Of a DNA stretch of 64,000 nt, positions 1-64,000 are shown piece by piece. The notes beneath the pieces are model-generated. The model worked only from the letters and a program-made list of their open reading frames with translations. It was not told where the DNA came from and ran no database searches. Source of the DNA: Corynebacterium jeikeium. Lineage in GTDB: Bacteria; Actinomycetota; Actinomycetes; Mycobacteriales; Mycobacteriaceae. The stretch lies in NCBI RefSeq assembly GCF_028609885.1, contig NZ_CP063195.1:2294001-2358000 (forward strand). Reading direction: 5' to 3'. Position numbers and translations under genes: made by a program. The number at the start of each line of letters is the position of its first letter. The stretch's first letter is position 1.

Positions 1-1
1 G

Positions 2-67
2 TCCGCCGCGCTGTGCATCGACGACCACCAGATGAACCGTATTGCTTCCTACGTCAAGCACACCTAA
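2..67 (+). CDS. 3' end of an unidentified gene
   Basis: An open frame runs in from the window edge and stops at TAA (65-67), giving a C-terminus that ends SAALCIDDHQMNRIASYVKHT minus its first residues. Only about 21 codons are present, so no family can be named. The frame is the only one of the three forward frames with a clean stop just before the next gene. It could be chance. Confidence 0.35.
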   Translation, partial: SAALCIDDHQMNRIASYVKHT

Positions 68-97
68 TCGCACGCACCCCAGCCTAATGCGTCTACG

Positions 98-1063
98 GTG
101 GAACACGTGAATGAAACGTCTGCGGAGATTGAATCGGGCACCCCAAACAACGAGCTAGCCACCGGCTATCCGGAAGGCACACCCGCTGACCTATCTATCC
201 GCGCGGGCCACGAAATGGCTGCCGACCACCCTCGCGAATGGCTGGAGTTCATCGACCCCGCAGATTCCGAGCACATCATCCAGGTGGATCTCACGTGGTT
301 GCTGTCCACGTACCGCTGCCGGTTCGGCACCGAAGCCTGTTTGGGTATTGACGCCGAGAATCCGGACGTCGGCTGTTGCACCCACGGCGCATTTCTCACC
401 GACGAAGACGACCGTGCGACCCTGCGGAATGTCGCGGAAAAGCTCACAGCGGAAGACTGGCAGAACCGCCCCGCGGAAATGGATGAATGGGAGGCGAAGG
501 GGCGTCCACAAGAAAAAAGCGGCGACGACATCGAGCCGTGGCTGGAATGGGACGAGCTAGAAAACGACGAGGGCGAAATGGAACCCGCGTTAAAGACCGT
601 CACAACAAACGGGGCGTGCATCTTCGCTAACCGCGAAGGGTTTCCTGCGGGGCGCGGCTGTGCGCTGCACGCCTGGGCACTACGCAACGACGTAGAGCTG
701 ACTGCCGCGAAGCCCGAAGTGTGCTGGCAGGTGCCGCTACGACGTCTTGAGGACTGGGAGACTCGCCCCGACGGGGTGGAAATGCTGCGCACAACCGTTA
801 CCGAATACAACCGCCGCGGGTGGGGTGACGGCGGCGAAGACTTTGATTGGTATTGTTCCTCCGACCCAAACTGCCACGCGGGCGGGGAGGCACTGTGGCG
901 CACCGGGCGCGAGGAGCTGACGGAGCTGATCGGCGAAGAAGCGTACGAGGTACTGGCCGCGCACTGCGAGGAGCGGGAAAAACTAGCAAAAGTCTCCCCG
1001 AGTGGGTTCCCGCTGCTGTCGATCCACCCGGCGACGGCCGAAGCACGGCGGCGCGGGATTTAG
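98..1063 (+). CDS. Conserved Cys-rich actinobacterial protein (Rv0495c-like)
   Basis: A 321-residue protein without a signal peptide or membrane segment. It has a Cys/His cluster at C74, C81, C93-C94 and H96 (GCCTHGAF), and more Cys residues near residues 170-185 and at the C-terminus, which suggests metal binding. By position next to senX3-regX3 and by its Cys pattern it resembles the mycobacterial Rv0495c group, whose function is unknown. The GTG at 98 is taken as start: a TAATGC -10-like box at 85-90 sits seven bases before it, so the mRNA may be leaderless. It converges on regX3 with six bases between the stops. The family link is from memory of gene order, not a search. Confidence 0.75.
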
Positions 1064-1069
1064 GCGGAG

Positions 1070-1762
1070 TTAGGCCTCGAACTTATATCCCAGGCCACGG
1101 ACCGTCACCAGGATCTCCGGTCGGGAGGGGTTGCGCTCGATCTTGGAACGCAGGCGCTTAATGTGCACGTCCAGGGTCTTGGTATCTCCGACATAATCGG
1201 CGCCCCACACGCGATCGATCAGCTGGCCGCGGGTCAGCACGCGGCCGCTGTTGCGCATGAGGTACTCGAGCAAGTCGAACTCCTTCAGCGGCATTGGAAC
1301 CTTCTGCCCGTCGACGGTGACGATATGGCGCTCCACGTCCATCATCACGCGATCCTCCTGCAACACCAGGCCGTCGTCGTCGGGAGCCTCGACCTCAACC
1401 TCGCCGCCACGGCGCAGAACGGCGCGGATGCGGGCGATCAGCTCGCGGGCGAAGTAGGGCTTGGTCACATAGTCGTCGGCACCGAGCTCGAGACCCACGA
1501 CCTTGTCGATCTCGCTGTCGCGAGCCGTCACCATAATCACCGGCACGCTGGAGGTCTGGCGCAGCTGGCGGCATACCTCAGTCCCGGACATGCCGGGCAG
1601 CATCAGATCCAACAGGATAATGTCGATGTCTTCCGCAGCGAAGGTATCTAGCGCAGTGGGACCGTCCGGGGCCATGAAAACCTCGAAACCTTCTTTTTTC
1701 AGCAAAAATGCCAGAGGTTCCGCCAAAGACTGCTCGTCTTCGACAATCAAAACGCTCGTCAC
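1070..1762 (-). CDS. regX3: Two-component response regulator RegX3
   Basis: A 230-residue OmpR/PhoB-type regulator. The receiver domain (1-120) shows the acidic pair E8/D9, the phospho-acceptor D52 in ILLDLMLPGMSG, T79 and K101 in VTKPY. The C-terminal winged helix ends with the typical VRGLGYKF motif. In mycobacteria and corynebacteria RegX3 with SenX3 controls the phosphate-starvation response. The start is GTG at 1760-1762 with AAAGG about 13 bases upstream. It lies 146 bases downstream of senX3, so it may also have its own promoter. Confidence 0.95.
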   Translation of the reverse strand: MTSVLIVEDEQSLAEPLAFLLKKEGFEVFMAPDGPTALDTFAAEDIDIILLDLMLPGMSGTEVCRQLRQTSSVPVIMVTARDSEIDKVVGLELGADDYVTKPYFARELIARIRAVLRRGGEVEVEAPDDDGLVLQEDRVMMDVERHIVTVDGQKVPMPLKEFDLLEYLMRNSGRVLTRGQLIDRVWGADYVGDTKTLDVHIKRLRSKIERNPSRPEILVTVRGLGYKFEA

Positions 1763-1908
1763 AGCTGCTCAATAACCTTTCAAAGAAAAATTTTTAAAGC
1801 TACAGAAACTATCCGCCACTATCGTAACGTGCCCGCAGGCTTTAGGGAGTATCAACCCTCAAGACACCCAGTTCACTGGGGGATTACCGGAAGATAACCC
1901 AAAGGTCA
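1763..1908 (-). promoter_or_regulatory. senX3-regX3 intergenic region with hairpin
   Basis: This 146-base gap is AT-richer than the genes beside it. It holds a CCCAG-TTCA-CTGGG inverted repeat (1867-1880) and an A/T tract (about 1787-1800) before regX3. No long repeat of the mycobacterial MIRU kind is seen. It could carry a second promoter or an mRNA processing site for regX3. Confidence 0.4.
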
Positions 1909-3207
1909 TTATTTGTTCTCTATGTCTGACTCTCTACCTTCTGTACCCAATGGACCAGTTGTGCCTTCTGTGGCCTGCGCGACATCCAAGCGCCGCGCAT
2001 CCGGAATAACCGGAATCTCTCCGCTCGGCAGCTCCTTAGCCTTACCCTCCTGGAAGCGTGGGAGCTCCAAAGTAAAGGTGGAGCCCGTCCCTAGGCGGGA
2101 CCACAGGGAAACAGTGCCACCGTGGTTGGCCATCACATGCTTCACGATGGCCAACCCCAGGCCCGTGCCGCCTGTGTCGCGCGAGCGAGCCTTATCCACG
2201 CGGAAGAACCTCTCGAACACGCGTTTCTGATCATCCTGGGAGATGCCGATGCCTCGGTCCGTTACGCGAATGATGACGTTATCGCCGTCTGCTTCGCGAG
2301 AAATGGATACGGGCGAGCCTTCCGGCGAATAGTTGATTGCGTTGGTCAGCAGGTTGGCGACGCTCGTAACAAGGAGCCCCTTATCGCCCTTCACCATCGC
2401 CCCGGAGCGCCCGTCCTTCACCAGGTCAATGTTGCGTGCTTCGGCTGCCAGGCGGCAGCGATCAATCGCGTCCTCGATAACCTTGTCGATGCTCAAAACC
2501 TCTAAGTCCGGCAGCGATTCCGCCCCCTGCAGCTTCGACAGGCTGATCAGCTCGGTAATCATCTGGTTCATGCGACGCACTTCGACGATCAACTTCGAGC
2601 CGAAGTATTCCACGGCTTCCTCGTCGTCGCGGACCGACATGAGCGTCTCCACCAGCAGCGAGATCGCCCCAACCGGTGTTTTGAGCTCGTGGGAGACGTT
2701 GGCCACGAAGTCTCGGCGGGCGGATTCCATGCGCACGGATTCGGAATCGTCGGTGGCGTAAACCACTGCGAAGCGGTCATCCGCGAGAGAGAGCAGCTGA
2801 ACCTGCCCGGCCACGGCAATGACCGGACGGTTGCTGCGCCGCGGCGGGGGCAGGAAGTTCAGCTCACGTGGCTCCTGGTCGGCGAAAACCCGCTCCACCA
2901 TCTTCCACGCTTCGGCGTTGAGGTTCCGCTCGTGCACCAATCCCAACTCGTGGGCACGTGGGTTGGAAAGCACCACGTTGCGTTTGCGATCCACAACCGC
3001 CACCGCGTCAGGCGAAGACTGGATAGCGAAGTGCAGAACTTGCGCCACCGTGGAAACGCGATTGCCCTCAAGCTCTCTTTGGGTGTGAGTGTTGCGCTGA
3101 GCCTTCACTCGCTTGCGGTAGGCCCACATGCCGAATGCGCCCAGGCACACACCGACAATCAGCCCAAAGAGCAGCCCGAGGGCAACCCCTGAGGTTAAAA
3201 GTCCCAA
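1909..3207 (-). CDS. senX3: Sensor histidine kinase SenX3
   Basis: A 432-residue membrane kinase, partner of RegX3. One N-terminal membrane segment (about residues 5-29) is followed by a basic patch, a PAS-like region (about 50-155), the HisKA box with phospho-accepting H173 (NVSHELKTPVG), an N-box (LLTNAINYSPEG), and G boxes DRGIGIS and GGTGLGLAIVKH. The apparent start is TTG at 3205-3207 inside a short direct repeat, with no strong ribosome binding site, so the exact start is uncertain. The gene follows gpmA by 35 bases. Confidence 0.93.
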   Translation of the reverse strand: MGLLTSGVALGLLFGLIVGVCLGAFGMWAYRKRVKAQRNTHTQRELEGNRVSTVAQVLHFAIQSSPDAVAVVDRKRNVVLSNPRAHELGLVHERNLNAEAWKMVERVFADQEPRELNFLPPPRRSNRPVIAVAGQVQLLSLADDRFAVVYATDDSESVRMESARRDFVANVSHELKTPVGAISLLVETLMSVRDDEEAVEYFGSKLIVEVRRMNQMITELISLSKLQGAESLPDLEVLSIDKVIEDAIDRCRLAAEARNIDLVKDGRSGAMVKGDKGLLVTSVANLLTNAINYSPEGSPVSISREADGDNVIIRVTDRGIGISQDDQKRVFERFFRVDKARSRDTGGTGLGLAIVKHVMANHGGTVSLWSRLGTGSTFTLELPRFQEGKAKELPSGEIPVIPDARRLDVAQATEGTTGPLGTEGRESDIENK

Positions 3208-3229
3208 GGCAAAAATCCCAAGGCTAAAA
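3202..3229. repeat. 14-base direct repeat over the senX3 start
   Basis: TCCCAAGGC occurs at 3202-3210 and again at 3216-3224, each followed by an A run. On the coding strand this puts GCCTTGGGA twice, so the presumed TTG start and its upstream context are duplicated out of frame. Confidence 0.6.
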
Positions 3230-3242
3230 CTTAGCCCGGCTC

Positions 3243-4007
3243 TTACTTAGCCTGGCCCTGTGCAGCGACTGCTGCGGCACCCGCGGCGGCTGCCTCCGGG
3301 TCCAGGTAGTCGCCACCTGGGTTCAGAACCTTGCCGTCTGCGTCGATGTTGTAGACCAGCGGGATGCCGGTTGGGATGTTCAGGCCCGCAATGTCTTCGT
3401 CAGAGATCTTGTCCAGGTGCTTAACCAGCGCACGCAGGGAGTTGCCGTGCGCGGCGACCAGGACGGTCTCGCCGTTCTTCACGCGCGGCTCAATCTCTTC
3501 CTCGTAGTAGGGGATGAAGCGCTTCACGACGTCCAGCAGGCACTCGGTGGCTGGAATCTCGGACAGGTCGGCGTAGCGCGGGTCGTTGGTCTGCGCGTAC
3601 TCGTTGTCAGCGTCGATGGCCGGTGGCGGAGTGTCGTAGGAACGGCGCCATGCCATGAACTGCTCTTCGCCGTATTTGTCCTTGGTCTCTGCCTTGTTCA
3701 GCCCCTGCAGAGCGCCGTAGTGGCGCTCGTTCAGGCGCCAGTCGCGCACGACGGGGATCCAGTGGCGATCCGCCGCATCGAGGGCGATGTTGGCGGTGGT
3801 GATGGCGCGACGCAGCAGGGAGGTGTACAGGATGGTCGGCTCCAGGCCGGCCTCCTTGATCATCTCGCCGCCGCGGACTGCCTCCGCGCGGCCCTTCTCA
3901 GTCAGTCGCACGTCTACCCAGCCGGTGAACTGGTTGGAGGCATTCCATTCACTCTGGCCGTGACGCAGCAGAATCAGATTTCCGTGGGAGTTGTTTTGCT
4001 CGCTCAT
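3243..4007 (-). CDS. gpmA: 2,3-bisphosphoglycerate-dependent phosphoglycerate mutase
   Basis: A 254-residue glycolytic enzyme that interconverts 3- and 2-phosphoglycerate. The phospho-histidine motif [12 protein letters not shown] puts the catalytic His at residue 16, and [11 protein letters not shown] carries the second active-site His (AAHGNS). The C-terminus ends in an Ala/Gly-rich tail. It sits between a YbjN-domain gene and senX3, the same order as in mycobacteria. An ATG start follows closely on the upstream gene. Confidence 0.96.
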
Positions 4008-4062
4008 ACCCCCAATTCTGCCATGATGTGCGTCGGCATGCCTCTGAATTCGGCGGTACCGC

Positions 4063-4719
4063 CTATTCTTCTGAATCTACTTCCGATTCTTGTTGCACGT
4101 CGCCGTCAGCACCGCCGCGCTCCGTGCCGTCGCTAGTCCCGTCCAGGTCGGGGGTGCTCGGACTCTTTGCTTCGGACGCCAACTTGGAGCCCGGTGGCGG
4201 CGCCAATAACTGGACCTCCTGCTCGGAGGGCTTGAGGTGCGTGAAGGCCGCGAGGTTCATAGTCGGTTCGCCACGGGACAGGCGCCATGCCCACTCGTGG
4301 CGGATGGAGGAGGCGAAGCCACGTTCGAGGATGCGATTGAAGTCGGCATCCGCCCGCTCCAGGACCTGCCCCAGGATCCGCTGAATGTCCTCGCTGGTGG
4401 TGTTATCCGAGAACTGGCCGACCAGGTAGATGTCGTTGTTCCGGTCCAGTGTGTAGTGCACTCCGAAGCTGCGGCGGTTGGCGTGCAACAGCAACTTGTA
4501 GACCTCTTCCTGGCCTTCCTCCACCGCGCGGCAAACAAAGGCTTCCACTCGGAACATGCCATCCTGCGGAATAAAAAGGCAGTTCGTTTTCAGCCGCTTC
4601 TCCCCCGGCAAGACGACTACGACGGTGTCGCCGTCTCCGGCCGGCCCCTCGGGGAGGGTGTACTCGACTTCCGCTTCGTCCAGAAGTTCACAAATCCGTG
4701 TGCGATCCATATGCCCCAA
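4063..4719 (-). CDS. YbjN-domain protein (Rv0487-like)
   Basis: A 218-residue cytoplasmic protein. Residues 5-150 fit the YbjN / secretion-chaperone-like fold, for example the stretch around [20 protein letters not shown]. The tail (about 175-218) is acidic and of low complexity. It lies between mshA and gpmA, as Rv0487 does in mycobacteria. Its role is unknown. A 12-base perfect palindrome (GGCGGTACCGCC, 4052-4063) lies at its stop, between it and gpmA. Confidence 0.8.
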
Positions 4720-4768
4720 ACTACATTTCCACCCGCCCCGGCGCAGTCACCTTGGATTATCTCCGTTT

Positions 4769-6028
4769 TTACCCGGCCGGCTGACGCTCCCCACGGTGAC
4801 CAGCGGGTGGCAGCTCCTCGTACAGCTTGTGCAGCGCCTCCGCGGAAGCCTGCCAGGAGAACTTGGCTGCATGGCTGGGAGCATATTCCCCCATCGCGAT
4901 GCGCAGATCATCGTCCAACACCAGCTTGCCCAGCGCATCGGCCCAGTCGCTCGGATCGTGGCCGTCCACCAGCAGGCCGGACTTCCCACCATCCACCGCG
5001 ATCGGCAGGCCGCCGGTGCGCGTAGCCACGACAGGCGTGCCGCACGCCTGCGCCTCCAGCGCCACCAACCCGAAGGACTCGTTGTAGCTGGGCACTGCCA
5101 CAATGTCTGCCGCCCGGTACACGCCCACCAGTTCCTCGGGTGGGCGCGGGGCCAGGAAGCGCACGCAACGGCTAATTCCCAGCTCCTCGGCCAGCAGCTG
5201 CAGCCGCTCCAGCTCGTTACCGCCCGCTCCGGAGGACCCGCCGCAAATCACCACAGCCAGCTGCTGTTGGGGGTGCCGGTCTAACAGCTCGGCCACTGCT
5301 CGCAGCAGCACCTGCGGTCCCTTCAACCGCTGCAACCGGCCGACAAACCCAATGACCTTCGTCCGGAAGGGAATGCCTAGTTCACGGCGGGAACGCTCGG
5401 TCGCACGATCCGATCCAGGCGTGAAGCGATCGACGTCTGCCCCCGGTGGGACGACTCTGATCGCGCACGTGGTGGCGTCATAACCCTCAATAAGATCCTG
5501 CACCTCCTGGTCCGTGTTTACGATCAGCAGATCCGCATTGTCCACGATCTGTTGTTCGCAGATGCGGCGCGATTCCGGCTCGCGCGAATCGCCATCGGCC
5601 AGGGAGTTGTTCTTCACCGCCGCCAGCGTGTGGGCCGTGTGCACCCAAGGAACCTGCCAGAGATCGCGCAGCAGCCACCCAACCTGCCCGGAGAGCCAAT
5701 AGTGCGAGTGGATCAGGTCGTAACTCACCCCTTCCTCTCGACAGAAAGCCAGGATAGAGCCCGTAAACGCCGCCAGCTGCGTGGGCAACTCCTCCTTCGA
5801 CAGCCCCTCATACGGCCCAGCCACACAGTTGATCACCCTTAGCCCCGGGCGGACGTTGACTACCTCGCCCTGTAACGGGCGGGTCGCCCGGGTAAATACA
5901 TCGACGATGACGCCCCTACGTTCCAGCTGCTCAGCAATGTTTTTGACGTACACGTTCATCCCGCCGGCATCCCCCGTGCCGGGCTGCTCGAGGGGAGAAG
6001 TGTGCATGGAGATCATAGCGACGCGCAT
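4769..6028 (-). CDS. mshA: D-inositol-3-phosphate glycosyltransferase MshA
   Basis: A 419-residue GT4-family enzyme that joins GlcNAc from UDP-GlcNAc to inositol-3-phosphate, the first step of mycothiol synthesis. The N-terminus [19 protein letters not shown] and the [14 protein letters not shown] stretch are typical, as is the [19 protein letters not shown] donor-binding motif near the C-terminus. The ATG at 6026-6028 is chosen over upstream in-frame codons because it starts exactly at this conserved N-terminus and matches the usual length of about 418-420. It leads the mshA-ybjN-gpmA-senX3-regX3 gene group. Confidence 0.94.
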
Positions 6029-6185
6029 ACCGCCCAAGCTTAGCCAGATTAGAGCGGGGCTGGGGGTAGGTGGCGTCCACAAAAAATTGCTTAATTCCAC
6101 CAAAGAAAACGAGAAAGTTAGATAGGGTGCCAAAGTAACGTGCATCACGTTTTGAAGACTGTTTCTTTAGACCTAAGGGATCTAC
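6029..6185. promoter_or_regulatory. Divergent mshA / fadD promoter region
   Basis: The 157 bases between the divergent starts must hold both promoters. A 15-base dyad AACGTG-CAT-CACGTT lies at 6137-6151, about 35 bases before fadD, and could be an operator for a fatty-acid-responsive regulator. A GGTGGCGTCCACAAAAAA word (about 6069-6086) matches a motif repeated elsewhere in the window. AAGGGA upstream of the fadD ATG is its ribosome binding site. Confidence 0.5.
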
Positions 6186-7919
6186 ATGACTGACACCGAG
6201 CGCCCAGAGGGAACGGCCTGGAAGGACAAGCCTTACCTGAAGTACTACGCGGAGTGGACTCCGCACAGCCTGGAGTACCAAGACGACACCATGGCTAAGC
6301 TTCTCGACCGTACTGTCGCCGAACACTCGAGCGCCGACATCCTGGACTTCTTCGGCCAGACGATGACTTACGGAGATTTCCTTAAGCAGGTCAAGAGCGT
6401 GGCCGCTGGCCTGCGCGAGCTGGGCGTGCGCCCCGGCGACCGCGTGGCAGTAACCCTGCCGAACTGCCCGCAGCACCTGATTACGATCTTCGCCGCCCAC
6501 AAGCTGGGCGCCGTAGTGGCAGAGCACAACCCTCTGTACACCGCCCGCGAGCTGGAAGGCCCCTGCAAGGACCACGGCGCGAAGGTTGCGGTGGTCTGGG
6601 ACAAGATCGCCCCGATGTTCCAGGAGCTTTCACGCACCACGCCGCTGGAGAAGATCGTCAGTGTGAACATGATCGACGCGATGCCGCTGGTGAAGCGTCT
6701 GGCTCTGAAGCTGCCGATCAAGTCGATCAAGGAAAAGCGCGACCAGCTGCACGGTGAGGCACCGGGCACCATCCCGTTCTCCCAGCTGCAGAGCGCCAAG
6801 TTTGGTGGCGACGGATCGGACATCGAAAACTCCCCGGAGACGACACAGGACTCCCCTGCGTTTATCCTCTTCACTTCCGGCACGACCGGTAAGCCCAAGG
6901 GCGCGCAGCTGACGCACGGCAACGTCATGTCCAACGTCGTCCAGGGACTGTCCTGGATCAGCGGCATCGGCGAGCGTGGCCAGGAGAAGTTCCTAGCCGC
7001 CTTGCCACTGTTCCATATTTACGGCCTGACCCTGACCGCCGCGTTGGCCGTATCCACCGGCGGCAAGCTGCTACTACTGCCGAAGCCGGAGATTCCGCTG
7101 ATCGTGGACCAGCTTAAGCGCGAAACCCCCACCTACATGCCGGGCGTACCGACCCTGTACGACAAGATCCTGGCCGCCGCCGAAGAGCACAACCTGGACC
7201 TGCGCGGAATCGCCAACGCCCTGTCCGGCGCAGCGCCGCTGCCGGTGCACACCACCCTGGAGTGGGAGAAGAAGACCGGCGGCAAGATCGTGGAGGGCTA
7301 CGGCCTGACCGAATCCGGCCCGATCCTCGTAGCCAACCCCGTTACCTCGGAGCGCCGCGCAGGCTACATCGGCATCCCGTTCCCGGATACGGAAATGCGC
7401 GTGGCCGACCCGAACGACTTCAGCAAGACCATGCCGGACGGCGAGCCGGGTGAACTACTGGCCCGCGGCCGCCAGGTTTTCCACGGGTACATCAACATCC
7501 CGGATGAGGATCAGCCGTTCCACGAGGATTGGTTCTGCACTGGTGACATGGCTGTGATGGAGCCGGACGGCTTCATCAAGATCGTCTCCCGCATTAAGGA
7601 AATGATCATCACCGGCGGGTTTAACGTTTACCCCGCCGAGGTGGAGGAGTTCCTGGAGGAGCACGAGCAGATCCAGAAGGCCGGCGTGGTTGGCCTGCCG
7701 CAGGACGACGGCTCGGAAGAGGTTGTCGCCGCAGTTGTTCTGGCGGACGGTGTCAGCGAGGCTGACTTCGACAAGGAAGCCATCCGGGAGTGGGCTCGCG
7801 AAGGTCTGACCCGCTACAAGGTTCCCCGCCGCTTCTTCGTCGTCGACGAGATGCCGGCTGATCTGATCGGCAAGATCCGCCGCCGTGAGGTTAAGGACCT
7901 GATCATGACGATGCTGTAG
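6186..7919 (+). CDS. fadD: Long-chain fatty-acid-CoA ligase
   Basis: A 577-residue member of the ANL (AMP-binding) superfamily that activates fatty acids to acyl-CoA via acyl-AMP. The P-loop FILFTSGTTGKPKG is at 227-239, GYGLTESGP at 371-379, the hinge region near DWFCTGD (448-454), and the catalytic Lys at about K563 in GKIRRREV. Length fits FadD. It stands alone, followed by a clear terminator and then the alkB group, so it could activate fatty acids formed by alkane oxidation. Chain-length preference cannot be read from the sequence. Confidence 0.92.
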   Translation: MTDTERPEGTAWKDKPYLKYYAEWTPHSLEYQDDTMAKLLDRTVAEHSSADILDFFGQTMTYGDFLKQVKSVAAGLRELGVRPGDRVAVTLPNCPQHLITIFAAHKLGAVVAEHNPLYTARELEGPCKDHGAKVAVVWDKIAPMFQELSRTTPLEKIVSVNMIDAMPLVKRLALKLPIKSIKEKRDQLHGEAPGTIPFSQLQSAKFGGDGSDIENSPETTQDSPAFILFTSGTTGKPKGAQLTHGNVMSNVVQGLSWISGIGERGQEKFLAALPLFHIYGLTLTAALAVSTGGKLLLLPKPEIPLIVDQLKRETPTYMPGVPTLYDKILAAAEEHNLDLRGIANALSGAAPLPVHTTLEWEKKTGGKIVEGYGLTESGPILVANPVTSERRAGYIGIPFPDTEMRVADPNDFSKTMPDGEPGELLARGRQVFHGYINIPDEDQPFHEDWFCTGDMAVMEPDGFIKIVSRIKEMIITGGFNVYPAEVEEFLEEHEQIQKAGVVGLPQDDGSEEVVAAVVLADGVSEADFDKEAIREWAREGLTRYKVPRRFFVVDEMPADLIGKIRRREVKDLIMTML

Positions 7920-7946
7920 GCGGACGCTTCCCCTCTTCTAGCTCTT

Positions 7947-7990
7947 CCCGAGTTCGGCGAATACGCCGGGCTCGGGTTTCTGCTTTCTTG
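7947..7990 (+). terminator. Rho-independent terminator after fadD
   Basis: CCCGAG-tt-CGGCG-aata-CGCCG-gg-CTCGGG (7947-7976) forms a strong stem, followed by TTTCTGCTTTCTT. Confidence 0.85.
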
Positions 7991-8006
7991 GCTCCCTAAG
8001 CGCCGA

Positions 8007-8128
8007 ATGTCGCTAGAACGGGAATGCGTTAAAGGAAACTATTTTCACCTGCATAAAGTCGCAGGTTAGAGCGTTGCGCTGTTTTGGAACCTTGCGTTTC
8101 CATTTACAGATTCCTGTTCTAACGACAT
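8007..8128. repeat. 122-bp element with 18-bp terminal inverted repeats, copy A
   Basis: The ends ATGTCGCTAGAACGGGAA (8007-8024) and TTCCTGTTCTAACGACAT (8111-8128) are inverted repeats matching at 16 of 18 bases. A second element with the same ends and exactly the same length lies at 16799-16920. The two copies also share CGTTAAAG at positions 21-28, TTTTCA near 38-43 and AGAGCG near 62-67. It codes for nothing. An inner hairpin CCTGC-N8-GCAGG is present. It looks like a miniature inverted-repeat element or a structured RNA/DNA element; no target duplication is evident. Confidence 0.8.
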
Positions 8129-8190
8129 TTCCACATTCCACCCCTCCCGGAACCCCTCCTCCAACTACCTCCAAAGCCCTAATTTCATAT

Positions 8191-8220
8191 TGTTGTGAAA
8201 ACCATATGGTATTCTGTGTC
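8191..8220 (+). promoter_or_regulatory. Candidate alkB operator/promoter
   Basis: A 16-base dyad around ACCATATGGT (AAAACCATATGGTATT, 8198-8213) overlaps a TATTCT -10-like box (8210-8215). It lies about 165 bases before alkB and is flanked by TTGTGA and TGTCACA. This is the best candidate for alkane-responsive control, which is inference only. Confidence 0.45.
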
Positions 8221-8377
8221 ACATGTGCGAGGCAGAGCGCTCCGCCATCCGGGCGCCATCCGGGCCCATCCACGCACCATTCGTGGGCCATACGTGCACG
8301 ACTCGCACGCCAACTAGATACCAACTGAATACCAACCCCACACCATCGATATGCACAGGAATGCAGGTGAGTCGACG

Positions 8378-9610
8378 ATGACAACCACGCAAAACCCAGC
8401 GCACACAGCCAACGGCGCTAGCACCTCTCCCGGTACGGCTCCAGCCAAGCGCCCACCCGGTTGGAAAGACTCCAAGAAGTACGCCTGGACTTTCAGCCTC
8501 GTTCCGGCGGCCATTCCACTGATCGTGTGGGGCGTTGCCTCCTGGCTCAAAGCCATCAACGGCCCCGACCTGCTGATCCATGTCACCTGGTGGGCCGGCC
8601 CCATTGCCGTGTTTATCCTGATCCCACTGGCGGACGTGATCCTCGGCCGCGATGGCGAGAACGTGCCGGAAGAGTTCGTCCCCTGGCTGGAAGAAACCAA
8701 GTACTACCGAGTGGTGACGTACCTCTACTTCCCCATCATGCTGGCCAGCCTCATTGCCTGCTGCTACCTATGGACCAGCTCGGACCTGTTGATGATCGAC
8801 CGCCTGGGCCTTGCCTGGTCTATGGGCATGAGCTCCGGCATCGGTATCGTCGCTGCCCACGAACTAGGCCACAAGAAGGGCAGCTTCGAGCGTTGGATGG
8901 GCAAGATCACCCTGGCTGTCCCCGCCTACGGGCACTTCTACATCGAGCACAACAAGGGTCACCACGTTAAGGTCGCCACCCCGGAGGATCCGGTGAGCTC
9001 CCGCATGGGCGAGAACGTCTACACCTACCTGGTCCGATCCATCCCTCACCAGATCCCACGCGCCTGGAACATCGAGAAGAAGCGTCTGGCGCGCAAGGGC
9101 AAGTCCCAATTCCACCTCAGCAATGAGGTGCTGAACGCTTGGCTGGTCACCGTGCTGGTCTGGGGCGGGCTGTTCATCGCCTTCGGCATCTACATTCTGC
9201 CGTGGATGCTAATCCAGGCCGTGCTGGGCATCGCCTTGCTGGAGTTCGTGAACTACCTAGAGCACTACGGCCTGTTGCGGCAGATGCAGCCGGATGGCCG
9301 CTACGAGCGCTGCACCCCGGAGCACTCCTGGAACTCCGACAATCTGACCACCAATATTTTCCTCTACCAGCTTCAGCGCCACTCGGATCACCACGCGAAT
9401 CCGACGCGCCGCTACCAGTCGCTGCGCTCGGACGTGAAAGCTCCGGAGCTGCCAGCCGGCTACGCGACGATGATCGCCATGGCTTCGATTCCGCCGCTGT
9501 GGTTCAAGGTCATGGATAGCCGCCTGATGAAGCACTACAACTACGACGTCTCCAAGGCGAACGTCCTGCCTGGCAAGGAAGAGAAGCTGGCTGCGAGGTG
9601 GCAGCGATGA
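8378..9610 (+). CDS. alkB: Alkane 1-monooxygenase (AlkB)
   Basis: A 410-residue integral membrane di-iron enzyme that hydroxylates the end carbon of alkanes using rubredoxin. The diagnostic His boxes are all present: HELGHKKG (about H161/H165), EHNKGHH (H191, H195, H196), NYLEHYGLLR (H296) and LQRHSDHHANPTRRYQ (H335, H338, H339). Several hydrophobic segments surround them. The ATG at 8378 is preferred over one at 8351 because AGGTGAG lies seven bases before it. The stop overlaps the next start as ATGA, and rubredoxin follows, so the three genes form an operon. Substrate range cannot be told; fatty-acid omega-hydroxylation is possible. Confidence 0.95.
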   Translation: MTTTQNPAHTANGASTSPGTAPAKRPPGWKDSKKYAWTFSLVPAAIPLIVWGVASWLKAINGPDLLIHVTWWAGPIAVFILIPLADVILGRDGENVPEEFVPWLEETKYYRVVTYLYFPIMLASLIACCYLWTSSDLLMIDRLGLAWSMGMSSGIGIVAAHELGHKKGSFERWMGKITLAVPAYGHFYIEHNKGHHVKVATPEDPVSSRMGENVYTYLVRSIPHQIPRAWNIEKKRLARKGKSQFHLSNEVLNAWLVTVLVWGGLFIAFGIYILPWMLIQAVLGIALLEFVNYLEHYGLLRQMQPDGRYERCTPEHSWNSDNLTTNIFLYQLQRHSDHHANPTRRYQSLRSDVKAPELPAGYATMIAMASIPPLWFKVMDSRLMKHYNYDVSKANVLPGKEEKLAARWQR

Positions 9611-9912
9611 GCACGACCGCCCCAACCGGAAGCACCATCAACCCACCCAACCCAACCACTCACTACCTGCTCAGTGGCGCTGGCACGGCGGTCGGTGCTT
9701 TCTTCCTACTGCTCGCGGTCTTGGGATTGTTTGGCGTCCCCGCTTTGAGCAACGTCGTGCCTTGGCCGCTATTGATCAGCCTTTTCTTCCTGATCCCCGG
9801 CATCGCCGGCTTGTGGCGGGGCCCCGGTCAACCATCGACGTACGAGATCCCTCGCCCTAAACAACGCAAGTTCACCGACAAAAACCGCGCGGCCAAGGCT
9901 GCTTCTAAGTGA
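9607..9912 (+). CDS. Small membrane protein in the alkB operon
   Basis: A 101-residue protein with two hydrophobic segments (about 20-45 and 50-70) and a basic tail ending KNRAAKAASK. The ATG at 9607 overlaps the alkB stop (ATGA) and has GAGG upstream; a GTG at 9598 is a less likely start. No family is recognised. Translational coupling between AlkB and rubredoxin genes suggests a role with the hydroxylase, such as assembly or membrane anchoring, but this is inference. Confidence 0.75.
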   Translation: MSTTAPTGSTINPPNPTTHYLLSGAGTAVGAFFLLLAVLGLFGVPALSNVVPWPLLISLFFLIPGIAGLWRGPGQPSTYEIPRPKQRKFTDKNRAAKAASK

Positions 9913-9964
9913 CGCCCCTAGCCCCCCACCTCAACCACTTCAGTGCAAGCAAAGGAGTTTCCCC

Positions 9965-10129
9965 ATGTCCGTTTTCCAGTGCCCCGTCTGTGACTATCGA
10001 TTCGATGAGGCTGTAGGCGATGCCGCCGAGGGCTTCGACCCCGGCACCTCGTGGTCCGAGGTGCCGGATGACTGGTTCTGCCCGGACTGCGGTGTCCGCG
10101 ACAAAGTGGATTTCGAGCCGGTCGCCTAG
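9965..10129 (+). CDS. rubA: Rubredoxin
   Basis: A 54-residue iron-only redox protein with two CxxC knuckles, CPVC (C6, C9) and CPDC (C39, C42), and the DWFCPDCGV signature of AlkG-type rubredoxins. AAGGAG lies eight bases before the ATG. It would pass electrons from a rubredoxin reductase to AlkB. No reductase gene is present in the window. Confidence 0.95.
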   Translation: MSVFQCPVCDYRFDEAVGDAAEGFDPGTSWSEVPDDWFCPDCGVRDKVDFEPVA

Positions 10130-10130
10130 C

Positions 10131-10180
10131 CCCAGCTAGCCTCAGCTGGTCCAAGCTGGTCTCAGCTAGCCTCAGCTAGT
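10131..10180. repeat. Five degenerate 10-bp tandem repeats after rubA
   Basis: Five consecutive decamers read CCCAGCTAGC, CTCAGCTGGT, CCAAGCTGGT, CTCAGCTAGC and CTCAGCTAGT. They fill the gap between the convergent rubA and murB genes, and the last unit contains the murB stop codon. Confidence 0.8.
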
Positions 10181-11480
10181 CGATGCTCACGCCGACCCAG
10201 ATCGGCTCCGGCTCCAGCACTACTCCAAAGGCCTCCCGCACCCCGGTGCGCACGGCGCGCGCCAGTTCCACCACATCCGCGCTGGTCGCGGAGCCACGGT
10301 TGGTCAGGGCCAGAGTGTGCTTGGTGGACAGGGAGGCGCGTTCGTTTCCCGGCACATGCCAGCCCTTTGCAAACCCGGCGCGCTCGATCAGCCACGCTGC
10401 AGAGAACTTGTACTGCGGCTCGCCCACGCTCGCACCGGCACCACCGCCCGAAGCGTCGCCGCCGCTGGACTTCACCGAGTACAGGGGCATCGACTCCGCC
10501 TCGGCATCTCCGCACTTCTCACGCACAGCAGCCACCACCGCGTCGCGCGCCTCCTCGCCGGTGACAATCGGGTTCGTAAAGAAGGACCCCGCCGACCACG
10601 TATCGTGGTCCGCCGAATCCAAAACCATGCCCTTACCCGCACGCAGTTCCAGCACGGCCTGACGCACGTCCGTAGCGGGCCGGCGGATCTCCCCGGCAGC
10701 GGCCTCGTCCGCATCCACGCCTAAGCGCCGAGCCAGCTCTCCGAAGCGCAGCGGCACACTCAAACCGTCGGTGGTCAGCTGGAACTCCACGGCCGTCACC
10801 ACAGCTCGCGAGGTGAACTTCAGGTTCGAGTAGCGATACCCCAGGTCGAGGGCAGACGGATCAACCCACTCGAGCTCCCCGCGCGTGCGGTCATATAGCT
10901 GCACGCGCCGCAGCACCTGCGCAACCTCCGCGCCGTACGCTCCGACATTTTGCACGGGCGTGGCGCCCACGGAACCGGGGATCCCGCTGAGGCACTCCAG
11001 CCCGCCGAGCCCCGCCTCAACTGTCGCGGCCACCAACTGGTCCCACTCAACCCCCGCAAAGGCCCGTACCACTCCGGTCTCGCGATCGATCATCACGTCG
11101 CCTTCGGCGCTCTTCTCTGCGGCGCCCTTTTTATCGACGCCACCTTCCCCACCGCCGGCACTCATCAGCACCACGACCAGCTGGGATACTTCATCCCCCT
11201 CGCCGACCACGAGGTTCGATCCGCCGCCGACGATGAGCAGCGGCTGCGTGTGGGCGTCCAAAAAAGAGACGACCTGGGCGACAGCCTCCGCCGAAGAGCA
11301 TTCGACAACCCCGGCGGGCGCGGCGCCGATGCGCAGGGTGGTCATCTCAGCGAAGGAACGGCTAGTCACACGGGTACCGGGAATGGATACGGAATCGGCA
11401 CCGGTACCGCTGAGGCGCTCCAGAAGGTGGCGTGCGCGTTCTTCGGACGTGAAATGTGCGTTATTAGTCGAATCAGTCAC
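10176..11480 (-). CDS. murB: UDP-N-acetylenolpyruvoylglucosamine reductase
   Basis: A 434-residue FAD enzyme that makes UDP-MurNAc for peptidoglycan. The FAD-binding region has LLIVGGGSNLVV (81-92) and LSGIPGSVGATPVQNVGAYG (164-183). The proton-donating Ser is S299 in SAGSFFTNP. It is longer than usual because of two low-complexity Gly/Ala/Lys-rich insertions at about 107-129 and 337-354. It is divergent from the DUF2505 gene with only 23 bases between the starts. Confidence 0.95.
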   Translation of the reverse strand: MTDSTNNAHFTSEERARHLLERLSGTGADSVSIPGTRVTSRSFAEMTTLRIGAAPAGVVECSSAEAVAQVVSFLDAHTQPLLIVGGGSNLVVGEGDEVSQLVVVLMSAGGGEGGVDKKGAAEKSAEGDVMIDRETGVVRAFAGVEWDQLVAATVEAGLGGLECLSGIPGSVGATPVQNVGAYGAEVAQVLRRVQLYDRTRGELEWVDPSALDLGYRYSNLKFTSRAVVTAVEFQLTTDGLSVPLRFGELARRLGVDADEAAAGEIRRPATDVRQAVLELRAGKGMVLDSADHDTWSAGSFFTNPIVTGEEARDAVVAAVREKCGDAEAESMPLYSVKSSGGDASGGGAGASVGEPQYKFSAAWLIERAGFAKGWHVPGNERASLSTKHTLALTNRGSATSADVVELARAVRTGVREAFGVVLEPEPIWVGVSID

Positions 11481-11503
11481 ATCACTAAAGGTAGTCTGTT
11501 GGC

Positions 11504-12001
11504 ATGACTACTCACAGCGAGAACACTGCAACGATTAACTTCCCTATTGAAAAGGTCTACGAGGCACTGTCCTCCGCGAACTACTGGGCATACGAGGTCG
11601 AGAACATCGGCGACGAGCCTGGCGAGGTAAACTCCTTCACCCCTGAGCCGATCGAGGCCGTGCTCTTCGAGCTGCTGCCGAAGTCCGCTCTGCCGGAGGC
11701 TGTGCGCGGCATGGTTTCCCAGGATCTGAAGCTCAAGCGCGTGGTCGAGTTCGGCCCGCTGGCTGACGGCACCACCACCGGTAAGGTCAACGCGGAGGTC
11801 AAGGGCGCTCCGGTTTCCTTCTCCGCTGACGTCACTCTGAACGGCTCCGGCGACTCCACTGAGCTGAAGGCCGACTGCGCTGTGGACGTGAAGATCCCGA
11901 TGATGGGCGCCGTCCTGGAACCGAAGGTTGCCGAGTGGGTAGAGGAGTTCCTGACCCGCGAGGCCGCCCTGATCCAGAAGTGGATCAGCGACAACGCTTA
12001 G
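11504..12001 (+). CDS. DUF2505 family protein
   Basis: A 165-residue protein with the START/SRPBCC-like layout of the DUF2505 family: an N-terminal FPIEKVYEALSSANYWAYEV, a central beta-rich part, and a C-terminal helix around EPKVAEWVEEFLTREAALIQKWI. Function is unknown; related folds bind lipids. A TAGTCT box at 11492-11497 sits six bases before the ATG, so translation may start on a leaderless mRNA whose promoter overlaps the murB 5' end. Confidence 0.85.
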   Translation: MTTHSENTATINFPIEKVYEALSSANYWAYEVENIGDEPGEVNSFTPEPIEAVLFELLPKSALPEAVRGMVSQDLKLKRVVEFGPLADGTTTGKVNAEVKGAPVSFSADVTLNGSGDSTELKADCAVDVKIPMMGAVLEPKVAEWVEEFLTREAALIQKWISDNA

Positions 12002-12046
12002 ACCTTTAACGAAAACTCACTCATCTGAAAGGCTCGGTTAACCCGC

Positions 12047-12898
12047 GTGGCTGACCACGCCCACAATCTCAAGGCCCGTTCGTGGAATACGGACGGGCCT
12101 GTTGGCGTCCCTACCCGCGGAACGACTGGCTACAACCGCCTGCGCAAGTCCGACCGCTGGCTGGTGGCGCAGCCGCAGGTGCAAGCGCAGCTGCGAGGAG
12201 CCGTGCTGCACGAGCACCGCACCCCTGTGGCCGTCGACGTTGGCTACGGGGCCTCTCACACCACTACCTGCGAGTGGGCCCGGTGGCTGCGGACCATCGC
12301 ACCCACGGTGGAGGTCACCGGCCTGGAGATCGAGCCTTCCCGTGTGCTCCCTGACCGCGAGGGCGTGCATTTCGCCCTCGGCGGCTTCGAGTTGGCGGGG
12401 TTGCAGGCAGACGTTGTGCGCGCCTTCAACGTGCTCCGCCAATACGACGTGGACCAGGTCCAGGCCGCATGGGACACCATGCGTGCGAATCTGCGCCCGG
12501 GCGGCGTGATCATCGAGGGCACCTGCGACGAGGTCGGCCGCCGTTCCTGCTGGGTACTCCTAGATGAGGCCGGCCCGCAGTCCCTAACCCTCGCATGGGA
12601 CCCGCGGGACATCGAAAAGCCCTCCGATCTTGCCGAACGGCTGCCGAAGATCCTGATTCACCGCAACACTCCCGGCCACCTCATCTACGACGTCCTCGAG
12701 GAGCTCGACCGCTGCTGGGAACGCGCCGCACCACTGGCCGTCTTTGGGCCACGAGTGCGGTGGCGCTCGGCGAAGCAGGAGTTCTTGGGTTCTCTTGGTG
12801 ACGCCCACGCTTTCGCGGCGCGGCTCAACCCGCGCCGCCGCTTGGCGGATAACTCAATTACCCTGCCATGGTCGTTGGTTTGCGAGCCTGTGAAATAA
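12047..12898 (+). CDS. Class I SAM-dependent methyltransferase
   Basis: A 283-residue protein with the SAM-binding motif I VAVDVGYGASHTT (about 62-74), an acidic end to strand 2 in GLEIEPSRV, and a conserved RPGGVIIEGTC stretch. The start is GTG at 12047 with AAAGG upstream. The substrate is unknown. It follows the DUF2505 gene by 45 bases and may be cotranscribed with it. Confidence 0.82.
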   Translation: MADHAHNLKARSWNTDGPVGVPTRGTTGYNRLRKSDRWLVAQPQVQAQLRGAVLHEHRTPVAVDVGYGASHTTTCEWARWLRTIAPTVEVTGLEIEPSRVLPDREGVHFALGGFELAGLQADVVRAFNVLRQYDVDQVQAAWDTMRANLRPGGVIIEGTCDEVGRRSCWVLLDEAGPQSLTLAWDPRDIEKPSDLAERLPKILIHRNTPGHLIYDVLEELDRCWERAAPLAVFGPRVRWRSAKQEFLGSLGDAHAFAARLNPRRRLADNSITLPWSLVCEPVK

Positions 12899-13011
12899 CT
12901 ATCTGTAGCTATGCGTTCTCTGCCAACTCTTTGCTTTGCTATGGGTTCACGTGGGGGCTAAGGCTAAAATACGGGTTGGCACAGCTCCGACGATAAGGAA
13001 CACTGATACGG

Positions 13012-14208
13012 GTGACTAACCCACAAAACCCATCACAGAACCCGTCCTCGAATGCCGGCGGCAACGAGGACCAGACGGCTGTCTGGAATACCAGCGGCAG
13101 CAGCAACCCCAACCAGTACGGCTCTGGCTATGGCGCCCCGCAGGGGCAGCAAAGCTCTTACGGCCCGACCGGCCAGCCGGGTGGATGCGGCCAGCCGAAC
13201 CAGCAGCTGCAGTTCGGCCAGCCAGGTCAGCAGGGCGCGTATGCGCACCCCGGCGCCTATGGTCAAGCAGGGCAGAACATGTTCCAGCAGCAGCCGAAGA
13301 AGAACAAGCTCTGGCTAAAGGTCCTTATCGGATTTTTGCTTGTCATTGTTTTACTGCTGCTCCTGGCTGAGTTTGGCCTCCGCTGGTTCATGAAGGACCA
13401 GATTCAGACCGCATTTAGGGAACAACAGCAGGAATCCGGTATTTCCGAGCCAGTTGACCCGAAGATCTCCCTGGGCGCCTCCCCTGTACTGCTGGGCATT
13501 ATGCAGGGCAAGATTTCCCAGATGACGGTCGATATCCCCTCTACGCTGGACATCACCTACGAAGGGCAGGATAAGTCCAAGCCCAAGGTAACCGGCGAGC
13601 CCGAGATTCATCTGGAGCTTCGGGACATGCAGATGGATACCGACAATCCTGATGACTCAGTGGTGGGCGACCTGCGCCTGCGGACGGTAATCACCAAGGA
13701 GATGCTGCTGGCCCAAGCCTCCGAGAGCGCCAACGAGGGTGGCGGGGACAACCCACTGTCCGGTTTCCTGCAGATCACTGACGTGCGCCCCAACCCGGAC
13801 AAGCAAACCCTCAGCTTCGAACTAACTGGCGGTCTGGCGACTTTTGAGGTCAAGCCGGTCATCCAGGACGGAAAGATGAAGATGGAGATGGAGAACGTCT
13901 CACTGCTGGGTATGGATCTTCCGGACTCCTTCACTCAGGACATGGAGTCGCAGCTGGAGGATTCCATTCCCGCTGATGTCCAGGGCGGCATGGACTTCGA
14001 ATCCATTAACGTCACCGACGAGGGAATGGAAGTGCACATGCACGGCACGGACGTTAACTTCTCCGAGCTAGATACGGGCTCCGCCACCAGTGGCTCCAGT
14101 GGCTCCGGTAACGGTAGTGGCAGCGGATCCGGTAAATCCGAGGACGTGAACCTCAACCGCCCGTGGAAGGAAGACGGCCCGGTCGGCTCCTCCGAAATGG
14201 CCGCCTAG
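13012..14208 (+). CDS. LmeA-like phospholipid-binding protein (DUF2993)
   Basis: A 398-residue protein with a Gln/Gly/Pro-rich cytoplasmic N-terminus (1-95), one strong membrane segment (about 102-124, LWLKVLIGFLLVIVLLLLLA) and an outside domain of the DUF2993 type (about 140-345). The C-terminus is a Ser/Gly-rich linker with a final charged segment. In mycobacteria LmeA of this family acts in lipomannan elongation. The start is GTG at 13012. The long Q-rich N-terminus is not part of the usual family core. Confidence 0.75.
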   Translation: MTNPQNPSQNPSSNAGGNEDQTAVWNTSGSSNPNQYGSGYGAPQGQQSSYGPTGQPGGCGQPNQQLQFGQPGQQGAYAHPGAYGQAGQNMFQQQPKKNKLWLKVLIGFLLVIVLLLLLAEFGLRWFMKDQIQTAFREQQQESGISEPVDPKISLGASPVLLGIMQGKISQMTVDIPSTLDITYEGQDKSKPKVTGEPEIHLELRDMQMDTDNPDDSVVGDLRLRTVITKEMLLAQASESANEGGGDNPLSGFLQITDVRPNPDKQTLSFELTGGLATFEVKPVIQDGKMKMEMENVSLLGMDLPDSFTQDMESQLEDSIPADVQGGMDFESINVTDEGMEVHMHGTDVNFSELDTGSATSGSSGSGNGSGSGSGKSEDVNLNRPWKEDGPVGSSEMAA

Positions 14209-14209
14209 T

Positions 14210-14261
14210 GCCCTCTCTAGGCGCCCTACCGGGGCTCCCTAGCTAGGCGCCCTCTCTAGGC
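14210..14261. repeat. 13-bp direct repeat between lmeA-like gene and deoC
   Basis: GCCCTCTCTAGGC occurs at 14210-14222 and 14249-14261, with related CTAGCTAGGCGCC sequence between. The second copy includes the deoC stop codon, the first begins two bases after the lmeA-like stop. Confidence 0.75.
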
Positions 14262-15005
14262 ACCCAGCACCTTCGCTGCCGCGGAAACCCCCAGGCGGGT
14301 AGCGCCCGCCTCAATCATGTCCAGGGCCGCATCCCAATCCCGGATGCCACCCGAGGCCTTGATCCCCACCAGGCCCGCGGCAACGCGCTCTTCCTCCCCC
14401 ATGCCGAACGGCGCCAGCTTCCCCAGCTTGCGTAGCTCGTCGGCCATGATGCTCACAGCCTCCACGCTCGCTCCACCCGCCGGGTGGAAACCCGTGGAGG
14501 TTTTCACGTAGTCCGCACCCGCCTGCACGCACGCGCGCACTGCAGTGCGCAGCTGCTCCTCATCCAACAGTGCAGACTCCACGATCACCTTCAGCACCAG
14601 CGGGTGTGGCACGGCCTCCCGCACGGTGATTAGCTCCGCCAGAAGCGCATTCTGATCCTTCGCCAGGGCCGCCGCCACATCGATCACCACATCGATCTCG
14701 TCAGCCCCCAACTGCGCGGCATAACGCGCCTCGGTGGCCTTCACCAAGGAGGCGTGCTTGCCGCTAGGGAACCCTGCTACGGTGGCGATGCGCAGCGTGG
14801 CGTCAGTACCCAAAGAACCCGAAGGCGGCACCGAACCCAAAGGCAGCATCGAAGGCGACACACACACTGCGCCGCATCCCAACTCAGTGGCCTCGCGAAC
14901 CAGAGCCGCCACGTCATCGCGCGAAGCTTCGGGCTTCAACAGCGTGGCATCCAGAATTGCGGCGACGGCCTCGCGGGTGACCTTTGAACGGTCGAAATGG
15001 GTCAC
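14256..15005 (-). CDS. deoC: Deoxyribose-phosphate aldolase
   Basis: A 249-residue class I aldolase that cleaves deoxyribose-5-phosphate to glyceraldehyde-3-phosphate and acetaldehyde. The acid DEIDVVID, the Schiff-base Lys in LVLKVIVES and the second Lys in DYVKTSTGF are all seen. The start overlaps the stop of the DUF2516 gene (ATGA), so the two are translationally coupled. Confidence 0.95.
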
Positions 15006-15316
15006 CAGGAACCACCCGCGTTATCCAGCACGTCGCGGATCGCGGGGCGCACGTCCTGCCAGTAAATACCGACGATTACGGCCGCGATGATCCACAGTAG
15101 TTCGATGGCAATAAAGAAGCTCAGGATGGACAGCGCCACCGCACCGCCCATCAGCATCAACCAATTCTGCTTTTCGCGATCGATCACCATAAAGGCATCG
15201 TCGCGCGTACTAGCCAGCTGTGCCAGGCCGACGGCCGCCAGCACGAAAATAGCGACCGCCAGTGCCAGATTGATGCCCATATATACGTTAGCCAACGTCG
15301 TAAAGACCATGTACAT
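15002..15316 (-). CDS. DUF2516 family membrane protein
   Basis: A 104-residue protein with three hydrophobic segments (about 10-35, 52-70 and 72-86) and the family ending [10 protein letters not shown]. Function is unknown. It lies five bases after the DUF445 gene and overlaps deoC by four bases, forming a three-gene leftward operon. Confidence 0.85.
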
Positions 15317-15321
15317 GCCAC

Positions 15322-16626
15322 TCAGCCTAACGCAAAGATCAGCTCAGTCAGGGAGTAAATCGCTAGCCCGGCCAACGCGCCTACAATCGTGCCATTCACG
15401 CGGATGAACTGCAGGTCCTTACCCACCATTAGCTCGATCTTGTCGGAGGCCTCCTGCGCATCCCACCGCTCGACCGTCTCGCCGATGATTCCGGTGACCT
15501 CGCCCGCGTAATTATCGGCAAGGTAGCTGGCCGCCCCGACGATGCGTCGTTCAAGCTCTTCGCGCAGCTCCGGCTCTTCTTGGATGCGACGCCCATACGC
15601 CTCCACCCATTGCGCGATCTGCCGGCGCAGCAGGGAATCTGGGTCGCGGGACCAGGAGGTGAGTGTTGCGCGGGTGGACTCCCATAAGCGGCCGGGCATC
15701 GCGGTGACAGGCCCGGAGGTCATGACGTCATTCTTGAAGCCCTCCACCCGGGCGATCATCTTCTCATCGTGCTGGAGGTCCTGCGAAAGCTGGTAGATGA
15801 ACGAACGCAGCTGCCGGCGGGCGTCGTGGTTGGGGTCTCGGCGAACGTCGCCGGTGAATTCCACCAGCTCGCGGTACACGCGAGAGCCTACGAGTTCGCG
15901 GACGAAGCGAGGCGCCCAGGACGGGGTGCGCTCGTCGATGAGGCGGACAACAAAGTCTTCTGAGGTGCGGGCCTTGTCATCCATCCAGACCACAATTGCA
16001 TCGACGGCGGGTTCAGTGCGCCCTTCCCGAATGAGCTGCTCCAAGCCGCGGCCCAGCGGCGGGCCCCAGGTGGGTTCGCTGAGCTTGTCGATGACCAGGG
16101 CACGGAGGACCTGCTCTGCTTCCTGAGGGTTGATGCCGTTGACTGTGAGATCGATGATTTTGCCGGCTTCCTGGGAGACGCGGTTGGCGCCACCGTCGTT
16201 GACAACCCAGTCGCTGGCACGCTCCGGAATGCGCGCCTTGCGGAGCTTATCGCTGATGAGGGCCGCATTGAGGAAGTTCTCCCCCACGAACTCGCTGAGT
16301 GCGTGGCCGACCTGGTCCTTCTTCCGCTTGATGATGGCCGTGTGTGGGATGGGAATGTGCAGCGGATGGCGGAACAGGGCGGTGACGGCGAACCAGTCGG
16401 CGAGGGCACCGACCATGCCGGCTTCGCTGGCCGCGCGAACATAGCCGATCCAGGCGCCCGGGTTACCCTGGTATTCAAGCCAGCGCATAGCCACGTAGAT
16501 AAGGGTTGCGATGACCAGTAGGCCGGTGGCGATGGCCTTGTGTTTGCGCAATTCCGCCCTGCGGGCGCCTTCGGTGGCCGGGTCGGGTCCAGGGACCTGG
16601 GACAGCGCTGTGTCAGAAGCAGTCAT
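15322..16626 (-). CDS. DUF445 domain-containing membrane protein
   Basis: A 434-residue protein with one hydrophobic segment near the N-terminus (about 32-48), the family motif GMVGALADWFAVTALFRHPL (about 71-90), a long helical middle part and a C-terminal membrane segment (about 412-432). Proteins of this family have no established biochemical role. It is the first gene of the DUF445-DUF2516-deoC operon. Confidence 0.88.
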   Translation of the reverse strand: MTASDTALSQVPGPDPATEGARRAELRKHKAIATGLLVIATLIYVAMRWLEYQGNPGAWIGYVRAASEAGMVGALADWFAVTALFRHPLHIPIPHTAIIKRKKDQVGHALSEFVGENFLNAALISDKLRKARIPERASDWVVNDGGANRVSQEAGKIIDLTVNGINPQEAEQVLRALVIDKLSEPTWGPPLGRGLEQLIREGRTEPAVDAIVVWMDDKARTSEDFVVRLIDERTPSWAPRFVRELVGSRVYRELVEFTGDVRRDPNHDARRQLRSFIYQLSQDLQHDEKMIARVEGFKNDVMTSGPVTAMPGRLWESTRATLTSWSRDPDSLLRRQIAQWVEAYGRRIQEEPELREELERRIVGAASYLADNYAGEVTGIIGETVERWDAQEASDKIELMVGKDLQFIRVNGTIVGALAGLAIYSLTELIFALG

Positions 16627-17022
16627 TGTTCAATTATGGCACCGGTAAGGGCATTAAGAGGGGTTCGCTGGGGGCTCCGGTAAGGCTTCGGCGGGGCTTC
16701 GGTGAGGGTTGAGTGAATACTGGTGGTCCGACTGCGCTGCGTAGTCGTCACAGCAGTCGCCGCCAACGGCGTCGCCAAACTCGCCGCCAAACTGAAAAAT
16801 GTCGTTAGAACGAGAAAACGTTAAAGACAGAAGTTTTCATTTATACAAAAGGCCTGGTCAGAGCGCTGTAGATTCTTGGAGACCAAGATTCCGGCTTGCG
16901 TATTCTCGTTCTAACGACATCGCCCCCTAAGTAGCGAGAATTTCACCAGGCGCGCCCTACCCCAGCTTCCAGGCTTACCCTTCCACCAGGCACGCCCGTC
17001 CCCATCACCCAGACAAAGCAAA
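16627..17022. other. Gene-free region holding element copy B
   Basis: No credible gene is seen between the DUF445 gene and the sdh operon end. Besides the 122-bp element (16799-16920) there are short GGTAAGG/GGCTTCGG repeats at about 16678-16705 and a C-rich stretch at 16921-17010. Confidence 0.6.
16799..16920. repeat. 122-bp element with 18-bp terminal inverted repeats, copy B
   Basis: The ends ATGTCGTTAGAACGAGAA (16799-16816) and TTCTCGTTCTAACGACAT (16903-16920) are a perfect 18-bp inverted repeat. Length and ends match copy A at 8007-8128, while the middle has diverged. Inner hairpins include CTTGG-AGA-CCAAG and GAAAAC-N12-GTTTTC. It has no open frame of note. Confidence 0.85.
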
Positions 17023-17050
17023 ACCGCGCCACCAGAAGTGGTGGCGCGGT
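17023..17050 (-). terminator. Terminator of the sdh operon
   Basis: ACCGCGCCACC (17023-17033) pairs with GGTGGCGCGGT (17040-17050) around a short loop. In the leftward direction the stem is followed by TTTTGCTTTG, so it ends transcription coming from sdhCAB and the small gene after it. Confidence 0.85.
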
Positions 17051-17126
17051 CTGCGCAAATGGAGGCGCCTTAGCTTTGGCTCAAGCGTTTCGCTCGCGCT
17101 CTAGCTTTGGCTTAGCAAGCCGTTAA

Positions 17127-17447
17127 CTAGATGATGCGGCCGGAACGTTTCTTGTAGTCGCGGTAGTTCTTGCGGCCTGCGTGAATACACGCAGAGCCAG
17201 CAACTACAGCAACAACGGACATCACAACGCCGATAATCAGGTACGTCATGCCGTTCTCCTGAGTGCCGGACATGTTGGTAGCCAGACCGAACACGATGGT
17301 ACCCAGACCCGGCATCAGCAGCAGCCAAAAGCCCATGCCGATCCAAGTGAGGGAGCGCTGCAGCGAAGAGTGCGGCGCATCAAAGCTGGACGGCTGGTAG
17401 CCATCAACGTAGTAACGCTCCATGTGCAGGTTCTCACTGAGTGCCAT
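17127..17447 (-). CDS. Small membrane protein downstream of sdhB
   Basis: A 106-residue protein with two hydrophobic segments (about 32-55 and 68-90) and a basic tail (RKNYRDYKKRSGR). A small membrane gene also follows sdhB in C. glutamicum. The role is unknown; its place before the operon terminator suggests a link to succinate dehydrogenase or respiration. Confidence 0.75.
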   Translation of the reverse strand: MALSENLHMERYYVDGYQPSSFDAPHSSLQRSLTWIGMGFWLLLMPGLGTIVFGLATNMSGTQENGMTYLIIGVVMSVVAVVAGSACIHAGRKNYRDYKKRSGRII

Positions 17448-17487
17448 GGTTCTCTCCTACTTTCTGATACTTGTCTTGGAGTTGATC

Positions 17488-18237
17488 TTAGTCATCCTTG
17501 CCGCGGAAAGCGGCACGGGTGCGTTCCTTTGTGATAGCTGCCACAGCCGTCAGCGGGATACCCGCCGGGCAAACGTCAGCACACTCGCCGTACAGCGAGC
17601 AAGGACCGAAAGTACCCTCGACCTCATCAACCATCTTGCGGGCGCGCTTGCCGCGCTCCTCACGCCCCAGCGGGGACAGCGTCAGGTGCACCAGCTTTGC
17701 GCCGGTGAACAGGTGAGCTGCACCGTTCGGGCAAGCGGCAACACAGGCGCCACAGCCGATGCAGGCTGCGTGATCCAGTGCCTTCTCAGCGTCGGAGTGG
17801 TTCACCAGCAGGGAGTCTGCATCCGGAGCGGTGCCGGCCATGACGGATACGAAGCCGCCCTTTTCCATCACGCGGTCCAGCGCGGAACGGTCGACGACCA
17901 TGTCCTTGATCACCGGGTACGCAGCAGAGCGCAGCGGCTCCAGCTTGATGGTGTCGCCGTCGTTGAAGGAAAGCAGGCGCTGCTGGCAGGCCGGCTTGTT
18001 CTTGTCCGGGCCGTGGGGACGGTCGTTGACCATCAGACCACAGGTGCCACAGATACCCTCGCGGCAGTCCGAGGCGAAAGCAAAGGGCTCCTTGCCGTCC
18101 TCAACGTACTGGTTGTTTACGTGGTCGAGCAGCTCCAGGATGGACATCTGCTCTGCAGCGTCGTCAACGTCAACAGACTCGAAGTGGCCTTCGGCATTCG
18201 GGCCCGCCTGACGCCAGATTTCAAGATGCAGTTTCAT
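17488..18237 (-). CDS. sdhB: Succinate dehydrogenase iron-sulfur subunit
   Basis: A 249-residue subunit carrying the three Fe-S clusters that link FAD to the membrane quinone. The 2Fe-2S motif CREGICGTCG and the later motifs CIGCGACVAACPNG and CSLYGECADVCPAGI are complete. The ATG overlaps the sdhA stop by one base (TAATG), so the genes are coupled. Confidence 0.96.
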   Translation of the reverse strand: MKLHLEIWRQAGPNAEGHFESVDVDDAAEQMSILELLDHVNNQYVEDGKEPFAFASDCREGICGTCGLMVNDRPHGPDKNKPACQQRLLSFNDGDTIKLEPLRSAAYPVIKDMVVDRSALDRVMEKGGFVSVMAGTAPDADSLLVNHSDAEKALDHAACIGCGACVAACPNGAAHLFTGAKLVHLTLSPLGREERGKRARKMVDEVEGTFGPCSLYGECADVCPAGIPLTAVAAITKERTRAAFRGKDD

Positions 18238-20270
18238 TACTTGTAATTCCTTGTCATCAGCGGGATACGGTCGAAGTACAGGGGCTCAGAGTGGCGGATG
18301 AACTTGTTCTCGCCATTCGGCTCCCAGGCGGAGACGAAGCACCAGTTGTCATCGTCACGCTCTGCCTCGCCGTCTTCGGACAGGTGGTCATCGCGGTAGT
18401 GCGCACCACAGGACTCGTCGCGATCCAGTGCGTCCACGCACATCAGCTCGCCCAGATCCAGGTAGTCGGCAACGCGGGTTGCGTACTCCAGGGTCTGGTT
18501 CATTTCCTCGGTACCGCCCGGGATGTGGACGTTGGCCCAGAAGTCCTTGCGCAGTGCGCGGATCTTCTCGATGCCGTCCTTCATGTCCTTCACGTTGCGG
18601 GACACACCACAGGAGAAGTACAGGATCTCGCCCAGCTGGCGGTGGTAGTACTCCGGACCGTGCGGGTTGTCGCCCTTGATGGTGGTCAGACGTTCGATGC
18701 GGTCCTTGGCACGCTGCAAGGCCTCCTGAGCTGCCGGGGAATCGGCGGCCGGGATCTCCTCGCCCAGGTGCGGTGCCAGGTAGTTCGGAATGGTGAACGG
18801 CAGGGTGAACCAGCCCTCCACGGAGGAGGACAGCAGGGAGTTAGCACCCAGGCGGTTCGCGCCGTGGTACATCCAGGAGGACTCGCCAGAGCAGAACAGA
18901 CCGTCGATGGACGTCATCTCGTTGAAGTCGGTCCACAGGCCACCCATGGTGTAGTGGCAGGTCGGGGCGATGCGCATCGGGGTCTCGTAGGCAGACTCGC
19001 CGATGGCCTCTTCGTACATCTGGATCAGGTTGGAGTAGCGCTCGCGAATCGTGTCCTTGCCGAGACGCTGGATAGCGTCGCCCAGGTCCAGGTACACGGA
19101 GTTCTTCATCGGGCCCACACCGTAGCCAGCGTTAATCTGCTGAGCGTTGGCACGGGAAGCGATGTCACGCGGAACCAGGTTGCCGAAGGCCGGGTAGCGG
19201 CGCTCCAGGAAGTAATCGCGCTCGTCCTCCGGGATGTCGTTCGGCTTGCGGTCGTCGCCCTTCTTCTTCGGGGTCCAGATGCGGCCGTCGTTACGCAGCG
19301 ACTCGGACATCAGGATCGTCTTGGACTGCCAGGTGGAGTTCACCGGCAGGCCCGTCGGGTGGAACTGCACGAAGGACGGGGACGCCATGTATGCACCCAG
19401 CTCGTAGGCGCGCATGATGGCCGAGGCGTTGGAGTTCTTGGCCAGCGTGGACATGTGGTACACGTTGCCGTAACCGCCGGTGGCCAGCACGGTTGCGTGG
19501 CCGGTGTGAGCCTTCAGCTCGCCGGTCAGCAGGTTGCGCATGATCACGCCCTCACAGCGGCCGTCGTTGACGATCAGGTCAACCAGGTCGTTGTGAGTGA
19601 AGATCTCCACGTGGCCGGCACCGATCTGGCGGTACAGCGCAGAGGTGGTGGCCAGCTGCAGCTGCTGACCTGTTTGGCCACGGGTGTAGTAGGTACGGGA
19701 GACCTGAACACCACCGAAGGAACGGGTTGCCAGGGTGCCGCCGTACTCACGGGAGAACGGTGCGCCGACAGCGTTCATGTGGTCAATGACCTTCGGGGAC
19801 TCCATAGCCAGGCGCCAGCAGTCGTTCTCGCGGCAACGGTAGTCGCCGCCCTTGACCGTGTCCTTCGCGTGCAGGTAGGTGGAGTCGTTATCCAGCTTCT
19901 TACCGCGGGAGGAGTTCACACCACCCTGCGCAGCAATGGAGTGCGCGCGGCGCGGGGAATCGTGGTAGGTGAACACCTTGACGTCGTATCCCAGCTCGCC
20001 AAGTGCGGCGGCTGCAGCGCCACCGGCTAGGCCGGTGCCGACGATGAGGATGCGGAACTTGTTGCGGTTCAGCGGAGACACCATTCCGAAGTGCTCCTTG
20101 GCGTACTGCCACTGCTTGTCCTGGCCGACTGCGTGGGGTGCGTTGTCCTTCAGAACCTTGCCGACGGTCACGCCCTCAACGACGGATTCCGGCGCAGTGA
20201 AAGCGGCGACGGCCTTGTCGTAGTCGAAGTCCGCGGTCTGATTGTGCGGGTGGTTAGTTACTTCGCTCAT
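18237..20270 (-). CDS. sdhA: Succinate dehydrogenase flavoprotein subunit
   Basis: A 677-residue subunit that oxidises succinate to fumarate. The FAD-binding fold starts ILIVGTGLAGGAAAAALGEL, the flavin-linking His lies in RAHSIAAQGGVNSSRG, and the substrate region has FHPTGLP and the HYTMGGLWTDF motif. The subunit set with a single cytochrome b is the Gram-positive (type B) arrangement. It lies 33 bases after sdhC. Confidence 0.96.
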   Translation of the reverse strand: MSEVTNHPHNQTADFDYDKAVAAFTAPESVVEGVTVGKVLKDNAPHAVGQDKQWQYAKEHFGMVSPLNRNKFRILIVGTGLAGGAAAAALGELGYDVKVFTYHDSPRRAHSIAAQGGVNSSRGKKLDNDSTYLHAKDTVKGGDYRCRENDCWRLAMESPKVIDHMNAVGAPFSREYGGTLATRSFGGVQVSRTYYTRGQTGQQLQLATTSALYRQIGAGHVEIFTHNDLVDLIVNDGRCEGVIMRNLLTGELKAHTGHATVLATGGYGNVYHMSTLAKNSNASAIMRAYELGAYMASPSFVQFHPTGLPVNSTWQSKTILMSESLRNDGRIWTPKKKGDDRKPNDIPEDERDYFLERRYPAFGNLVPRDIASRANAQQINAGYGVGPMKNSVYLDLGDAIQRLGKDTIRERYSNLIQMYEEAIGESAYETPMRIAPTCHYTMGGLWTDFNEMTSIDGLFCSGESSWMYHGANRLGANSLLSSSVEGWFTLPFTIPNYLAPHLGEEIPAADSPAAQEALQRAKDRIERLTTIKGDNPHGPEYYHRQLGEILYFSCGVSRNVKDMKDGIEKIRALRKDFWANVHIPGGTEEMNQTLEYATRVADYLDLGELMCVDALDRDESCGAHYRDDHLSEDGEAERDDDNWCFVSAWEPNGENKFIRHSEPLYFDRIPLMTRNYK

Positions 20271-20303
20271 TTAACTCTCTTCTCCTTGTAACCAGACTCG
20301 CCG

Positions 20304-21089
20304 TTATTGCCCAGCCGGGACGAACGGGACCTGATCAACCAACCCAAACATCACAGCCAGCGGGATGGAGATGTTGCCGATCATTACGATCGCGGGCAGC
20401 AGGTAAGCGATCCACAGCATGACCTTGCGGGTGCGGTGGCCGGTGATGCCCAGGTCCGAGGTGGCAGTCCAGATGCCGTGGGACAGGTGCATGAACAGGA
20501 TCAGCATCGCCAGGATGTAGAAGATAGCCACAGCCGGGCGGTCAAAGGATGCAATCAGGTTCTGGTAGGCGGCGTGTGCGCCGTCAGTCGGGCCCTGGAA
20601 GTCTTCGGAAGCGACCGGCTTTACGCCCATCGTCAGATCCAGGATGTGGAAGATGATAAACAGCAGCAGTACAACGCCGGTGACAATCATGCTGCGGGCG
20701 GTAAAGGTATTCCAGCTACCAACCATGCCCTTACGGCGGTAACGGCCGCGGGACTGGTGGGCACGGCCGGTCAGTGCAAATGCACACCATACGTGCAGGA
20801 TCAGGGAAACCAGCAGCACGATACGAGCAACCCACAGGAAGGACTCGTGTGGCAGCAGCGGGTAACCGAACTCACGCAGGAAGTCGGCGTAGGTGTTGAA
20901 GGATTCGGCCCCCATGTAAACCTTCAGGTTTCCAACCATGTGAACCAGGACGAACAGCGCGAAGATGATGCCCGTGATGGCCATCGTCAGCTTCATCGCC
21001 CACGAAGGGAAGCCTGGCTTCTCGCGCAGGCTCGAAGTTCTCAGTTTTCCGTGAGCGATTGCCTCACGGTCGTCATATTTAACAGTCAT
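20304..21089 (-). CDS. sdhC: Succinate dehydrogenase cytochrome b subunit
   Basis: A 261-residue membrane subunit with five hydrophobic segments (about 30-55, 80-100, 130-155, 185-205 and 220-245) and conserved His residues for haem, e.g. in FVLHVWCAF-like and FMHLSHGIW stretches. It anchors SdhAB and passes electrons to menaquinone. GGAGG stands just before the ATG, next to a hairpin described separately. Confidence 0.94.
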   Translation of the reverse strand: MTVKYDDREAIAHGKLRTSSLREKPGFPSWAMKLTMAITGIIFALFVLVHMVGNLKVYMGAESFNTYADFLREFGYPLLPHESFLWVARIVLLVSLILHVWCAFALTGRAHQSRGRYRRKGMVGSWNTFTARSMIVTGVVLLLFIIFHILDLTMGVKPVASEDFQGPTDGAHAAYQNLIASFDRPAVAIFYILAMLILFMHLSHGIWTATSDLGITGHRTRKVMLWIAYLLPAIVMIGNISIPLAVMFGLVDQVPFVPAGQ

Positions 21090-21097
21090 GGCACCTC

Positions 21098-21114
21098 CAG
21101 TGTCATAGACACTG
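21098..21114 (-). promoter_or_regulatory. Hairpin touching the sdhC ribosome binding site
   Basis: CAGTGTC-TAT-GACACTG in the coding sense forms a 7-bp stem that ends directly at GGAGG of the sdhC ribosome binding site. It could be an operator or a translation-control hairpin. Confidence 0.55.
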
Positions 21115-21423
21115 TATGTGCTTAAGCCCCCCTCGGACTACTCGTGTACCTGCATATTCCCGGTCTTACACCCCGTTATGGGGTACAGCATTTCCGCAAT
21201 ACAAACCTTGCAAAAATACCCATAACGTTACGACCGTACTGTTAGATTCCTCCTAAACGGCCGTCACTGCGCGGCGTCACACTGGTCACACGGTTTTCGA
21301 GGGTCTCCCTGTTTCTTTCCTATTGACGCCACACCCCATTCCCCTTTTGCGCCCATCGCTCACCTCGCAGGGATGCGGGGGTGACGGCGCGCGCCGGCGG
21401 TAGGCGTCAGAAAATGTATATTT
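21115..21423 (-). promoter_or_regulatory. sdhCAB upstream region
   Basis: This region holds an ACCCC-GTTAT-GGGGT dyad (21170-21184), a TTGCAAAAA stretch (21209-21217) reminiscent of RamB half-sites, a direct repeat of GTCACAC near 21275-21290, the word CTTTCCTATTGACGCCAC (21315-21332) also found before lpd, and a perfect CGGCGCGCGCCG palindrome (21385-21396) that may be part of the GH65 terminator. In C. glutamicum sdhCAB is controlled by RamA, RamB, RipA and cAMP regulators; which sites are used here is inference. Confidence 0.5.
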
Positions 21424-24102
21424 TTATAGCTTTACCCAGTGATCCGGGGAACCATGCTTAGAACCGCCGTCTGCGCCCCGGGCAGCTTCGCCCCCATCGG
21501 CCGCATCGGCACGGTGTTCGCTGAGCAGCGTCGCGCCCTTCACAACGACGGGTTCGTGGCCGACGACGACCTCCTCGCCCATGACCCAGATTGGGCCGAC
21601 CTTGCGGTCGCCCTCCTCGAGCACCAGCTCGACCTCGCCGGGGCGAACCTCCACGCGCAGGCGCTCGCCATACAGGGTGATGTGGTAGGTCAGGGATTCC
21701 CACTCGTCCGGCAGGCGCGGGTCGATGGTGTACTGCCCGTAGAAATCACGGAAGCCACCGAAACCATTGGTCAGCGCCGTCCACGCGCCACCGCACGAGG
21801 CGATGTGCACGCCATCCGAGGCGTTGTGGTGCAGGTCGCCCATGTCCACGAACAGGCCGCGGTAGAAGAACTCCTCTGCCTTCTCCTTGTAGCCCAGCTC
21901 CGCCGCGATGATGGACTGGACGACGGCCGACAATGTGGAATCTCCCGTGGTCAGAATGTCGTAGTAGTCGTAGTCCGCGCGCTTGACCTCGGTGGAGAAG
22001 CGCTGGCCCTGCAGGAACAGAGCCAGCACGACGTCGGCCTGCTTCAAGATTTGGTAGCGGTAGATCGTCAGCGGGTGGTAGTGCAGCAGCAGCGGGCGCT
22101 TTGGGCCGACCTCCGGATCGTCCAGGTCCCAGATGCGCCGGTGCAGGAACTGGTCGTCCTGGGGGTTGACCTTCAACTCCTCGTTGTACGGGATGTACAT
22201 GCACTCGGCGGCCTTGCGCCAGAGATCAACCTCTGCCTGGGTGATGTGCTTCAGGTTCTGCAGGTTGCGGTATTCCTCGGGGCGTTCCTTTTCCGTCTGG
22301 CTTACCACCGCAGCCGCGACCTCCAGGTTGTACTGGGCCATCACGTTTGTGTACAGGTTGTTGTTCACCACGGTCGTGTACTCGTCCGGTCCGGTCACAG
22401 AGTGGATCTCGAACTTATCCTGCTTGCTGTTGAAAAAGCCGATGGACATCCAAAACCGGGCGGTCTCCACCAGCAGGCTGATGCCCTGCTGCAGCAGGAA
22501 TTCCGTATCGCCCGTGGCGTAGACGTACTTCATCAGCGCAAACGCGATGTCCGCATCGATGTGGTACTGCGCGGTACCCGCCGCGTAGTAGGCCGAGGAT
22601 TCCTGACCATTGATGGTGCGCCACGGAAACAGGGCGCCGTCGTGTGACAGCTCCAGTGCGCGCTGTTTGGCCGCGGGCAACATGTCGTAGCGGAAGCGCA
22701 GGGCGTTTCGGGCCAGGTTGGGGTTGGTGTAGCAGAGGAACGGCATCACGTAGATCTCCGTGTCCCAGAAGTAATGGCCACCGTAGCCGGAGCCGGTCAT
22801 ACCCTTTGCTGGCACGCCGTTGGTCTCCGCGCGGGCGGAGGCCTGGATCAACTGGAAGATGTTCCAGCGCACCGCCTGCTGCAGCGCGGGCTGGCCGGCA
22901 ATGCGCACGTCGGAACGCTCCCAGAAGCGGGCCAGCCACTCGGCCTGGTTATCCATCAGGTTGCTAAAGCCCACCGACTTCGCGCGGTTGATGGTGCGGG
23001 CGCAGCGGAATGCGAGCTCCTGCGGAGCCACGTGGCGGGAGGAGTGATACGCCGTAAACTTCTCCAGGCGCATCTTCATCCCCTTCTTACCGTTCAGGTG
23101 GTACGTCACGCGGGCGACGTCCTCCTCCACCTCCGTGGAGACCTCCACGCCGGTGTCCACGCCCGTGTCCGTCTCATCCGAGGGGTTGTCGATATCCAGG
23201 ATGTGGTCCATGGAGACCGTCACGGTCATGCCCGAGTGGTTGATCTGGTAGCCCAGCGTGGCGCGCTCCGGCTCCGTGCTGGACTGATACTTCGGGATGA
23301 ACACGCGATCCTGGAACTGCTCGCCCTTGCGCGGGTCGAAACCCTCCTCGCCGGCCACGCGGGCGTTGTTATCCGGGAACTCTCCCTGGCCGTCCTCGCG
23401 GTTCAGTAGCTGGGAGGAGACCACGACGGCTGCCGGCGCGTCTAGCAGCTCGACCTCTAGGGACTGCAGCGCCAGGTGGCGCTCCTGGAAGCTCACCATA
23501 CGCTCGGAGGTCACGCGCACGTGCTTGCCGCCCGGAGTGCGCCAAACCAGACTGCGGCGCAGCACGCCCTCGCGAAAGTCCAGGCTGCGGTTATATTCCA
23601 TGACCTCCGCGTTGCCCAGGCGTAGCGGCTCGTCGTCGATGTACAGTCGCATAGCCTTGGCATCCGGCACCGAGACGATACTCTGCCCCATGCGTGCCAG
23701 GCCGTAGGCATCCTCCGCGTGCTCTATGTCCCAGGTTTCGTGCACGCCATTGATGAATGTGCCGTGAGTCTGGGAATCGCGCCCTTCCTCCGGGTTGCCG
23801 CGCAGGCCCAGGTAGCCGTTGGACAGCGCGAAGAGAGTTTCAGAAACGCCCAGGTCCATGAAGTTCGGGCGGGTTTCAATCAGAGCCCATTCGTCAACCG
23901 GGTTGTTGTCGCGGTCCACAGACTCCAAAGGATTCACCGCGCTGTGCTTCATGTCCGCGCGGAAGCCCTCCGCACGCAAGTCGCCACCGTCGATCGGGCG
24001 CTTGTACCCCGGCTCCGCGCCCTCTCTTCGGGTCGCTAGGAAATCTTTCAGGCGCTGGTCTTCCGGGCTGCGCTTGGTCTGTCGTTGGGCGTTGATCCCC
24101 AT
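21424..24102 (-). CDS. GH65 glycoside phosphorylase (maltose/trehalose/kojibiose type)
   Basis: An 892-residue family 65 enzyme with the N-terminal beta-sandwich (about 70-350), the (alpha/alpha)6 barrel with GYGGHYFWDTEIYV (439-452), and the catalytic acid E574 in HSVTGPDEYTTVVNNN. The C-terminal beta domain ends near residue 860, with an acidic/Gly-rich tail. Such enzymes cleave an alpha-linked glucose disaccharide with phosphate, giving beta-glucose-1-phosphate. The upstream gene encodes a matching beta-phosphoglucomutase. The exact disaccharide cannot be told; trehalose or maltose is likely. Confidence 0.9.
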   Translation of the reverse strand: MGINAQRQTKRSPEDQRLKDFLATRREGAEPGYKRPIDGGDLRAEGFRADMKHSAVNPLESVDRDNNPVDEWALIETRPNFMDLGVSETLFALSNGYLGLRGNPEEGRDSQTHGTFINGVHETWDIEHAEDAYGLARMGQSIVSVPDAKAMRLYIDDEPLRLGNAEVMEYNRSLDFREGVLRRSLVWRTPGGKHVRVTSERMVSFQERHLALQSLEVELLDAPAAVVVSSQLLNREDGQGEFPDNNARVAGEEGFDPRKGEQFQDRVFIPKYQSSTEPERATLGYQINHSGMTVTVSMDHILDIDNPSDETDTGVDTGVEVSTEVEEDVARVTYHLNGKKGMKMRLEKFTAYHSSRHVAPQELAFRCARTINRAKSVGFSNLMDNQAEWLARFWERSDVRIAGQPALQQAVRWNIFQLIQASARAETNGVPAKGMTGSGYGGHYFWDTEIYVMPFLCYTNPNLARNALRFRYDMLPAAKQRALELSHDGALFPWRTINGQESSAYYAAGTAQYHIDADIAFALMKYVYATGDTEFLLQQGISLLVETARFWMSIGFFNSKQDKFEIHSVTGPDEYTTVVNNNLYTNVMAQYNLEVAAAVVSQTEKERPEEYRNLQNLKHITQAEVDLWRKAAECMYIPYNEELKVNPQDDQFLHRRIWDLDDPEVGPKRPLLLHYHPLTIYRYQILKQADVVLALFLQGQRFSTEVKRADYDYYDILTTGDSTLSAVVQSIIAAELGYKEKAEEFFYRGLFVDMGDLHHNASDGVHIASCGGAWTALTNGFGGFRDFYGQYTIDPRLPDEWESLTYHITLYGERLRVEVRPGEVELVLEEGDRKVGPIWVMGEEVVVGHEPVVVKGATLLSEHRADAADGGEAARGADGGSKHGSPDHWVKL

Positions 24103-24120
24103 AGTGCTTCTGGTTTCTCC

Positions 24121-24187
24121 GTTTAGTTCTGTCTAGTTCCGTCTACTTCTGTGTAACTCTGTGTAAGCCTGTGTAAGTCCGTTAAAG
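24121..24187. repeat. Degenerate 10-bp tandem repeats between GH65 and mutase genes
   Basis: Six consecutive decamers start with GTTTA, GTCTA, GTCTA, GTGTA, GTGTA and GTGTA followed by variable five-base ends rich in T and C; a partial seventh starts GTTAA. They lie between the mutase stop and the GH65 start, where a ribosome binding site is expected. Confidence 0.8.
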
Positions 24188-24219
24188 GCCTCTGCCCACC
24201 GGCTTCCCGGTCACTCGCT

Positions 24220-24978
24220 CTAGCCCAATAGGTCCGCCAGGTCGTCGACCACAATGTCTGCGCCGTGTTCGTGCAGCGCCTCCGCGCCCGCCCCGCGATC
24301 CACGCCGATAACCAGCCCGAACTTGCCCGCCTTACCGCTGGCCACACCACTGGTGGCGTCCTCGACCACCACAGCATTTTCCGCATTGGCGCCGAGCTGC
24401 TGCGCGCCATACAGGTACGTATCTGGTGCGGGTTTACCCGGCAGGTTCTTTTCGGACGCCACCTTCCCATCCACTACAACCTCAAACCGATCGAGCAGCC
24501 CCGCCGCCTTAAGCACTGGTCGGGCGTTCTTCGAGGAAGAGACAATCGCGATCTGCGGGGCCTTCTCCCCCGCCGCGGCACGTTCCCGGATGGCATCCAG
24601 CAGCTGCACGGAGCCCTCGTAGGCCTGCACGCCTTCCTCCACCAGCTTCAGGAAGTCCGCGTTCTTGCGGGCGCCCAAGCCGTGGATCGTGTCCTGATCC
24701 GCGTTATCGTCCGGGTTGCCCTCCGGAACCTCGATGCCACGGCTGGCCAGCAGGGCAGCCACGCCCTCGTCGCGGCGACGGCCGTCCAGGTAGTCGAAGT
24801 AATCCTGTTCGGTGTAGGGCTCAGCCCCCTTGCCCTCCAGGAACGCACTAAACATCCGTGCCCACGCCTGGCGGTGGAGCTCTGCGGTCGGGGTGATCAC
24901 GCCGTCGAGGTCGAAAAGTACGGCGTCAAAATCAAAGAGAGATCGGGCGGGCGGGGTGCCAAAGGTGGTGACGGACAA
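24220..24978 (-). CDS. HAD-family beta-phosphoglucomutase
   Basis: A 252-residue HAD hydrolase with the phospho-Asp motif AVLFDLDGVITPTAELH near the N-terminus, a helical cap, the SSSKNA motif II, Lys in PGKPAPDTYL and the acidic motif VVEDATSGVASGKAG. It would turn beta-glucose-1-phosphate from the GH65 enzyme into glucose-6-phosphate. The start is TTG at 24976-24978, supported by GAAGGAG nine bases upstream. The GH65 gene follows after a repeat-filled gap. Confidence 0.88.
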   Translation of the reverse strand: MSVTTFGTPPARSLFDFDAVLFDLDGVITPTAELHRQAWARMFSAFLEGKGAEPYTEQDYFDYLDGRRRDEGVAALLASRGIEVPEGNPDDNADQDTIHGLGARKNADFLKLVEEGVQAYEGSVQLLDAIRERAAAGEKAPQIAIVSSSKNARPVLKAAGLLDRFEVVVDGKVASEKNLPGKPAPDTYLYGAQQLGANAENAVVVEDATSGVASGKAGKFGLVIGVDRGAGAEALHEHGADIVVDDLADLLG

Positions 24979-25106
24979 AGTCGGGCTCCTTCCGGGGCGC
25001 CTTGGTGAATGTGCGGTCGTGCATGTGTGTTCGCGTGACCACCAGTCTAACCAGGGGGTCGGACAACTGTCCGTGCAAGGAGATTGGGTGAAAATGGGTA
25101 TAAGAA

Positions 25107-25140
25107 AACCGCCGGGTGAGGCGGGCTCACACCGGCGGTT
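25107..25140 (-). terminator. Terminator of aceB
   Basis: AACCGCCGG (25107-25115) pairs with CCGGCGGTT (25132-25140), and an inner GTGAG/CTCAC stem extends it. Leftward it is followed by TTTTCTTAT. Confidence 0.88.
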
Positions 25141-25182
25141 AGGTCCTTAACGCTTTAGGCAGCGTTGGCCTCGCGCGAGGCT

Positions 25183-27378
25183 TTAGGCGATGCCGTTTTT
25201 AGCCTTGAACTCCAAACGACGGGCATGCAGAATCGGCTCAGTGTAACCAGCCGGCTGCTCCAGACCCTTGAACACCAAATCCTTCGCAGCCTGGAAAGCC
25301 ACAGACTCATCAAAGTTCGGCGCCATGTTGCGGTAGTTCGCGTCACCAGCGTTCTGCTCATCCACCTTCGCAGCCATACGCTGCAAAGACTCCAGAACCT
25401 GCTCCTCGGTCACCACACCATGCTTCAGCCAGTTAGCCAGGTGCTGGGAGTTAATACGGCAGGTAGCGCGGTCCTCCATCAGGTCAATGTCGTGGATATC
25501 CGGGATCTTGGAGCAACCAACACCCTGCTCCACCCAGCGGACCACATAGCCCAGGATGGACTGGGAGTTGTTGTCAATCTCCTCGGCGATCTCCTCAGCA
25601 GACCAATCAGCGGACTCTGCTACCGGGATGGTCAGGATATCGCCAAGGGTCTCACGGCGGCCCTCGGTGCGCAGCTTGTCCTGTACCTCGAAGACATCCA
25701 CCTCGTGGTAGTGGGTTGCATGCAGCGTTGCACCCGTCGGCGACGGAACCCACGCGGTGGAAGCGCCCTCCTTCGGCTGGCCGATCTTCTGCTCCAGCAT
25801 GTCAGCCATCAGCTCAGTCTTGGCCCACATACCCTTACCGATCTGCGACTTACCCGGCAGACCGTGCGCCAGACCAGCATCCACATTGTTGTCCTCGTAA
25901 GCCAGCTTCCACGGCGCGGTCTGCAAATCAGCCTTACGCACCATCGGGCCAGCCAGCATAGAGGTGTGGATCTCGTCACCAGTGCGGTCCAGGAAGCCGG
26001 TGTTAATAAACGCCAGACGCTCCTTAACCTGCGCGATGCAAGCATCCAAGTTGGCAGTGGTACGACGCTCCTCGTCCATCACACCAACCTTCAAGGTAAA
26101 CCGCTCCAGACCCAGCAGATCCTCCACCGCACCGAACAGGTCATTGGTGAACGCAACCTCCTCCGGGCCGTGCTGCTTCGGCTTCACAATGTAGATCGAA
26201 CCGTTACGGGAGTTACGCAGCGGGTTGTTCTCATCCAGCCCCGGGATCGCAGCAGCCGAAGTAATAACGGCATCCATGATGCCCTCGAAAATCTCCTCAC
26301 CATTCTGGTCCAGGATCGCCGGGTTCTGCATCAGGTGGCCAACGTTACGCACAAACAGCAGGGAACGACCGTGCAGACGCAGCTCCTCACCATCACGGGA
26401 GGTAAACACACGATCCTCGTTGAGCTTACGAGTGAAGGTCTTGCCGCCCTTCTCCACCTCCTCGGTGAGGTTGCCGGTGTTCAGACCGAGCCAGTTGCGG
26501 TAGCCCAGGGTCTTGTCGGTTGCGTCGACAGCGGCGACGGAGTCCTCGAAGTCCATGATCGTGGAGATTGCGGATTCGAGGTTCAGGTCCTTCACGCCGG
26601 CCTTGTCGGTCTTGCCGATCGGGGACTCCGGGTCGATCTGAATGTCGATGTACAGGCCATTGTTGTACAGCAGGATGTCAGTCGGGTTGGCCTTGTCGCC
26701 ACCGAAGCCCGCGTAGACCTCCGGGTTGCGCAGGTGCACATCGTTGCCGTCGATGGTGGCGGTCAGCTGGCCGGACTCGACAGCGTACTTGGTGACGTCC
26801 TTGTGGGAGCCGGACTCCAGCGGCACAACGCGGTCCAGGAACTCGCGGCCCCACTCGATGACCTTGTCACCGCGGACCTTGTTGTAGCCGGTGCCCTTCT
26901 CCTGGCCGTTTTCCTCAGAGATGGCGTCGGTGCCGTACAGAGCGTCGTACAGGGAACCCCAGCGGGCGTTCGCCGCGTTCAGCGCGAAGCGGGCGTTCAG
27001 GATCGGCACCACCAGCTGCGGGCCGCCGGTCGTGCCGACCTCCGGGTCGATGTTCTGGGTCGTAATCTCGAAGTCGCCCGGCTCGTCGACCAGGTAGCCG
27101 ATCTCCTTCAGGAAGGCCTTGTACTCCTCCGGATCCTGAGCACCCTTGTGCTCCTCGTACCAGGCGTCCATCTTCTTCTGCAGCTCGTCGCGAGTGTTCA
27201 GCAGCTCGCGGTTGCGCGGGGTGTACTCCTCGACGATCTTGCCGAAGCCATCCCAGAACTTCTCCTGCTCCTCGGCGGAATCCTTGCCGATGACGGGAAG
27301 TACCTCAGTGTTAACAAAGTCGTAGAGAGTCTTGGCAACCTGAAGGCCGCCGGCAGTTACGCGCTCGGTCTGGGTCAT
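25183..27378 (-). CDS. aceB: Malate synthase G
   Basis: A 731-residue enzyme that condenses glyoxylate with acetyl-CoA to malate, the second glyoxylate-shunt step. Length and the stretches RNHGLNRGWGD-like regions (here [15 protein letters not shown]), [18 protein letters not shown] and [10 protein letters not shown] fit the G isoform used by corynebacteria. The ATG at 27376-27378 is preferred over a GTG at 27396 because AGGAG lies ten bases before it. It is transcribed divergently from aceA, with a hairpin terminator downstream. Confidence 0.95.
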
Positions 27379-27442
27379 AGTGACGTGGCTCCTCACATAT
27401 CAATCGATTTACCTATCTAAAGGTCTCTATCCTCAAAGACTA

Positions 27443-27458
27443 GGTGAGTTCCCTCACG
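27443..27458. promoter_or_regulatory. GlxR/CRP-like site before aceB
   Basis: GGTGA-GTTCCC-TCACG matches the TGTGA-N6-TCACA consensus at eight of ten positions, 65 bases before the aceB start. GlxR is the cAMP-binding regulator of the corynebacterial glyoxylate genes. Confidence 0.6.
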
Positions 27459-27494
27459 ATCGGCATGAAGTTGGTCATAGATCGCACTTTTCCC

Positions 27495-27510
27495 ACCCCC
27501 ACCGATGGGG
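27495..27510. promoter_or_regulatory. C-run/G-run dyad, possible RamA site
   Basis: ACCCCC-ACCGAT-GGGG resembles paired RamA half-sites (a run of G or C bounded by A or T). Similar dyads lie before sdhC and the helicase gene. Confidence 0.4.
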
Positions 27511-27707
27511 ATAACCGGGCAAAGCTGTTCCTTTTTTCTTTTTTGACGCCCCGAGTGACTTCGTGGCGCACCACACCTATAAGCGCAGCAAGAGAGCCAC
27601 ATCACGTTCACACGTTAAGGCGTCACTCAGAATCAGTGAGGAAAAAACTTCACAAGATTTACAAAAAGGGGAGCCACCCCCACACAGAAATATCCTCCTA
27701 ACCCGCA

Positions 27708-27735
27708 TTGACGTGGTTGTTTAGGTTGGTACTCT
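27708..27735 (+). promoter_or_regulatory. Candidate aceA promoter
   Basis: TTGACG (27708-27713) and TACTCT (27730-27735) are separated by 16 bases. Transcription would start near 27742, about 150 bases before aceA. Confidence 0.55.
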
Positions 27736-27892
27736 CGAAGGCAGAGACACGGAACGCAGACTTCACCTCCACTGCGCTGGAAAGCTCTGTCGAGGTTCTG
27801 GAGCATGCAGATCGTGTCCCCCCCGCCAGGAACCCCCCGGGCAGGGACCAAGACATAACTCTCCCCTTAATTAGTAAGGAAGTGACCCCTAC

Positions 27893-29188
27893 ATGTCGAA
27901 CGTCGGCAAGGCACGTACCGCTGAAGAAATCCAGAAGGACTGGGACGAGAACCCCCGCTGGGCTCACGTCGAGCGCGATTACACCGCAGAGCAGGTCGCT
28001 GAGCTGCAGGGCACCGTTGTTGAAGAGCACACCCTGGCACGCCGCGGCGCTGAGATCCTGTGGGAAGCAGTCAACAAGGATGACGACTCCTACATCAACG
28101 CCCTGGGCGCCCTGACCGGTAACCAGGCCGTTCAGCAGGTCCGCGCAGGTCTGAAGGCTGTTTACCTGTCCGGTTGGCAGGTTGCAGGTGACGCTAACCT
28201 GTCCGGCCACACCTACCCCGACCAGTCCCTGTACCCGGCGAACTCCGTTCCGTCCGTCGTTCAGCGCATCAACAACGCGCTGTCCCGCGCAGACGAGATC
28301 GCTCGCGTTGAGGGCGACACCTCCGTTGACAACTGGCTGGTTCCGATCGTTGCCGACGGTGAGGCTGGCTTCGGCGGCGCACTGAACGTTTACGAGCTGC
28401 AGAAGGCCATGATCAAGGCCGGCGCTGCAGGTACCCACTGGGAGGACCAGCTGGCCTCCGAGAAGAAGTGTGGCCACCTGGGCGGCAAGGTCCTGATCCC
28501 GACCCAGCAGCACATCCGTACCCTGAACTCTGCACGTCTGGCAGCTGACGTTGCCAACACCCCGACCCTGGTTGTTGCTCGTACCGACGCTGAGGCCGCT
28601 ACCCTGCTGACCTCCGACGTTGACGATCGCGACAAGCCGTTCCTGACCGGCGGCCGCACCGCTGAGGGCTTCTACAACGTGCAGAACGGCATCGAGCCCT
28701 GCATCGCCCGTGCGAAGGCATACGCTCCGTACGCTGACCTGATCTGGATGGAGACCGGCACCCCGGACCTGGAGCTGGCTAAGAAGTTCGCTGAGGCTGT
28801 TCGCTCCGAGTACCCGGACCAGCTGCTGGCTTACAACTGCTCCCCGTCCTTCAACTGGTCTGCACACCTGGACGACGACACCATCGCCAAGTTCCAGAAC
28901 GAGCTGGGCGCAATGGGCTTCAAGTTCCAGTTCATCACCCTGGCTGGCTTCCACGCTCTGAACCACTCCATGTTCGACCTGGCTTACGGCTACGCCCGCA
29001 ACCAGATGACCGCTTTCGTGGAGCTGCAGAACCGCGAGTTCGCTTCCGCCAAGGAGCGCGGCTTCACCGCTGTGAAGCACCAGCGCGAGGTCGGTGCTGG
29101 CTACTTCGACAAGATCGCCACCACCGTCGACCCGAACTCCTCCACCACCGCTCTGAAGGGCTCCACCGAGGAGGGCCAGTTCCACTAA
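27893..29188 (+). CDS. aceA: Isocitrate lyase
   Basis: A 431-residue enzyme that splits isocitrate into glyoxylate and succinate. The catalytic Cys signature [18 protein letters not shown] is intact, as are GYARNQM and the substrate-binding NCSPSFNW. Codon use is noticeably strongly biased (many GCT, GTT, CTG), as expected for a highly expressed gene. AAGGAAGTG lies before the ATG. A strong terminator follows. Confidence 0.97.
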
Positions 29189-29250
29189 GCCGCTTGTTGC
29201 CAAGCGCTAGGAACTAGCTGCGCGGGCGGTACAGCCCGCACACTACTTAA

Positions 29251-29291
29251 GTCCGGTCAGCACAAAAGTGCTGGCCGGACTCTTTCTCTTT
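29251..29291 (+). terminator. Terminator after aceA
   Basis: GTCCGGTCAGCAC (29251-29263) pairs with GTGCTGGCCGGAC (29268-29280) around AAAA, followed by TCTTTCTCTTT. Confidence 0.92.
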
Positions 29292-29371
29292 CCTGACAAG
29301 CAGTTACTACGGATGAAGCCAATGGCAACTTGGCCCATGCCCCAAAGCCTCCGAATATACTGGTGAGCACC

Positions 29372-30877
29372 ATGGGAAAACCGACTGAACGCACATCTGC
29401 ACGCGCCACTGAGAGCAATACCGAGCGCCCCTTCGTCGGCTCCCGCCTTCGCCAGCTACGCAAGGAACGCGGAATCTCCCAAGCCCGCCTCGCAGAGATC
29501 CTGGACCTCTCCGCCAGCTACGTGAACCAGATCGAGCACGACGGGCGCCCGCTGACCGCCGCCGTGTTAGAGCGCATTACCGCCGCCTTCGGCGTCGACC
29601 CAACCTTCTTCGCCGACCAAGACTCCACTCGCCTGCTGGCGGAAGTCCAGGACGTCACCCTGGACCCGGAGATCAGCCCCACCCCGGCGGACGTCACCGA
29701 GCTCGCAGCACTGGTGAAGAACCACCCGGACCTGGCCCGCGCCTTCGTGGACCTCCACTCCCGCTACCGGAACGTCTCGGATACCCTCTCGCTGCTCACC
29801 GAGGAGCGCGTGCAGGGCTCCGCCATCCTCTCCATCACGCCCAAGGGTGAGCTCTTCGGCCGGGCCTCCGGGCCAGAGGCGTTCTCAATGCCACACGATG
29901 AAGTCCGCGACTTCTTCTACGCACGACAGAACTACATCGATGTTCTGGATGTAGCGGCGGAGAAGTTGGCGTCCAAAATAAACATCGGGGCGAACCAAAT
30001 ACACCACACAGAACAAATCATCGCCGAACGGCTACAACAGGTGCACCAAGTGCAGGTGATCTACTCGCGCGACCTGGGTGATACACAGCACAAGTTCGAC
30101 CCAAAGCGAAAGACGCTCCACGTGTCGTCGAAGATGCGCCCCGGGCAGATCGCATTCCGGCTGGCCACCGAGCTGGCATTCCTAGAGGCCGGAACGACCA
30201 TCGACTCGCTGGTGGAGCTGGGGCACTTCCAGTCCGAAGAATCCCGCGCGCTCGCCCGGCGCGGCCTGGCCAGCTACTATGCCGCCGCGCTGCTACTGCC
30301 CTACCAACAGTTCCACAGCTCCGCGGAGGAATCGCGCTACGACCTGGAGTTCCTTATGCGCGAATACGGCGTGGGCTACGAGACGGTCTGCCACCGCCTC
30401 TCCAGTCTGCAGCGCCCCAGCCTGCGCGGCGTTCCCTGGACCTTCGTGCGCGTGGACCGTGCGGGCAACATGTCCAAGCGCCAGTCGGCGACGGGGCTGC
30501 ACCTTTCCAACTCCGGCGGCACGTGCCCGCTGTGGAATGTGTACGAAACGTTTAGCTATCCCGGCAAGATCATGCGGCAGATCGCGCAAATGCCAGACGG
30601 GAGAACCTACCTGTGGATCGCGCGCACCGTGAACCACCACCGCGCGGCATGGGGCCAGCCGGGGAAGATGTTCGCCATCGGTTTGGGCTGCGAGCTGCGG
30701 CACGCCGACCGGACGGTGTATTCGGACGGTCTGGACTTAGAGGACACGTCCGCGGCAGTGCCGATCGGCTCCGGATGCCGACTGTGCCCGCGCGATAACT
30801 GCCCGCAGCGTGCGTTCCCGCCGATCCACCGCTCGCTGGAGATCGACCCGCACCGTTCGAGTGTGTCGCCCTACTAG
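29372..30877 (+). CDS. ramB: Transcription regulator RamB (acetate metabolism)
   Basis: A 501-residue XRE-family regulator. The helix-turn-helix (about residues 24-75, [33 protein letters not shown]) is followed by a peptidase-like IrrE region and the short-chain acyl-CoA regulator C-terminal domain with a [16 protein letters not shown]ys cluster. In C. glutamicum RamB represses aceA, aceB and other acetate genes. The ATG at 29372 is chosen because its product starts close to the known RamB N-terminus; GGTGAG precedes it, and a TATACT box lies ten bases before, so the leader is short. Here it lies next to its own likely targets. Confidence 0.92.
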
Positions 30878-30898
30878 TTCGCCCTACTAGCGCTAGTC
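30868..30898. repeat. Repeat at the ramB 3' end
   Basis: TCGCCCTACTAG occurs twice in tandem-like spacing, at about 30867-30878 (holding the ramB stop) and 30881-30892, followed by CGCTAGTCGCC reaching the stop of the convergent gene. Confidence 0.6.
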
Positions 30899-31996
30899 GC
30901 CGTCGAAAAGCCCGACGATCTGCCTGCGCTGCAGTTCGCGACGGTTGTATGTGGCCTCGCGCACCGATTCGTCGGTATCGAAGCTCGAGCCGAGTGCCCC
31001 ACCGAGGGTGCCTAGTGACGCCGCAAACCATGCCAGCGTCAAATAATCCAGTGGCGTGATAGTCGAGTTCACTCGGCTTTCGAAGAAGGGCACCGGCACA
31101 ACGGCGGCGCTGACCAGCAGCATCGTCAAGTAGATCAGGGCATACACGCCCGTCGCGGAGATCAGTACAGTGCCGGTGGTGGCCAGGTTATCCATCCGGG
31201 CGCGCCACCACTCCACACTGTCGGTTGAAGCTTGCGTGGTGGCTACATCGGCGCCCACGCTCAACACGGACGGTTCCGCCTTACGGCTATATCCCCCATT
31301 CCACAGGCCGTTTTTGTAGATCAACCAGAAGGTCAGCAGGGTGATGGAAAGGATAGTGATCATGATCTGCCGCCATGAACTGATCAGGTAGGACATTTCC
31401 CACACCGAACCGTAGAAGATGCCGAAGCCGCCGGTGGCCACGCCAGTGGCCAGGCAGCTGGAGAGCACCTTGAGCAACTGGCCGGGGCGGTTTCCGCGGA
31501 TCATCCCCAGCAGCAGGCGCAGGGTCCGCCCGCGGCCTTCGAGTACGCGGGTGGTATCGGCCTCTACGTCGCCGCCCTCGATCTCGTCTACACCCTTTTC
31601 GCGCTGGCCGGCTCCGGCGTGCTTGCCGCAGACCAGGCGCGAAAGTTCTTGCCGTAGACCCTCCTTGGCCCGCAGCAGGCCGAAGGCGGGCAGGCACAGC
31701 ATGGTGGCCTTGCCCTGCTCGACGGTCTGGCTGATTACCGGCCTGCGGGTGGTCAGCGGCAGGTCGGTGACGTAAACAAGCCGATCCCAGCCGTAGTCAC
31801 GCAGGATTCCGGGGGCGGTGTCGGCTAGGCGGACGTTGCCGAACTCGTCCATCGGCAGCGTTCCGGTACGGAATTCGAGGATGGGTTTAGTCCCGGAGAC
31901 GTGATTCTCCGAGGCCTTAGCTAGCTGTTGCAGCATGGCGCGTACGCGCACCGCTGGCAGTCCTCGGTCTGCCAGCAAGCCAATCTTCTCTGGCAA
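30893..31996 (-). CDS. Four-segment membrane protein between ramB and lpd
   Basis: Up to 367 residues with a soluble N-terminal part (1-165) and four hydrophobic segments (about 180-205, 212-232, 275-300 and 320-345). A gene of this kind lies between lpd and ramB in C. glutamicum. The start is uncertain: the longest frame begins at TTG (31994-31996) without a ribosome binding site; a GTG at 31949-31951 with GAGGA nine bases before it would give 352 residues. The frame stays open upstream back to a TAG at about 32052 without another usual start codon. Function unknown. Confidence 0.75.
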   Translation of the reverse strand: MPEKIGLLADRGLPAVRVRAMLQQLAKASENHVSGTKPILEFRTGTLPMDEFGNVRLADTAPGILRDYGWDRLVYVTDLPLTTRRPVISQTVEQGKATMLCLPAFGLLRAKEGLRQELSRLVCGKHAGAGQREKGVDEIEGGDVEADTTRVLEGRGRTLRLLLGMIRGNRPGQLLKVLSSCLATGVATGGFGIFYGSVWEMSYLISSWRQIMITILSITLLTFWLIYKNGLWNGGYSRKAEPSVLSVGADVATTQASTDSVEWWRARMDNLATTGTVLISATGVYALIYLTMLLVSAAVVPVPFFESRVNSTITPLDYLTLAWFAASLGTLGGALGSSFDTDESVREATYNRRELQRRQIVGLFDGD

Positions 31997-32099
31997 GTCT
32001 GGGCACCAATCGTGGCAGGGGGAGGGGTTCGGAGGGATTCGCTCGAAATCCTACTCCACCTGCGCCTTACCAAGGAAATGTTGGCCGTTTAACGCGAAA

Positions 32100-32157
32100 A
32101 CCGGCCCGTGCCTTCAAGGAAACTTCCAGGGGAAGCTTCGCAAAGGCGCGGGCCGGT
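32100..32157 (-). terminator. Terminator of lpd
   Basis: ACCGGCCCGTGCCTT (32100-32114) pairs with AAAGGCGCGGGCCGGT (32142-32157); a smaller hairpin lies in the loop. Leftward, TTTTCGCG follows. Confidence 0.8.
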
Positions 32158-32177
32158 CAGCTGGCCGATGAACCTTT

Positions 32178-33608
32178 CTAGAGGTTGATCATGTGGCCGC
32201 CGGCGATGCCGTGGGCGGCCTCCTTCATAGCCTCCGACAGGGTCGGGTGCGTGTGAACGTTGCGGGAGATCTCCTCGGCCGTCAGGTCGAAGCGCTGCGC
32301 CAGGGTCAGCTCCGGCAGCAGTTCGGAGACGTCCGGACCGACCATGTGGGCGCCCAGCAGCTCGCCGTATTCAGCGTCTGCCACCAGCTTCACAAAGCCC
32401 ACCGCGTGGCCCAGGCCCTGTGCCTTGCCGTTGGCGGTGTAGGGGAAGGTGGCGACCTTTACCTCGCGGCCTTCCTCCTCTGCCTTCTTCTTGGCTGCTT
32501 CCTCGGTGTAGCCGAAGGATGCAACCTGCGGAGAGCAGAAGGTAGCGCGCGGCATCATCTGGTAGTCGCCGAGCAGCTCGGTCTCTTCGCCCGCGATAAC
32601 CTCGGCGGCAACCACGCCCTGTGCTTCGGCAACGTGTGCCAGCTGCAGCTTGGCGGTGACGTCACCGATGGCGTAGATGTGTGGAACGCTGGTGCGCATC
32701 TCGTCGTCAATGTCGATCGCACCGCGCTCGGTCAGCTTCACGCCGGTGTTCTCCAGGCCGAAGCCCTCCACGCGGGGAGCGAAGCCGATAGAGACCATCA
32801 CGCGGTCTGCCTTCAGCGTTTCGTTCTTAGAGCCGTCGGCGGACTCGATGTCCACCTCCACGCCCTTGCCTTCGCCCAGGTCGCGGACAGCGGTGGTCTT
32901 GTGACCGGTCTTCAGGGTTACGCCCAGCTTCTTGTACTGCTTGGCAATTTCCTTGGAAACGTCCTTGTCCTCGTTCGGCAGGACGCGGTCCATGAACTCA
33001 ACGACGGTGATGTCAACGCCGAAGTTGGACAGTACGTAAGCGAATTCCATGCCGATGGCGCCCGCGCCGATGATGACCATGGAGTCCGGCTTGTTCTCGT
33101 CCAGGATCTGCTCTTCGTAGGAGACGATGTTGCCGCCCAGCTCTACGCCCGGCAGGGACTTCACAACGGAACCGGTGGCGATGATGCAGTTGTCGAAGGT
33201 GATGGTCTTGCCTGCGTCGTCGCCGTCGGAGACCTCGATGGTCTTGTCATCAACGAAGTTGCCGCGGCCGTGGATCTCCTGAATCTTGTTCTTCTTCATC
33301 AGGAAGTGCACGCCCTTGACGATGTTGCCCGAGACCTTGCGGGAGCGCTGGTGCGCTACCTTGAAGTCCATCGAGATGTTGTCGCCGGTAATGCCGTAGG
33401 TCTTGGCTTCCTTGGTGATGGTGTGCGCAAGTTCGGCGTTGCGGATTAGCGCCTTCGAGGGGATGCAGCCCACGTTGAGGCATACGCCGCCCCAGTACTG
33501 CTTTTCGATAACGGCGGTCTTCAGACCCAACTGAGCGGCACGAATCGCCGCCACGTATCCGCCAGGGCCTGCTCCGAGTACTACTACGTCAAAATGTTCT
33601 TTAGCCAC
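32178..33608 (-). CDS. lpd: Dihydrolipoamide dehydrogenase
   Basis: A 476-residue FAD disulfide oxidoreductase (E3) of the pyruvate and 2-oxoglutarate dehydrogenase complexes. It has the FAD fold [21 protein letters not shown], the redox disulfide [14 protein letters not shown], the NAD fold [16 protein letters not shown], and the C-terminal His-Glu pair in [11 protein letters not shown]. The GTG at 33606-33608 is taken as start; a TTG three codons upstream is also in frame. The ribosome binding site is weak. Confidence 0.95.
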
Positions 33609-33963
33609 AAGTCCCAAGGGTACTTAATGTTCGTCTCTCATGTTTGTCGGGCTCGTCTTGCTCTTGGTCCCACCCTTTGTCTTTCTTATTGACGCCACCC
33701 GCATTCCCAGCCCACATCAGCTCGCATCCCCGCTTTTGGGTTTAACGGAAAAAGTTTTTCCTCCTTTGGGTTCCCAAATTTCTCGCAGATTAGGTAATGT
33801 TCCCAATGTCCTTAGAGATTTGCTGTGGATTTCTTGAATATTCTACGAATATCCGCCGGAAAAGCCCTGCAGACCTCTCCCTCTCACTCATTTGACTGAC
33901 CCCACGCCCCGGGCAAGGAATACTGACGTTTCCGCATCGTGGCACCACAGAAGGATCAACTCT
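33609..33963. promoter_or_regulatory. Divergent lpd / mycolyltransferase region
   Basis: No credible gene is seen. CTTTCTTATTGACGCCAC (33681-33698) matches 17 of 18 bases of a word before sdhC. GAATAT is repeated 11 bases apart at 33836-33852. AAGGA at about 33951-33955 is the ribosome binding site of the rightward gene. Confidence 0.55.
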
Positions 33964-35196
33964 ATGAAGCGAAGCATCGTCCGCACTCTCGCCGCTGTCA
34001 CGGCTGCGATCGCCCCGTTCGCAACCGTCGCGGTCACCGCACCGGCCACCCAGGCCGCTAGCGTCTCCGCCGCCCAGAAGGCAGACGGCATCGCGCCGGC
34101 CAAGCTGAAGCTGAACTCCACGACTCCGAACCAACCGGAGGATTCCACCACGTGGCGTAAGAACATCAAAGCCTGGCAAAACGCAGGCTTCGACAACGTA
34201 CAGGAAGTCTCCGCTTACTCCCCGTCGATGAAGCGCCACATCCCGTTGATCGTCATCCAGCCGAAGGATAAGGCAAAGCGCGACAACGCTCCGACCCTGT
34301 ACATGCTGAACGGGGCGGACGGCGGCGAAGGCATTGCCAACTGGATTCGCCAGACCGACATCATTACCTACTACGGCGGCAACGATGACGCGAACAAGGG
34401 CACCGTCAGCCCCGGCATCGGCGCCAACATCGTGATCCCCATGAGCGGTGCGTACTCCTACTACACCGACTGGATCACCGAGCCGAACACTTCAGCGATT
34501 AAGGGGCCGCAGAAGTGGGAGACCTTCCTGACCCGCGAGCTGCCGCAGGCCATCGAGCCGGCGCTGAAGGCTAACGACAAGCGCGCCATCGCCGGCATGT
34601 CCATGACCGGCACCACCTCTCTGCTGTACGCGCAGCACCACCCGGGCTTCTACGACTCCGTCGGTTCCTTCTCCGGCTGTGCTGCAACCACCACGGGCCT
34701 GACCCCGCAGTTCATCAACCTGGTTCTCAACCGCGGTGGCACGGACTTCACCAAGATGTGGGGCCCTGTCAACGGTGAGGTTGCTCGCTACAACGATGCC
34801 CTGATCAACGCTGAGAAGCTGCGTGGCCAGGAGAACATCTACGTCTCCACCAGCTCCGGGTTCCCCGGCGAGCACGATATGCCGTGGTCCGAGCGAGTGA
34901 ACGGCCAGCTGTCCTCCGCAGCTCAGGTGATCTTCGAGGGCGCTGTCATCGAGGGCGCCACCAACGCCTGCACCCGCGACCTGGAGCGCAAGACCAAGGC
35001 GCTGAACATCCCGGTGAACTACAACTTCCGCCCGGCAGGCACCCACCAGTGGGGCTACTGGCAGGACGACCTGCGCGGCTACTGGAAGGACCTGGTTAAC
35101 GGCCTGGGTACGGGCGCCGAGCGTCCGCCGCTGCAGCCGACCAAGCCGATCTCCCCGGAGGACTTCTGGGAGGGTTCCACCGCGGGCTCCCGCTAG
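33964..35196 (+). CDS. Secreted corynomycolyltransferase (antigen 85 family)
   Basis: A 410-residue secreted esterase-fold protein. The signal peptide (about 1-32, MKRSIVRTLAAVTAAIAPFA...TQAAS) is followed by the alpha/beta-hydrolase domain with nucleophile S213 in AGMSMTGTTSLL and the catalytic His H361 in PAGTHQWGYWQDDL. Such proteins move mycolic acids between trehalose and arabinogalactan in the outer envelope. The ATG at 33964 gives a proper signal peptide and has AAGGA before it; upstream in-frame codons do not. A terminator follows. Confidence 0.92.
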   Translation: MKRSIVRTLAAVTAAIAPFATVAVTAPATQAASVSAAQKADGIAPAKLKLNSTTPNQPEDSTTWRKNIKAWQNAGFDNVQEVSAYSPSMKRHIPLIVIQPKDKAKRDNAPTLYMLNGADGGEGIANWIRQTDIITYYGGNDDANKGTVSPGIGANIVIPMSGAYSYYTDWITEPNTSAIKGPQKWETFLTRELPQAIEPALKANDKRAIAGMSMTGTTSLLYAQHHPGFYDSVGSFSGCAATTTGLTPQFINLVLNRGGTDFTKMWGPVNGEVARYNDALINAEKLRGQENIYVSTSSGFPGEHDMPWSERVNGQLSSAAQVIFEGAVIEGATNACTRDLERKTKALNIPVNYNFRPAGTHQWGYWQDDLRGYWKDLVNGLGTGAERPPLQPTKPISPEDFWEGSTAGSR

Positions 35197-35253
35197 TTCT
35201 CAGGCGCTCTCACGCAGCGCCAGATAACAACACAACCAGATAAAACAACACTT

Positions 35254-35284
35254 CCCCCGCCACAGACCACCTCCGTGGCGGGGG
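35254..35284 (+). terminator. Terminator after the mycolyltransferase gene
   Basis: CCCCCGCCAC (35254-35263) pairs with GTGGCGGGGG (35275-35284), followed by TTGTCC. The U tract is poor, but the 10-bp GC stem is perfect. Confidence 0.75.
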
Positions 35285-35314
35285 TTGTCCTATGCAGATA
35301 GTAGTGTGCCTTAC

Positions 35315-36895
35315 ATGAAGCAATCCCAACAGCAGCCTCGTCCTTTCCGCAGCTCCCCTATCGCCGGAGCTCGGGATGCGTACACGGGCGTGGACTTCAA
35401 CCTCGGGTTCCACGTGCTGCGCTACGATCTGCAGCTGGACTACGACGTAGAGCCCAACCACCTGCGCGGTGTGGCCCGCCTGGCGGTCGAGAACTACCGT
35501 CCGCTGAAGACCATGACGTTGGACCTGGCCAACAATCTCGCTGTCAACCGCGTGGAGGTCGCCGGCCACGGAGCGGCTGCCAACAACGGAACGATGAAGA
35601 TCCGCCGCTTCCGGCACAACGGCAACAAGCTATCGATCACTTTCGCAGAAGAGATTGCCGAGGATCAGTCCTTTGACCTGACCATCAAGTACGGCGGCTA
35701 CCCGCGCCCGCTGCGCTCCAAGTGGGGCGAGGTTGGCTGGGAGGAAACCGATGACGGAGCCCTGGTGGCAGGCCAGCCCAATGGCGCCCCCAGCTGGTTC
35801 CCCTGCGACGATACGCCGGACGAAAAGGCAATGTTCCGCGTTGCCATCACCGCCCACAGAGACGTCACTGCCATCGCCCACGGCACCCTGGTGGAGCAGT
35901 ACAGCAAGGGCAACAACACCACCCGGGTGTTTGTAACCAATTACCCGATGGCCACCTACCTGGCGGCGGTGTACGTTGGCCCCTTCAGGCGCGTCGACTT
36001 CCGCAGCGCGGAACTCGGCCGCAAGACCGTCCCGGTATTCGGCTGGCTCCCCGAGGGCACCGAACACGCCAAGCGGGTCCGCGAGCTGGTCAACGAGGAC
36101 TTCGGCCAGCAGACGGAAATGGTCGAGGTCTACTCGGAGCTCTTCGGCGCCTACCCCTTCCCGGAGTACTCCGTGGTGATCACGGACGAGGAGATGGAGA
36201 TCCCCCTCGAAGCCCAGGGCATGAGCATGTTCGGCTGCAACCACGCCGACGGCAAGCACACCTGGGAGCGCCTGATCGCCCACGAGCTATCCCACCAGTG
36301 GTTCGGTAATTCCGTCGGCCTGGTCGAGTGGCGGGATATTTGGCTCAACGAAGGCTTCGCCTGTTACTCCGAGTGGCTGTGGTTTGAAAAGTCTCAGGGC
36401 ATCCCCGCCGCCCACCATGCGTGGGCGCACCATCAGGCGCTCGCGGAGAAGCCGCAGGACATCCTGCTGATCGACCCCGGCGCGGACGACATGTTCGACG
36501 ACCGGTTGTACAAGCGCGGCGCTGTGACTGTCCACGCCCTGCGCGTGCTGCTGGGAGACGAGGCGTTCTTCGACATGGTTAAGCGCTGGACCACACAGCA
36601 CCGCATGGGGTTGGTGGAAACCCGCGACCTGGAGAACCTGGCAAACACCGTCGCCGAGGAAAACGGCGTGGCCCGAAGTGAAGTCCAGGGGCTGTTCGAC
36701 CGCTGGTTGCGTCACCAAGAGCTACCCGACTTCCCGGGCGGTGAGGGCATCGAGCTCAGCGAGGAGCAGCTACGCGATCTTCCCGCGGGCCCCGCTGCGG
36801 AAATGGTCGATGCTTCCGGGCCGGCGCGTGCCGTGGATGCGCTGAAGCGCGTTGGGCAACGGCTCGGCGAGCTCGGTGAGAGGCTACAGGACTAG
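35315..36895 (+). CDS. M1-family metallopeptidase
   Basis: A 526-residue zinc aminopeptidase-type protein. The zinc site is complete: H323-E324-x-x-H327 in IAHELSHQW and E346 in WLNEGFACYSEW. The N-terminal beta domain (about 25-230) is typical, but the protein lacks the large C-terminal helical domain of PepN, so it is the short form. No signal peptide is evident. The ATG at 35315 lacks a ribosome binding site and may be leaderless. A TTG at 35285 lies inside the upstream terminator and is unlikely. Confidence 0.9.
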   Translation: MKQSQQQPRPFRSSPIAGARDAYTGVDFNLGFHVLRYDLQLDYDVEPNHLRGVARLAVENYRPLKTMTLDLANNLAVNRVEVAGHGAAANNGTMKIRRFRHNGNKLSITFAEEIAEDQSFDLTIKYGGYPRPLRSKWGEVGWEETDDGALVAGQPNGAPSWFPCDDTPDEKAMFRVAITAHRDVTAIAHGTLVEQYSKGNNTTRVFVTNYPMATYLAAVYVGPFRRVDFRSAELGRKTVPVFGWLPEGTEHAKRVRELVNEDFGQQTEMVEVYSELFGAYPFPEYSVVITDEEMEIPLEAQGMSMFGCNHADGKHTWERLIAHELSHQWFGNSVGLVEWRDIWLNEGFACYSEWLWFEKSQGIPAAHHAWAHHQALAEKPQDILLIDPGADDMFDDRLYKRGAVTVHALRVLLGDEAFFDMVKRWTTQHRMGLVETRDLENLANTVAEENGVARSEVQGLFDRWLRHQELPDFPGGEGIELSEEQLRDLPAGPAAEMVDASGPARAVDALKRVGQRLGELGERLQD

Positions 36896-36925
36896 CCCTC
36901 TCTGGGCCGTCGGACGGGTTAACAA

Positions 36926-38200
36926 ATGCGCGCCATATCGCTCGCCACAGTCTTCGTGGCCATCGCCGGTTACCTGGTGATTTGGGTTGCCAACAAGGGG
37001 CTGACCACCGCCGGGTACGAAGACTTCATGGTCTACTGGTCGCTGTTCTTCGCGATGACGGGCGTGCTGGACGGGCTGATGCAGGAGACCGCCCGGGCCG
37101 TATCCACCCGGCGCGCAGTGGAAGGCGTCCCGCAGGCCAGCGCCTCGCGGAGGAACACCCCGCGCCCGTTCGCGCTGACGAACTACATCGCCCTGGTTAT
37201 CGGCCTGATAGCGCTCGTCACTGGGCCGATGTGGATCGGCGAACTCGTGCCCGGACTAACCGGGTGGGGGCTGGTGCTCATAGCCATCGGACTGGCCTGT
37301 TATACATTCCAGGCGACGGTCTGCGGGCTACTGTCCGCCAACCACTCGTGGCCGAGTTTCGCCTGGTTAATGGCCATCGATTCCGGAGTGAGGCTGGTGC
37401 TGGCCGTCGTCGCGTGGGCTCTAGGCTGGCAGTTGCTGGCTTACCTGTTCGTCACGGTGATCGGCGCAGCCACCTGGCTGCTGATCCTCGCCTGCTCCCC
37501 CACCGCTAGGGGCACCCTGCGCGACCGAGCGGACGTGCCCACCCGTCCGTTCCTCTCGCGCACGGTCAAAGCCATGGTTGCCTCGGGCGCAAACGCCGTG
37601 ATGATCACCGGCTTCAGCGTACTGCTGCGCTACACCTCGGGCGCGGACGTCGGCCCCGGTGCGCTCGCCGCCACCATCACCGCCATCACGCTCACGCGCG
37701 CACCGATCCTGGTGCCCCTCCAGCGCTTCCAGCCTGCGCTGATCGTGCATTTCACGAAGCACCGCAAGCGCGTCCTGCGTGCTGCCGCGCTGCCCATCGC
37801 CGCGGTGGGGGCCGTCGCAGCCATTGGGGGCATCGCCGCCTACTTCCTCGCCGCACCGCTAATGGGGCTGTTTTTTGACGCCGCCGTGATCTCCTCCCCC
37901 GCCACCCTCGGATGGCTCACTCTCGTCTCCGGGGCGACGGCCGTCCTGATGATCAGCGGCTCGGCAGCGCTCGCGGCGGATCGCCACAACCTCTACACCG
38001 CCGGGTGGCTGATTGCGATTGTCCTGTCGACGGCGGTACTCATGCTGGACTATTCCCCCGATACGCGTGCCATCTGGGCGCTGGCAGTCGGCCCGAGTGT
38101 GGGCGCGGCCGTGCAACTGGGTGTACTAGCGCTAGCCGCTCAAAGCACCGCCCAAGTCTCCGCCCAAGCTCCCGGCCGAGCAAAGAAGACCGAAGCCTAG
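36926..38200 (+). CDS. Polysaccharide-flippase-like membrane protein
   Basis: A 424-residue protein with about twelve hydrophobic segments spread along its length, starting MRAISLATVFVAIAGYLVIW. The layout, with a short Arg-rich loop near residues 60-78, fits the MATE/PST flippase superfamily that exports lipid-linked sugars. The partner pathway is not visible here. It follows the peptidase by 30 bases. Its TAG stop overlaps the stop of the convergent MFS gene within a CTAG. Confidence 0.7.
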   Translation: MRAISLATVFVAIAGYLVIWVANKGLTTAGYEDFMVYWSLFFAMTGVLDGLMQETARAVSTRRAVEGVPQASASRRNTPRPFALTNYIALVIGLIALVTGPMWIGELVPGLTGWGLVLIAIGLACYTFQATVCGLLSANHSWPSFAWLMAIDSGVRLVLAVVAWALGWQLLAYLFVTVIGAATWLLILACSPTARGTLRDRADVPTRPFLSRTVKAMVASGANAVMITGFSVLLRYTSGADVGPGALAATITAITLTRAPILVPLQRFQPALIVHFTKHRKRVLRAAALPIAAVGAVAAIGGIAAYFLAAPLMGLFFDAAVISSPATLGWLTLVSGATAVLMISGSAALAADRHNLYTAGWLIAIVLSTAVLMLDYSPDTRAIWALAVGPSVGAAVQLGVLALAAQSTAQVSAQAPGRAKKTEA

Positions 38201-39573
38201 TTCCGCTGCTGGTCGGGGTTGGGAATGAACTTCTTGGAAGTCAGCGTCACCACAATAAGACCAATGAGAGCAACCACCGCACCAAAGCCCAGCATCTCGG
38301 TGTAGGTGAACCAATCCTTCAGGCGCGACAGAATCATCGGGAAGAAGAAGCCGATGTAGGTGATCGTGTAGAAGAATGCGGTCAATCCGCCGAGGTCGTC
38401 GGCACTGGCTATACGCTGGACTTCCGTCAGGCCGGTGATTAGGCACACGCCATAGCCGGTGCCCAGGATCAGGCCGACGGCGACCGTTCCGGCCAGCGAG
38501 CCGACGTGAGCGGTCCAGGCCGCAACCACCATGCCGATAATCACCAACACCAGGCCGATCTGCTGCGCCTGCGAGTTATTCGGGTTGATGTACTTGGTGG
38601 AAACCTGCTGGATGCCAAAGCCACAGGCCAGCGCGATGGCTGTGATGCCGGCCGAAAACGCGATGGGGTAAGGAACCTGATCCTGCGCCAAGCTCGGCAT
38701 GATTGCATAGGCCACTCCGGCGCAGCCGAAAACCCACGGGGCGATAGGAATCACGGCAGTGAGGAAGCGCGGGTGCCGCAGGGAGGGCACCTTGAGATCC
38801 GACCAGAAGGAGCCCTCCATCTTGAGGTGCGCGTTCTGACGGGTCTCCGGCACGCCGAGGATACCGATCATGGAAACGGCACACAGCAGGATGCTGAGGA
38901 TGTAGGGGGTCTGGCCCGGTGCGGGACCCCACTCCGCTAGCACGCCCGCCAGGGCGGCACCGACGGCAAACCCCAAGGTCAGAGACATGGTTGCACGGCG
39001 AGCCCCAGACCCCTCCTGTGCGCTGGGGTCGAACGATGGGGTGGAAAGCTCCTTGATCCACGCACCGCCTGCGGTCATCACAATGCCAACAGCAAAGCCA
39101 CTAAGCAGTCGACCGGTGAAGATCAGTGGCTCATTCATTTCACCGGCGGCGATGAGGACACTGCCGACGAGGCTGATGACCGGGGCAGGAAGCATAACGA
39201 TGCGGCGACCATAACGGTCCGAAAGCGGACCACACAGCAGCAGACCTGCGGCGATGCCAGCGGCGTAGCAGGCCAAGAGAGCATCTACGAAAACGGAGCC
39301 AAAGACGTTCTCACCCCGGTAGAAGACCATCATCGGAGTGAATTCGTTGCCCGCATAAGCAACCGCCAACACAGCGAAAGCAACCAGCATCCAGTACTTC
39401 TTCTGCGCGCGAGTCTTCGCGCCGCGCGTCGAGGGGGCAACCCTGCGACTGCGCACAGTGTTGCTCCGGTTACGCTGCTTGCTCTGCTCGTTCCGCTCGT
39501 TCTGCTTGCTCTGCCCAATCTGCTCGGGCGTATCCACTTCCCGGTAATTCTCGCCAAATGTGTCCTCGGTCAT
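38197..39573 (-). CDS. MFS transporter
   Basis: A 458-residue permease. A charged, Gln/Asn/Arg-rich N-terminal tail (1-60) precedes about twelve membrane segments. The MFS motif A between segments 2 and 3 reads GPLSDRYGRR. The ATG at 39571-39573 is chosen over a longer frame, as it starts MTEDTFGENY; the ribosome binding site is weak. The substrate is unknown. Confidence 0.85.
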   Translation of the reverse strand: MTEDTFGENYREVDTPEQIGQSKQNERNEQSKQRNRSNTVRSRRVAPSTRGAKTRAQKKYWMLVAFAVLAVAYAGNEFTPMMVFYRGENVFGSVFVDALLACYAAGIAAGLLLCGPLSDRYGRRIVMLPAPVISLVGSVLIAAGEMNEPLIFTGRLLSGFAVGIVMTAGGAWIKELSTPSFDPSAQEGSGARRATMSLTLGFAVGAALAGVLAEWGPAPGQTPYILSILLCAVSMIGILGVPETRQNAHLKMEGSFWSDLKVPSLRHPRFLTAVIPIAPWVFGCAGVAYAIMPSLAQDQVPYPIAFSAGITAIALACGFGIQQVSTKYINPNNSQAQQIGLVLVIIGMVVAAWTAHVGSLAGTVAVGLILGTGYGVCLITGLTEVQRIASADDLGGLTAFFYTITYIGFFFPMILSRLKDWFTYTEMLGFGAVVALIGLIVVTLTSKKFIPNPDQQRN

Positions 39574-39655
39574 AAGGGCAACCCTAGTCACCAGATAGGA
39601 CAGCACCAACGCAACGCTGCAGCTACTGTCGCCCTACCCCCAGTTTTAGTCATGT

Positions 39656-39700
39656 ATTTATTAGTAAATTTTAGAGTCGCGGATCACACTCTTGCGTATC
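39656..39700 (+). promoter_or_regulatory. Candidate operator and promoter of the acyl-CoA dehydrogenase gene
   Basis: An AT-rich ATTTA-TTAG-TAAAT dyad (39656-39669) is followed by a TATCCT -10-like box (39695-39700) nine bases before the ATG, leaving almost no leader. Confidence 0.4.
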
Positions 39701-39709
39701 CTTAATTTC

Positions 39710-41863
39710 ATGTCACCAAACAATTCCGAAAACACGACCGAAAACACCGCAACGACTGATAACTCGGTCACATCCAACTCAGCCGATGGAATTGCTGACA
39801 AGTCTGGAAACAAATTCCGCCGTTCCACCTCTGCGCCTAAGACCTTGTCCACGGCTCCAACAGCCGAAACGCAGGCGTCAATAGCAAAAGCCCTGCAGAC
39901 CGTCCTCGACGGCGACTTCCCGGAAGCGCGCGAGGAAACCCGTAGCCTGCTGGCAGACCCGGACATCCTGCCTCGCACCGACCTCGACCTGGAGCAGTCC
40001 CGCGCCCGCACCACCGAGCAGCTGCAGCGCGTGCTCGAGTCCGGCGTGCCAAACCACGCCTTCCGCGCCGACCAGGGCGGTACAGGCGAAACTGGCCGCT
40101 GCCTAACCTCCATCGAGATGCTGGGGCACGCCGACCTGTCGCTCATGGTGAAGGCCGGAGTGCAGTGGGGTCTGTTCGGCGGCGCCGTCGGCAACCTGGG
40201 AACCGAACGCCACCAGGAGATGGTGGGCAAGCTGATGAACCTCGAAGCCCTCGGATGCTTCGCCATGACCGAGCGCGGCCACGGCTCCGACGTGCAGCAG
40301 CTGGAGACAACGGCGACGTACGACGCGGAGACACAGGAGTTCATCATCAACTCCCCTACCGCCTCCGCCGAGAAGTGGTTCATCGGCAACGCAGCGCGCG
40401 ATGGCCGTTGGGCAGCAGTGTTTGCGCAGCTCATTGTCCCCAAGGCCAAGGGCGAGACCGAATCGCAAGGCGTGCACTGCTTGCTGGTGCGCATCCGCGA
40501 GGACGACGGCTCTGCCATCGACGGTGTGCGCATCGGTGACCACGGCTACAAGGGCGGGCTGAAGGGCGTGGACAACGGCACCATCAGCTTCGACAACCAC
40601 CGCGTGCCCCGCGAAGCTCTGCTGAACCGCTTCGCCGACGTGGACGAGGCCGGCAACTACACCTCCCCCATCGAAAACCCGAACCGCCGCTTCTTTACGA
40701 TGCTCGGAGCCCTGGTGCGCGGGCGTGTGACCGTGGGAGCTGCCGCAGGCGCGGCCGCCCGCACCGCGCTGGACATTGCTGTGACGTACGCGAACCTGCG
40801 GCGTCAGTTTGCTCCCGACGATTCGCTACCCGAAAACCGCCTGATCGAGCACCGTTGGCACCGCCTGCGCCTCATCCCGCGAGTGGCCCGCGCCTACGGC
40901 CTGCAGTTCGCCACGAACAAGCTGATCGCGCGCGTGCACGAGCTGGACCAGCGGGGCGTGGAACCGACCGAATACACCAAGGAGCAGCAGGCCGACCAGC
41001 GCGAAGTTGAAGCGCACGCCGCAGCGTTGAAGGCCGCCAACACCGCGCACGCCACCGACGCGATCCAGGAGGCCCGAGAGGCCTGCGGCGGAGCGGGCTA
41101 CATGGCGGAGAACCTGCTGACCACGCTCAAGGCGGACTCGGATGTGTTCACCACCTTCGAGGGCGACAACGTGGTGATGATGCAGCTGGCGGCGAAGGAG
41201 CTAATGACGGGCTTCGCCAAGGAGCTCGGCGGACTGAACCCGATGGAGATGGTGCGCTTCGGCCTGGATAGCTTCAGCACCCTGTTGCGCCGCCGCACCG
41301 CCGCGGACGCGCTGATCCAGAACCTGGTGGATACGTTCAGCGACTCCGAGGAGACCTCGCTATTCGACCCGGCCTACCAAATCAACCTACTGAGCGAGCG
41401 GGAGGATCGCCTGATGCGCTCCCTCGCCCGCCGCCTGCGCCCCGCCCGCAAGATGGATGTGGACGAAGCGGCGAAGGTGGTCGATCAGGCGCAGGATCAC
41501 CTGCTGGCCGTCGGCTGGGCGCACGTGGATCGCATCGTGTTCGAGGCCTTCGTGGAGGCAGAGTCCAAGCTGGATTCGGAAGACGCGCAGCGCGTGCTGG
41601 AGCAGGTGCGCCTGGTGTACTTCCTCAGTTGCATCGTGGATAACGCCAGCTGGTACCTGGAGCAGAACCTGCTGACGGGTACTCGCACCAAGGCCGCCCG
41701 CGCAGCGCTGAACGACCTGGTGGATTCTTTGGGCCCTTGGTCGCAAACGCTGGTGGACGCCTTCGGCATCCCGGACCACATCACGGATCTGAAGCTAATG
41801 GAGGACTACGAAGCGATGGTTCCCAAGTACGAGTCGGACCCCGCCGCGGGGCAGGCGGAGTAA
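39710..41863 (+). CDS. Acyl-CoA dehydrogenase/oxidase
   Basis: A 717-residue FAD enzyme of the acyl-CoA dehydrogenase superfamily. The length and the extra C-terminal domain are those of acyl-CoA oxidases. FAD/substrate motifs include GCFAMTERGHGSDVQQLETTA and SPTASAEKWFIGNAA; the catalytic Glu lies in FTTFEGDNVVMMQ. It would carry out the first step of beta-oxidation. Start at ATG 39710 (MSPNNSEN), with no ribosome binding site; a CTG/ATG further up is not supported. The N-terminal 50 residues are Asn/Thr/Ser-rich. Confidence 0.88.
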   Translation: MSPNNSENTTENTATTDNSVTSNSADGIADKSGNKFRRSTSAPKTLSTAPTAETQASIAKALQTVLDGDFPEAREETRSLLADPDILPRTDLDLEQSRARTTEQLQRVLESGVPNHAFRADQGGTGETGRCLTSIEMLGHADLSLMVKAGVQWGLFGGAVGNLGTERHQEMVGKLMNLEALGCFAMTERGHGSDVQQLETTATYDAETQEFIINSPTASAEKWFIGNAARDGRWAAVFAQLIVPKAKGETESQGVHCLLVRIREDDGSAIDGVRIGDHGYKGGLKGVDNGTISFDNHRVPREALLNRFADVDEAGNYTSPIENPNRRFFTMLGALVRGRVTVGAAAGAAARTALDIAVTYANLRRQFAPDDSLPENRLIEHRWHRLRLIPRVARAYGLQFATNKLIARVHELDQRGVEPTEYTKEQQADQREVEAHAAALKAANTAHATDAIQEAREACGGAGYMAENLLTTLKADSDVFTTFEGDNVVMMQLAAKELMTGFAKELGGLNPMEMVRFGLDSFSTLLRRRTAADALIQNLVDTFSDSEETSLFDPAYQINLLSEREDRLMRSLARRLRPARKMDVDEAAKVVDQAQDHLLAVGWAHVDRIVFEAFVEAESKLDSEDAQRVLEQVRLVYFLSCIVDNASWYLEQNLLTGTRTKAARAALNDLVDSLGPWSQTLVDAFGIPDHITDLKLMEDYEAMVPKYESDPAAGQAE

Positions 41864-41948
41864 CCGCGCACGCGAACACCTGCGTTTTATGGCACCGTTT
41901 AATGGCACCGGGGCCAAGCCGCACCTTGGCGCGTCGTATTCTTAGGTA

Positions 41949-43412
41949 ATGAGCTCTACCTCCTCCACCTCTCCAGATAGCGCCAGTTCACACGCGAACT
42001 CGCGCACCGGCGATGCCAAGCTAGGCAACGGACTGAAGGTGCGCCACCTCACGATGATGGGCTTGGGCTCCACAATCGGTGCTGGGCTATTCCTAGGCAC
42101 CGGCGTGGGCATCGAGGCCGCCGGCCCTGCCGTGCTGCTGGCTTACATCGTCGCGGGCTTCATCGCCATCCTCGTGATGCAGATGCTGGGCGAGATGGGC
42201 ACCGTCATCCCCGCTTCCGGTTCCTTCTCCGAATACGCGGAACACGGCATCGGGCGCTGGGCTGGCTTCACACAAGGTTGGATTTACTGGCTCGCGACGG
42301 TGGCAGTGCTCGGCGCCGAAATTACTGGTGCGGCGAGCTTTATGGGGGCATGGTTCGGTATTGACGCCTGGATCCCCGCCGCCGCATGCGTGCTTTTCTT
42401 CGGAGTGGTGAACCTCCTGCAGATCCGCGCCTTCGGCGAGTTCGAGTTCTGGTTCGCCTTCATCAAGGTAGCCGTGCTGGTGGCTTTCCTAGTCATCGGC
42501 TTCCTGCTGGTCTTCGGTCTCTTGCCAGGACATACCTTCATCGGCACGGAGGTCTTCACCGCCGATGGCTTTATGCCCAATGGCATGGGCGGCGTGGCCA
42601 CGGCGATTCTGGCGGTGGCATTCGCCTTCGGAGGCATTGAGGTCGTAGCCATCGCTTCTGCAGAATCCGAGAATCCCCAGCGCTCGCTGATCAACGCGGT
42701 GCGCTCCACCATCACCCGCATCTCGCTGTTCTACCTGGGTTCGGTGCTAGTGATTACTTTCCTGCTCCCCCACTCTTCCCTGGGGCAGGCGGAAAGCGCA
42801 GCCGATAGTCCCTTCACTCGGGTGCTAAATCTGGCTGGCATTCCGGGCGTCGTCGGTTTCATGGAAGCCATTATTGTTTTGGCGCTACTGTCCGCCTTCA
42901 ACGCGCAGATCTATGCCTCCAGCCGCATGATGTTTTCCCTTGCCAAGCGCCACGAGGCGCCCCAGGTTTTCACCCGCGTCGACGGTCGAGGAGTGCCTGT
43001 CGCCGCGATTCTTCTCTCGGTGTGTTTGTCCATCGTGATGGTAGTGCTGAACTACCTGGATACGGGCTGGTTGCTGACATTCATGCTGAATTCCGCGGGA
43101 GCTTCACTGTTGATCGTCTGGACGTTCATCGTCGTCTCCCAGCTGCGCCTGCGCCGCCGCCTGGAGCAACACGCGGGCGAAGCGTTGCCGATCCGCATGT
43201 GGGGTTTCCCCTGGCTGACCATCGCCACGTTGGTTGTGTTGGCAGGGCTGGCTTTGCTAATGCTGACGGATCCAGATTCCCGTGTGCAGCTGTTTTCTGC
43301 AGCGACGATGTTCGCGATCCTGGTGGTGGCCAGCTTCGCCAATTCCGCCATCCGTGGGCTGAGCCCCTTCGAGAAACTGCCTCTGCCGGAGATTTCCCCA
43401 CAGTCCCGCTAA
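41949..43412 (+). CDS. Amino-acid permease (APC family)
   Basis: A 487-residue transporter with about twelve membrane segments. The first segment has the substrate-binding motif GLGSTIGAGLFLGTGVGI, and MLGEMGTVIPASGSFSEYAEHGIGRWAGF is typical of the amino acid transporter (AAT) group. The specific amino acid cannot be told. Hydrophilic ends lie in the cytoplasm. Confidence 0.9.
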   Translation: MSSTSSTSPDSASSHANSRTGDAKLGNGLKVRHLTMMGLGSTIGAGLFLGTGVGIEAAGPAVLLAYIVAGFIAILVMQMLGEMGTVIPASGSFSEYAEHGIGRWAGFTQGWIYWLATVAVLGAEITGAASFMGAWFGIDAWIPAAACVLFFGVVNLLQIRAFGEFEFWFAFIKVAVLVAFLVIGFLLVFGLLPGHTFIGTEVFTADGFMPNGMGGVATAILAVAFAFGGIEVVAIASAESENPQRSLINAVRSTITRISLFYLGSVLVITFLLPHSSLGQAESAADSPFTRVLNLAGIPGVVGFMEAIIVLALLSAFNAQIYASSRMMFSLAKRHEAPQVFTRVDGRGVPVAAILLSVCLSIVMVVLNYLDTGWLLTFMLNSAGASLLIVWTFIVVSQLRLRRRLEQHAGEALPIRMWGFPWLTIATLVVLAGLALLMLTDPDSRVQLFSAATMFAILVVASFANSAIRGLSPFEKLPLPEISPQSR

Positions 43413-43422
43413 CCGGTTTCTC

Positions 43423-43478
43423 CTGCTAGCGTCCGCCAGCCACATGCCCTATTGGGCTCGACGCAGGCGCGCTAGCAG
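43423..43478. other. Spaced inverted repeat after the permease gene
   Basis: CTGCTAGCG (43423-43431) and CGCTAGCAG (43470-43478) are 9-bp inverted repeats 38 bases apart, in the gap between convergent genes. It could be a weak bidirectional terminator. Confidence 0.45.
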
Positions 43479-43504
43479 CAACCGCTAAACGAGCAACTCT
43501 CGCC

Positions 43505-43792
43505 TTAGCGAGAAAGACTGCCGTAGTATGGCGCGTCGGAGTTCTGAGCGCCAACTAGGCCGTAAATAACGGCCCAGATGAGTCCCAGCGGTGCAAAGAG
43601 GGGGAAGCGCAGCCAAGCCGGGGTGTTTTCCCAGATGGTGTTCACTGAGCCGAGCGGGGACTTGGTGTTCGGAGTTTCTGCAGCCTGTACTTGAGTGGTG
43701 GGGGTGTGGGTTTCGGCCTGGGCAGGCGTGGCGAGACACGCGGTGACGGTTGCGGCGGTAACACCAGCGATGAGCGACTTGCGAATCTTCAT
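43505..43792 (-). CDS. Small exported protein with a C-terminal membrane segment
   Basis: A 95-residue protein with a clear signal peptide (MKIRKSLIAGVTAATVTACLATPAQA, cut after AQA), a Thr/Pro-rich stretch, and a hydrophobic segment (about 62-80, FPLFAPLGLIWAVIYGLVG). The ATG at 43790-43792 has AAAGGA upstream; a start 14 codons earlier would spoil the signal peptide. Function unknown. Confidence 0.75.
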   Translation of the reverse strand: MKIRKSLIAGVTAATVTACLATPAQAETHTPTTQVQAAETPNTKSPLGSVNTIWENTPAWLRFPLFAPLGLIWAVIYGLVGAQNSDAPYYGSLSR

Positions 43793-43886
43793 TGGGGAAG
43801 AATCCTTTCCGTTGGAAGTGCTTTGTTTAGCCAAACGCTTATGGGTGGCGAAACGTTAGCGGTCGCTAGCAATCACAAAGAAGTCT

Positions 43887-43952
43887 GAAGCGTCCTGGGT
43901 TTATTTCCTACCTCAGCTAAAGAAGGGTTGGACAATAGACTTAGGACGCTTC
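43887..43952. repeat. 10-bp inverted repeat at the left edge of the MmpL block
   Basis: GAAGCGTCCT (43887-43896) and AGGACGCTTC (43943-43952) are a perfect inverted repeat 46 bases apart, in AT-richer sequence just past the 3' end of mmpL. It may be a relic of an insertion sequence end or a large hairpin. Confidence 0.55.
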
Positions 43953-44063
43953 GAACCGTTCCAATATTCCAACTCTCTCACGCATCGCATACCTACGCGC
44001 GTCTAGTCGTTGTCCGAGGAGTGCATCAGTTGCACTGGGTAGATGTTCACGATGTCAGCGTTA

Positions 44064-46223
44064 TCAAATAGCCATGGGGATTGACTCTGGGTATCGGATG
44101 TCATCGTCCGCACCTCCTCTCAAATCTGCCGTAATACTGGGCGATCCACCCCACACACTGGGGCCGATGAGTGTGAGAACCGAGGGCAACAGGAGTGGGC
44201 GGACAATCAACGCGTCCATTGCCACGGCCATGGCGAGACCCAAACCAATTTCACGCACGATGCTGATCTCCGCAACCATGAACGAAAGAAATACTCCGAT
44301 CATGATGATCGCCGCGAAGATTACCAACCGCGATGTCTTCGCGATTCCGAGAGAAATGGCATGTCTATGACGCGTGGTCTTAACAAACTCTTCTTTCATA
44401 CGGGACGCCATAAGCACCATGTAGTCCATCGATAGGCCAAAGACGATGGCGAAGATAACGATCGGGGTGACCGAGTTGATGGAATCACCCGTCACGGCTT
44501 TCCATATAAAGGACAACAGTCCCATCGCTGCAGAGACCACCAGTCCGTTGAGGGCAACCGCGAGGACGGGCAGGCGCCACGAGCGGAATGCCCAGCCCAG
44601 CAGGGCCAACGAGATGAGCACCACGGCTGCGATGATCCAGGGAATGGAGCTTTCGACCAAGCGGTCGAAATCATCCCCCTGGGCGGTGGCTCCCGAGACG
44701 TAGACATCAGCCTGGTCGCCTGTGAGATCTTTAATATCTCGGATCATCTCGTGGGCGTCATCAGAATCCGGCAGTCCCGTCGAGGTGACGAGCACGCGAG
44801 AGTAATTCACTGACTGTTGCGATCCCGATAGTGGGTAGGGGGAGAACTTTTCCTCTGGCGTCCCCGGGACAAGCACCTGATCGACGTTGCTGACGCCACC
44901 AAGTTGGTCGGCGAATGCTGTGGCTTTCGCCTGCACGTCTTCAGCTGATTCGCCCGGTGCCCCTTCGAAGGTCACGCTCGTGGGGAACAAGGCGCGGGCA
45001 TCGAGTTCGGACTGGATCGCTTCGATGCCCTCACGGGAATCCTTGCCCTCTGGGAGGATCGACGCGCTGGCGACTGGGACCTGCAGCTTGATTCCGGCCA
45101 ACGGTGCGGCACATACGAGCAGTGGAACGACGACCGCGAGAGCCACGATGGCTGGTTTGGTCAGTGCGGTGCGGAGCATCGGTGAATCTTTTTCCTCCTC
45201 GATAACCAGCGCGTCGTGGAAGCCCGGCAGTTTGCCGAAGAAGAGTCGGTCGCCGAGCGCGGTGATGATGGCCGGCACCAGGGTGGACAGAGCAAGCAGC
45301 GCAATCGTCGTCACAATGATCCCTGCCAACGCAATAGAAGAAAAGACCATATTCCGTGCGATAAACAGGGCGCACAAGGCGGCGATGACGCTCAGGCCGC
45401 CAAAGCGGATGGCATGCCCTGCGGTACGGGTCGTTCCACGCAACGCGTCCGATTTGTCCATTCCTGCATGGATATTCTCCTTGTACCGAGCAATAAGGAA
45501 TAGGCAATAGTCCACACTCACGGCTAAGCCAATCAAAGAGGCACCGGTGATGTACATGTTCGACACATCCATGAATTGGGCAATCACCGTACCGGCACCT
45601 TGTGTGCCTGCCAAGCAGATTCCCGCGGTGACCAGAGTGACCAAGGTCGGCCCAACAGCGCGATAGATGAATAGCAGCACAAGAATCAGCAGCGGGAAGG
45701 CAATCATTTCCGCGTGCAGGGCGTCCTTCTGGGACTGAATATTCAAGTCGTAGTCCAGTGCTGCGGCACCCGTGACGTGACTTTCTACCGAGGTGCCTTC
45801 GATAGCCTCAGCGACCTTTCCGCGAAGCGTTGGCACCATATTCTGTGTCGTCGTGTTGTCGGCGTCGAAGCCGACTTGGACGATCTGCGTCTGCCCGGAG
45901 TCAGAACCGAGCTGCGCGACTTGTCGTCCATCCGTCACATGCTCAACGTGTGGCAGCTCGTGGATGGCAGTTTCCACGGCGTCCAGTGTTGAAGAACCGA
46001 CGGTCTCGTCGGAGGTGAGCACGACGGAGAGTTCATTGTCGGCGTCGCCGAAGGCCTCGCGGTTGACGTCTTGGCCGGCGAACGATTGACCGTGTTGGTC
46101 ATTAAAACCGCCGGCTTTGACGGCGTCGTTAAGATGCCATGCACCGACCGCGCTGAGGACGAACACTACTGACCACAGGAGAATCACGAGCTTGGCGTGA
46201 CGCTGAACAAACGTAAGAATCAT
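44064..46223 (-). CDS. MmpL-family RND transporter
   Basis: A 719-residue exporter with the duplicated RND plan: segment 1 (about 12-32), a large outside loop, segments 2-6 (about 170-335), segment 7 (about 360-380), a second outside loop and segments 8-12 (about 530-690). DYCLFLIARYKE and GLSMDYMVLMASRMKEE are the paired family motifs. MmpL proteins move lipids or hydrophobic drugs across the membrane. GGGAGG lies nine bases before the ATG. It begins three bases after the acyltransferase stop, so the two are coupled. Confidence 0.92.
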   Translation of the reverse strand: MILTFVQRHAKLVILLWSVVFVLSAVGAWHLNDAVKAGGFNDQHGQSFAGQDVNREAFGDADNELSVVLTSDETVGSSTLDAVETAIHELPHVEHVTDGRQVAQLGSDSGQTQIVQVGFDADNTTTQNMVPTLRGKVAEAIEGTSVESHVTGAAALDYDLNIQSQKDALHAEMIAFPLLILVLLFIYRAVGPTLVTLVTAGICLAGTQGAGTVIAQFMDVSNMYITGASLIGLAVSVDYCLFLIARYKENIHAGMDKSDALRGTTRTAGHAIRFGGLSVIAALCALFIARNMVFSSIALAGIIVTTIALLALSTLVPAIITALGDRLFFGKLPGFHDALVIEEEKDSPMLRTALTKPAIVALAVVVPLLVCAAPLAGIKLQVPVASASILPEGKDSREGIEAIQSELDARALFPTSVTFEGAPGESAEDVQAKATAFADQLGGVSNVDQVLVPGTPEEKFSPYPLSGSQQSVNYSRVLVTSTGLPDSDDAHEMIRDIKDLTGDQADVYVSGATAQGDDFDRLVESSIPWIIAAVVLISLALLGWAFRSWRLPVLAVALNGLVVSAAMGLLSFIWKAVTGDSINSVTPIVIFAIVFGLSMDYMVLMASRMKEEFVKTTRHRHAISLGIAKTSRLVIFAAIIMIGVFLSFMVAEISIVREIGLGLAMAVAMDALIVRPLLLPSVLTLIGPSVWGGSPSITADLRGGADDDIRYPESIPMAI

Positions 46224-46226
46224 GGG

Positions 46227-47471
46227 TTATGGCCTCCCGTGTGCTGCGCCGGTGATCTGGGCTATGGCACCAGAGATCTTCTCTTTGCGCGCGACTCCTC
46301 GGGGATCAGCAGCATCAATGTTGTGTAGTGCGTGTTCGTAGGCGTCGACGGCGCCGGAGGTGTCACCGGCGGCAGTCAGAGACTCCGCAAGCCCCACATA
46401 GGCCTGTGATGTCATCTGCCCTTCGCGGGCGACGGCACGCTTGAAGTGCGTGCTCGCTTTGCCTGTGCCGCCTCCCATCCATGGCGGCAGGACCAGAGAG
46501 CTACGACCAGCGAGGTAGGCCGCGAAGTCGTAGGACGAATGCAGGTCGGAAAGTCGATCGGCTTTTTGATTCACGACAGCGGCACGCACCATCGTGCCCA
46601 CGGGAGTCAGTGAGTTTAAGGCGCGGAAGCCGTCGATGCGTGTTTTCTGTACCTGCAAGTCCAAGCGCCGTCGGGACGTTTTATCTGCAATTCTCAGCAG
46701 AAGCTGAATCCGGGAGACGACCTCGGCGGGCAGGTTTCCGTCCACCGTGAGGTTCTCAGCCACCATGGTGCGGGAGAGCGTAACCATCCCGTCGAGCGCC
46801 TGGCCGGAATCTTTCGCGGTGACGTGACTGGAGCGGTACTTCAGACCAGAAATCTTGTCGAAAGCGTCATCGCGCATGGCGCGCGCTCGGGCACGGTCAT
46901 CACCACTGGTCGGCACCGTCAACGGTTGACCAATCGCGACAGAGAGCAACCGGCGGCGGGGAATGGACGCACCCTTCGGAAGCACCTCGGCCAGGCCGGT
47001 CATCCCGACGGGAATGACGGGCGTCTTGTTGGCCAATGCCATCCGGAACGCTCCGGACTTAAACGGGAGGAGCCCATCTCCCGTGTTGCGGGTGCCTTCG
47101 GGGTAGAGAACGAGTGTGTCATCACGATCCAGGACATCGCGGGCACGTTGGAAGATTTCTTCGCTGGGCGCGTTGCGGTCCACGGGGTAGCAGTCCATGG
47201 ATTCGTGCCAGACGCGTGACAAGAAAGTGTCGAAGGCTTCCGCCTTTGTCGGGAACCAGACGCGGCCGGGGCGAACAGACTCGGCGAGGGTTTTCATCAC
47301 GAAGTGGTCCATGTAGGACGAGTGGTTGGCGACGAGGATGACCGGTCCTGTGCGCGGGATATTATCTAGTCCTTCGACATAACCGACGTGTCGGAGGACG
47401 AGGTCGTGGATGCGAGGGGTCGATATTTTGCGGGTGGATTGCCCGATGCGGGTGGTGTTGTAGTTGACCAT
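46227..47471 (-). CDS. PlsC-type acyltransferase with C-terminal extension
   Basis: A 414-residue protein. Residues about 25-225 form the lysophospholipid acyltransferase domain, with the catalytic HX4D box H50-D55 (NHSSYMDH) and the YPEGTRN motif (123-129). The rest is a helical extension with a TPR-like part near the end (SLTAAGDTSGAVDAYEHALHN). Such domains acylate glycerol-phosphates or glycolipids. The ATG at 47469-47471 is preferred, as it lies eight bases after the ribB stop and starts at the natural N-terminus; the longer frame adds a basic, unlikely sequence. Confidence 0.82.
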   Translation of the reverse strand: MVNYNTTRIGQSTRKISTPRIHDLVLRHVGYVEGLDNIPRTGPVILVANHSSYMDHFVMKTLAESVRPGRVWFPTKAEAFDTFLSRVWHESMDCYPVDRNAPSEEIFQRARDVLDRDDTLVLYPEGTRNTGDGLLPFKSGAFRMALANKTPVIPVGMTGLAEVLPKGASIPRRRLLSVAIGQPLTVPTSGDDRARARAMRDDAFDKISGLKYRSSHVTAKDSGQALDGMVTLSRTMVAENLTVDGNLPAEVVSRIQLLLRIADKTSRRRLDLQVQKTRIDGFRALNSLTPVGTMVRAAVVNQKADRLSDLHSSYDFAAYLAGRSSLVLPPWMGGGTGKASTHFKRAVAREGQMTSQAYVGLAESLTAAGDTSGAVDAYEHALHNIDAADPRGVARKEKISGAIAQITGAAHGRP

Positions 47472-47479
47472 GGTGGCAC

Positions 47480-48232
47480 TTACTTCACGCTCGTCATGGG
47501 GGTGGCCAGTGGGGAGCCGTCGGGACGTTGGGTGATCGCGACACCGGCGGCGACCTGTTCTTGGCGGTAGGTGCGCAAGCGTTCGATGGTGGATAGTGCG
47601 ATGCCGCGTTCGGCGCACCATTCCACGAGCTGTGGGAGGCGCAGCATTTCGCCGTCGTCGCCGATGATTTCGACGATGGCTCCCACGGGCGCGAATCCAG
47701 CCATGGCGGCGAGGTCACTGCCTGCTTCGGTATGGCCGATGCGGGTGAGCACGCCGCCCTCGCGTGCCATGAGTGGGAAGACGTGGCCGGGGCGGTGGAA
47801 GTTGCTGGCTACTCCCCCGGAGGCCAACAGGTTGATCGTTGCGGCGCGGTCGGAGGCGGAAATGCCGGTGGTGATGCCGAAGTCGGCGATGGCATCGCAA
47901 GAGACGGTAAAGGAGGTGCCGAAGTCGTCTTCGTTGCGTTCGACCATGGGAGCGAGGTTGAGGGTGCGGGCGTGCTCAGCGGTCATGGGAACGCACAGCA
48001 GTCCCTTGCCTTGGGTGATCATGAAGTTGACAGTCTCGGGAGTGATCGCTTCGGCGGCCATGATGAGGTCGCCTTCGTTTTCCCGATCTTCATCGTCGAC
48101 GAGAACGACCATCTTGCCGGCGGCAATATCCGCGACGATGTCTTCAATGGGAGTCAGGTGGGTTTCTGCATCGAGGCGAGCGGTGGTCTTGGTGTCGTTG
48201 GTCTGTGGAATGTCGGTCAGCATGCGGGTCAT
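47480..48232 (-). CDS. ribB: Stand-alone 3,4-dihydroxy-2-butanone-4-phosphate synthase
   Basis: A 250-residue enzyme that makes the four-carbon unit of riboflavin from ribulose-5-phosphate. The acidic loop DDEDRENEGD (46-55), the Cys in SFTVSCDA, HRPGHVFPL and IGHTEAGSDL are all present, so it should be active. Corynebacteria usually carry RibB fused to RibA (GTP cyclohydrolase II) in the rib operon; here the RibA half is absent and the gene leads an acyltransferase-MmpL operon. AAAGGA precedes the ATG. Confidence 0.92.
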   Translation of the reverse strand: MTRMLTDIPQTNDTKTTARLDAETHLTPIEDIVADIAAGKMVVLVDDEDRENEGDLIMAAEAITPETVNFMITQGKGLLCVPMTAEHARTLNLAPMVERNEDDFGTSFTVSCDAIADFGITTGISASDRAATINLLASGGVASNFHRPGHVFPLMAREGGVLTRIGHTEAGSDLAAMAGFAPVGAIVEIIGDDGEMLRLPQLVEWCAERGIALSTIERLRTYRQEQVAAGVAITQRPDGSPLATPMTSVK

Positions 48233-48247
48233 GGTCAGGTCCTTTCA

Positions 48248-48293
48248 AGAAATACCCGTGACGCAACATCAATGTTGTATCATTGGTATTTCT
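48248..48293. promoter_or_regulatory. Nested dyad in the divergent ribB / SRPBCC promoter
   Basis: An inner palindrome CAACAT-CA-ATGTTG (48264-48277) and an outer pair AGAAATACC (48248-48256) / GGTATTTCT (48285-48293) share exactly one centre. Between the divergent transcription units, this is the probable operator of the MarR regulator encoded nearby. Confidence 0.7.
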
Positions 48294-48420
48294 ACCCCAG
48301 GAAGAAAATGCGCTCCACACGAACGGTAAAGTACCCAAGATTGGGGGTGGTTTGTTACATAATTCCAGCGTAATGAGTAACCACTTCCTTTTTACTGGGC
48401 GATCACATACTATTCATGCA

Positions 48421-48846
48421 ATGTCATTAAAGACTCAAAATTCCGCGGTTATTACTCTTGAGCATGATCCGTCTATGATTAGAAAAATCCTGCTCGACAT
48501 CAGCAATCTCTCCACATGGAACCCTGCCTTCAGCAATATCGGGCCAGAAGATTCCGACGGTGCGCATTCCGTGACCGTCCGTAGCCTCCTGAAAGGAAAG
48601 TTAACCTACACGCAACCCTCCCCTGACGTCATCACGTTTCATATTGAGATCCCGGGGCTCACCGAAGAATCCACCTTCACCCTCACCCCAGATCCTCGCG
48701 GCACGACGGTCGCCCACACCATCAACCAGCACGGTGTCCTCGCCGCCATCATCGGTGACCACGAAGCCTCACTCGTCCCCCACAAGCGCCTGACCCGACT
48801 CACTCATACACTGAACGCAACCCATAACACCTTCCCTCATGAATAA
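48421..48846 (+). CDS. SRPBCC-family protein
   Basis: A 141-residue protein with the ligand-binding helix-grip layout: an N-terminal strand (SAVITLEHDPSMIRKILLD), a conserved STWNPAF turn, and a long C-terminal helix. Such proteins bind lipids, steroids or polyketides. A TACTAT box (48408-48413) lies seven bases before the ATG at 48421 and no ribosome binding site is seen, so a leaderless mRNA is likely; a start at 48373 is possible. It overlaps the marR start by eight bases. Confidence 0.75.
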   Translation: MSLKTQNSAVITLEHDPSMIRKILLDISNLSTWNPAFSNIGPEDSDGAHSVTVRSLLKGKLTYTQPSPDVITFHIEIPGLTEESTFTLTPDPRGTTVAHTINQHGVLAAIIGDHEASLVPHKRLTRLTHTLNATHNTFPHE

Positions 48847-49363
48847 CATCATTGCTGACCACCCCGAAGAATTCCGCTATCTCATCCTCGCCCTTCAACG
48901 CCAGGGGAATCGCCAGCTCAACGCTTTGTTCTCACAACTTGAACTCACTAACTCTCAAGCCGAAGCCATCGAAATCATCGGCACATATGGCCCCATGAGC
49001 ACACGAGAAGTCGGCGATTACCTCATTTGTGAATCAGGCAGCCCTAGTCGACTCCTCGCTACCCTCGCAGAGAAAAGACTCACAATGACGTCTCAATCTG
49101 CTGAAGATAAAAGAATAACCCTCCACGCCCTCACCCCCGCGGGCCGTGAAATGACTACTGCTATCACCAACCTCAAGAGAGAATTTCACGAAGGCATTAG
49201 AACTACGCTCAAGAACGCTCCAAGCGCGCACCCGCAAGACATTCTGACCCAACTAACCCACCTCCTAACGGACCCTTCCCTGTCTGCAGCCATGCAAAAA
49301 CGCTACCCGCACCTGTTCGATAAGCTGCCCCCACCAGCATCCGCCGAAAAAACAAAGCCTTGA
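48839..49363 (+). CDS. MarR-family transcription regulator
   Basis: A 174-residue winged-helix regulator. The recognition part spans about residues 25-105, with LTNSQAEAIEIIGTYGPMSTREVGDYLI and the wing AEDKRITLHALTPAGREM typical of MarR. Such regulators usually repress a divergent operon until a small hydrophobic ligand binds. It is translationally coupled to the SRPBCC gene and faces the ribB-plsC-mmpL operon. Base composition is AT-richer by eye than in the neighbours. Confidence 0.88.
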   Translation: MNNIIADHPEEFRYLILALQRQGNRQLNALFSQLELTNSQAEAIEIIGTYGPMSTREVGDYLICESGSPSRLLATLAEKRLTMTSQSAEDKRITLHALTPAGREMTTAITNLKREFHEGIRTTLKNAPSAHPQDILTQLTHLLTDPSLSAAMQKRYPHLFDKLPPPASAEKTKP

Positions 49364-49479
49364 AATGCTCTGGGTTTAGTTACGCTTTGTAGAGGTCGTT
49401 GACTGTCCCTACACTTAGCCGGGTCCCGGACTCAGTTAAAGCTGGCATGCTTCAATGACACGTACTGACCGCTTCGATC

Positions 49480-49691
49480 GCTGTTAGGGATTACCCGGTC
49501 GATGTCGAAAAAGGATACAGCCCTGACAATGCAGCTTGTGAAGGACTCTTTGGTCCGATGAAAACAATATGTTTTATGGGAGGATGCGGAACACCAACCA
49601 GGAACTGGAAGATGCCATCGCCGGTTATGGTGAGTTCTACAACGACTGCCGGGTCAAGGTGGGGGTTGAACGAAATGAGTATCGCGACTGA
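49480..49691 (+). pseudogene. IS3-family transposase fragment (OrfB 3' end), frameshifted
   Basis: One frame encodes VEKGYSPDNAACEGLFGPMK, the usual IS3 integrase stretch around the catalytic Glu. After a frameshift near 49561-49566 the next frame gives NNMFYGRMRNTNQELEDAIA, then FYNDCRVKVG and a stop at 49689-49691. Only the last 70 or so codons remain. The relic ends about 30 bases before a tRNA gene. Sequence 49364-49479 before it carries no gene I can support. Confidence 0.8.
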
Positions 49692-49720
49692 AGTGTCAAC
49701 TATGTCGCGACTCATGACAG

Positions 49721-49796
49721 TGGAGCCGCTTGCGAGAATCGAACTCGCGACCTTTTCATTACGAGTGAAACGCTCTGCCGACTGAGCTAAAGCGGC
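49721..49796 (-). tRNA. tRNA-Thr (anticodon CGT)
   Basis: A 76-base cloverleaf on the minus strand. The acceptor stem GCCGCTT pairs with AAGCGGC, the anticodon stem TTTCA/TGAAA encloses loop CTCGTAA with anticodon CGT, and the T loop has GTTCGATTC. The 3' CCA is encoded. The 3' end touches the insertion-sequence relic. Confidence 0.96.
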
Positions 49797-49879
49797 GCGT
49801 ACATTAAGTACGAAGCGTTATCCTAGCCGACGCAAACCCTGAGCACCAAAACGCCACCTGGGGTTAGCCCGGATACTCG

Positions 49880-51127
49880 CTAGGCCACCCCACAGCACTG
49901 CTGTAGGCGCCCCGCCATCGCATCCAGCGCCACCTCAGGCCGCACGTTGTACCCCAGCACCTCGCGGCATTCCATCACCGCATCTATGCAGCTCACCAGA
50001 GCCGACGCACTATTACGCCGCGCCAGTTCCTTCGACGTCGCCGCCATGTCCGGGTGTTGGTGGCCGCCGACCGGCACGCCATCGCCATCCACCGCGCCCG
50101 CGGCCTGCAGCATCGCGTCGCGGTACAGCCCGGCAATGTCGATCAGCGCCAGGTCAAGCGAGTCGCGCGTTCTTCTGGTGCGCCGGTTCTTCTGCTCTTT
50201 TTCTAGCTCTTTCATTCTTCCGGACGCCCCCCGCTGGGCCTTTGCAGCACCCTTGCCTTTCGCGCCCACGCCAAGGCTGCTCTCCAGCTCCTCACGCTCC
50301 CGCTGATCTAGCTTTTCCAGCTCGCTGGCGGCTTCTTCCTCGGCTTTCTTCACCAGCTCGGAAGTGAAACGGAATAGCGCATTGGGCTCATATACCAACT
50401 GTGGCAGCTTCAGCGCGGTGGCGCGTTTGGTGCGGGCGGCCTCGTCGCTGGCCAGGTGACGGGCCCTTCCAATGTGTCCGGCCGAGACGTCAGCGGCCCA
50501 TTGGGCTTGGGTTTCGTTGAGCCCCAAGGTGGCGTCACTAAGCAAGACCCCCTTAACCGCCGCCGGCGACGGAGTGGGCACGTACACATGGCGGCAGCGC
50601 GACCGCAGGGTGATCGCAATGTCCGAGGGGTCGGTCGAGGGCGCGCACAGCAGGAAGACGGTGCGGGCGGGCGGCTCCTCGACGGATTTCAGCAAGGCGT
50701 TGGCGGCGGCATCGTTTAGGCGGTCGGCATCCTCCACAACCACCACGCGCCAGCGGGCGACGGTGGGCATGTTTGCGGCTTCGTGAATGGCGCCGCGGAT
50801 CTCGTCGACCGTCAGCACCACGCCTGTGGTAGATACCCAAAGAATGTCCGGGTGCGTGCCCGCGGCGGCGCTACGGCACTGCTCGCACTCGCCGCAGCCA
50901 CCGTGCGGGCACACCAAAGCGGTGGCGAAGACCTTCGCCGCGATGGAACGCCCCGAGCCGGGCGGACCGGTAAACAGCCACGAGTGGGTCATCGCTTGCG
51001 GATCCTCCACGGCCCTCTGCAGCGGGCGGCGGACAGATTCCGCGGTGATGCGCCCGAAAACCCCTGGCGCGTCTTCGGCGGCGGCCGGAGTGGTGGCCGT
51101 TGTAGTGGCCGGCGTGGTTTCCGTCAT
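49880..51127 (-). CDS. holB: DNA polymerase III delta' subunit
   Basis: A 415-residue clamp-loader subunit. It has a P-loop-like GPPGSGRS (54-61) with Arg in place of the usual Lys, as often in delta', a zinc module with C73, C78, C81 and C84, and the VEDADRLNDAAANALLKSVEEPP motif. A charged, coiled-coil-like insertion (about 265-320) lies in the C-terminal part. The neighbourhood (adenylate cyclase, topA, cspA) matches Rv3644c. It is divergent from the cyclase gene. Confidence 0.93.
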   Translation of the reverse strand: MTETTPATTTATTPAAAEDAPGVFGRITAESVRRPLQRAVEDPQAMTHSWLFTGPPGSGRSIAAKVFATALVCPHGGCGECEQCRSAAAGTHPDILWVSTTGVVLTVDEIRGAIHEAANMPTVARWRVVVVEDADRLNDAAANALLKSVEEPPARTVFLLCAPSTDPSDIAITLRSRCRHVYVPTPSPAAVKGVLLSDATLGLNETQAQWAADVSAGHIGRARHLASDEAARTKRATALKLPQLVYEPNALFRFTSELVKKAEEEAASELEKLDQREREELESSLGVGAKGKGAAKAQRGASGRMKELEKEQKNRRTRRTRDSLDLALIDIAGLYRDAMLQAAGAVDGDGVPVGGHQHPDMAATSKELARRNSASALVSCIDAVMECREVLGYNVRPEVALDAMAGRLQQCCGVA

Positions 51128-51203
51128 GGTTACTCAGTGTAGCTATCGACGAGGACAGGGCAGACGCACCCGGCGCGGGGCGGCGTGGGTTAATCTGAAG
51201 GGC

Positions 51204-52736
51204 ATGAAACAACTGCTGCGCTACCTCTCGTGGGCCTGGGGAACCTCCTGGCCCCTGTACGCAGCAACCGTTCTGGCCACGAACGTCATCGGCGCAACCG
51301 CCGTGGCGACGTTCCTGCGCTTCTTCATCCCCCTGCCTGCCGCGCGTGAGCTGACTAGCCCGGATACCACCATCGCCTCGCTGTACCTCATCTACTTCGG
51401 GGTGGCCGTGGTCGCCGGCATCGCGATGACGTTGTACTTCTTCGCCCCCGTGCTGCGCTGGCAGCGCACACCGCAAGCCTATGACCCGAACATGGTGCGC
51501 GACCTGGTGCTGCGCATTCCCTTGCTGCAGACCGTCACAGGCATCGTGCTGTGGGGCATCGGGGTGGTGCTGTTCACCGTCGTGGCCTGGAGGCATAGCA
51601 CCGAGTGGGGCATAACCGTCGGCGTGACGGCCACGCTCGGCGGCATGATGGTGAGCCTGATGACGTACATGGAGGCCGAGCGCCTGGTGCGCCCAGTCGC
51701 TGCAAAGGCGCTGGCCAAGGGCGCGCCGGATCACTCTCGGCTCTCCCCCCTTTCGCACCGCCTAATGACGACGTGGGCGCTGACCTCCGCCGTGCCCGTG
51801 CTGGGCATGGTGCTGCTGCTGTTCGCTGCGGCCACCGAGTTCTATCCAGAAGACTCCGGCGGCATCATCCCGGCGATGCTTGCGTTGGCGCTGACTACCC
51901 TGCTGACCGGCTTCATGGGCACCATGTTGTTCTCCATGGCCGTGGCTGACCCGATCCGCGAGCTGCAATACGCCATCAACCGCGTGCGTCGTGGCAAGGT
52001 GAACACCGACGTGCGGATCTACGATTCCTCGGAGATCGGCGTGCTGCAGGCCGGCTTTAACGAGATGATGCGCGGGTTGCAGGAGCGCCAGCGGGTCTCG
52101 GACCTCTTTGGCCGCTACGTCGGCACCGAGGTCGCCCGCCGCGCGCTGGAGGAAAAGCCGGAGCTGGGCGGCGAAACCCGGCACGTAGCCGTGCTCTTCG
52201 TGGACGTGATCGGCTCCACCGGGTTTGCCACGGAGAAGGAACCGCAGCACGTGGTGAAGGCCCTCAACGAGTTCTTCGACCGCGTGGTGGAGGTCGTGCA
52301 CGCCAACAAGGGCATCATCAACAAGTTCGAGGGCGATGCCGCGCTGGCCGTGTTCGGTGCGCCTCTGCCGCTGGACGATGTGGCCGGCCACGCTCTGGCT
52401 GCCGCCCGCGAGCTAAAGGCGAAACTGCAGGGGCTGGAGTTCGCCGCGGGAGTTGGCGTGGCCGCCGGTTCCGTCGTCGCGGGCCACATCGGCGCGAAGG
52501 ATCGCTTCGAGTACACCGTCATCGGCGATGCTGTAAACCAGGCCGCCCGACTGACGGACCTGGCGAAGAAAACCCCCGGTCAGGTCCTGACCAGTGCCGC
52601 GACCCTGCGCGCGGCCAACGAGGCCGAGCAGGCCCGCTGGACCATGATGAAATCCGTGGAGCTGCGCGGCCGCCGCGAGATGACGCAGATCGCCCGCCCC
52701 ATCCGCGCGACCCTGGCCGACCGTTCCGAGGCTTAG
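51204..52736 (+). CDS. cyaB: Membrane-bound class III adenylate cyclase
   Basis: A 510-residue protein with six hydrophobic segments in the first 250 residues, a HAMP domain (about 245-305, MAVADPIRELQYAINRVRRG) and a class III cyclase domain (about 335-490). Metal-binding Asp lies in LFVDVIGST, the ATP-selecting Lys in NKFEGDA, and the transition-state residues in VIGDAVNQAARL. It should make cAMP, the signal for GlxR. The ATG at 51204 has GAAGG upstream. The stop overlaps that of the convergent caiB-like gene. Confidence 0.93.
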   Translation: MKQLLRYLSWAWGTSWPLYAATVLATNVIGATAVATFLRFFIPLPAARELTSPDTTIASLYLIYFGVAVVAGIAMTLYFFAPVLRWQRTPQAYDPNMVRDLVLRIPLLQTVTGIVLWGIGVVLFTVVAWRHSTEWGITVGVTATLGGMMVSLMTYMEAERLVRPVAAKALAKGAPDHSRLSPLSHRLMTTWALTSAVPVLGMVLLLFAAATEFYPEDSGGIIPAMLALALTTLLTGFMGTMLFSMAVADPIRELQYAINRVRRGKVNTDVRIYDSSEIGVLQAGFNEMMRGLQERQRVSDLFGRYVGTEVARRALEEKPELGGETRHVAVLFVDVIGSTGFATEKEPQHVVKALNEFFDRVVEVVHANKGIINKFEGDAALAVFGAPLPLDDVAGHALAAARELKAKLQGLEFAAGVGVAAGSVVAGHIGAKDRFEYTVIGDAVNQAARLTDLAKKTPGQVLTSAATLRAANEAEQARWTMMKSVELRGRREMTQIARPIRATLADRSEA

Positions 52737-53635
52737 GCCCCGCGCCGTACTGCGGCGATGGGGAGGTTTCTTTTCGACGCCACCTCGTCCCACCACGCCG
52801 CCGTCTTCTGCCCCACTGCCGCGGCCAGCTGCTCTGCGGTGATCCCCTTGGATTGCAGCTGCTCGGCCGTGGTGCCCTCCGGCAGCAAGCCTTCTTCGTG
52901 CAGCGCCTCGATGAGGCCGACGAAGAAGTGCGGTTCCAACGCGGCGATAGCCACCCAGCCTTCGCACTCGGCCTGGTAGAGGCCGTAGCCCGGCAGCAGG
53001 CCGCCCAGCAGGGTATCCGGTCCGGTCAGGCGGAAGCGGGCGGGCGTGGCGAACTCCGTGGCCATGTCCGCCAGGGCGACCTCGTGGTAGCTGCCCTGGC
53101 CGGTGGCGCTTGCCTGCCACAGGGCCGCCAGCGCCTGCGAGACGGCGCGTTCCGCGCCCGCCAGGTCGGCGATAGGCACCACGGGCATGACGGGCTCATC
53201 GCCGTTGAAGGAAAGGGTGCCCGCGTGCGCTTCATAGGTTAGGTCGTGGCCGGCTACGTCGACGTGTTCGCCGGAGTGGCCGACGATCGCCACCTGGGCC
53301 AAGGACGGGTAGCGTGCGTGGAGGTCTTCCCAGCCGAGCCCCAGGCGTTGCAGAGAAGCCGGACGAGAGCTCGTGAGCAGTAGGTCTGCCTTGGCTAGCA
53401 GTTCATGCAGTTCCTGCAGGCCGGATTCCTGCTTCAGGTCGATGCTGCGCACCTCCTGGCCCTCCACCAGGTGCTGATAGTAGGGCTCGCAGTACATGCG
53501 CATGGGGTCGGCAGCCTTGCCGGGGCCTTCGACCTTGATGACGGTGCCGCCGAGCTCTTGCAGACGCTTGGCGGCAACGGGACCTGGGAGGTTCGGGGCC
53601 AGAGTGACGACAGTGAAGTTCGGGAGCTGACTCAT
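52733..53635 (-). CDS. CaiB/BaiF-type CoA-transferase family protein
   Basis: A 300-residue class III CoA-transferase or acyl-CoA racemase-like protein. It has the N-terminal APNLPGPVAAKRLQELGGTVIKVE Rossmann stretch, and SIDLKQESGLQ, both typical. The family's usual length is about 350-400, so this is a short form, with the region around the catalytic Asp altered (EVALADMATEF). Substrate unknown. The ATG at 53633-53635 has no clear ribosome binding site. Confidence 0.8.
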   Translation of the reverse strand: MSQLPNFTVVTLAPNLPGPVAAKRLQELGGTVIKVEGPGKAADPMRMYCEPYYQHLVEGQEVRSIDLKQESGLQELHELLAKADLLLTSSRPASLQRLGLGWEDLHARYPSLAQVAIVGHSGEHVDVAGHDLTYEAHAGTLSFNGDEPVMPVVPIADLAGAERAVSQALAALWQASATGQGSYHEVALADMATEFATPARFRLTGPDTLLGGLLPGYGLYQAECEGWVAIAALEPHFFVGLIEALHEEGLLPEGTTAEQLQSKGITAEQLAAAVGQKTAAWWDEVASKRNLPIAAVRRGA

Positions 53636-53676
53636 GTTTATGAACGTATCAGTTCCCACCCAAAAGTAAGGGCGAA

Positions 53677-56670
53677 TTAACGAGACTTCTTCACCGTGCG
53701 CTTCGTCAGCGTCGGCGGCTTCTTGGCGGTCTTCTTCGTCGACTTCTTTGCGGCCTTCTTGGTCGTCTTCTTAGCCGACTTCTTCGCTGCCTTGCGGCTC
53801 GACTTCGCAGGTGCCGACCCCTCGGCTGCCTGCTTGGCGCGCCGCTCCGACAGCAGCTCGTTCGCGCGGGCGTCAGTCATCGTCTCCGGAGTATCGCCCT
53901 TGCGCAGGGAGGCGTTGGTGGTGCCATCCGTGACATACGCGCCGAAGCGACCGTCCTTGACGGACATCGGCTTGCCGGACACGTCGTTATCACCCAGCTG
54001 CTTCAGCGGCGGCTGCGCGGCTGCACGACCGCGGCGCTTCGGCTCAGCGTAAATGCGGCGGGCCTCGTCGAGGGTGATCGTGAAGATCTGCTCCTCGTTG
54101 GCCAGCGAGCGGGAATCCTTGCCCTTCTTTAGGTAGGGGCCGTAGCGACCGTTCTGGGCGGTGATCACCTCGTTGTCACTCGGATCGACGCCCACCTCGC
54201 GCGGCAGACTCATGAGCTTCAAAGCCTCCTCCAGCGTCACGCTGGCTGGCTCCATGCCGCTGAACAGGCTGGCGGTCTTGGGCTTCAGCGTCTCCTCGAC
54301 GATCTGCTTGACGCGCTTTTCCTTCTGCGCCTGCGCGGTCTTGGTCTCGCGACTCAGCGGCTTCTTGCCCTCTGCCTCGCGCTCGCGATCCTGCTCGTCG
54401 CGCTCGGCCTCCCAGACCTTCACGGCCTCCTCGGCCACTCGGGATTCCTCGTCCTCGCCGAGCACCTCAGTGACGTAAGGACCGTAGCGTCCCTCGCGGG
54501 CGACGATGGTTCGCCCGTTAGCCGGGTTGGTGCCCAGCTCTCGGCCACCCTGCGGGGTGGCGAAAAGCTTCTCGGCAACCTCCAGGGTCAGCCCGTCCGG
54601 GGTCATGGATTCCGGCAGGTTGGCGCGCTGCACCTCCGGCTCGGTACCCTCCGGCGCCCCTGCCGGTACCGGCTTGATGCGCTCCAGGTAGGGGCCGTAG
54701 CGGCCCACGCGGACGACGATTGGCACGCCGTTCTCATCGTCGAAGATGTGCAGGGAGTTCACCCGGCGGGCATCGATCTGCTCCAGGTTGTCGCCCACGA
54801 TGTGCTTCAAGCCACCCAGGCGGGGCACCACCGCGCCCGGGGCCTCCGGACGGGAGCTATCGCCGAAGTAGAAGCCCTTCAGCCAGTTCACACGGTCCTC
54901 ATTACCCGCGGCGATGGCATCCAGCTCGTCCTCCATCGCGGAGGTGAAATCGTAGTCCACCAGCGCCCCGAAGTTCTGCTCCAGCAGGCCAATGACTGCG
55001 AAGGCCACCCACGAGGGCACCAGCGCGTTGCCGCGCGGCAGCACGTAGCCGCGGTCCTGGATCGTGCGGATGATGGAAGCGTAGGTCGACGGGCGGCCAA
55101 TGCCCATCTCCTCCATCTTCTTCACCAGCGAGGCCTCGGTGTAGCGGGCCGGCGGGTTCGTCGAGTGCCCATCGGCGGCCACGTCGCGTGCGTTCAGCTC
55201 GTCGCCCTTGGTCAGCTGGGGCAGGCGCTTCTCCGCGTTATCGGCCACGTCGCGGCCGTCGGCGGTGCGGCTGACCTCCACGTATGCCTTCAAAAAGCCC
55301 GGGAAGGTCAGGGTGCGGCCGGTCGCGGTGAATTCGCAGGTCTCTCCCGACTTGGCGTCACCGGCGACGGTGAGCTTCATGGACTGACCCTTCGCGTCGG
55401 CCATCTGAGAGGCCACGGTGCGCTGCCAGATCAGCTCGTAGAGCTTGAACTCCTCGGCATCCAGCTGATTGCTCAGCTGGCCGGGGGTCTGGAAGGTCTC
55501 GCCCGCCGGGCGGATCGCCTCGTGAGCCTCCTGCGAGTTCTTCACCTTGCGGGAGTACTGGCGCGGACCATCGGCCACGAACTTCGCACCATAAAGCTCC
55601 TTGGCCTGCTTGCGGGCGGCCTCGATACCAGCGGTCGACAGAGTGGTCGAGTCGGTACGCATATAAGTAATGTGGCCGTTTTCGTACAGGCGCTGCGCAA
55701 TACGCATCGTGCGCTCCGAGGTAAAGCGGAGCTTGCGGCCAGCCTCCTGCTGCAGGGTGGAGGTCATAAACGGCGGATACGGGCGGCGGGTGTAGGGCTT
55801 TTCCTCCACCGCGGTGACGGTGAACTCCTGCCCCTGCAGCCCATCGGCCAGGGACTTCGCTTTCGCCCCGTCCAGGACGAATGTTTCCTTTGCACTGGCC
55901 TTCAGCTTGCCGTCGTCGCCAAAGTCACGGCCCTGAGCCACGCGCTTGCCAGCGACCGTTGCCAGCCGTGCTTCGAAGGAGTCCGGGGCGGCGTCATCAA
56001 GAGAAGAAGAAACAGCGTCTACCACGCCGAAGGTGGCGCTCAGGTCCCAGTACTCGGCGGCGACGAACTTCATGCGCTCGCGCTCGCGCTCCACGATCAC
56101 GCGGGTGGCGACGGACTGCACGCGGCCGGCGGACAGGCGCGGCATAACCTTCTTCCACAGCACCGGGGAGACCTCGTAACCATACAGTCGGTCCAGCACA
56201 CGGCGGGATTCCTGTGCATCGACCAGGTCGTAATCGAGCTCGCGCGTATTCTGTGCAGCCTCAAGGATGGCGTTCTTCGTAATCTCGTGGAACACCATGC
56301 GGCGTACCGGCACCTTCGGCTTCAGCACCTCAAGCAGGTGCCACGCAATAGCCTCACCCTCACGGTCGGGGTCTGTCGCCAGGTACAGTTCATCGACCTG
56401 CTTCAGCTTGGCCTTAAGGTCGGAGACCTTCTTCTTCTTGTCCGGGCTGACGACGTAGAGCGCCTCGAAATCTTTATCGACGTTGACGCCCAGACGCGCC
56501 CACGGCTCCTTCTTATACTTGGCCGGTACGTCTGCCGCGCCCCGGGGGAGGTCACGGATGTGCCCGACGGAAGCCTCGACGATGTAGTTCGGCCCCAGGA
56601 TCGGGGCGATCTTCTTAGCCTTCGTCGCCGACTCAACGATCACTAGACGCTTGACGTCATCGTTTGCCAT
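53677..56670 (-). CDS. topA: DNA topoisomerase I
   Basis: A 997-residue type IA topoisomerase that relaxes negative supercoils. The TOPRIM domain has E13 (VESATKAKK) and D100-x-D102-x-E104 (ATDPDREGEA); the nicking Tyr is Y336 in HITYMRTDSTT. Several GRYGPY-type C-terminal repeats follow, in place of zinc fingers as in other actinobacteria. The tail (about 950-997) is a Lys/Ala-rich histone-like stretch. Confidence 0.97.
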   Translation of the reverse strand: MANDDVKRLVIVESATKAKKIAPILGPNYIVEASVGHIRDLPRGAADVPAKYKKEPWARLGVNVDKDFEALYVVSPDKKKKVSDLKAKLKQVDELYLATDPDREGEAIAWHLLEVLKPKVPVRRMVFHEITKNAILEAAQNTRELDYDLVDAQESRRVLDRLYGYEVSPVLWKKVMPRLSAGRVQSVATRVIVERERERMKFVAAEYWDLSATFGVVDAVSSSLDDAAPDSFEARLATVAGKRVAQGRDFGDDGKLKASAKETFVLDGAKAKSLADGLQGQEFTVTAVEEKPYTRRPYPPFMTSTLQQEAGRKLRFTSERTMRIAQRLYENGHITYMRTDSTTLSTAGIEAARKQAKELYGAKFVADGPRQYSRKVKNSQEAHEAIRPAGETFQTPGQLSNQLDAEEFKLYELIWQRTVASQMADAKGQSMKLTVAGDAKSGETCEFTATGRTLTFPGFLKAYVEVSRTADGRDVADNAEKRLPQLTKGDELNARDVAADGHSTNPPARYTEASLVKKMEEMGIGRPSTYASIIRTIQDRGYVLPRGNALVPSWVAFAVIGLLEQNFGALVDYDFTSAMEDELDAIAAGNEDRVNWLKGFYFGDSSRPEAPGAVVPRLGGLKHIVGDNLEQIDARRVNSLHIFDDENGVPIVVRVGRYGPYLERIKPVPAGAPEGTEPEVQRANLPESMTPDGLTLEVAEKLFATPQGGRELGTNPANGRTIVAREGRYGPYVTEVLGEDEESRVAEEAVKVWEAERDEQDREREAEGKKPLSRETKTAQAQKEKRVKQIVEETLKPKTASLFSGMEPASVTLEEALKLMSLPREVGVDPSDNEVITAQNGRYGPYLKKGKDSRSLANEEQIFTITLDEARRIYAEPKRRGRAAAQPPLKQLGDNDVSGKPMSVKDGRFGAYVTDGTTNASLRKGDTPETMTDARANELLSERRAKQAAEGSAPAKSSRKAAKKSAKKTTKKAAKKSTKKTAKKPPTLTKRTVKKSR

Positions 56671-56730
56671 CGGTTGATTTCACACATCCTTCAAAATCTA
56701 AAGTTTGCCGGGTGCCATTGTTTATACAGG

Positions 56731-56758
56731 TTTGTTGCAATGGGTTTGTTGCAATGGG
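56731..56758. repeat. Perfect 14-bp tandem repeat upstream of topA
   Basis: TTTGTTGCAATGGG occurs at 56731-56744 and 56745-56758, 60-90 bases before the topA start, where its promoter should lie. The rest of 56671-56850 carries no gene. Confidence 0.85.
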
Positions 56759-56850
56759 TATACCGCAGGGGCCACTTACGCATTTCTAAGCGACACTACG
56801 CGGTTTATGCAATTCCTATGTAACCGGGGTAGGAGCGGCCTTAATCGGCG

Positions 56851-56893
56851 AAGCCCCCGGCCCGGGCGCGAGATGCACCGCGGGCGGGGGCTT
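56851..56893 (-). terminator. Probable terminator of cspA
   Basis: AAGCCCCC (56851-56858) pairs with GGGGGCTT (56886-56893), with an inner GC stem. No clear U tract follows leftward. Confidence 0.5.
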
Positions 56894-56909
56894 GCAAAAC
56901 CCTGTGGGT

Positions 56910-57113
56910 TTAAAGAGCCGTGACGTTCTGAGCCTGCGGACCCTTGGCGCCCTCACCGATCTCGAACTCGACCTTCTGGTTCTCCTCGAGAGTGCGGAAG
57001 CCGCTGCCCTGGATCTCAGAGTAGTGGACGAAGACGTCGGAAGACCCGTCGTCTGGGGCGATGAAGCCAAAGCCCTTCTCCGCGTTGAACCACTTGACGG
57101 TTCCCTGTGCCAT
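56910..57113 (-). CDS. cspA: Cold-shock protein
   Basis: A 67-residue OB-fold RNA-binding protein with RNP1 [10 protein letters not shown] and RNP2 VFVHYSEI intact, starting [22 protein letters not shown] precedes the ATG. The 265-base gap upstream up to the helicase gene may hold a long cold-shock leader; it has a repeated CACGCCGAGGC word (about 57167 and 57236). Confidence 0.96.
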
Positions 57114-57340
57114 GAATTTCTACCTATCTTGTTGAATATGTCCGGCGCAAGTCATCTGCGACCACCACACGCCGAGGCCGGAAGATACTTCGTTTCCAAC
57201 CCAATCGGCCCAAAACCCAACGAGACCCCACCTCACGCCGAGGCGAGCGGAAAAGTTCCGAGGATTTTAATAACCACTCGACAGTCTGCCACGTTGCGGG
57301 TTAAACATTCAGACGAGCTTGGATTCTGCAGGACAATAAC

Positions 57341-57370
57341 TTGTATCCACCCCCTAATGGGGTCTAGAAC
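57341..57370 (+). promoter_or_regulatory. Candidate leaderless promoter of the helicase gene
   Basis: TTGTAT (57341-57346) and TAGAAC (57365-57370) are 18 bases apart, and the ATG is at 57379, so mRNA would start at or near the start codon. An ACCCC-CTAAT-GGGGT dyad (57349-57363) fills the spacer. Confidence 0.6.
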
Positions 57371-57378
57371 TAACGTTA

Positions 57379-59733
57379 ATGTCCGACTCCACGCCCCCTA
57401 CCCCAGCCTCCACGCCCGGCGGCACGGCACCGTCTTTCGGCGAGGAACTTCTGGCCGATCTGACGCCCGAGTTTCCGCGCTCCACCGTCACCCATACACA
57501 CACCATTCCCGCCCGCCCATCGCAGACGGCGCAATGGCCGGACTGGGCCGATGAAACCTTGGTGGAATACCTGCATGAACAGGGAATTTCCACACCGTGG
57601 TCGCACCAGGTGGAGACCGCGAACCACGCACATGCGGGGCGGGATGTGGTGGTTGCCACCGGCACGGCGTCCGGAAAGAGCCTCGGCTACCAGCTAGCAG
57701 CCTTGAGCGACCTGGCTGCGGCGAGCACCTCGACGGCCCTTTATATTGCACCGACGAAGGCACTGGCGCAGGACCAGCGGGCGGCGCTGGCGCGAATGTG
57801 CGCGGGCGCGGCGAACCTGAACGACATCATGGTGGCCACCTACGACGGCGACACTCCACCCGAGACGCGGCGGGTGATCCGCGACCAGGCGCGGGTGATC
57901 GTGACGAACCCGGACATGTTGCATGCCTCGATCCTGGGGAATCCGCAGTCGTGGAGCCGACTGCTGCGCACGCTGCGCTACGTGGTGATCGACGAATGCC
58001 ACGTATATCGCGGGGTGTTCGGCGCGCACGTAGCGATGGTGCTGCGCAGGCTTCTGCGGCTGTGTGGGACGGCCCCGACGATCGTGCTCGCATCCGCGAC
58101 CAGCGTGGATCCGGCGGCGCACGCACGCCGACTGACGGGGCGGTCAGACGTGGTGGCGGTGACGCAGGACGGGGCGCCCGCGGGAGAACGGACCGTCGCG
58201 CTGTGGGAGCCCGGATTCCTGCCAGATATGGAAGGCGAAAACGGCGCCCCGGTTCGGCGGGCGGCGAATTCCGAGGCTGCGGACGTGATGGGGTTGGCAA
58301 TCGCCCAGGGCGCGCGGACGCTGACTTTCGTGCGCTCCCGGCGCGGGGCGGAAGTGGTTTCCGTCGCCGCCGCGGAGAAGCTGTCGGCGATGGGGCGCAG
58401 CGCGGATGCGGTGCGGGTGGCGGCCTATCGCGCGGGCTACACCCCGGAGGATCGCCGCGAGCTGGAGCGTCGCTTCGACAATGGCGAACTGCTGGGTATT
58501 GCCTCGACGAACGCCCTGGAGCTGGGCATCGACGTCGGCGGGCTGGACGTGGTGGTGACCAGCGGCTTCCCCGGCACGATCGCCAGCTTTAGGCAGCAGG
58601 CCGGGCGTGCGGGCAGGCGCGGCCAGGGTGCACTGGTGGTGCTGGTCGGCGCAGATGACCCGATGGATACGTACCTGCTGCACCACCCGGAGGCTTTGCT
58701 GGACCGGCCGGTGGAGAACACGGTGTTCGACCCGACGAACCCCTACGTACTGGCCGACCATGTGGTGTGCGCGGCGGCGGAAAAACCCCTGTCCGAGACG
58801 GAGATTACGCACTGGGGTGCGGAGCGGGTGGTGGAGCACCTGCTGCGCCAGGGCGCACTGAAGCGCAGGCCGCGAGGCATTTTCGCAGACCTGAAAGTGG
58901 CGGAGCAGGTGCATTCGCAGGTCTCGATTCGCGGCGGGGCGGCGGCCCAGGTGGCGATTGTGGAGGCCGATTCCGGCCGACTGCTGGGCACGGTGGATCA
59001 GTCGCGCGCGACGTCGGACGTGCACACCGGGGCGGTGTATATGCACCAGGGCGAGACGTTCGTGGTGCAACTGCTGGACCTGGAGGAATCCGTGGCGTGG
59101 GTGCGGCCGGAGTTCCCGGAGTACACCACCCAGGTGATCCGCGATACCGACATTGCGGTGCGGCGCACCCGGGGGACGCGCAAGGTCTGCGACGGGGTGT
59201 GGCTGGCGGATGTGGACGTGGAGGTTTCGCACACCGTCAGCGGTTATCGAAAGCGCCTGCCAGGCGGCGAGATCCTGGAGACCGTGCCGCTGGACGTGCC
59301 GCCGGAATCGCTGCGCACCCGCGCGGTGGCCTACACCGTGGACCCGGATGTGCTGCTGGATCTGGGGTTGCCGGAGCCGACGTGGCCGGGGACGTTGCAT
59401 GCCGCGGAACATGCGGCGATTGGGCTATTGCCGCTGATTGCGACGTGCGACCGCTGGGATATCGGTGGTGTTTCTACCGCTTTGCATGCGGATACGGGTC
59501 TGCCGACGGTGTTCGTGTACGACGGCTATGCCGGCGGCGCGGGCTTCGCCGAGCAGGGCTTTGCACGATTTGCCGAGTGGATGGCCGCTACCGCCGAGAC
59601 CGTGGAGACCTGCGAGTGTGAGTCCGGCTGCCCGTCTTGCGTGCAGTCGCCAAAGTGTGGAAACGGCAATGATCCACTGTTCAAGGCGGGTGCGGTGTTG
59701 TTGTTGCAAACGCTGGCCGGGGCGGCGGGTTAG
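57379..59733 (+). CDS. DEAD/DEAH-type helicase with C-terminal zinc domain (Rv3649-like)
   Basis: A 784-residue superfamily 2 helicase. Motif I is GTASGKS (95-101), motif II DECH in VVIDECHVYRG, motif VI QQAGRAGRRGQG. The C-terminal domain ends with a four-Cys site CECESGCPSCVQSPKCGNG. This is the MrfA/YprA-like group, linked in other bacteria to repair of mitomycin damage. It is divergent from cspA as in mycobacteria. Confidence 0.92.
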   Translation: MSDSTPPTPASTPGGTAPSFGEELLADLTPEFPRSTVTHTHTIPARPSQTAQWPDWADETLVEYLHEQGISTPWSHQVETANHAHAGRDVVVATGTASGKSLGYQLAALSDLAAASTSTALYIAPTKALAQDQRAALARMCAGAANLNDIMVATYDGDTPPETRRVIRDQARVIVTNPDMLHASILGNPQSWSRLLRTLRYVVIDECHVYRGVFGAHVAMVLRRLLRLCGTAPTIVLASATSVDPAAHARRLTGRSDVVAVTQDGAPAGERTVALWEPGFLPDMEGENGAPVRRAANSEAADVMGLAIAQGARTLTFVRSRRGAEVVSVAAAEKLSAMGRSADAVRVAAYRAGYTPEDRRELERRFDNGELLGIASTNALELGIDVGGLDVVVTSGFPGTIASFRQQAGRAGRRGQGALVVLVGADDPMDTYLLHHPEALLDRPVENTVFDPTNPYVLADHVVCAAAEKPLSETEITHWGAERVVEHLLRQGALKRRPRGIFADLKVAEQVHSQVSIRGGAAAQVAIVEADSGRLLGTVDQSRATSDVHTGAVYMHQGETFVVQLLDLEESVAWVRPEFPEYTTQVIRDTDIAVRRTRGTRKVCDGVWLADVDVEVSHTVSGYRKRLPGGEILETVPLDVPPESLRTRAVAYTVDPDVLLDLGLPEPTWPGTLHAAEHAAIGLLPLIATCDRWDIGGVSTALHADTGLPTVFVYDGYAGGAGFAEQGFARFAEWMAATAETVETCECESGCPSCVQSPKCGNGNDPLFKAGAVLLLQTLAGAAG

Positions 59734-59792
59734 TTCACTGTTTTTCTTTGGGACGCCCACATCGCAGCTTGCCCGAGAATATACTTTCCCCC

Positions 59793-61178
59793 ATGAAGGC
59801 TTTTTCTGGGAATAATCACACTGGGTTCCGGCGGGGTTTTAGGGCGAGTGTCGCCGCCACGATGTCCTTGGTTGCGTTGTCCGGGATGGGCGGGGTGGCT
59901 ACCGCCCAGTCCGTAGCGCCGTCGGGGTCAGCGCCGTCGGGTGTGGCCTCCTCTGCGCCAACGCCTTCCGGACCGCAGTCGAGCGCTGCCGCGTTGGTCA
60001 ACCGCGGCGAGCCGATGCGCACTCCAGCTCCGTTCGCCGGCAAACCGGTGGATAGTGGGCTACAGATCGGCGCGGTTCCCGCTAAGGCAGGGGCGCTAAT
60101 GAACACGGTCCCTCTCGATCCGTCTGTAGGTTTGACCGCTGCTGGCCAGCAGTTCCGTTTCAGCTACTCGACCACCAACCAGCATGGGGCAGTGGCGCCT
60201 TCCACCGGTGCCGTGTTCTTCCCGAAGGGCAAGGCTCCGGCTGGCGGTTGGCCGGTGCTGGCGTGGGCACATGGGACGGTGGGCCTGGCGGATCAGTGCA
60301 CCCCATCTATGAATCCGCGCTCCCAGCGGGATCAGGATTATCTGAACCATTGGCTCAACCAGGGTTATGCGATCGTCGCCAGTGACTATGCGGGCATGGG
60401 CACCGAGGGGCTCATGAGCTACCTCAACGGCAAGTCCACCGCAGCTAACGTGGTGGACTCCGTGATCGCCGCACAGGACCTGCCTGCAGTGAAGCAGGGG
60501 GGCCAGAAGCTCTCCCGCAACTGGGCGGTTATTGGCCAGTCCCAGGGCGGCGGAGCGGCCTTGCACGTCGCTCTGCGAGCCACGGAGCGGAGCCAGCAGG
60601 CGAATCTGAACTTCCTGGGCACGGTAGCCACGGGCGCGCCAGCCTATGTTGAAGAGATCGTGTTGGCGGGCAGCCCGACCTTCCCACCTGTGCCTTTGCC
60701 CGCCGGGCTGAACACTTACGCGATGTATATCGTTGCAGCGTTCCGGGAAGCCAACCCGAACGTCGATGTCGATTCCGCTCTGACCGACGAGGGTAAGCGC
60801 ATGGTGAAGGCCGCCGAGGATTCTTGTTATCCGGAGCTTTCGGCGGCAGTGAAGGGCACCAATGTCGCGCGGGCGTTTTCCAAACCACTCCGCGAGGTGC
60901 CGGGCCTGGAACCCGCGCTGCGCGCGTTCATGCAAACTCCTGCGACCGGCTACGATAAGCCGGTTTTCCTGGGGCACGGTCTCATGGACATGGACGTTCC
61001 CACCCCTATCGGCATCATTTTGAACACGGACATGTGGATCAACCAATTCATCGGGGATATGCGTAGCCGCAACCAGCGGGTAGAGGTTCACTGGTACCCC
61101 ACCGACCACGGCGGGACCGTCCCTGCCTCGCAGGTGCACTCCACCCCGTTTTTGGCTGACCTGTTCCGCAACGCTTAG
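59793..61178 (+). CDS. Secreted lipase (LIP family)
   Basis: A 461-residue exported alpha/beta hydrolase. A signal peptide (about 1-39, ending ATAQS) is followed by a Ser/Ala/Pro-rich linker and the hydrolase domain with nucleophile motif GQSQGG, an Asp in MDMDVP and a His in TDHGG. Family members release fatty acids from triacylglycerols, which suits a lipid-dependent organism. A TATACT box (59780-59785) stands seven bases before the ATG and no ribosome binding site is seen, so it may be leaderless. Confidence 0.88.
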   Translation: MKAFSGNNHTGFRRGFRASVAATMSLVALSGMGGVATAQSVAPSGSAPSGVASSAPTPSGPQSSAAALVNRGEPMRTPAPFAGKPVDSGLQIGAVPAKAGALMNTVPLDPSVGLTAAGQQFRFSYSTTNQHGAVAPSTGAVFFPKGKAPAGGWPVLAWAHGTVGLADQCTPSMNPRSQRDQDYLNHWLNQGYAIVASDYAGMGTEGLMSYLNGKSTAANVVDSVIAAQDLPAVKQGGQKLSRNWAVIGQSQGGGAALHVALRATERSQQANLNFLGTVATGAPAYVEEIVLAGSPTFPPVPLPAGLNTYAMYIVAAFREANPNVDVDSALTDEGKRMVKAAEDSCYPELSAAVKGTNVARAFSKPLREVPGLEPALRAFMQTPATGYDKPVFLGHGLMDMDVPTPIGIILNTDMWINQFIGDMRSRNQRVEVHWYPTDHGGTVPASQVHSTPFLADLFRNA

Positions 61179-61236
61179 CCCGCGCAAGCCCCGCCTTCGC
61201 GCGGCACACTTCACCCCCTCACAGAGCGGCGTCTGA

Positions 61237-61560
61237 CTACTCCGCGGGCCCGGCGATGGCCTGCGCCTTCTGCGGGAGGATGCGCGAGTTGGAGCCCATG
61301 CGGGTGGTCACGTCCACCGTCACGAACTCCCCGTTGACCTCGCAGCTTTCCACGTCGGCACCGTTGGCGCCGGCGATGCTTCGCGCCGTATCGCACGGCT
61401 CGCCCTCGCCCGTCTGCACAACCATCGCCGCCGATAGCGCAGCCAGGTCCGCGGCCGTGCTGGCCTGCTCCTTGTGACCCAGCATGGCGCTGCCGATAGC
61501 CAACAGGGAAACCACCGACAGGACGCCGAGCGTGATCATCGCCCCATAGACGGTGCTCAT
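61237..61560 (-). CDS. Pilus-assembly TadG/Rv3654c-like protein
   Basis: A 107-residue protein with an N-terminal membrane segment (about 5-27, AMITLGVLSVVSLLAIGSAML) followed by the HKEQASTAADLAALSAA motif of the TadE/TadG-like Flp-pilus helper family. It has two Cys residues that may bond. It is the last gene of the leftward Tad group and converges on the lipase gene. Confidence 0.82.
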   Translation of the reverse strand: MSTVYGAMITLGVLSVVSLLAIGSAMLGHKEQASTAADLAALSAAMVVQTGEGEPCDTARSIAGANGADVESCEVNGEFVTVDVTTRMGSNSRILPQKAQAIAGPAE

Positions 61561-61592
61561 CTTTCACCCCCCGTCATCTAACTCAATCCCCT

Positions 61593-61901
61593 CTATTCCC
61601 CGTCCGGCTCCACCAACGTGACAGCCTCGCCGTGAACGTCGAACAGCGCCCCGTCCTTGGTGACCTTCACCCGCACAAGTGGCGATTCCGCACTACCTTC
61701 GCGGGAGGTGTAGACGGCCGCGGTGGCGTCAATCTGCCTGGCGAGCGCAACCCCATCGCCGCCGCGCGCTTCGGCCCGGGCCACGGTCCGTGCCAGTGAT
61801 TGCGCCGTGGCGGCCTGCGACATGGTGACCAATCCCGCGGCGGATCCACCAGCGACGAGCGTTATGGCGGACAGGACGATGGCGCCTTCGACTGTGTTCA
61901 T
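61593..61901 (-). CDS. TadE-like minor pilin
   Basis: A 102-residue protein starting MNTVEGAIVLSAITLVAGGSAAG, with a pilin-like Glu near the start and one hydrophobic segment, then a small beta-rich domain. It matches the position of Rv3655c in the mycobacterial Tad locus. The gap of 150 bases before it (61902-62051) holds a small CTTGTGTA-CTTCTGTGTA decamer repeat at about 61921-61940. Confidence 0.78.
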   Translation of the reverse strand: MNTVEGAIVLSAITLVAGGSAAGLVTMSQAATAQSLARTVARAEARGGDGVALARQIDATAAVYTSREGSAESPLVRVKVTKDGALFDVHGEAVTLVEPDGE

Positions 61902-62051
61902 GTTCGTTCCCGGTTAAAGATTCTTGTGTACTTCTGTGTAGGTCGTGGTGTGCAGTTTTTTGGTGACGCCCTCGCGCGCCCGACCCCTTGAAGAGTTCAG
62001 ACACACGGGGGCGTGGTGGGGGACCGGAGGCCGACCAAGAGCCTTTTCGGG

Positions 62052-62396
62052 CTACTTCGTGTTCAGTGCCTTCTCGAAGATTCCGCTCAGCGCCTGTTCC
62101 ACGGTGTCCGAGGTTACGACGGTGTACAGCAGTGCTCCGAGAGCAGCTGCCGCCACGCAACCGAGGGCATATTCAATAGTGGACATGCCGCGTTCATCGG
62201 TGTAGCGACTATAGATAGCACCGATAATCTGGTTCCACCAACGAGCGATAGGGTGCAGTTCAGAATGTGTTTCTTCTGAGATTCCCGTGCTCGGATCCGT
62301 CTTGACCGGCGCGGCCTTGACCTGCACCGGCATCACGGCCGATGGAAGAGCGGTTGGCGTGGGGGTAAGTGGAGCGGTCATGGTTGGAGTGGTCAT
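62052..62396 (-). CDS. DUF4244 Flp-type pilin (Rv3656c-like)
   Basis: A 114-residue protein with a long Pro/Thr-rich N-terminal part and a type IV prepilin-like core DERGMSTIEYALGCVAAAALGALLYTVV, where cleavage would come before MSTIEYA and E is the conserved Glu-5-type residue. AAGGA lies before the ATG at 62394-62396; a longer frame adds eight residues. It is the likely main pilin of the Tad system. Confidence 0.82.
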   Translation of the reverse strand: MTTPTMTAPLTPTPTALPSAVMPVQVKAAPVKTDPSTGISEETHSELHPIARWWNQIIGAIYSRYTDERGMSTIEYALGCVAAAALGALLYTVVTSDTVEQALSGIFEKALNTK

Positions 62397-62538
62397 GATC
62401 AATGTCCTTCCTGGCGACACAACAAACGCACCGCCATGTCGAGTGAGTTGAGTTCGATAGATGTCAGATGTCCGTGTGAACCACTGTGAACTGCTTTCCC
62501 CGGGAGTGCCCCTCCCTCTGCGTCGGTACCCATAGCCC

Positions 62539-63663
62539 TTAGAGCGAGGCCATTCCGATGGCCAGCGGTATCAAGCCGACGAAGACGAAGGCCGGGAGAA
62601 AGCAGAGGGTCAGTGGCGCCGCCAAGGCAATCAGCACCTTTTCAGCTCCGGCGGTTGCTTTGTCTGCGGCAACTCGGCGGAGGTGTTCGGCCTGTTGATG
62701 CATTCCATCGGCAAGCGATGTTCCGGCGCGGGTTTGCTGCGCCGCTTGGCGGGCGATGGGGCCAAGGAGGGGATGATCGGCCAGCGTAAGCCAAGCATCC
62801 TGTCCCCCACCGAGGTTCAGCAGCGCCATGGCGCGGCCGAGTTCCCCCTCCCCATCGTGTTCACCATTCTGGATTAGCTGACCCACCCCCACGTCCCAGG
62901 CTGGCAGCAGTGCCTTTCCGGAACGCAACGCAGCTGCGGAGACATCGAGGGCGCGGGCCGCGTCCAGCGGACCCATGAGTGTGGAGCCGGCAGGTCCAGC
63001 CCGCACACCCACTCCACCCAGCGGTGATGTAGTCAACGATTCGCTTAGATGCTCCGTCCACAGGGTGCCGGCACATACCAGGCCCACGCCTACCAGGAAA
63101 AGCAGTACTCCCAGTACATTCGTCAGCAGAAAGGTCAGCGTGCCCAGCCCGCTACTCTGCCCTAATGCCACCGCGCCGACCGGCAATGCCAGCAGCACAG
63201 TAACGGTCAGCCGTGCCCCTGCTGTCGCGGATGTGGATTTGGAGATGTGCGCCAACTGCGCATCAATGTCCGTCACGTGCGCCCGAGCCAGCGTCGCCAG
63301 CCCCACGCCGTGGCGGCGGGAAATGCCCCAAATATGGAATAGGTGGGCAAGGAAGCTAGGGGCGTCACTGCCCGGTGCGGCACCAGCAGCCCCTGCGCCC
63401 GGCGCGGCACCTAGACGCACTCTCACACAAGCGACATCCAACTGGTGGCGCAGAGTTTCAGAATTTAACCCTTCGGCGGCGTGCTCAACGGCCTCCAGTG
63501 GGCGGGCGCCTGCGGCTACCTCGCGGGCGATGGCATCCACAACATCGCGCACCTCGGCCAGGGTTTTCATCTGCCGACGGGTTTTCATCATCCGCCCCAC
63601 CACAATCTTGAGGGTGAAGGCCACCATCAACGCGGCCGCCACCACCGCCAGTACCGGAATCAT
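62539..63663 (-). CDS. Tad pilus membrane protein (TadB/TadC, type II secretion F domain)
   Basis: A 374-residue platform protein. It has hydrophobic segments near 2-18, 155-175, 180-205 and 350-372, and the T2SF core with LADGMHQQAEHLRRVAADKA. The length suggests one full TadB-like unit or a fused short TadB-TadC, as in mycobacteria (Rv3657c-Rv3658c). It follows the ATPase gene by 15 bases. Confidence 0.82.
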   Translation of the reverse strand: MIPVLAVVAAALMVAFTLKIVVGRMMKTRRQMKTLAEVRDVVDAIAREVAAGARPLEAVEHAAEGLNSETLRHQLDVACVRVRLGAAPGAGAAGAAPGSDAPSFLAHLFHIWGISRRHGVGLATLARAHVTDIDAQLAHISKSTSATAGARLTVTVLLALPVGAVALGQSSGLGTLTFLLTNVLGVLLFLVGVGLVCAGTLWTEHLSESLTTSPLGGVGVRAGPAGSTLMGPLDAARALDVSAAALRSGKALLPAWDVGVGQLIQNGEHDGEGELGRAMALLNLGGGQDAWLTLADHPLLGPIARQAAQQTRAGTSLADGMHQQAEHLRRVAADKATAGAEKVLIALAAPLTLCFLPAFVFVGLIPLAIGMASL

Positions 63664-63678
63664 GATTCTCCCCTCCCT

Positions 63679-64000
63679 TCAGCCCAGCTCATCGCAGAAC
63701 TCCTCGAATCCCCCGCGGGCACCATCGCGCCAATGCCACAGAATCTCGATGTGCGCCCGCTCGTCGCCGACCAGCCGCCCGATGTGCGTCAGCCGTCGCC
63801 CCCGCTCCGTTCGGGAAACGTGCAACACCACGTCTATGCCGTCGATCACCTGGCGGGTCAGGGCAATCCGATCCAGCCCGGCCATCGCACCCAGTGCCTC
63901 CAGCCTCCCCGGCACACTCGCTGGGTCGTTTGCGTGGATGGTGCCCGCACTGCCCGCGTGCCCTGTATTCAGGGCAACCAGCAGGTCCGCCACTTCGGGG
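63679..64000 (-). CDS. tadA: Tad secretion ATPase, C-terminal part (runs off window)
   Basis: About 107 codons from the 3' end of a type II/IV secretion ATPase: PEVADLLVALNTGHAGSAGT and the TIHANDPASVPGRLEALGAMAG stretch are the conserved region after Walker B. The 5' part lies beyond the window edge. Confidence 0.92.
   Translation of the reverse strand, partial: PEVADLLVALNTGHAGSAGTIHANDPASVPGRLEALGAMAGLDRIALTRQVIDGIDVVLHVSRTERGRRLTHIGRLVGDERAHIEILWHWRDGARGGFEEFCDELG

Follow-up and report, generated by a model that had tools for sequence, protein, structure and literature searches.

MITE, ERIC, REP/BIME and Correia-type repeats are about 100-130 bp long, have inverted ends, lie between genes and occur in many copies. 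The ends of Mu, Tn7 and Tn402 have TG...CA outermost and, on each side, directly repeated copies of a box of some 20 bp, the two sides being inverted relative to each other; in Mu, Tn7 and Tn402-type ends these repeated boxes are bound by the transposase. A different kind of short locus, which regulates DnaA, lies outside oriC and carries initiator boxes in set orientation and spacing, is represented in E. coli by datA, DARS1 and DARS2 (excerpted text of PMC5742627). According to the same excerpts, IHF has its site between DnaA boxes in both oriC and datA, and the spacing within DARS2 is optimised (PMC5742627).

The window analyzed here is a stretch of 64,000 nucleotides (bases 2294001-2358000) from the 2,524,840-bp single contig of a Corynebacterium jeikeium genome (G000). 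Two copies of an element of 122 bp each, A (8007-8128) and B (16799-16920), can be read directly from its sequence. Laid out much like a portion of the replication origin, these elements are probably sites of protein assembly, perhaps tied to chromosome replication. No description of them turned up among the open-licence papers surveyed. C. jeikeium K411 was scanned in a study whose excerpted text gives spacers of 5-89 bp for its motif pairs (PMC5217627); the 122-bp frame therefore falls outside the results given in those excerpts.

A 122-bp frame with three kinds of ends

The features of the two copies are listed below in window coordinates, with their basis between brackets.

8007..8128, plus strand: copy A, type I element, 122 bp (sequence; covariance-model match G000:C1:2302007-2302128)
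8007..8028, plus strand: left end box of copy A (sequence; conservation profile)
8055..8077, plus strand: core of copy A, element positions 49-71, AAAGTCGCAGGTTAGAGCGTTGC, also in oriC (conservation; oriC match)
8076..8105, plus strand: spacer of copy A, positions 70-99, fixed in length, near-zero sequence conservation (conservation profile)
8107..8128, minus strand: right end box of copy A, inverted (sequence; conservation profile)
16799..16920, plus strand: copy B, type I element, 122 bp (sequence; covariance-model match G000:C1:2310799-2310920)
16799..16820, plus strand: left end box of copy B (sequence; conservation profile)
16847..16869, plus strand: core of copy B, element positions 49-71 (conservation; oriC match)
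16868..16897, plus strand: spacer of copy B, element positions 70-99 (conservation profile)
16899..16920, minus strand: right end box of copy B, inverted (sequence; conservation profile)

An earlier, sequence-only reading had described A and B by position, common length, ends and shared inner blocks, all of which the sequence bears out. The first search, with the pattern of the ends, yielded six copies, all of 122 bp and aligning without gaps. In G000 the frame ATGTCG-N110/111-CGACAT is present 30 times, and in five other genomes of the genus 37, 27, 31, 5 and 20 times; each of the other 236, out of 242 genus genomes searched, has it only 0-2 times. The reversed-pattern control gave 0 in G000. 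The match between A and B thus goes far beyond chance. With covariance-model searches the G000 total rose to 36 copies, spread over 25 intergenic sites and with few exceptions exactly 122 bp long (34 listed rows plus two further tandem copies in locus L133), and matches were detected in 8 of 242 genus genomes, G000 among them. The proposed search for the end pair at 122-bp spacing in genome and genus was therefore rewarded with many further copies. Five sister genomes of G000 also bear elements; among the matches listed, numbers in G061, G062 and G063 are similar to G000, and those in G065 and G064 are lower. Close relatives of the G000 element loci lie on contigs named Corynebacterium jeikeium and Corynebacterium sp. 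Copies A and B are thus not alone in the genome or among its relatives, nor are they the ends of one duplicated gene region.

The length was also recovered without being preset. When each of 133 unique left halves was extended to the first right end, the length was 122 bp in 124 cases, 123 bp in 6, 121 bp in 1 and 104 bp in 1; the one left half with no right end in range came from an unrelated genome.

Anatomy was established on 100 unique 122-bp copies from G000, G061, G063, G138 and G066. By their ends, 62 are of type I (ATGTCGYTAGAACGRGAAT), 31 of type II (ATGTCGGAAAAGTTGCA) and 6 of type III (ATGTCGTTAAAGTGGGAAT), one copy being unclassed. A single asymmetric interior is common to all three subtypes, with TTA at element positions 23-25, TT and CA within 36-41, AAA at 49-51, GCAGGTCAG at 55-63 and T at 69. 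The core of the elements reads AAAnnnGCAGGTCAGnGCGTTTT. From position 70 to about 98 the information content is low, after which comes the inverted right end. Terminal inverted repeats, as in MITEs, are present. The sequence-only reading had considered ends and spacing constant and the middle drifting; the former holds, and the latter is true of part of the middle only, the shared asymmetric interior being kept. Evidently, something acts on the element ends.

Three other identities were considered and rejected. Protein coding was discarded, as the best frame (+1, often with an ATG start) is open in only 46 of the 100 unique copies. A serine-resolvase res site, suggested by the TGTC/GACA ends, was dropped after inspection by eye. 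Finally, the MtrA site of C. glutamicum is given in the excerpted text of PMC3353115 as an 8-bp direct repeat (A/G)TAACAAT with a 3-bp linker; the core, compared by eye with this consensus, has GTCAG and GTTTT 8 bp apart.

Additional end boxes and genomic setting

Two features had been missed in the sequence-only reading: the many copies with quite different ends (subtype II, ATGTCGGAAAAGTTGCA), and the extra end boxes located beyond the 122 bp in 63 of 154 unique cores, copies A and B being exceptions. Left of the core these boxes are direct, right of it inverted. The 91 unique units come in lengths of 31-32 bp (19), 41-43 bp (14), 60-64 bp (48), 72 bp (2), 82-85 bp (7) and 110 bp (1), with no sizes between these groups. 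They follow a period of 10.34 bp (10.3-10.4) with a resultant of 0.91, reached by none of 2000 random sets, which places the boxes on one face of the helix. Removal of similar units left 44, and the resultant was then 0.89 (0 of 3000 random sets). In 86 of the 91 units, the type of the extra box matches that of the core end it extends. Several units resemble tandem copies of an end with its flank, and the related loci L030/L093 and L040/L080 differ by one unit.

Elements also occur close to one another. Adjacent elements, at most 700 bp apart, share the same strand in 42 of 42 unique pairs, 38 of which join a type II element to one of type I or III. The distances between partners are phased as well, with a resultant of 0.60 at 10.38 bp for 41 pairs, orthologs included (0 of 5000), and of 0.495 for distinct distances alone (4 of 5000). 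In locus L133 (2501-3140; G000:C1:2460227-2460866), three copies of an element with its extra right box are arranged in tandem with a period of 228 bp; this array is a recent local amplification.

All 34 scored G000 copies are intergenic according to a simple gene caller. The surrounding genes are convergent in 15 cases, co-directional in 16 and divergent in 3. Both element orientations relative to neighboring genes occur, and the element strand relative to the direction of replication is mixed, as judged by eye. Flanking genes were scanned (40/50), and those matched were ordinary metabolic or housekeeping genes and two IS256-type transposases. IS256/Mutator-type transposase genes adjoin elements at L113 and L124 in G000 and at L139 in G061, and about 1.4 kb of 99% identical DNA at L113 and L124 is common with L139. 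At L189, L190, L128 and L176, an element lies upstream of a siderophore-type ABC uptake operon (named by eye), whose neighbor genes differ between genomes, as after horizontal transfer.

The G000 sequence begins at dnaA, which was recognized by eye from the sequence. With the terminus assumed opposite, the 25 G000 sites lean towards dnaA, their mean folded distance being 0.34 (P 0.003), and only one of them lies beyond a folded distance of 0.68 (P 0.0007). The largest element-free gap alone gives P 0.054.

The core in replication origins and in other species

Two core matches near contig ends, in G234 and G130, were located beside DnaA boxes. Therefore oriC regions were examined. We read 17 contig ends (14 plus L234, L284 and L335) and took as origins the eight that contain at least three matches, within one mismatch, to TTATCCACA, which we take to be the DnaA box consensus; the remaining nine have fewer than three DnaA boxes and are uninformative. 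A core PWM was built from dispersed elements only. In 7 of the 8 origins, which are related to one another, the best PWM match follows an inverted reference DnaA box, picked by eye, at 45-47 bp from start to start; the corresponding distance in the elements is 45 bp. Likewise, GC(A/T)GGT lies 53-55 bp from the inverted DnaA box in oriC and 53 bp from the element end. For every one of the seven positive origins, 0 of 300 shuffles scored as high. The core is absent from the G101 origin. When G130 and G234, both found via the core search, are left aside, five of six origins are positive. The oriC core scores (7-23) are mostly below the 5% mark of the elements (20.6), and non-origin segments reach 17.2; the argument is thus carried by the offset. 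In G114, oriC reads GCAGGTCAGAGCGTT, identical to the dispersed consensus.

The right-hand side of oriC does not resemble that of the elements. The next canonical forward DnaA box is found at +85 to +89 in four of seven origins, and also at +133 to +135, unlike the element end at +119. No canonical DnaA box was found at element ends, nor was a cluster of canonical DnaA boxes; by eye, the ends TGTCGYTAGAACG, TGTCGGAAAAGTTGC and TGTCGTTAAAGTG are more than one base or an insertion away from TTATCCACA.

Two further loci with DnaA-type sequences were noted. In L350 (G271:C1:1-3000), DnaA-box-like repeats occur in 10-bp steps at about 2276-2400 (2276, 2286, 2296, 2306; 2363, 2373, 2393). In L326 (G015, at about 358 kb), a core match that is not at the contig end has several DnaA boxes next to it; this locus is possibly datA-like.

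At least two other corynebacteria have families of their own, with different arms and the same core. The mixed-type model gave four matches of 101, 101, 102 and 102 bp in G271 and three of 103 bp each in G118, every family with its own arms around the common core. One element of G271 was in the training set of this model; the first model, built without it, had already detected that element (7.5e-8). Since the E-values of the G271 and G118 matches range from 1.6e-8 to 0.03, the weight rests on common length and arms. Weaker candidates were found in G162, G206, G221, G081 and G107. The core is at 45-47 in G271, G118, G221 and G206, compared with 55-56, about one helical turn closer to the left end.

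A loose core pattern (2 mismatches) matched in 228 of 400 relatives, including some outside the genus (25 of 55 genera). Arms of at least 14/18 accompany 3 of the first 30 loose-pattern loci (control 3/60), and arms of at least 13/16 accompany 9 of 21 matches in 20 chosen regions (control 10/80). Most of these matches are not established as elements, so the argument rests on G271 and G118, and the wider spread of the core is suggestive. In L303 (G050, same order), a 131-bp segment with arms of 18/18 and an off-centre core-like stretch is possibly a distant relative outside the genus. Inverted GGATCCACCAC box arrays occur in L328 and L329 (G124) in a different layout, with a core-like stretch between the last two boxes.

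RNA, transposon or protein-assembly site

The sequence-only reading had left a choice between an RNA with an end-to-end stem and a mobile miniature element. The first of these, a small RNA of roughly 122 nt whose ends pair to form a closing stem, is highly improbable. In its favor, copies A and B fold well over their full length, whichever strand is taken (z -5.2 to -7.2), and the ends change jointly across subtypes, with 88.9% of cells paired compared with 77.3% in shuffles; this co-change fits a stem and also a binding protein proper to each type. Within the 62 type I copies, however, pairing is that of shuffles (91.8% of cells versus 91.9%), one pair being unpaired in 26 copies and another in 17. 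Folding the alignment therefore gave no covariation within type I, and a closing RNA stem is unlikely. Nor does the interior behave as an RNA, with mean z of -0.3 to -0.9 in types I and II, and -2.0 on one strand in type III, from six copies only. No shared interior fold was found, and Rfam gave no match at the element. Moreover, the elements occur in both orientations relative to neighboring genes, and the extra end boxes track the DNA helix.

An old family of miniature non-autonomous transposons that no longer moves is less improbable than the RNA, yet it too is unlikely, and ranks as the second rival of our reading. A transposase would then bind the outer TG...CA as well as the subterminal boxes specific to each subtype and the repeated boxes at the ends. 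Such a family would account for the inverted ends, the dispersed copies, the different end sets of different species and the change of element type at one site between species, which is seen at some loci. At L116 compared with L158 and L186, the type is switched and the left flank matches up to the boundary; locus B has type I in G000 and G061 and type II in four others, with flanks also changed. With regard to in-place end switching versus whole replacement, the variable segments at type-switched loci look unrelated, except for a weak resemblance at L116/L158 that 4% of same-genome pairs equal.

Several marks of movement were nevertheless not seen. Target-site duplications are at chance level (34 of 36 G000 copies, 2-9 bp, three boundaries). 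No longer element bounded by type I ends was seen by eye in G000, where 64 of 66 type I end matches fall in 122-bp cores or arrays and 2 stand alone (by eye). A search for PF09299 (MuA/TnsB-like transposase) is uninformative here, with a match in 0 of 8 genomes and all 14 control genomes likewise silent. Plasmids and phages contain no match to the whole of copy B at E 0.01, a result that bears also on the idea of a guide-like variable segment, and none of the viral stretches matching the end motifs (18 and 12) holds an element; a 121-bp scan match in L243 from the viral search was set aside by eye as a chance match. In G138 and in the record named Brevibacterium sp. HMSC07C04, the single element found (L189 and L190, respectively) is at the same siderophore-type operon and has not spread. 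Closely similar copies within one genome are at the same locus or about 7 kb apart; the best dispersed pair has an interior identity of 0.74, the median being 0.49.

All 25 G000 sites have an element-bearing ortholog in G061 or G063, which indicates common descent rather than universal presence, since the comparison loci were fetched because they bear elements. Copy A is absent from G064 and G065, and the flanks of this element-free locus differ as well, so that it offers no clean empty site. In 32 ortholog pairs, selected for alike elements, substitutions affect 30 of 1504 cells at motif positions and 183 of 1111 at free positions. Part of the middle is thus saturated with change and the motif positions stay fixed. 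Altogether, the saturated middle, fixed motifs and shared sites, with no target duplication, longer type I element or recent dispersed copy, make a mobile miniature element unlikely. The presence of the core in both oriC and the elements also speaks against a transposon origin.

Our preferred reading, which we hold tentatively and at slightly short of an even chance, is that the elements are dispersed oriC-like modules, candidate chromosomal sites of protein assembly with lineage-specific end boxes. The layout is an inward-facing end box, an oriC-type core 53 bp further on, a spacer of fixed length and a second, inverted end box. We infer cooperative binding of the end boxes by a sequence-specific protein that has its own specificity in each subtype, together with another, conserved factor that binds the intervening core or bends it. 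The fixed frame, the boxes on one helix face and the core shared with oriC fit such a cooperative assembly. The constrained motif positions, the co-orientation of neighboring elements, the families with other arms in at least two further species and the lean of the sites towards dnaA also speak for this reading; the non-canonical end boxes and the G101 origin, which has no core, speak against it. The place of the core in the element would be that of IHF between the DnaA boxes of oriC and datA in E. coli, and it is the analogy with IHF, datA and DARS2 that leads to this proposal. As its least supported step, the complexes may hold or switch an initiator-like protein as datA and DARS do, with a bearing on replication timing. 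A more specific version is possible, though more doubtful: the elements may be fast-diverging control sites on the oriC plan, in which the core was kept and the initiator-like boxes were re-specified per lineage, and two or three times inside a single genome. Together they would then make up a second nucleoprotein system, dispersed and initiator-like, whose boxes are bound by proteins of its own.

The main rival is a nucleoid-organizing or division-site protein that also binds oriC, so that the sites would serve origin-side organization with no regulation of the initiator, a logic analogous to that of SlmA and Noc sites. We consider it rather unlikely, if somewhat less so than the old transposon family. 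Dispersed intergenic sites that are sparse in the half opposite dnaA, helically phased boxes, and the position of 15 of 34 copies between convergent genes and only 3 between divergent ones would all suit such a protein. However, sites of this kind are not known to need a frame of exactly 122 bp or so long an asymmetric interior, and the shared offset to the oriC DnaA box is left unexplained.

Should the reading as oriC-like modules hold, the core would be an unrecognized component of corynebacterial oriC, a candidate counterpart of the IHF site that E. coli has between DnaA boxes; some 150 aligned variants would be at hand to define it. Initiator-like boxes would also have gained new specificities while the frame remained fixed to the base pair. 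Even without a role in replication, the strict helical phasing allows the geometry of a protein complex to be read directly from sequence, and the elements could be used as baits to fish out the putative binding proteins.

Compared with known systems, the elements share TG...CA and repeated boxes of about 20 bp with Mu, Tn7 and Tn402 ends; their invariant pair, however, is innermost instead of outermost, and neither transposase, cargo nor target duplication was found for them. They are like MITE, ERIC, REP/BIME and Correia-type repeats in size, inverted ends, intergenic setting and copy number, but differ in saturated divergence around fixed motifs and length, in phased satellite boxes, in co-oriented partners and in showing no target duplication. 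With corynebacterial oriC they have in common the core and its distance to the inverted left box, whereas oriC has canonical DnaA boxes and a differently built right-hand side. Like datA and DARS1/DARS2, as far as the excerpts of PMC5742627 describe them, the elements are short loci outside oriC with boxes in set orientation and spacing, and the core between their end boxes recalls the IHF site between the boxes of datA. They differ from these three loci by their non-canonical end boxes, their 36 copies and their mirror-symmetric frame of fixed length.
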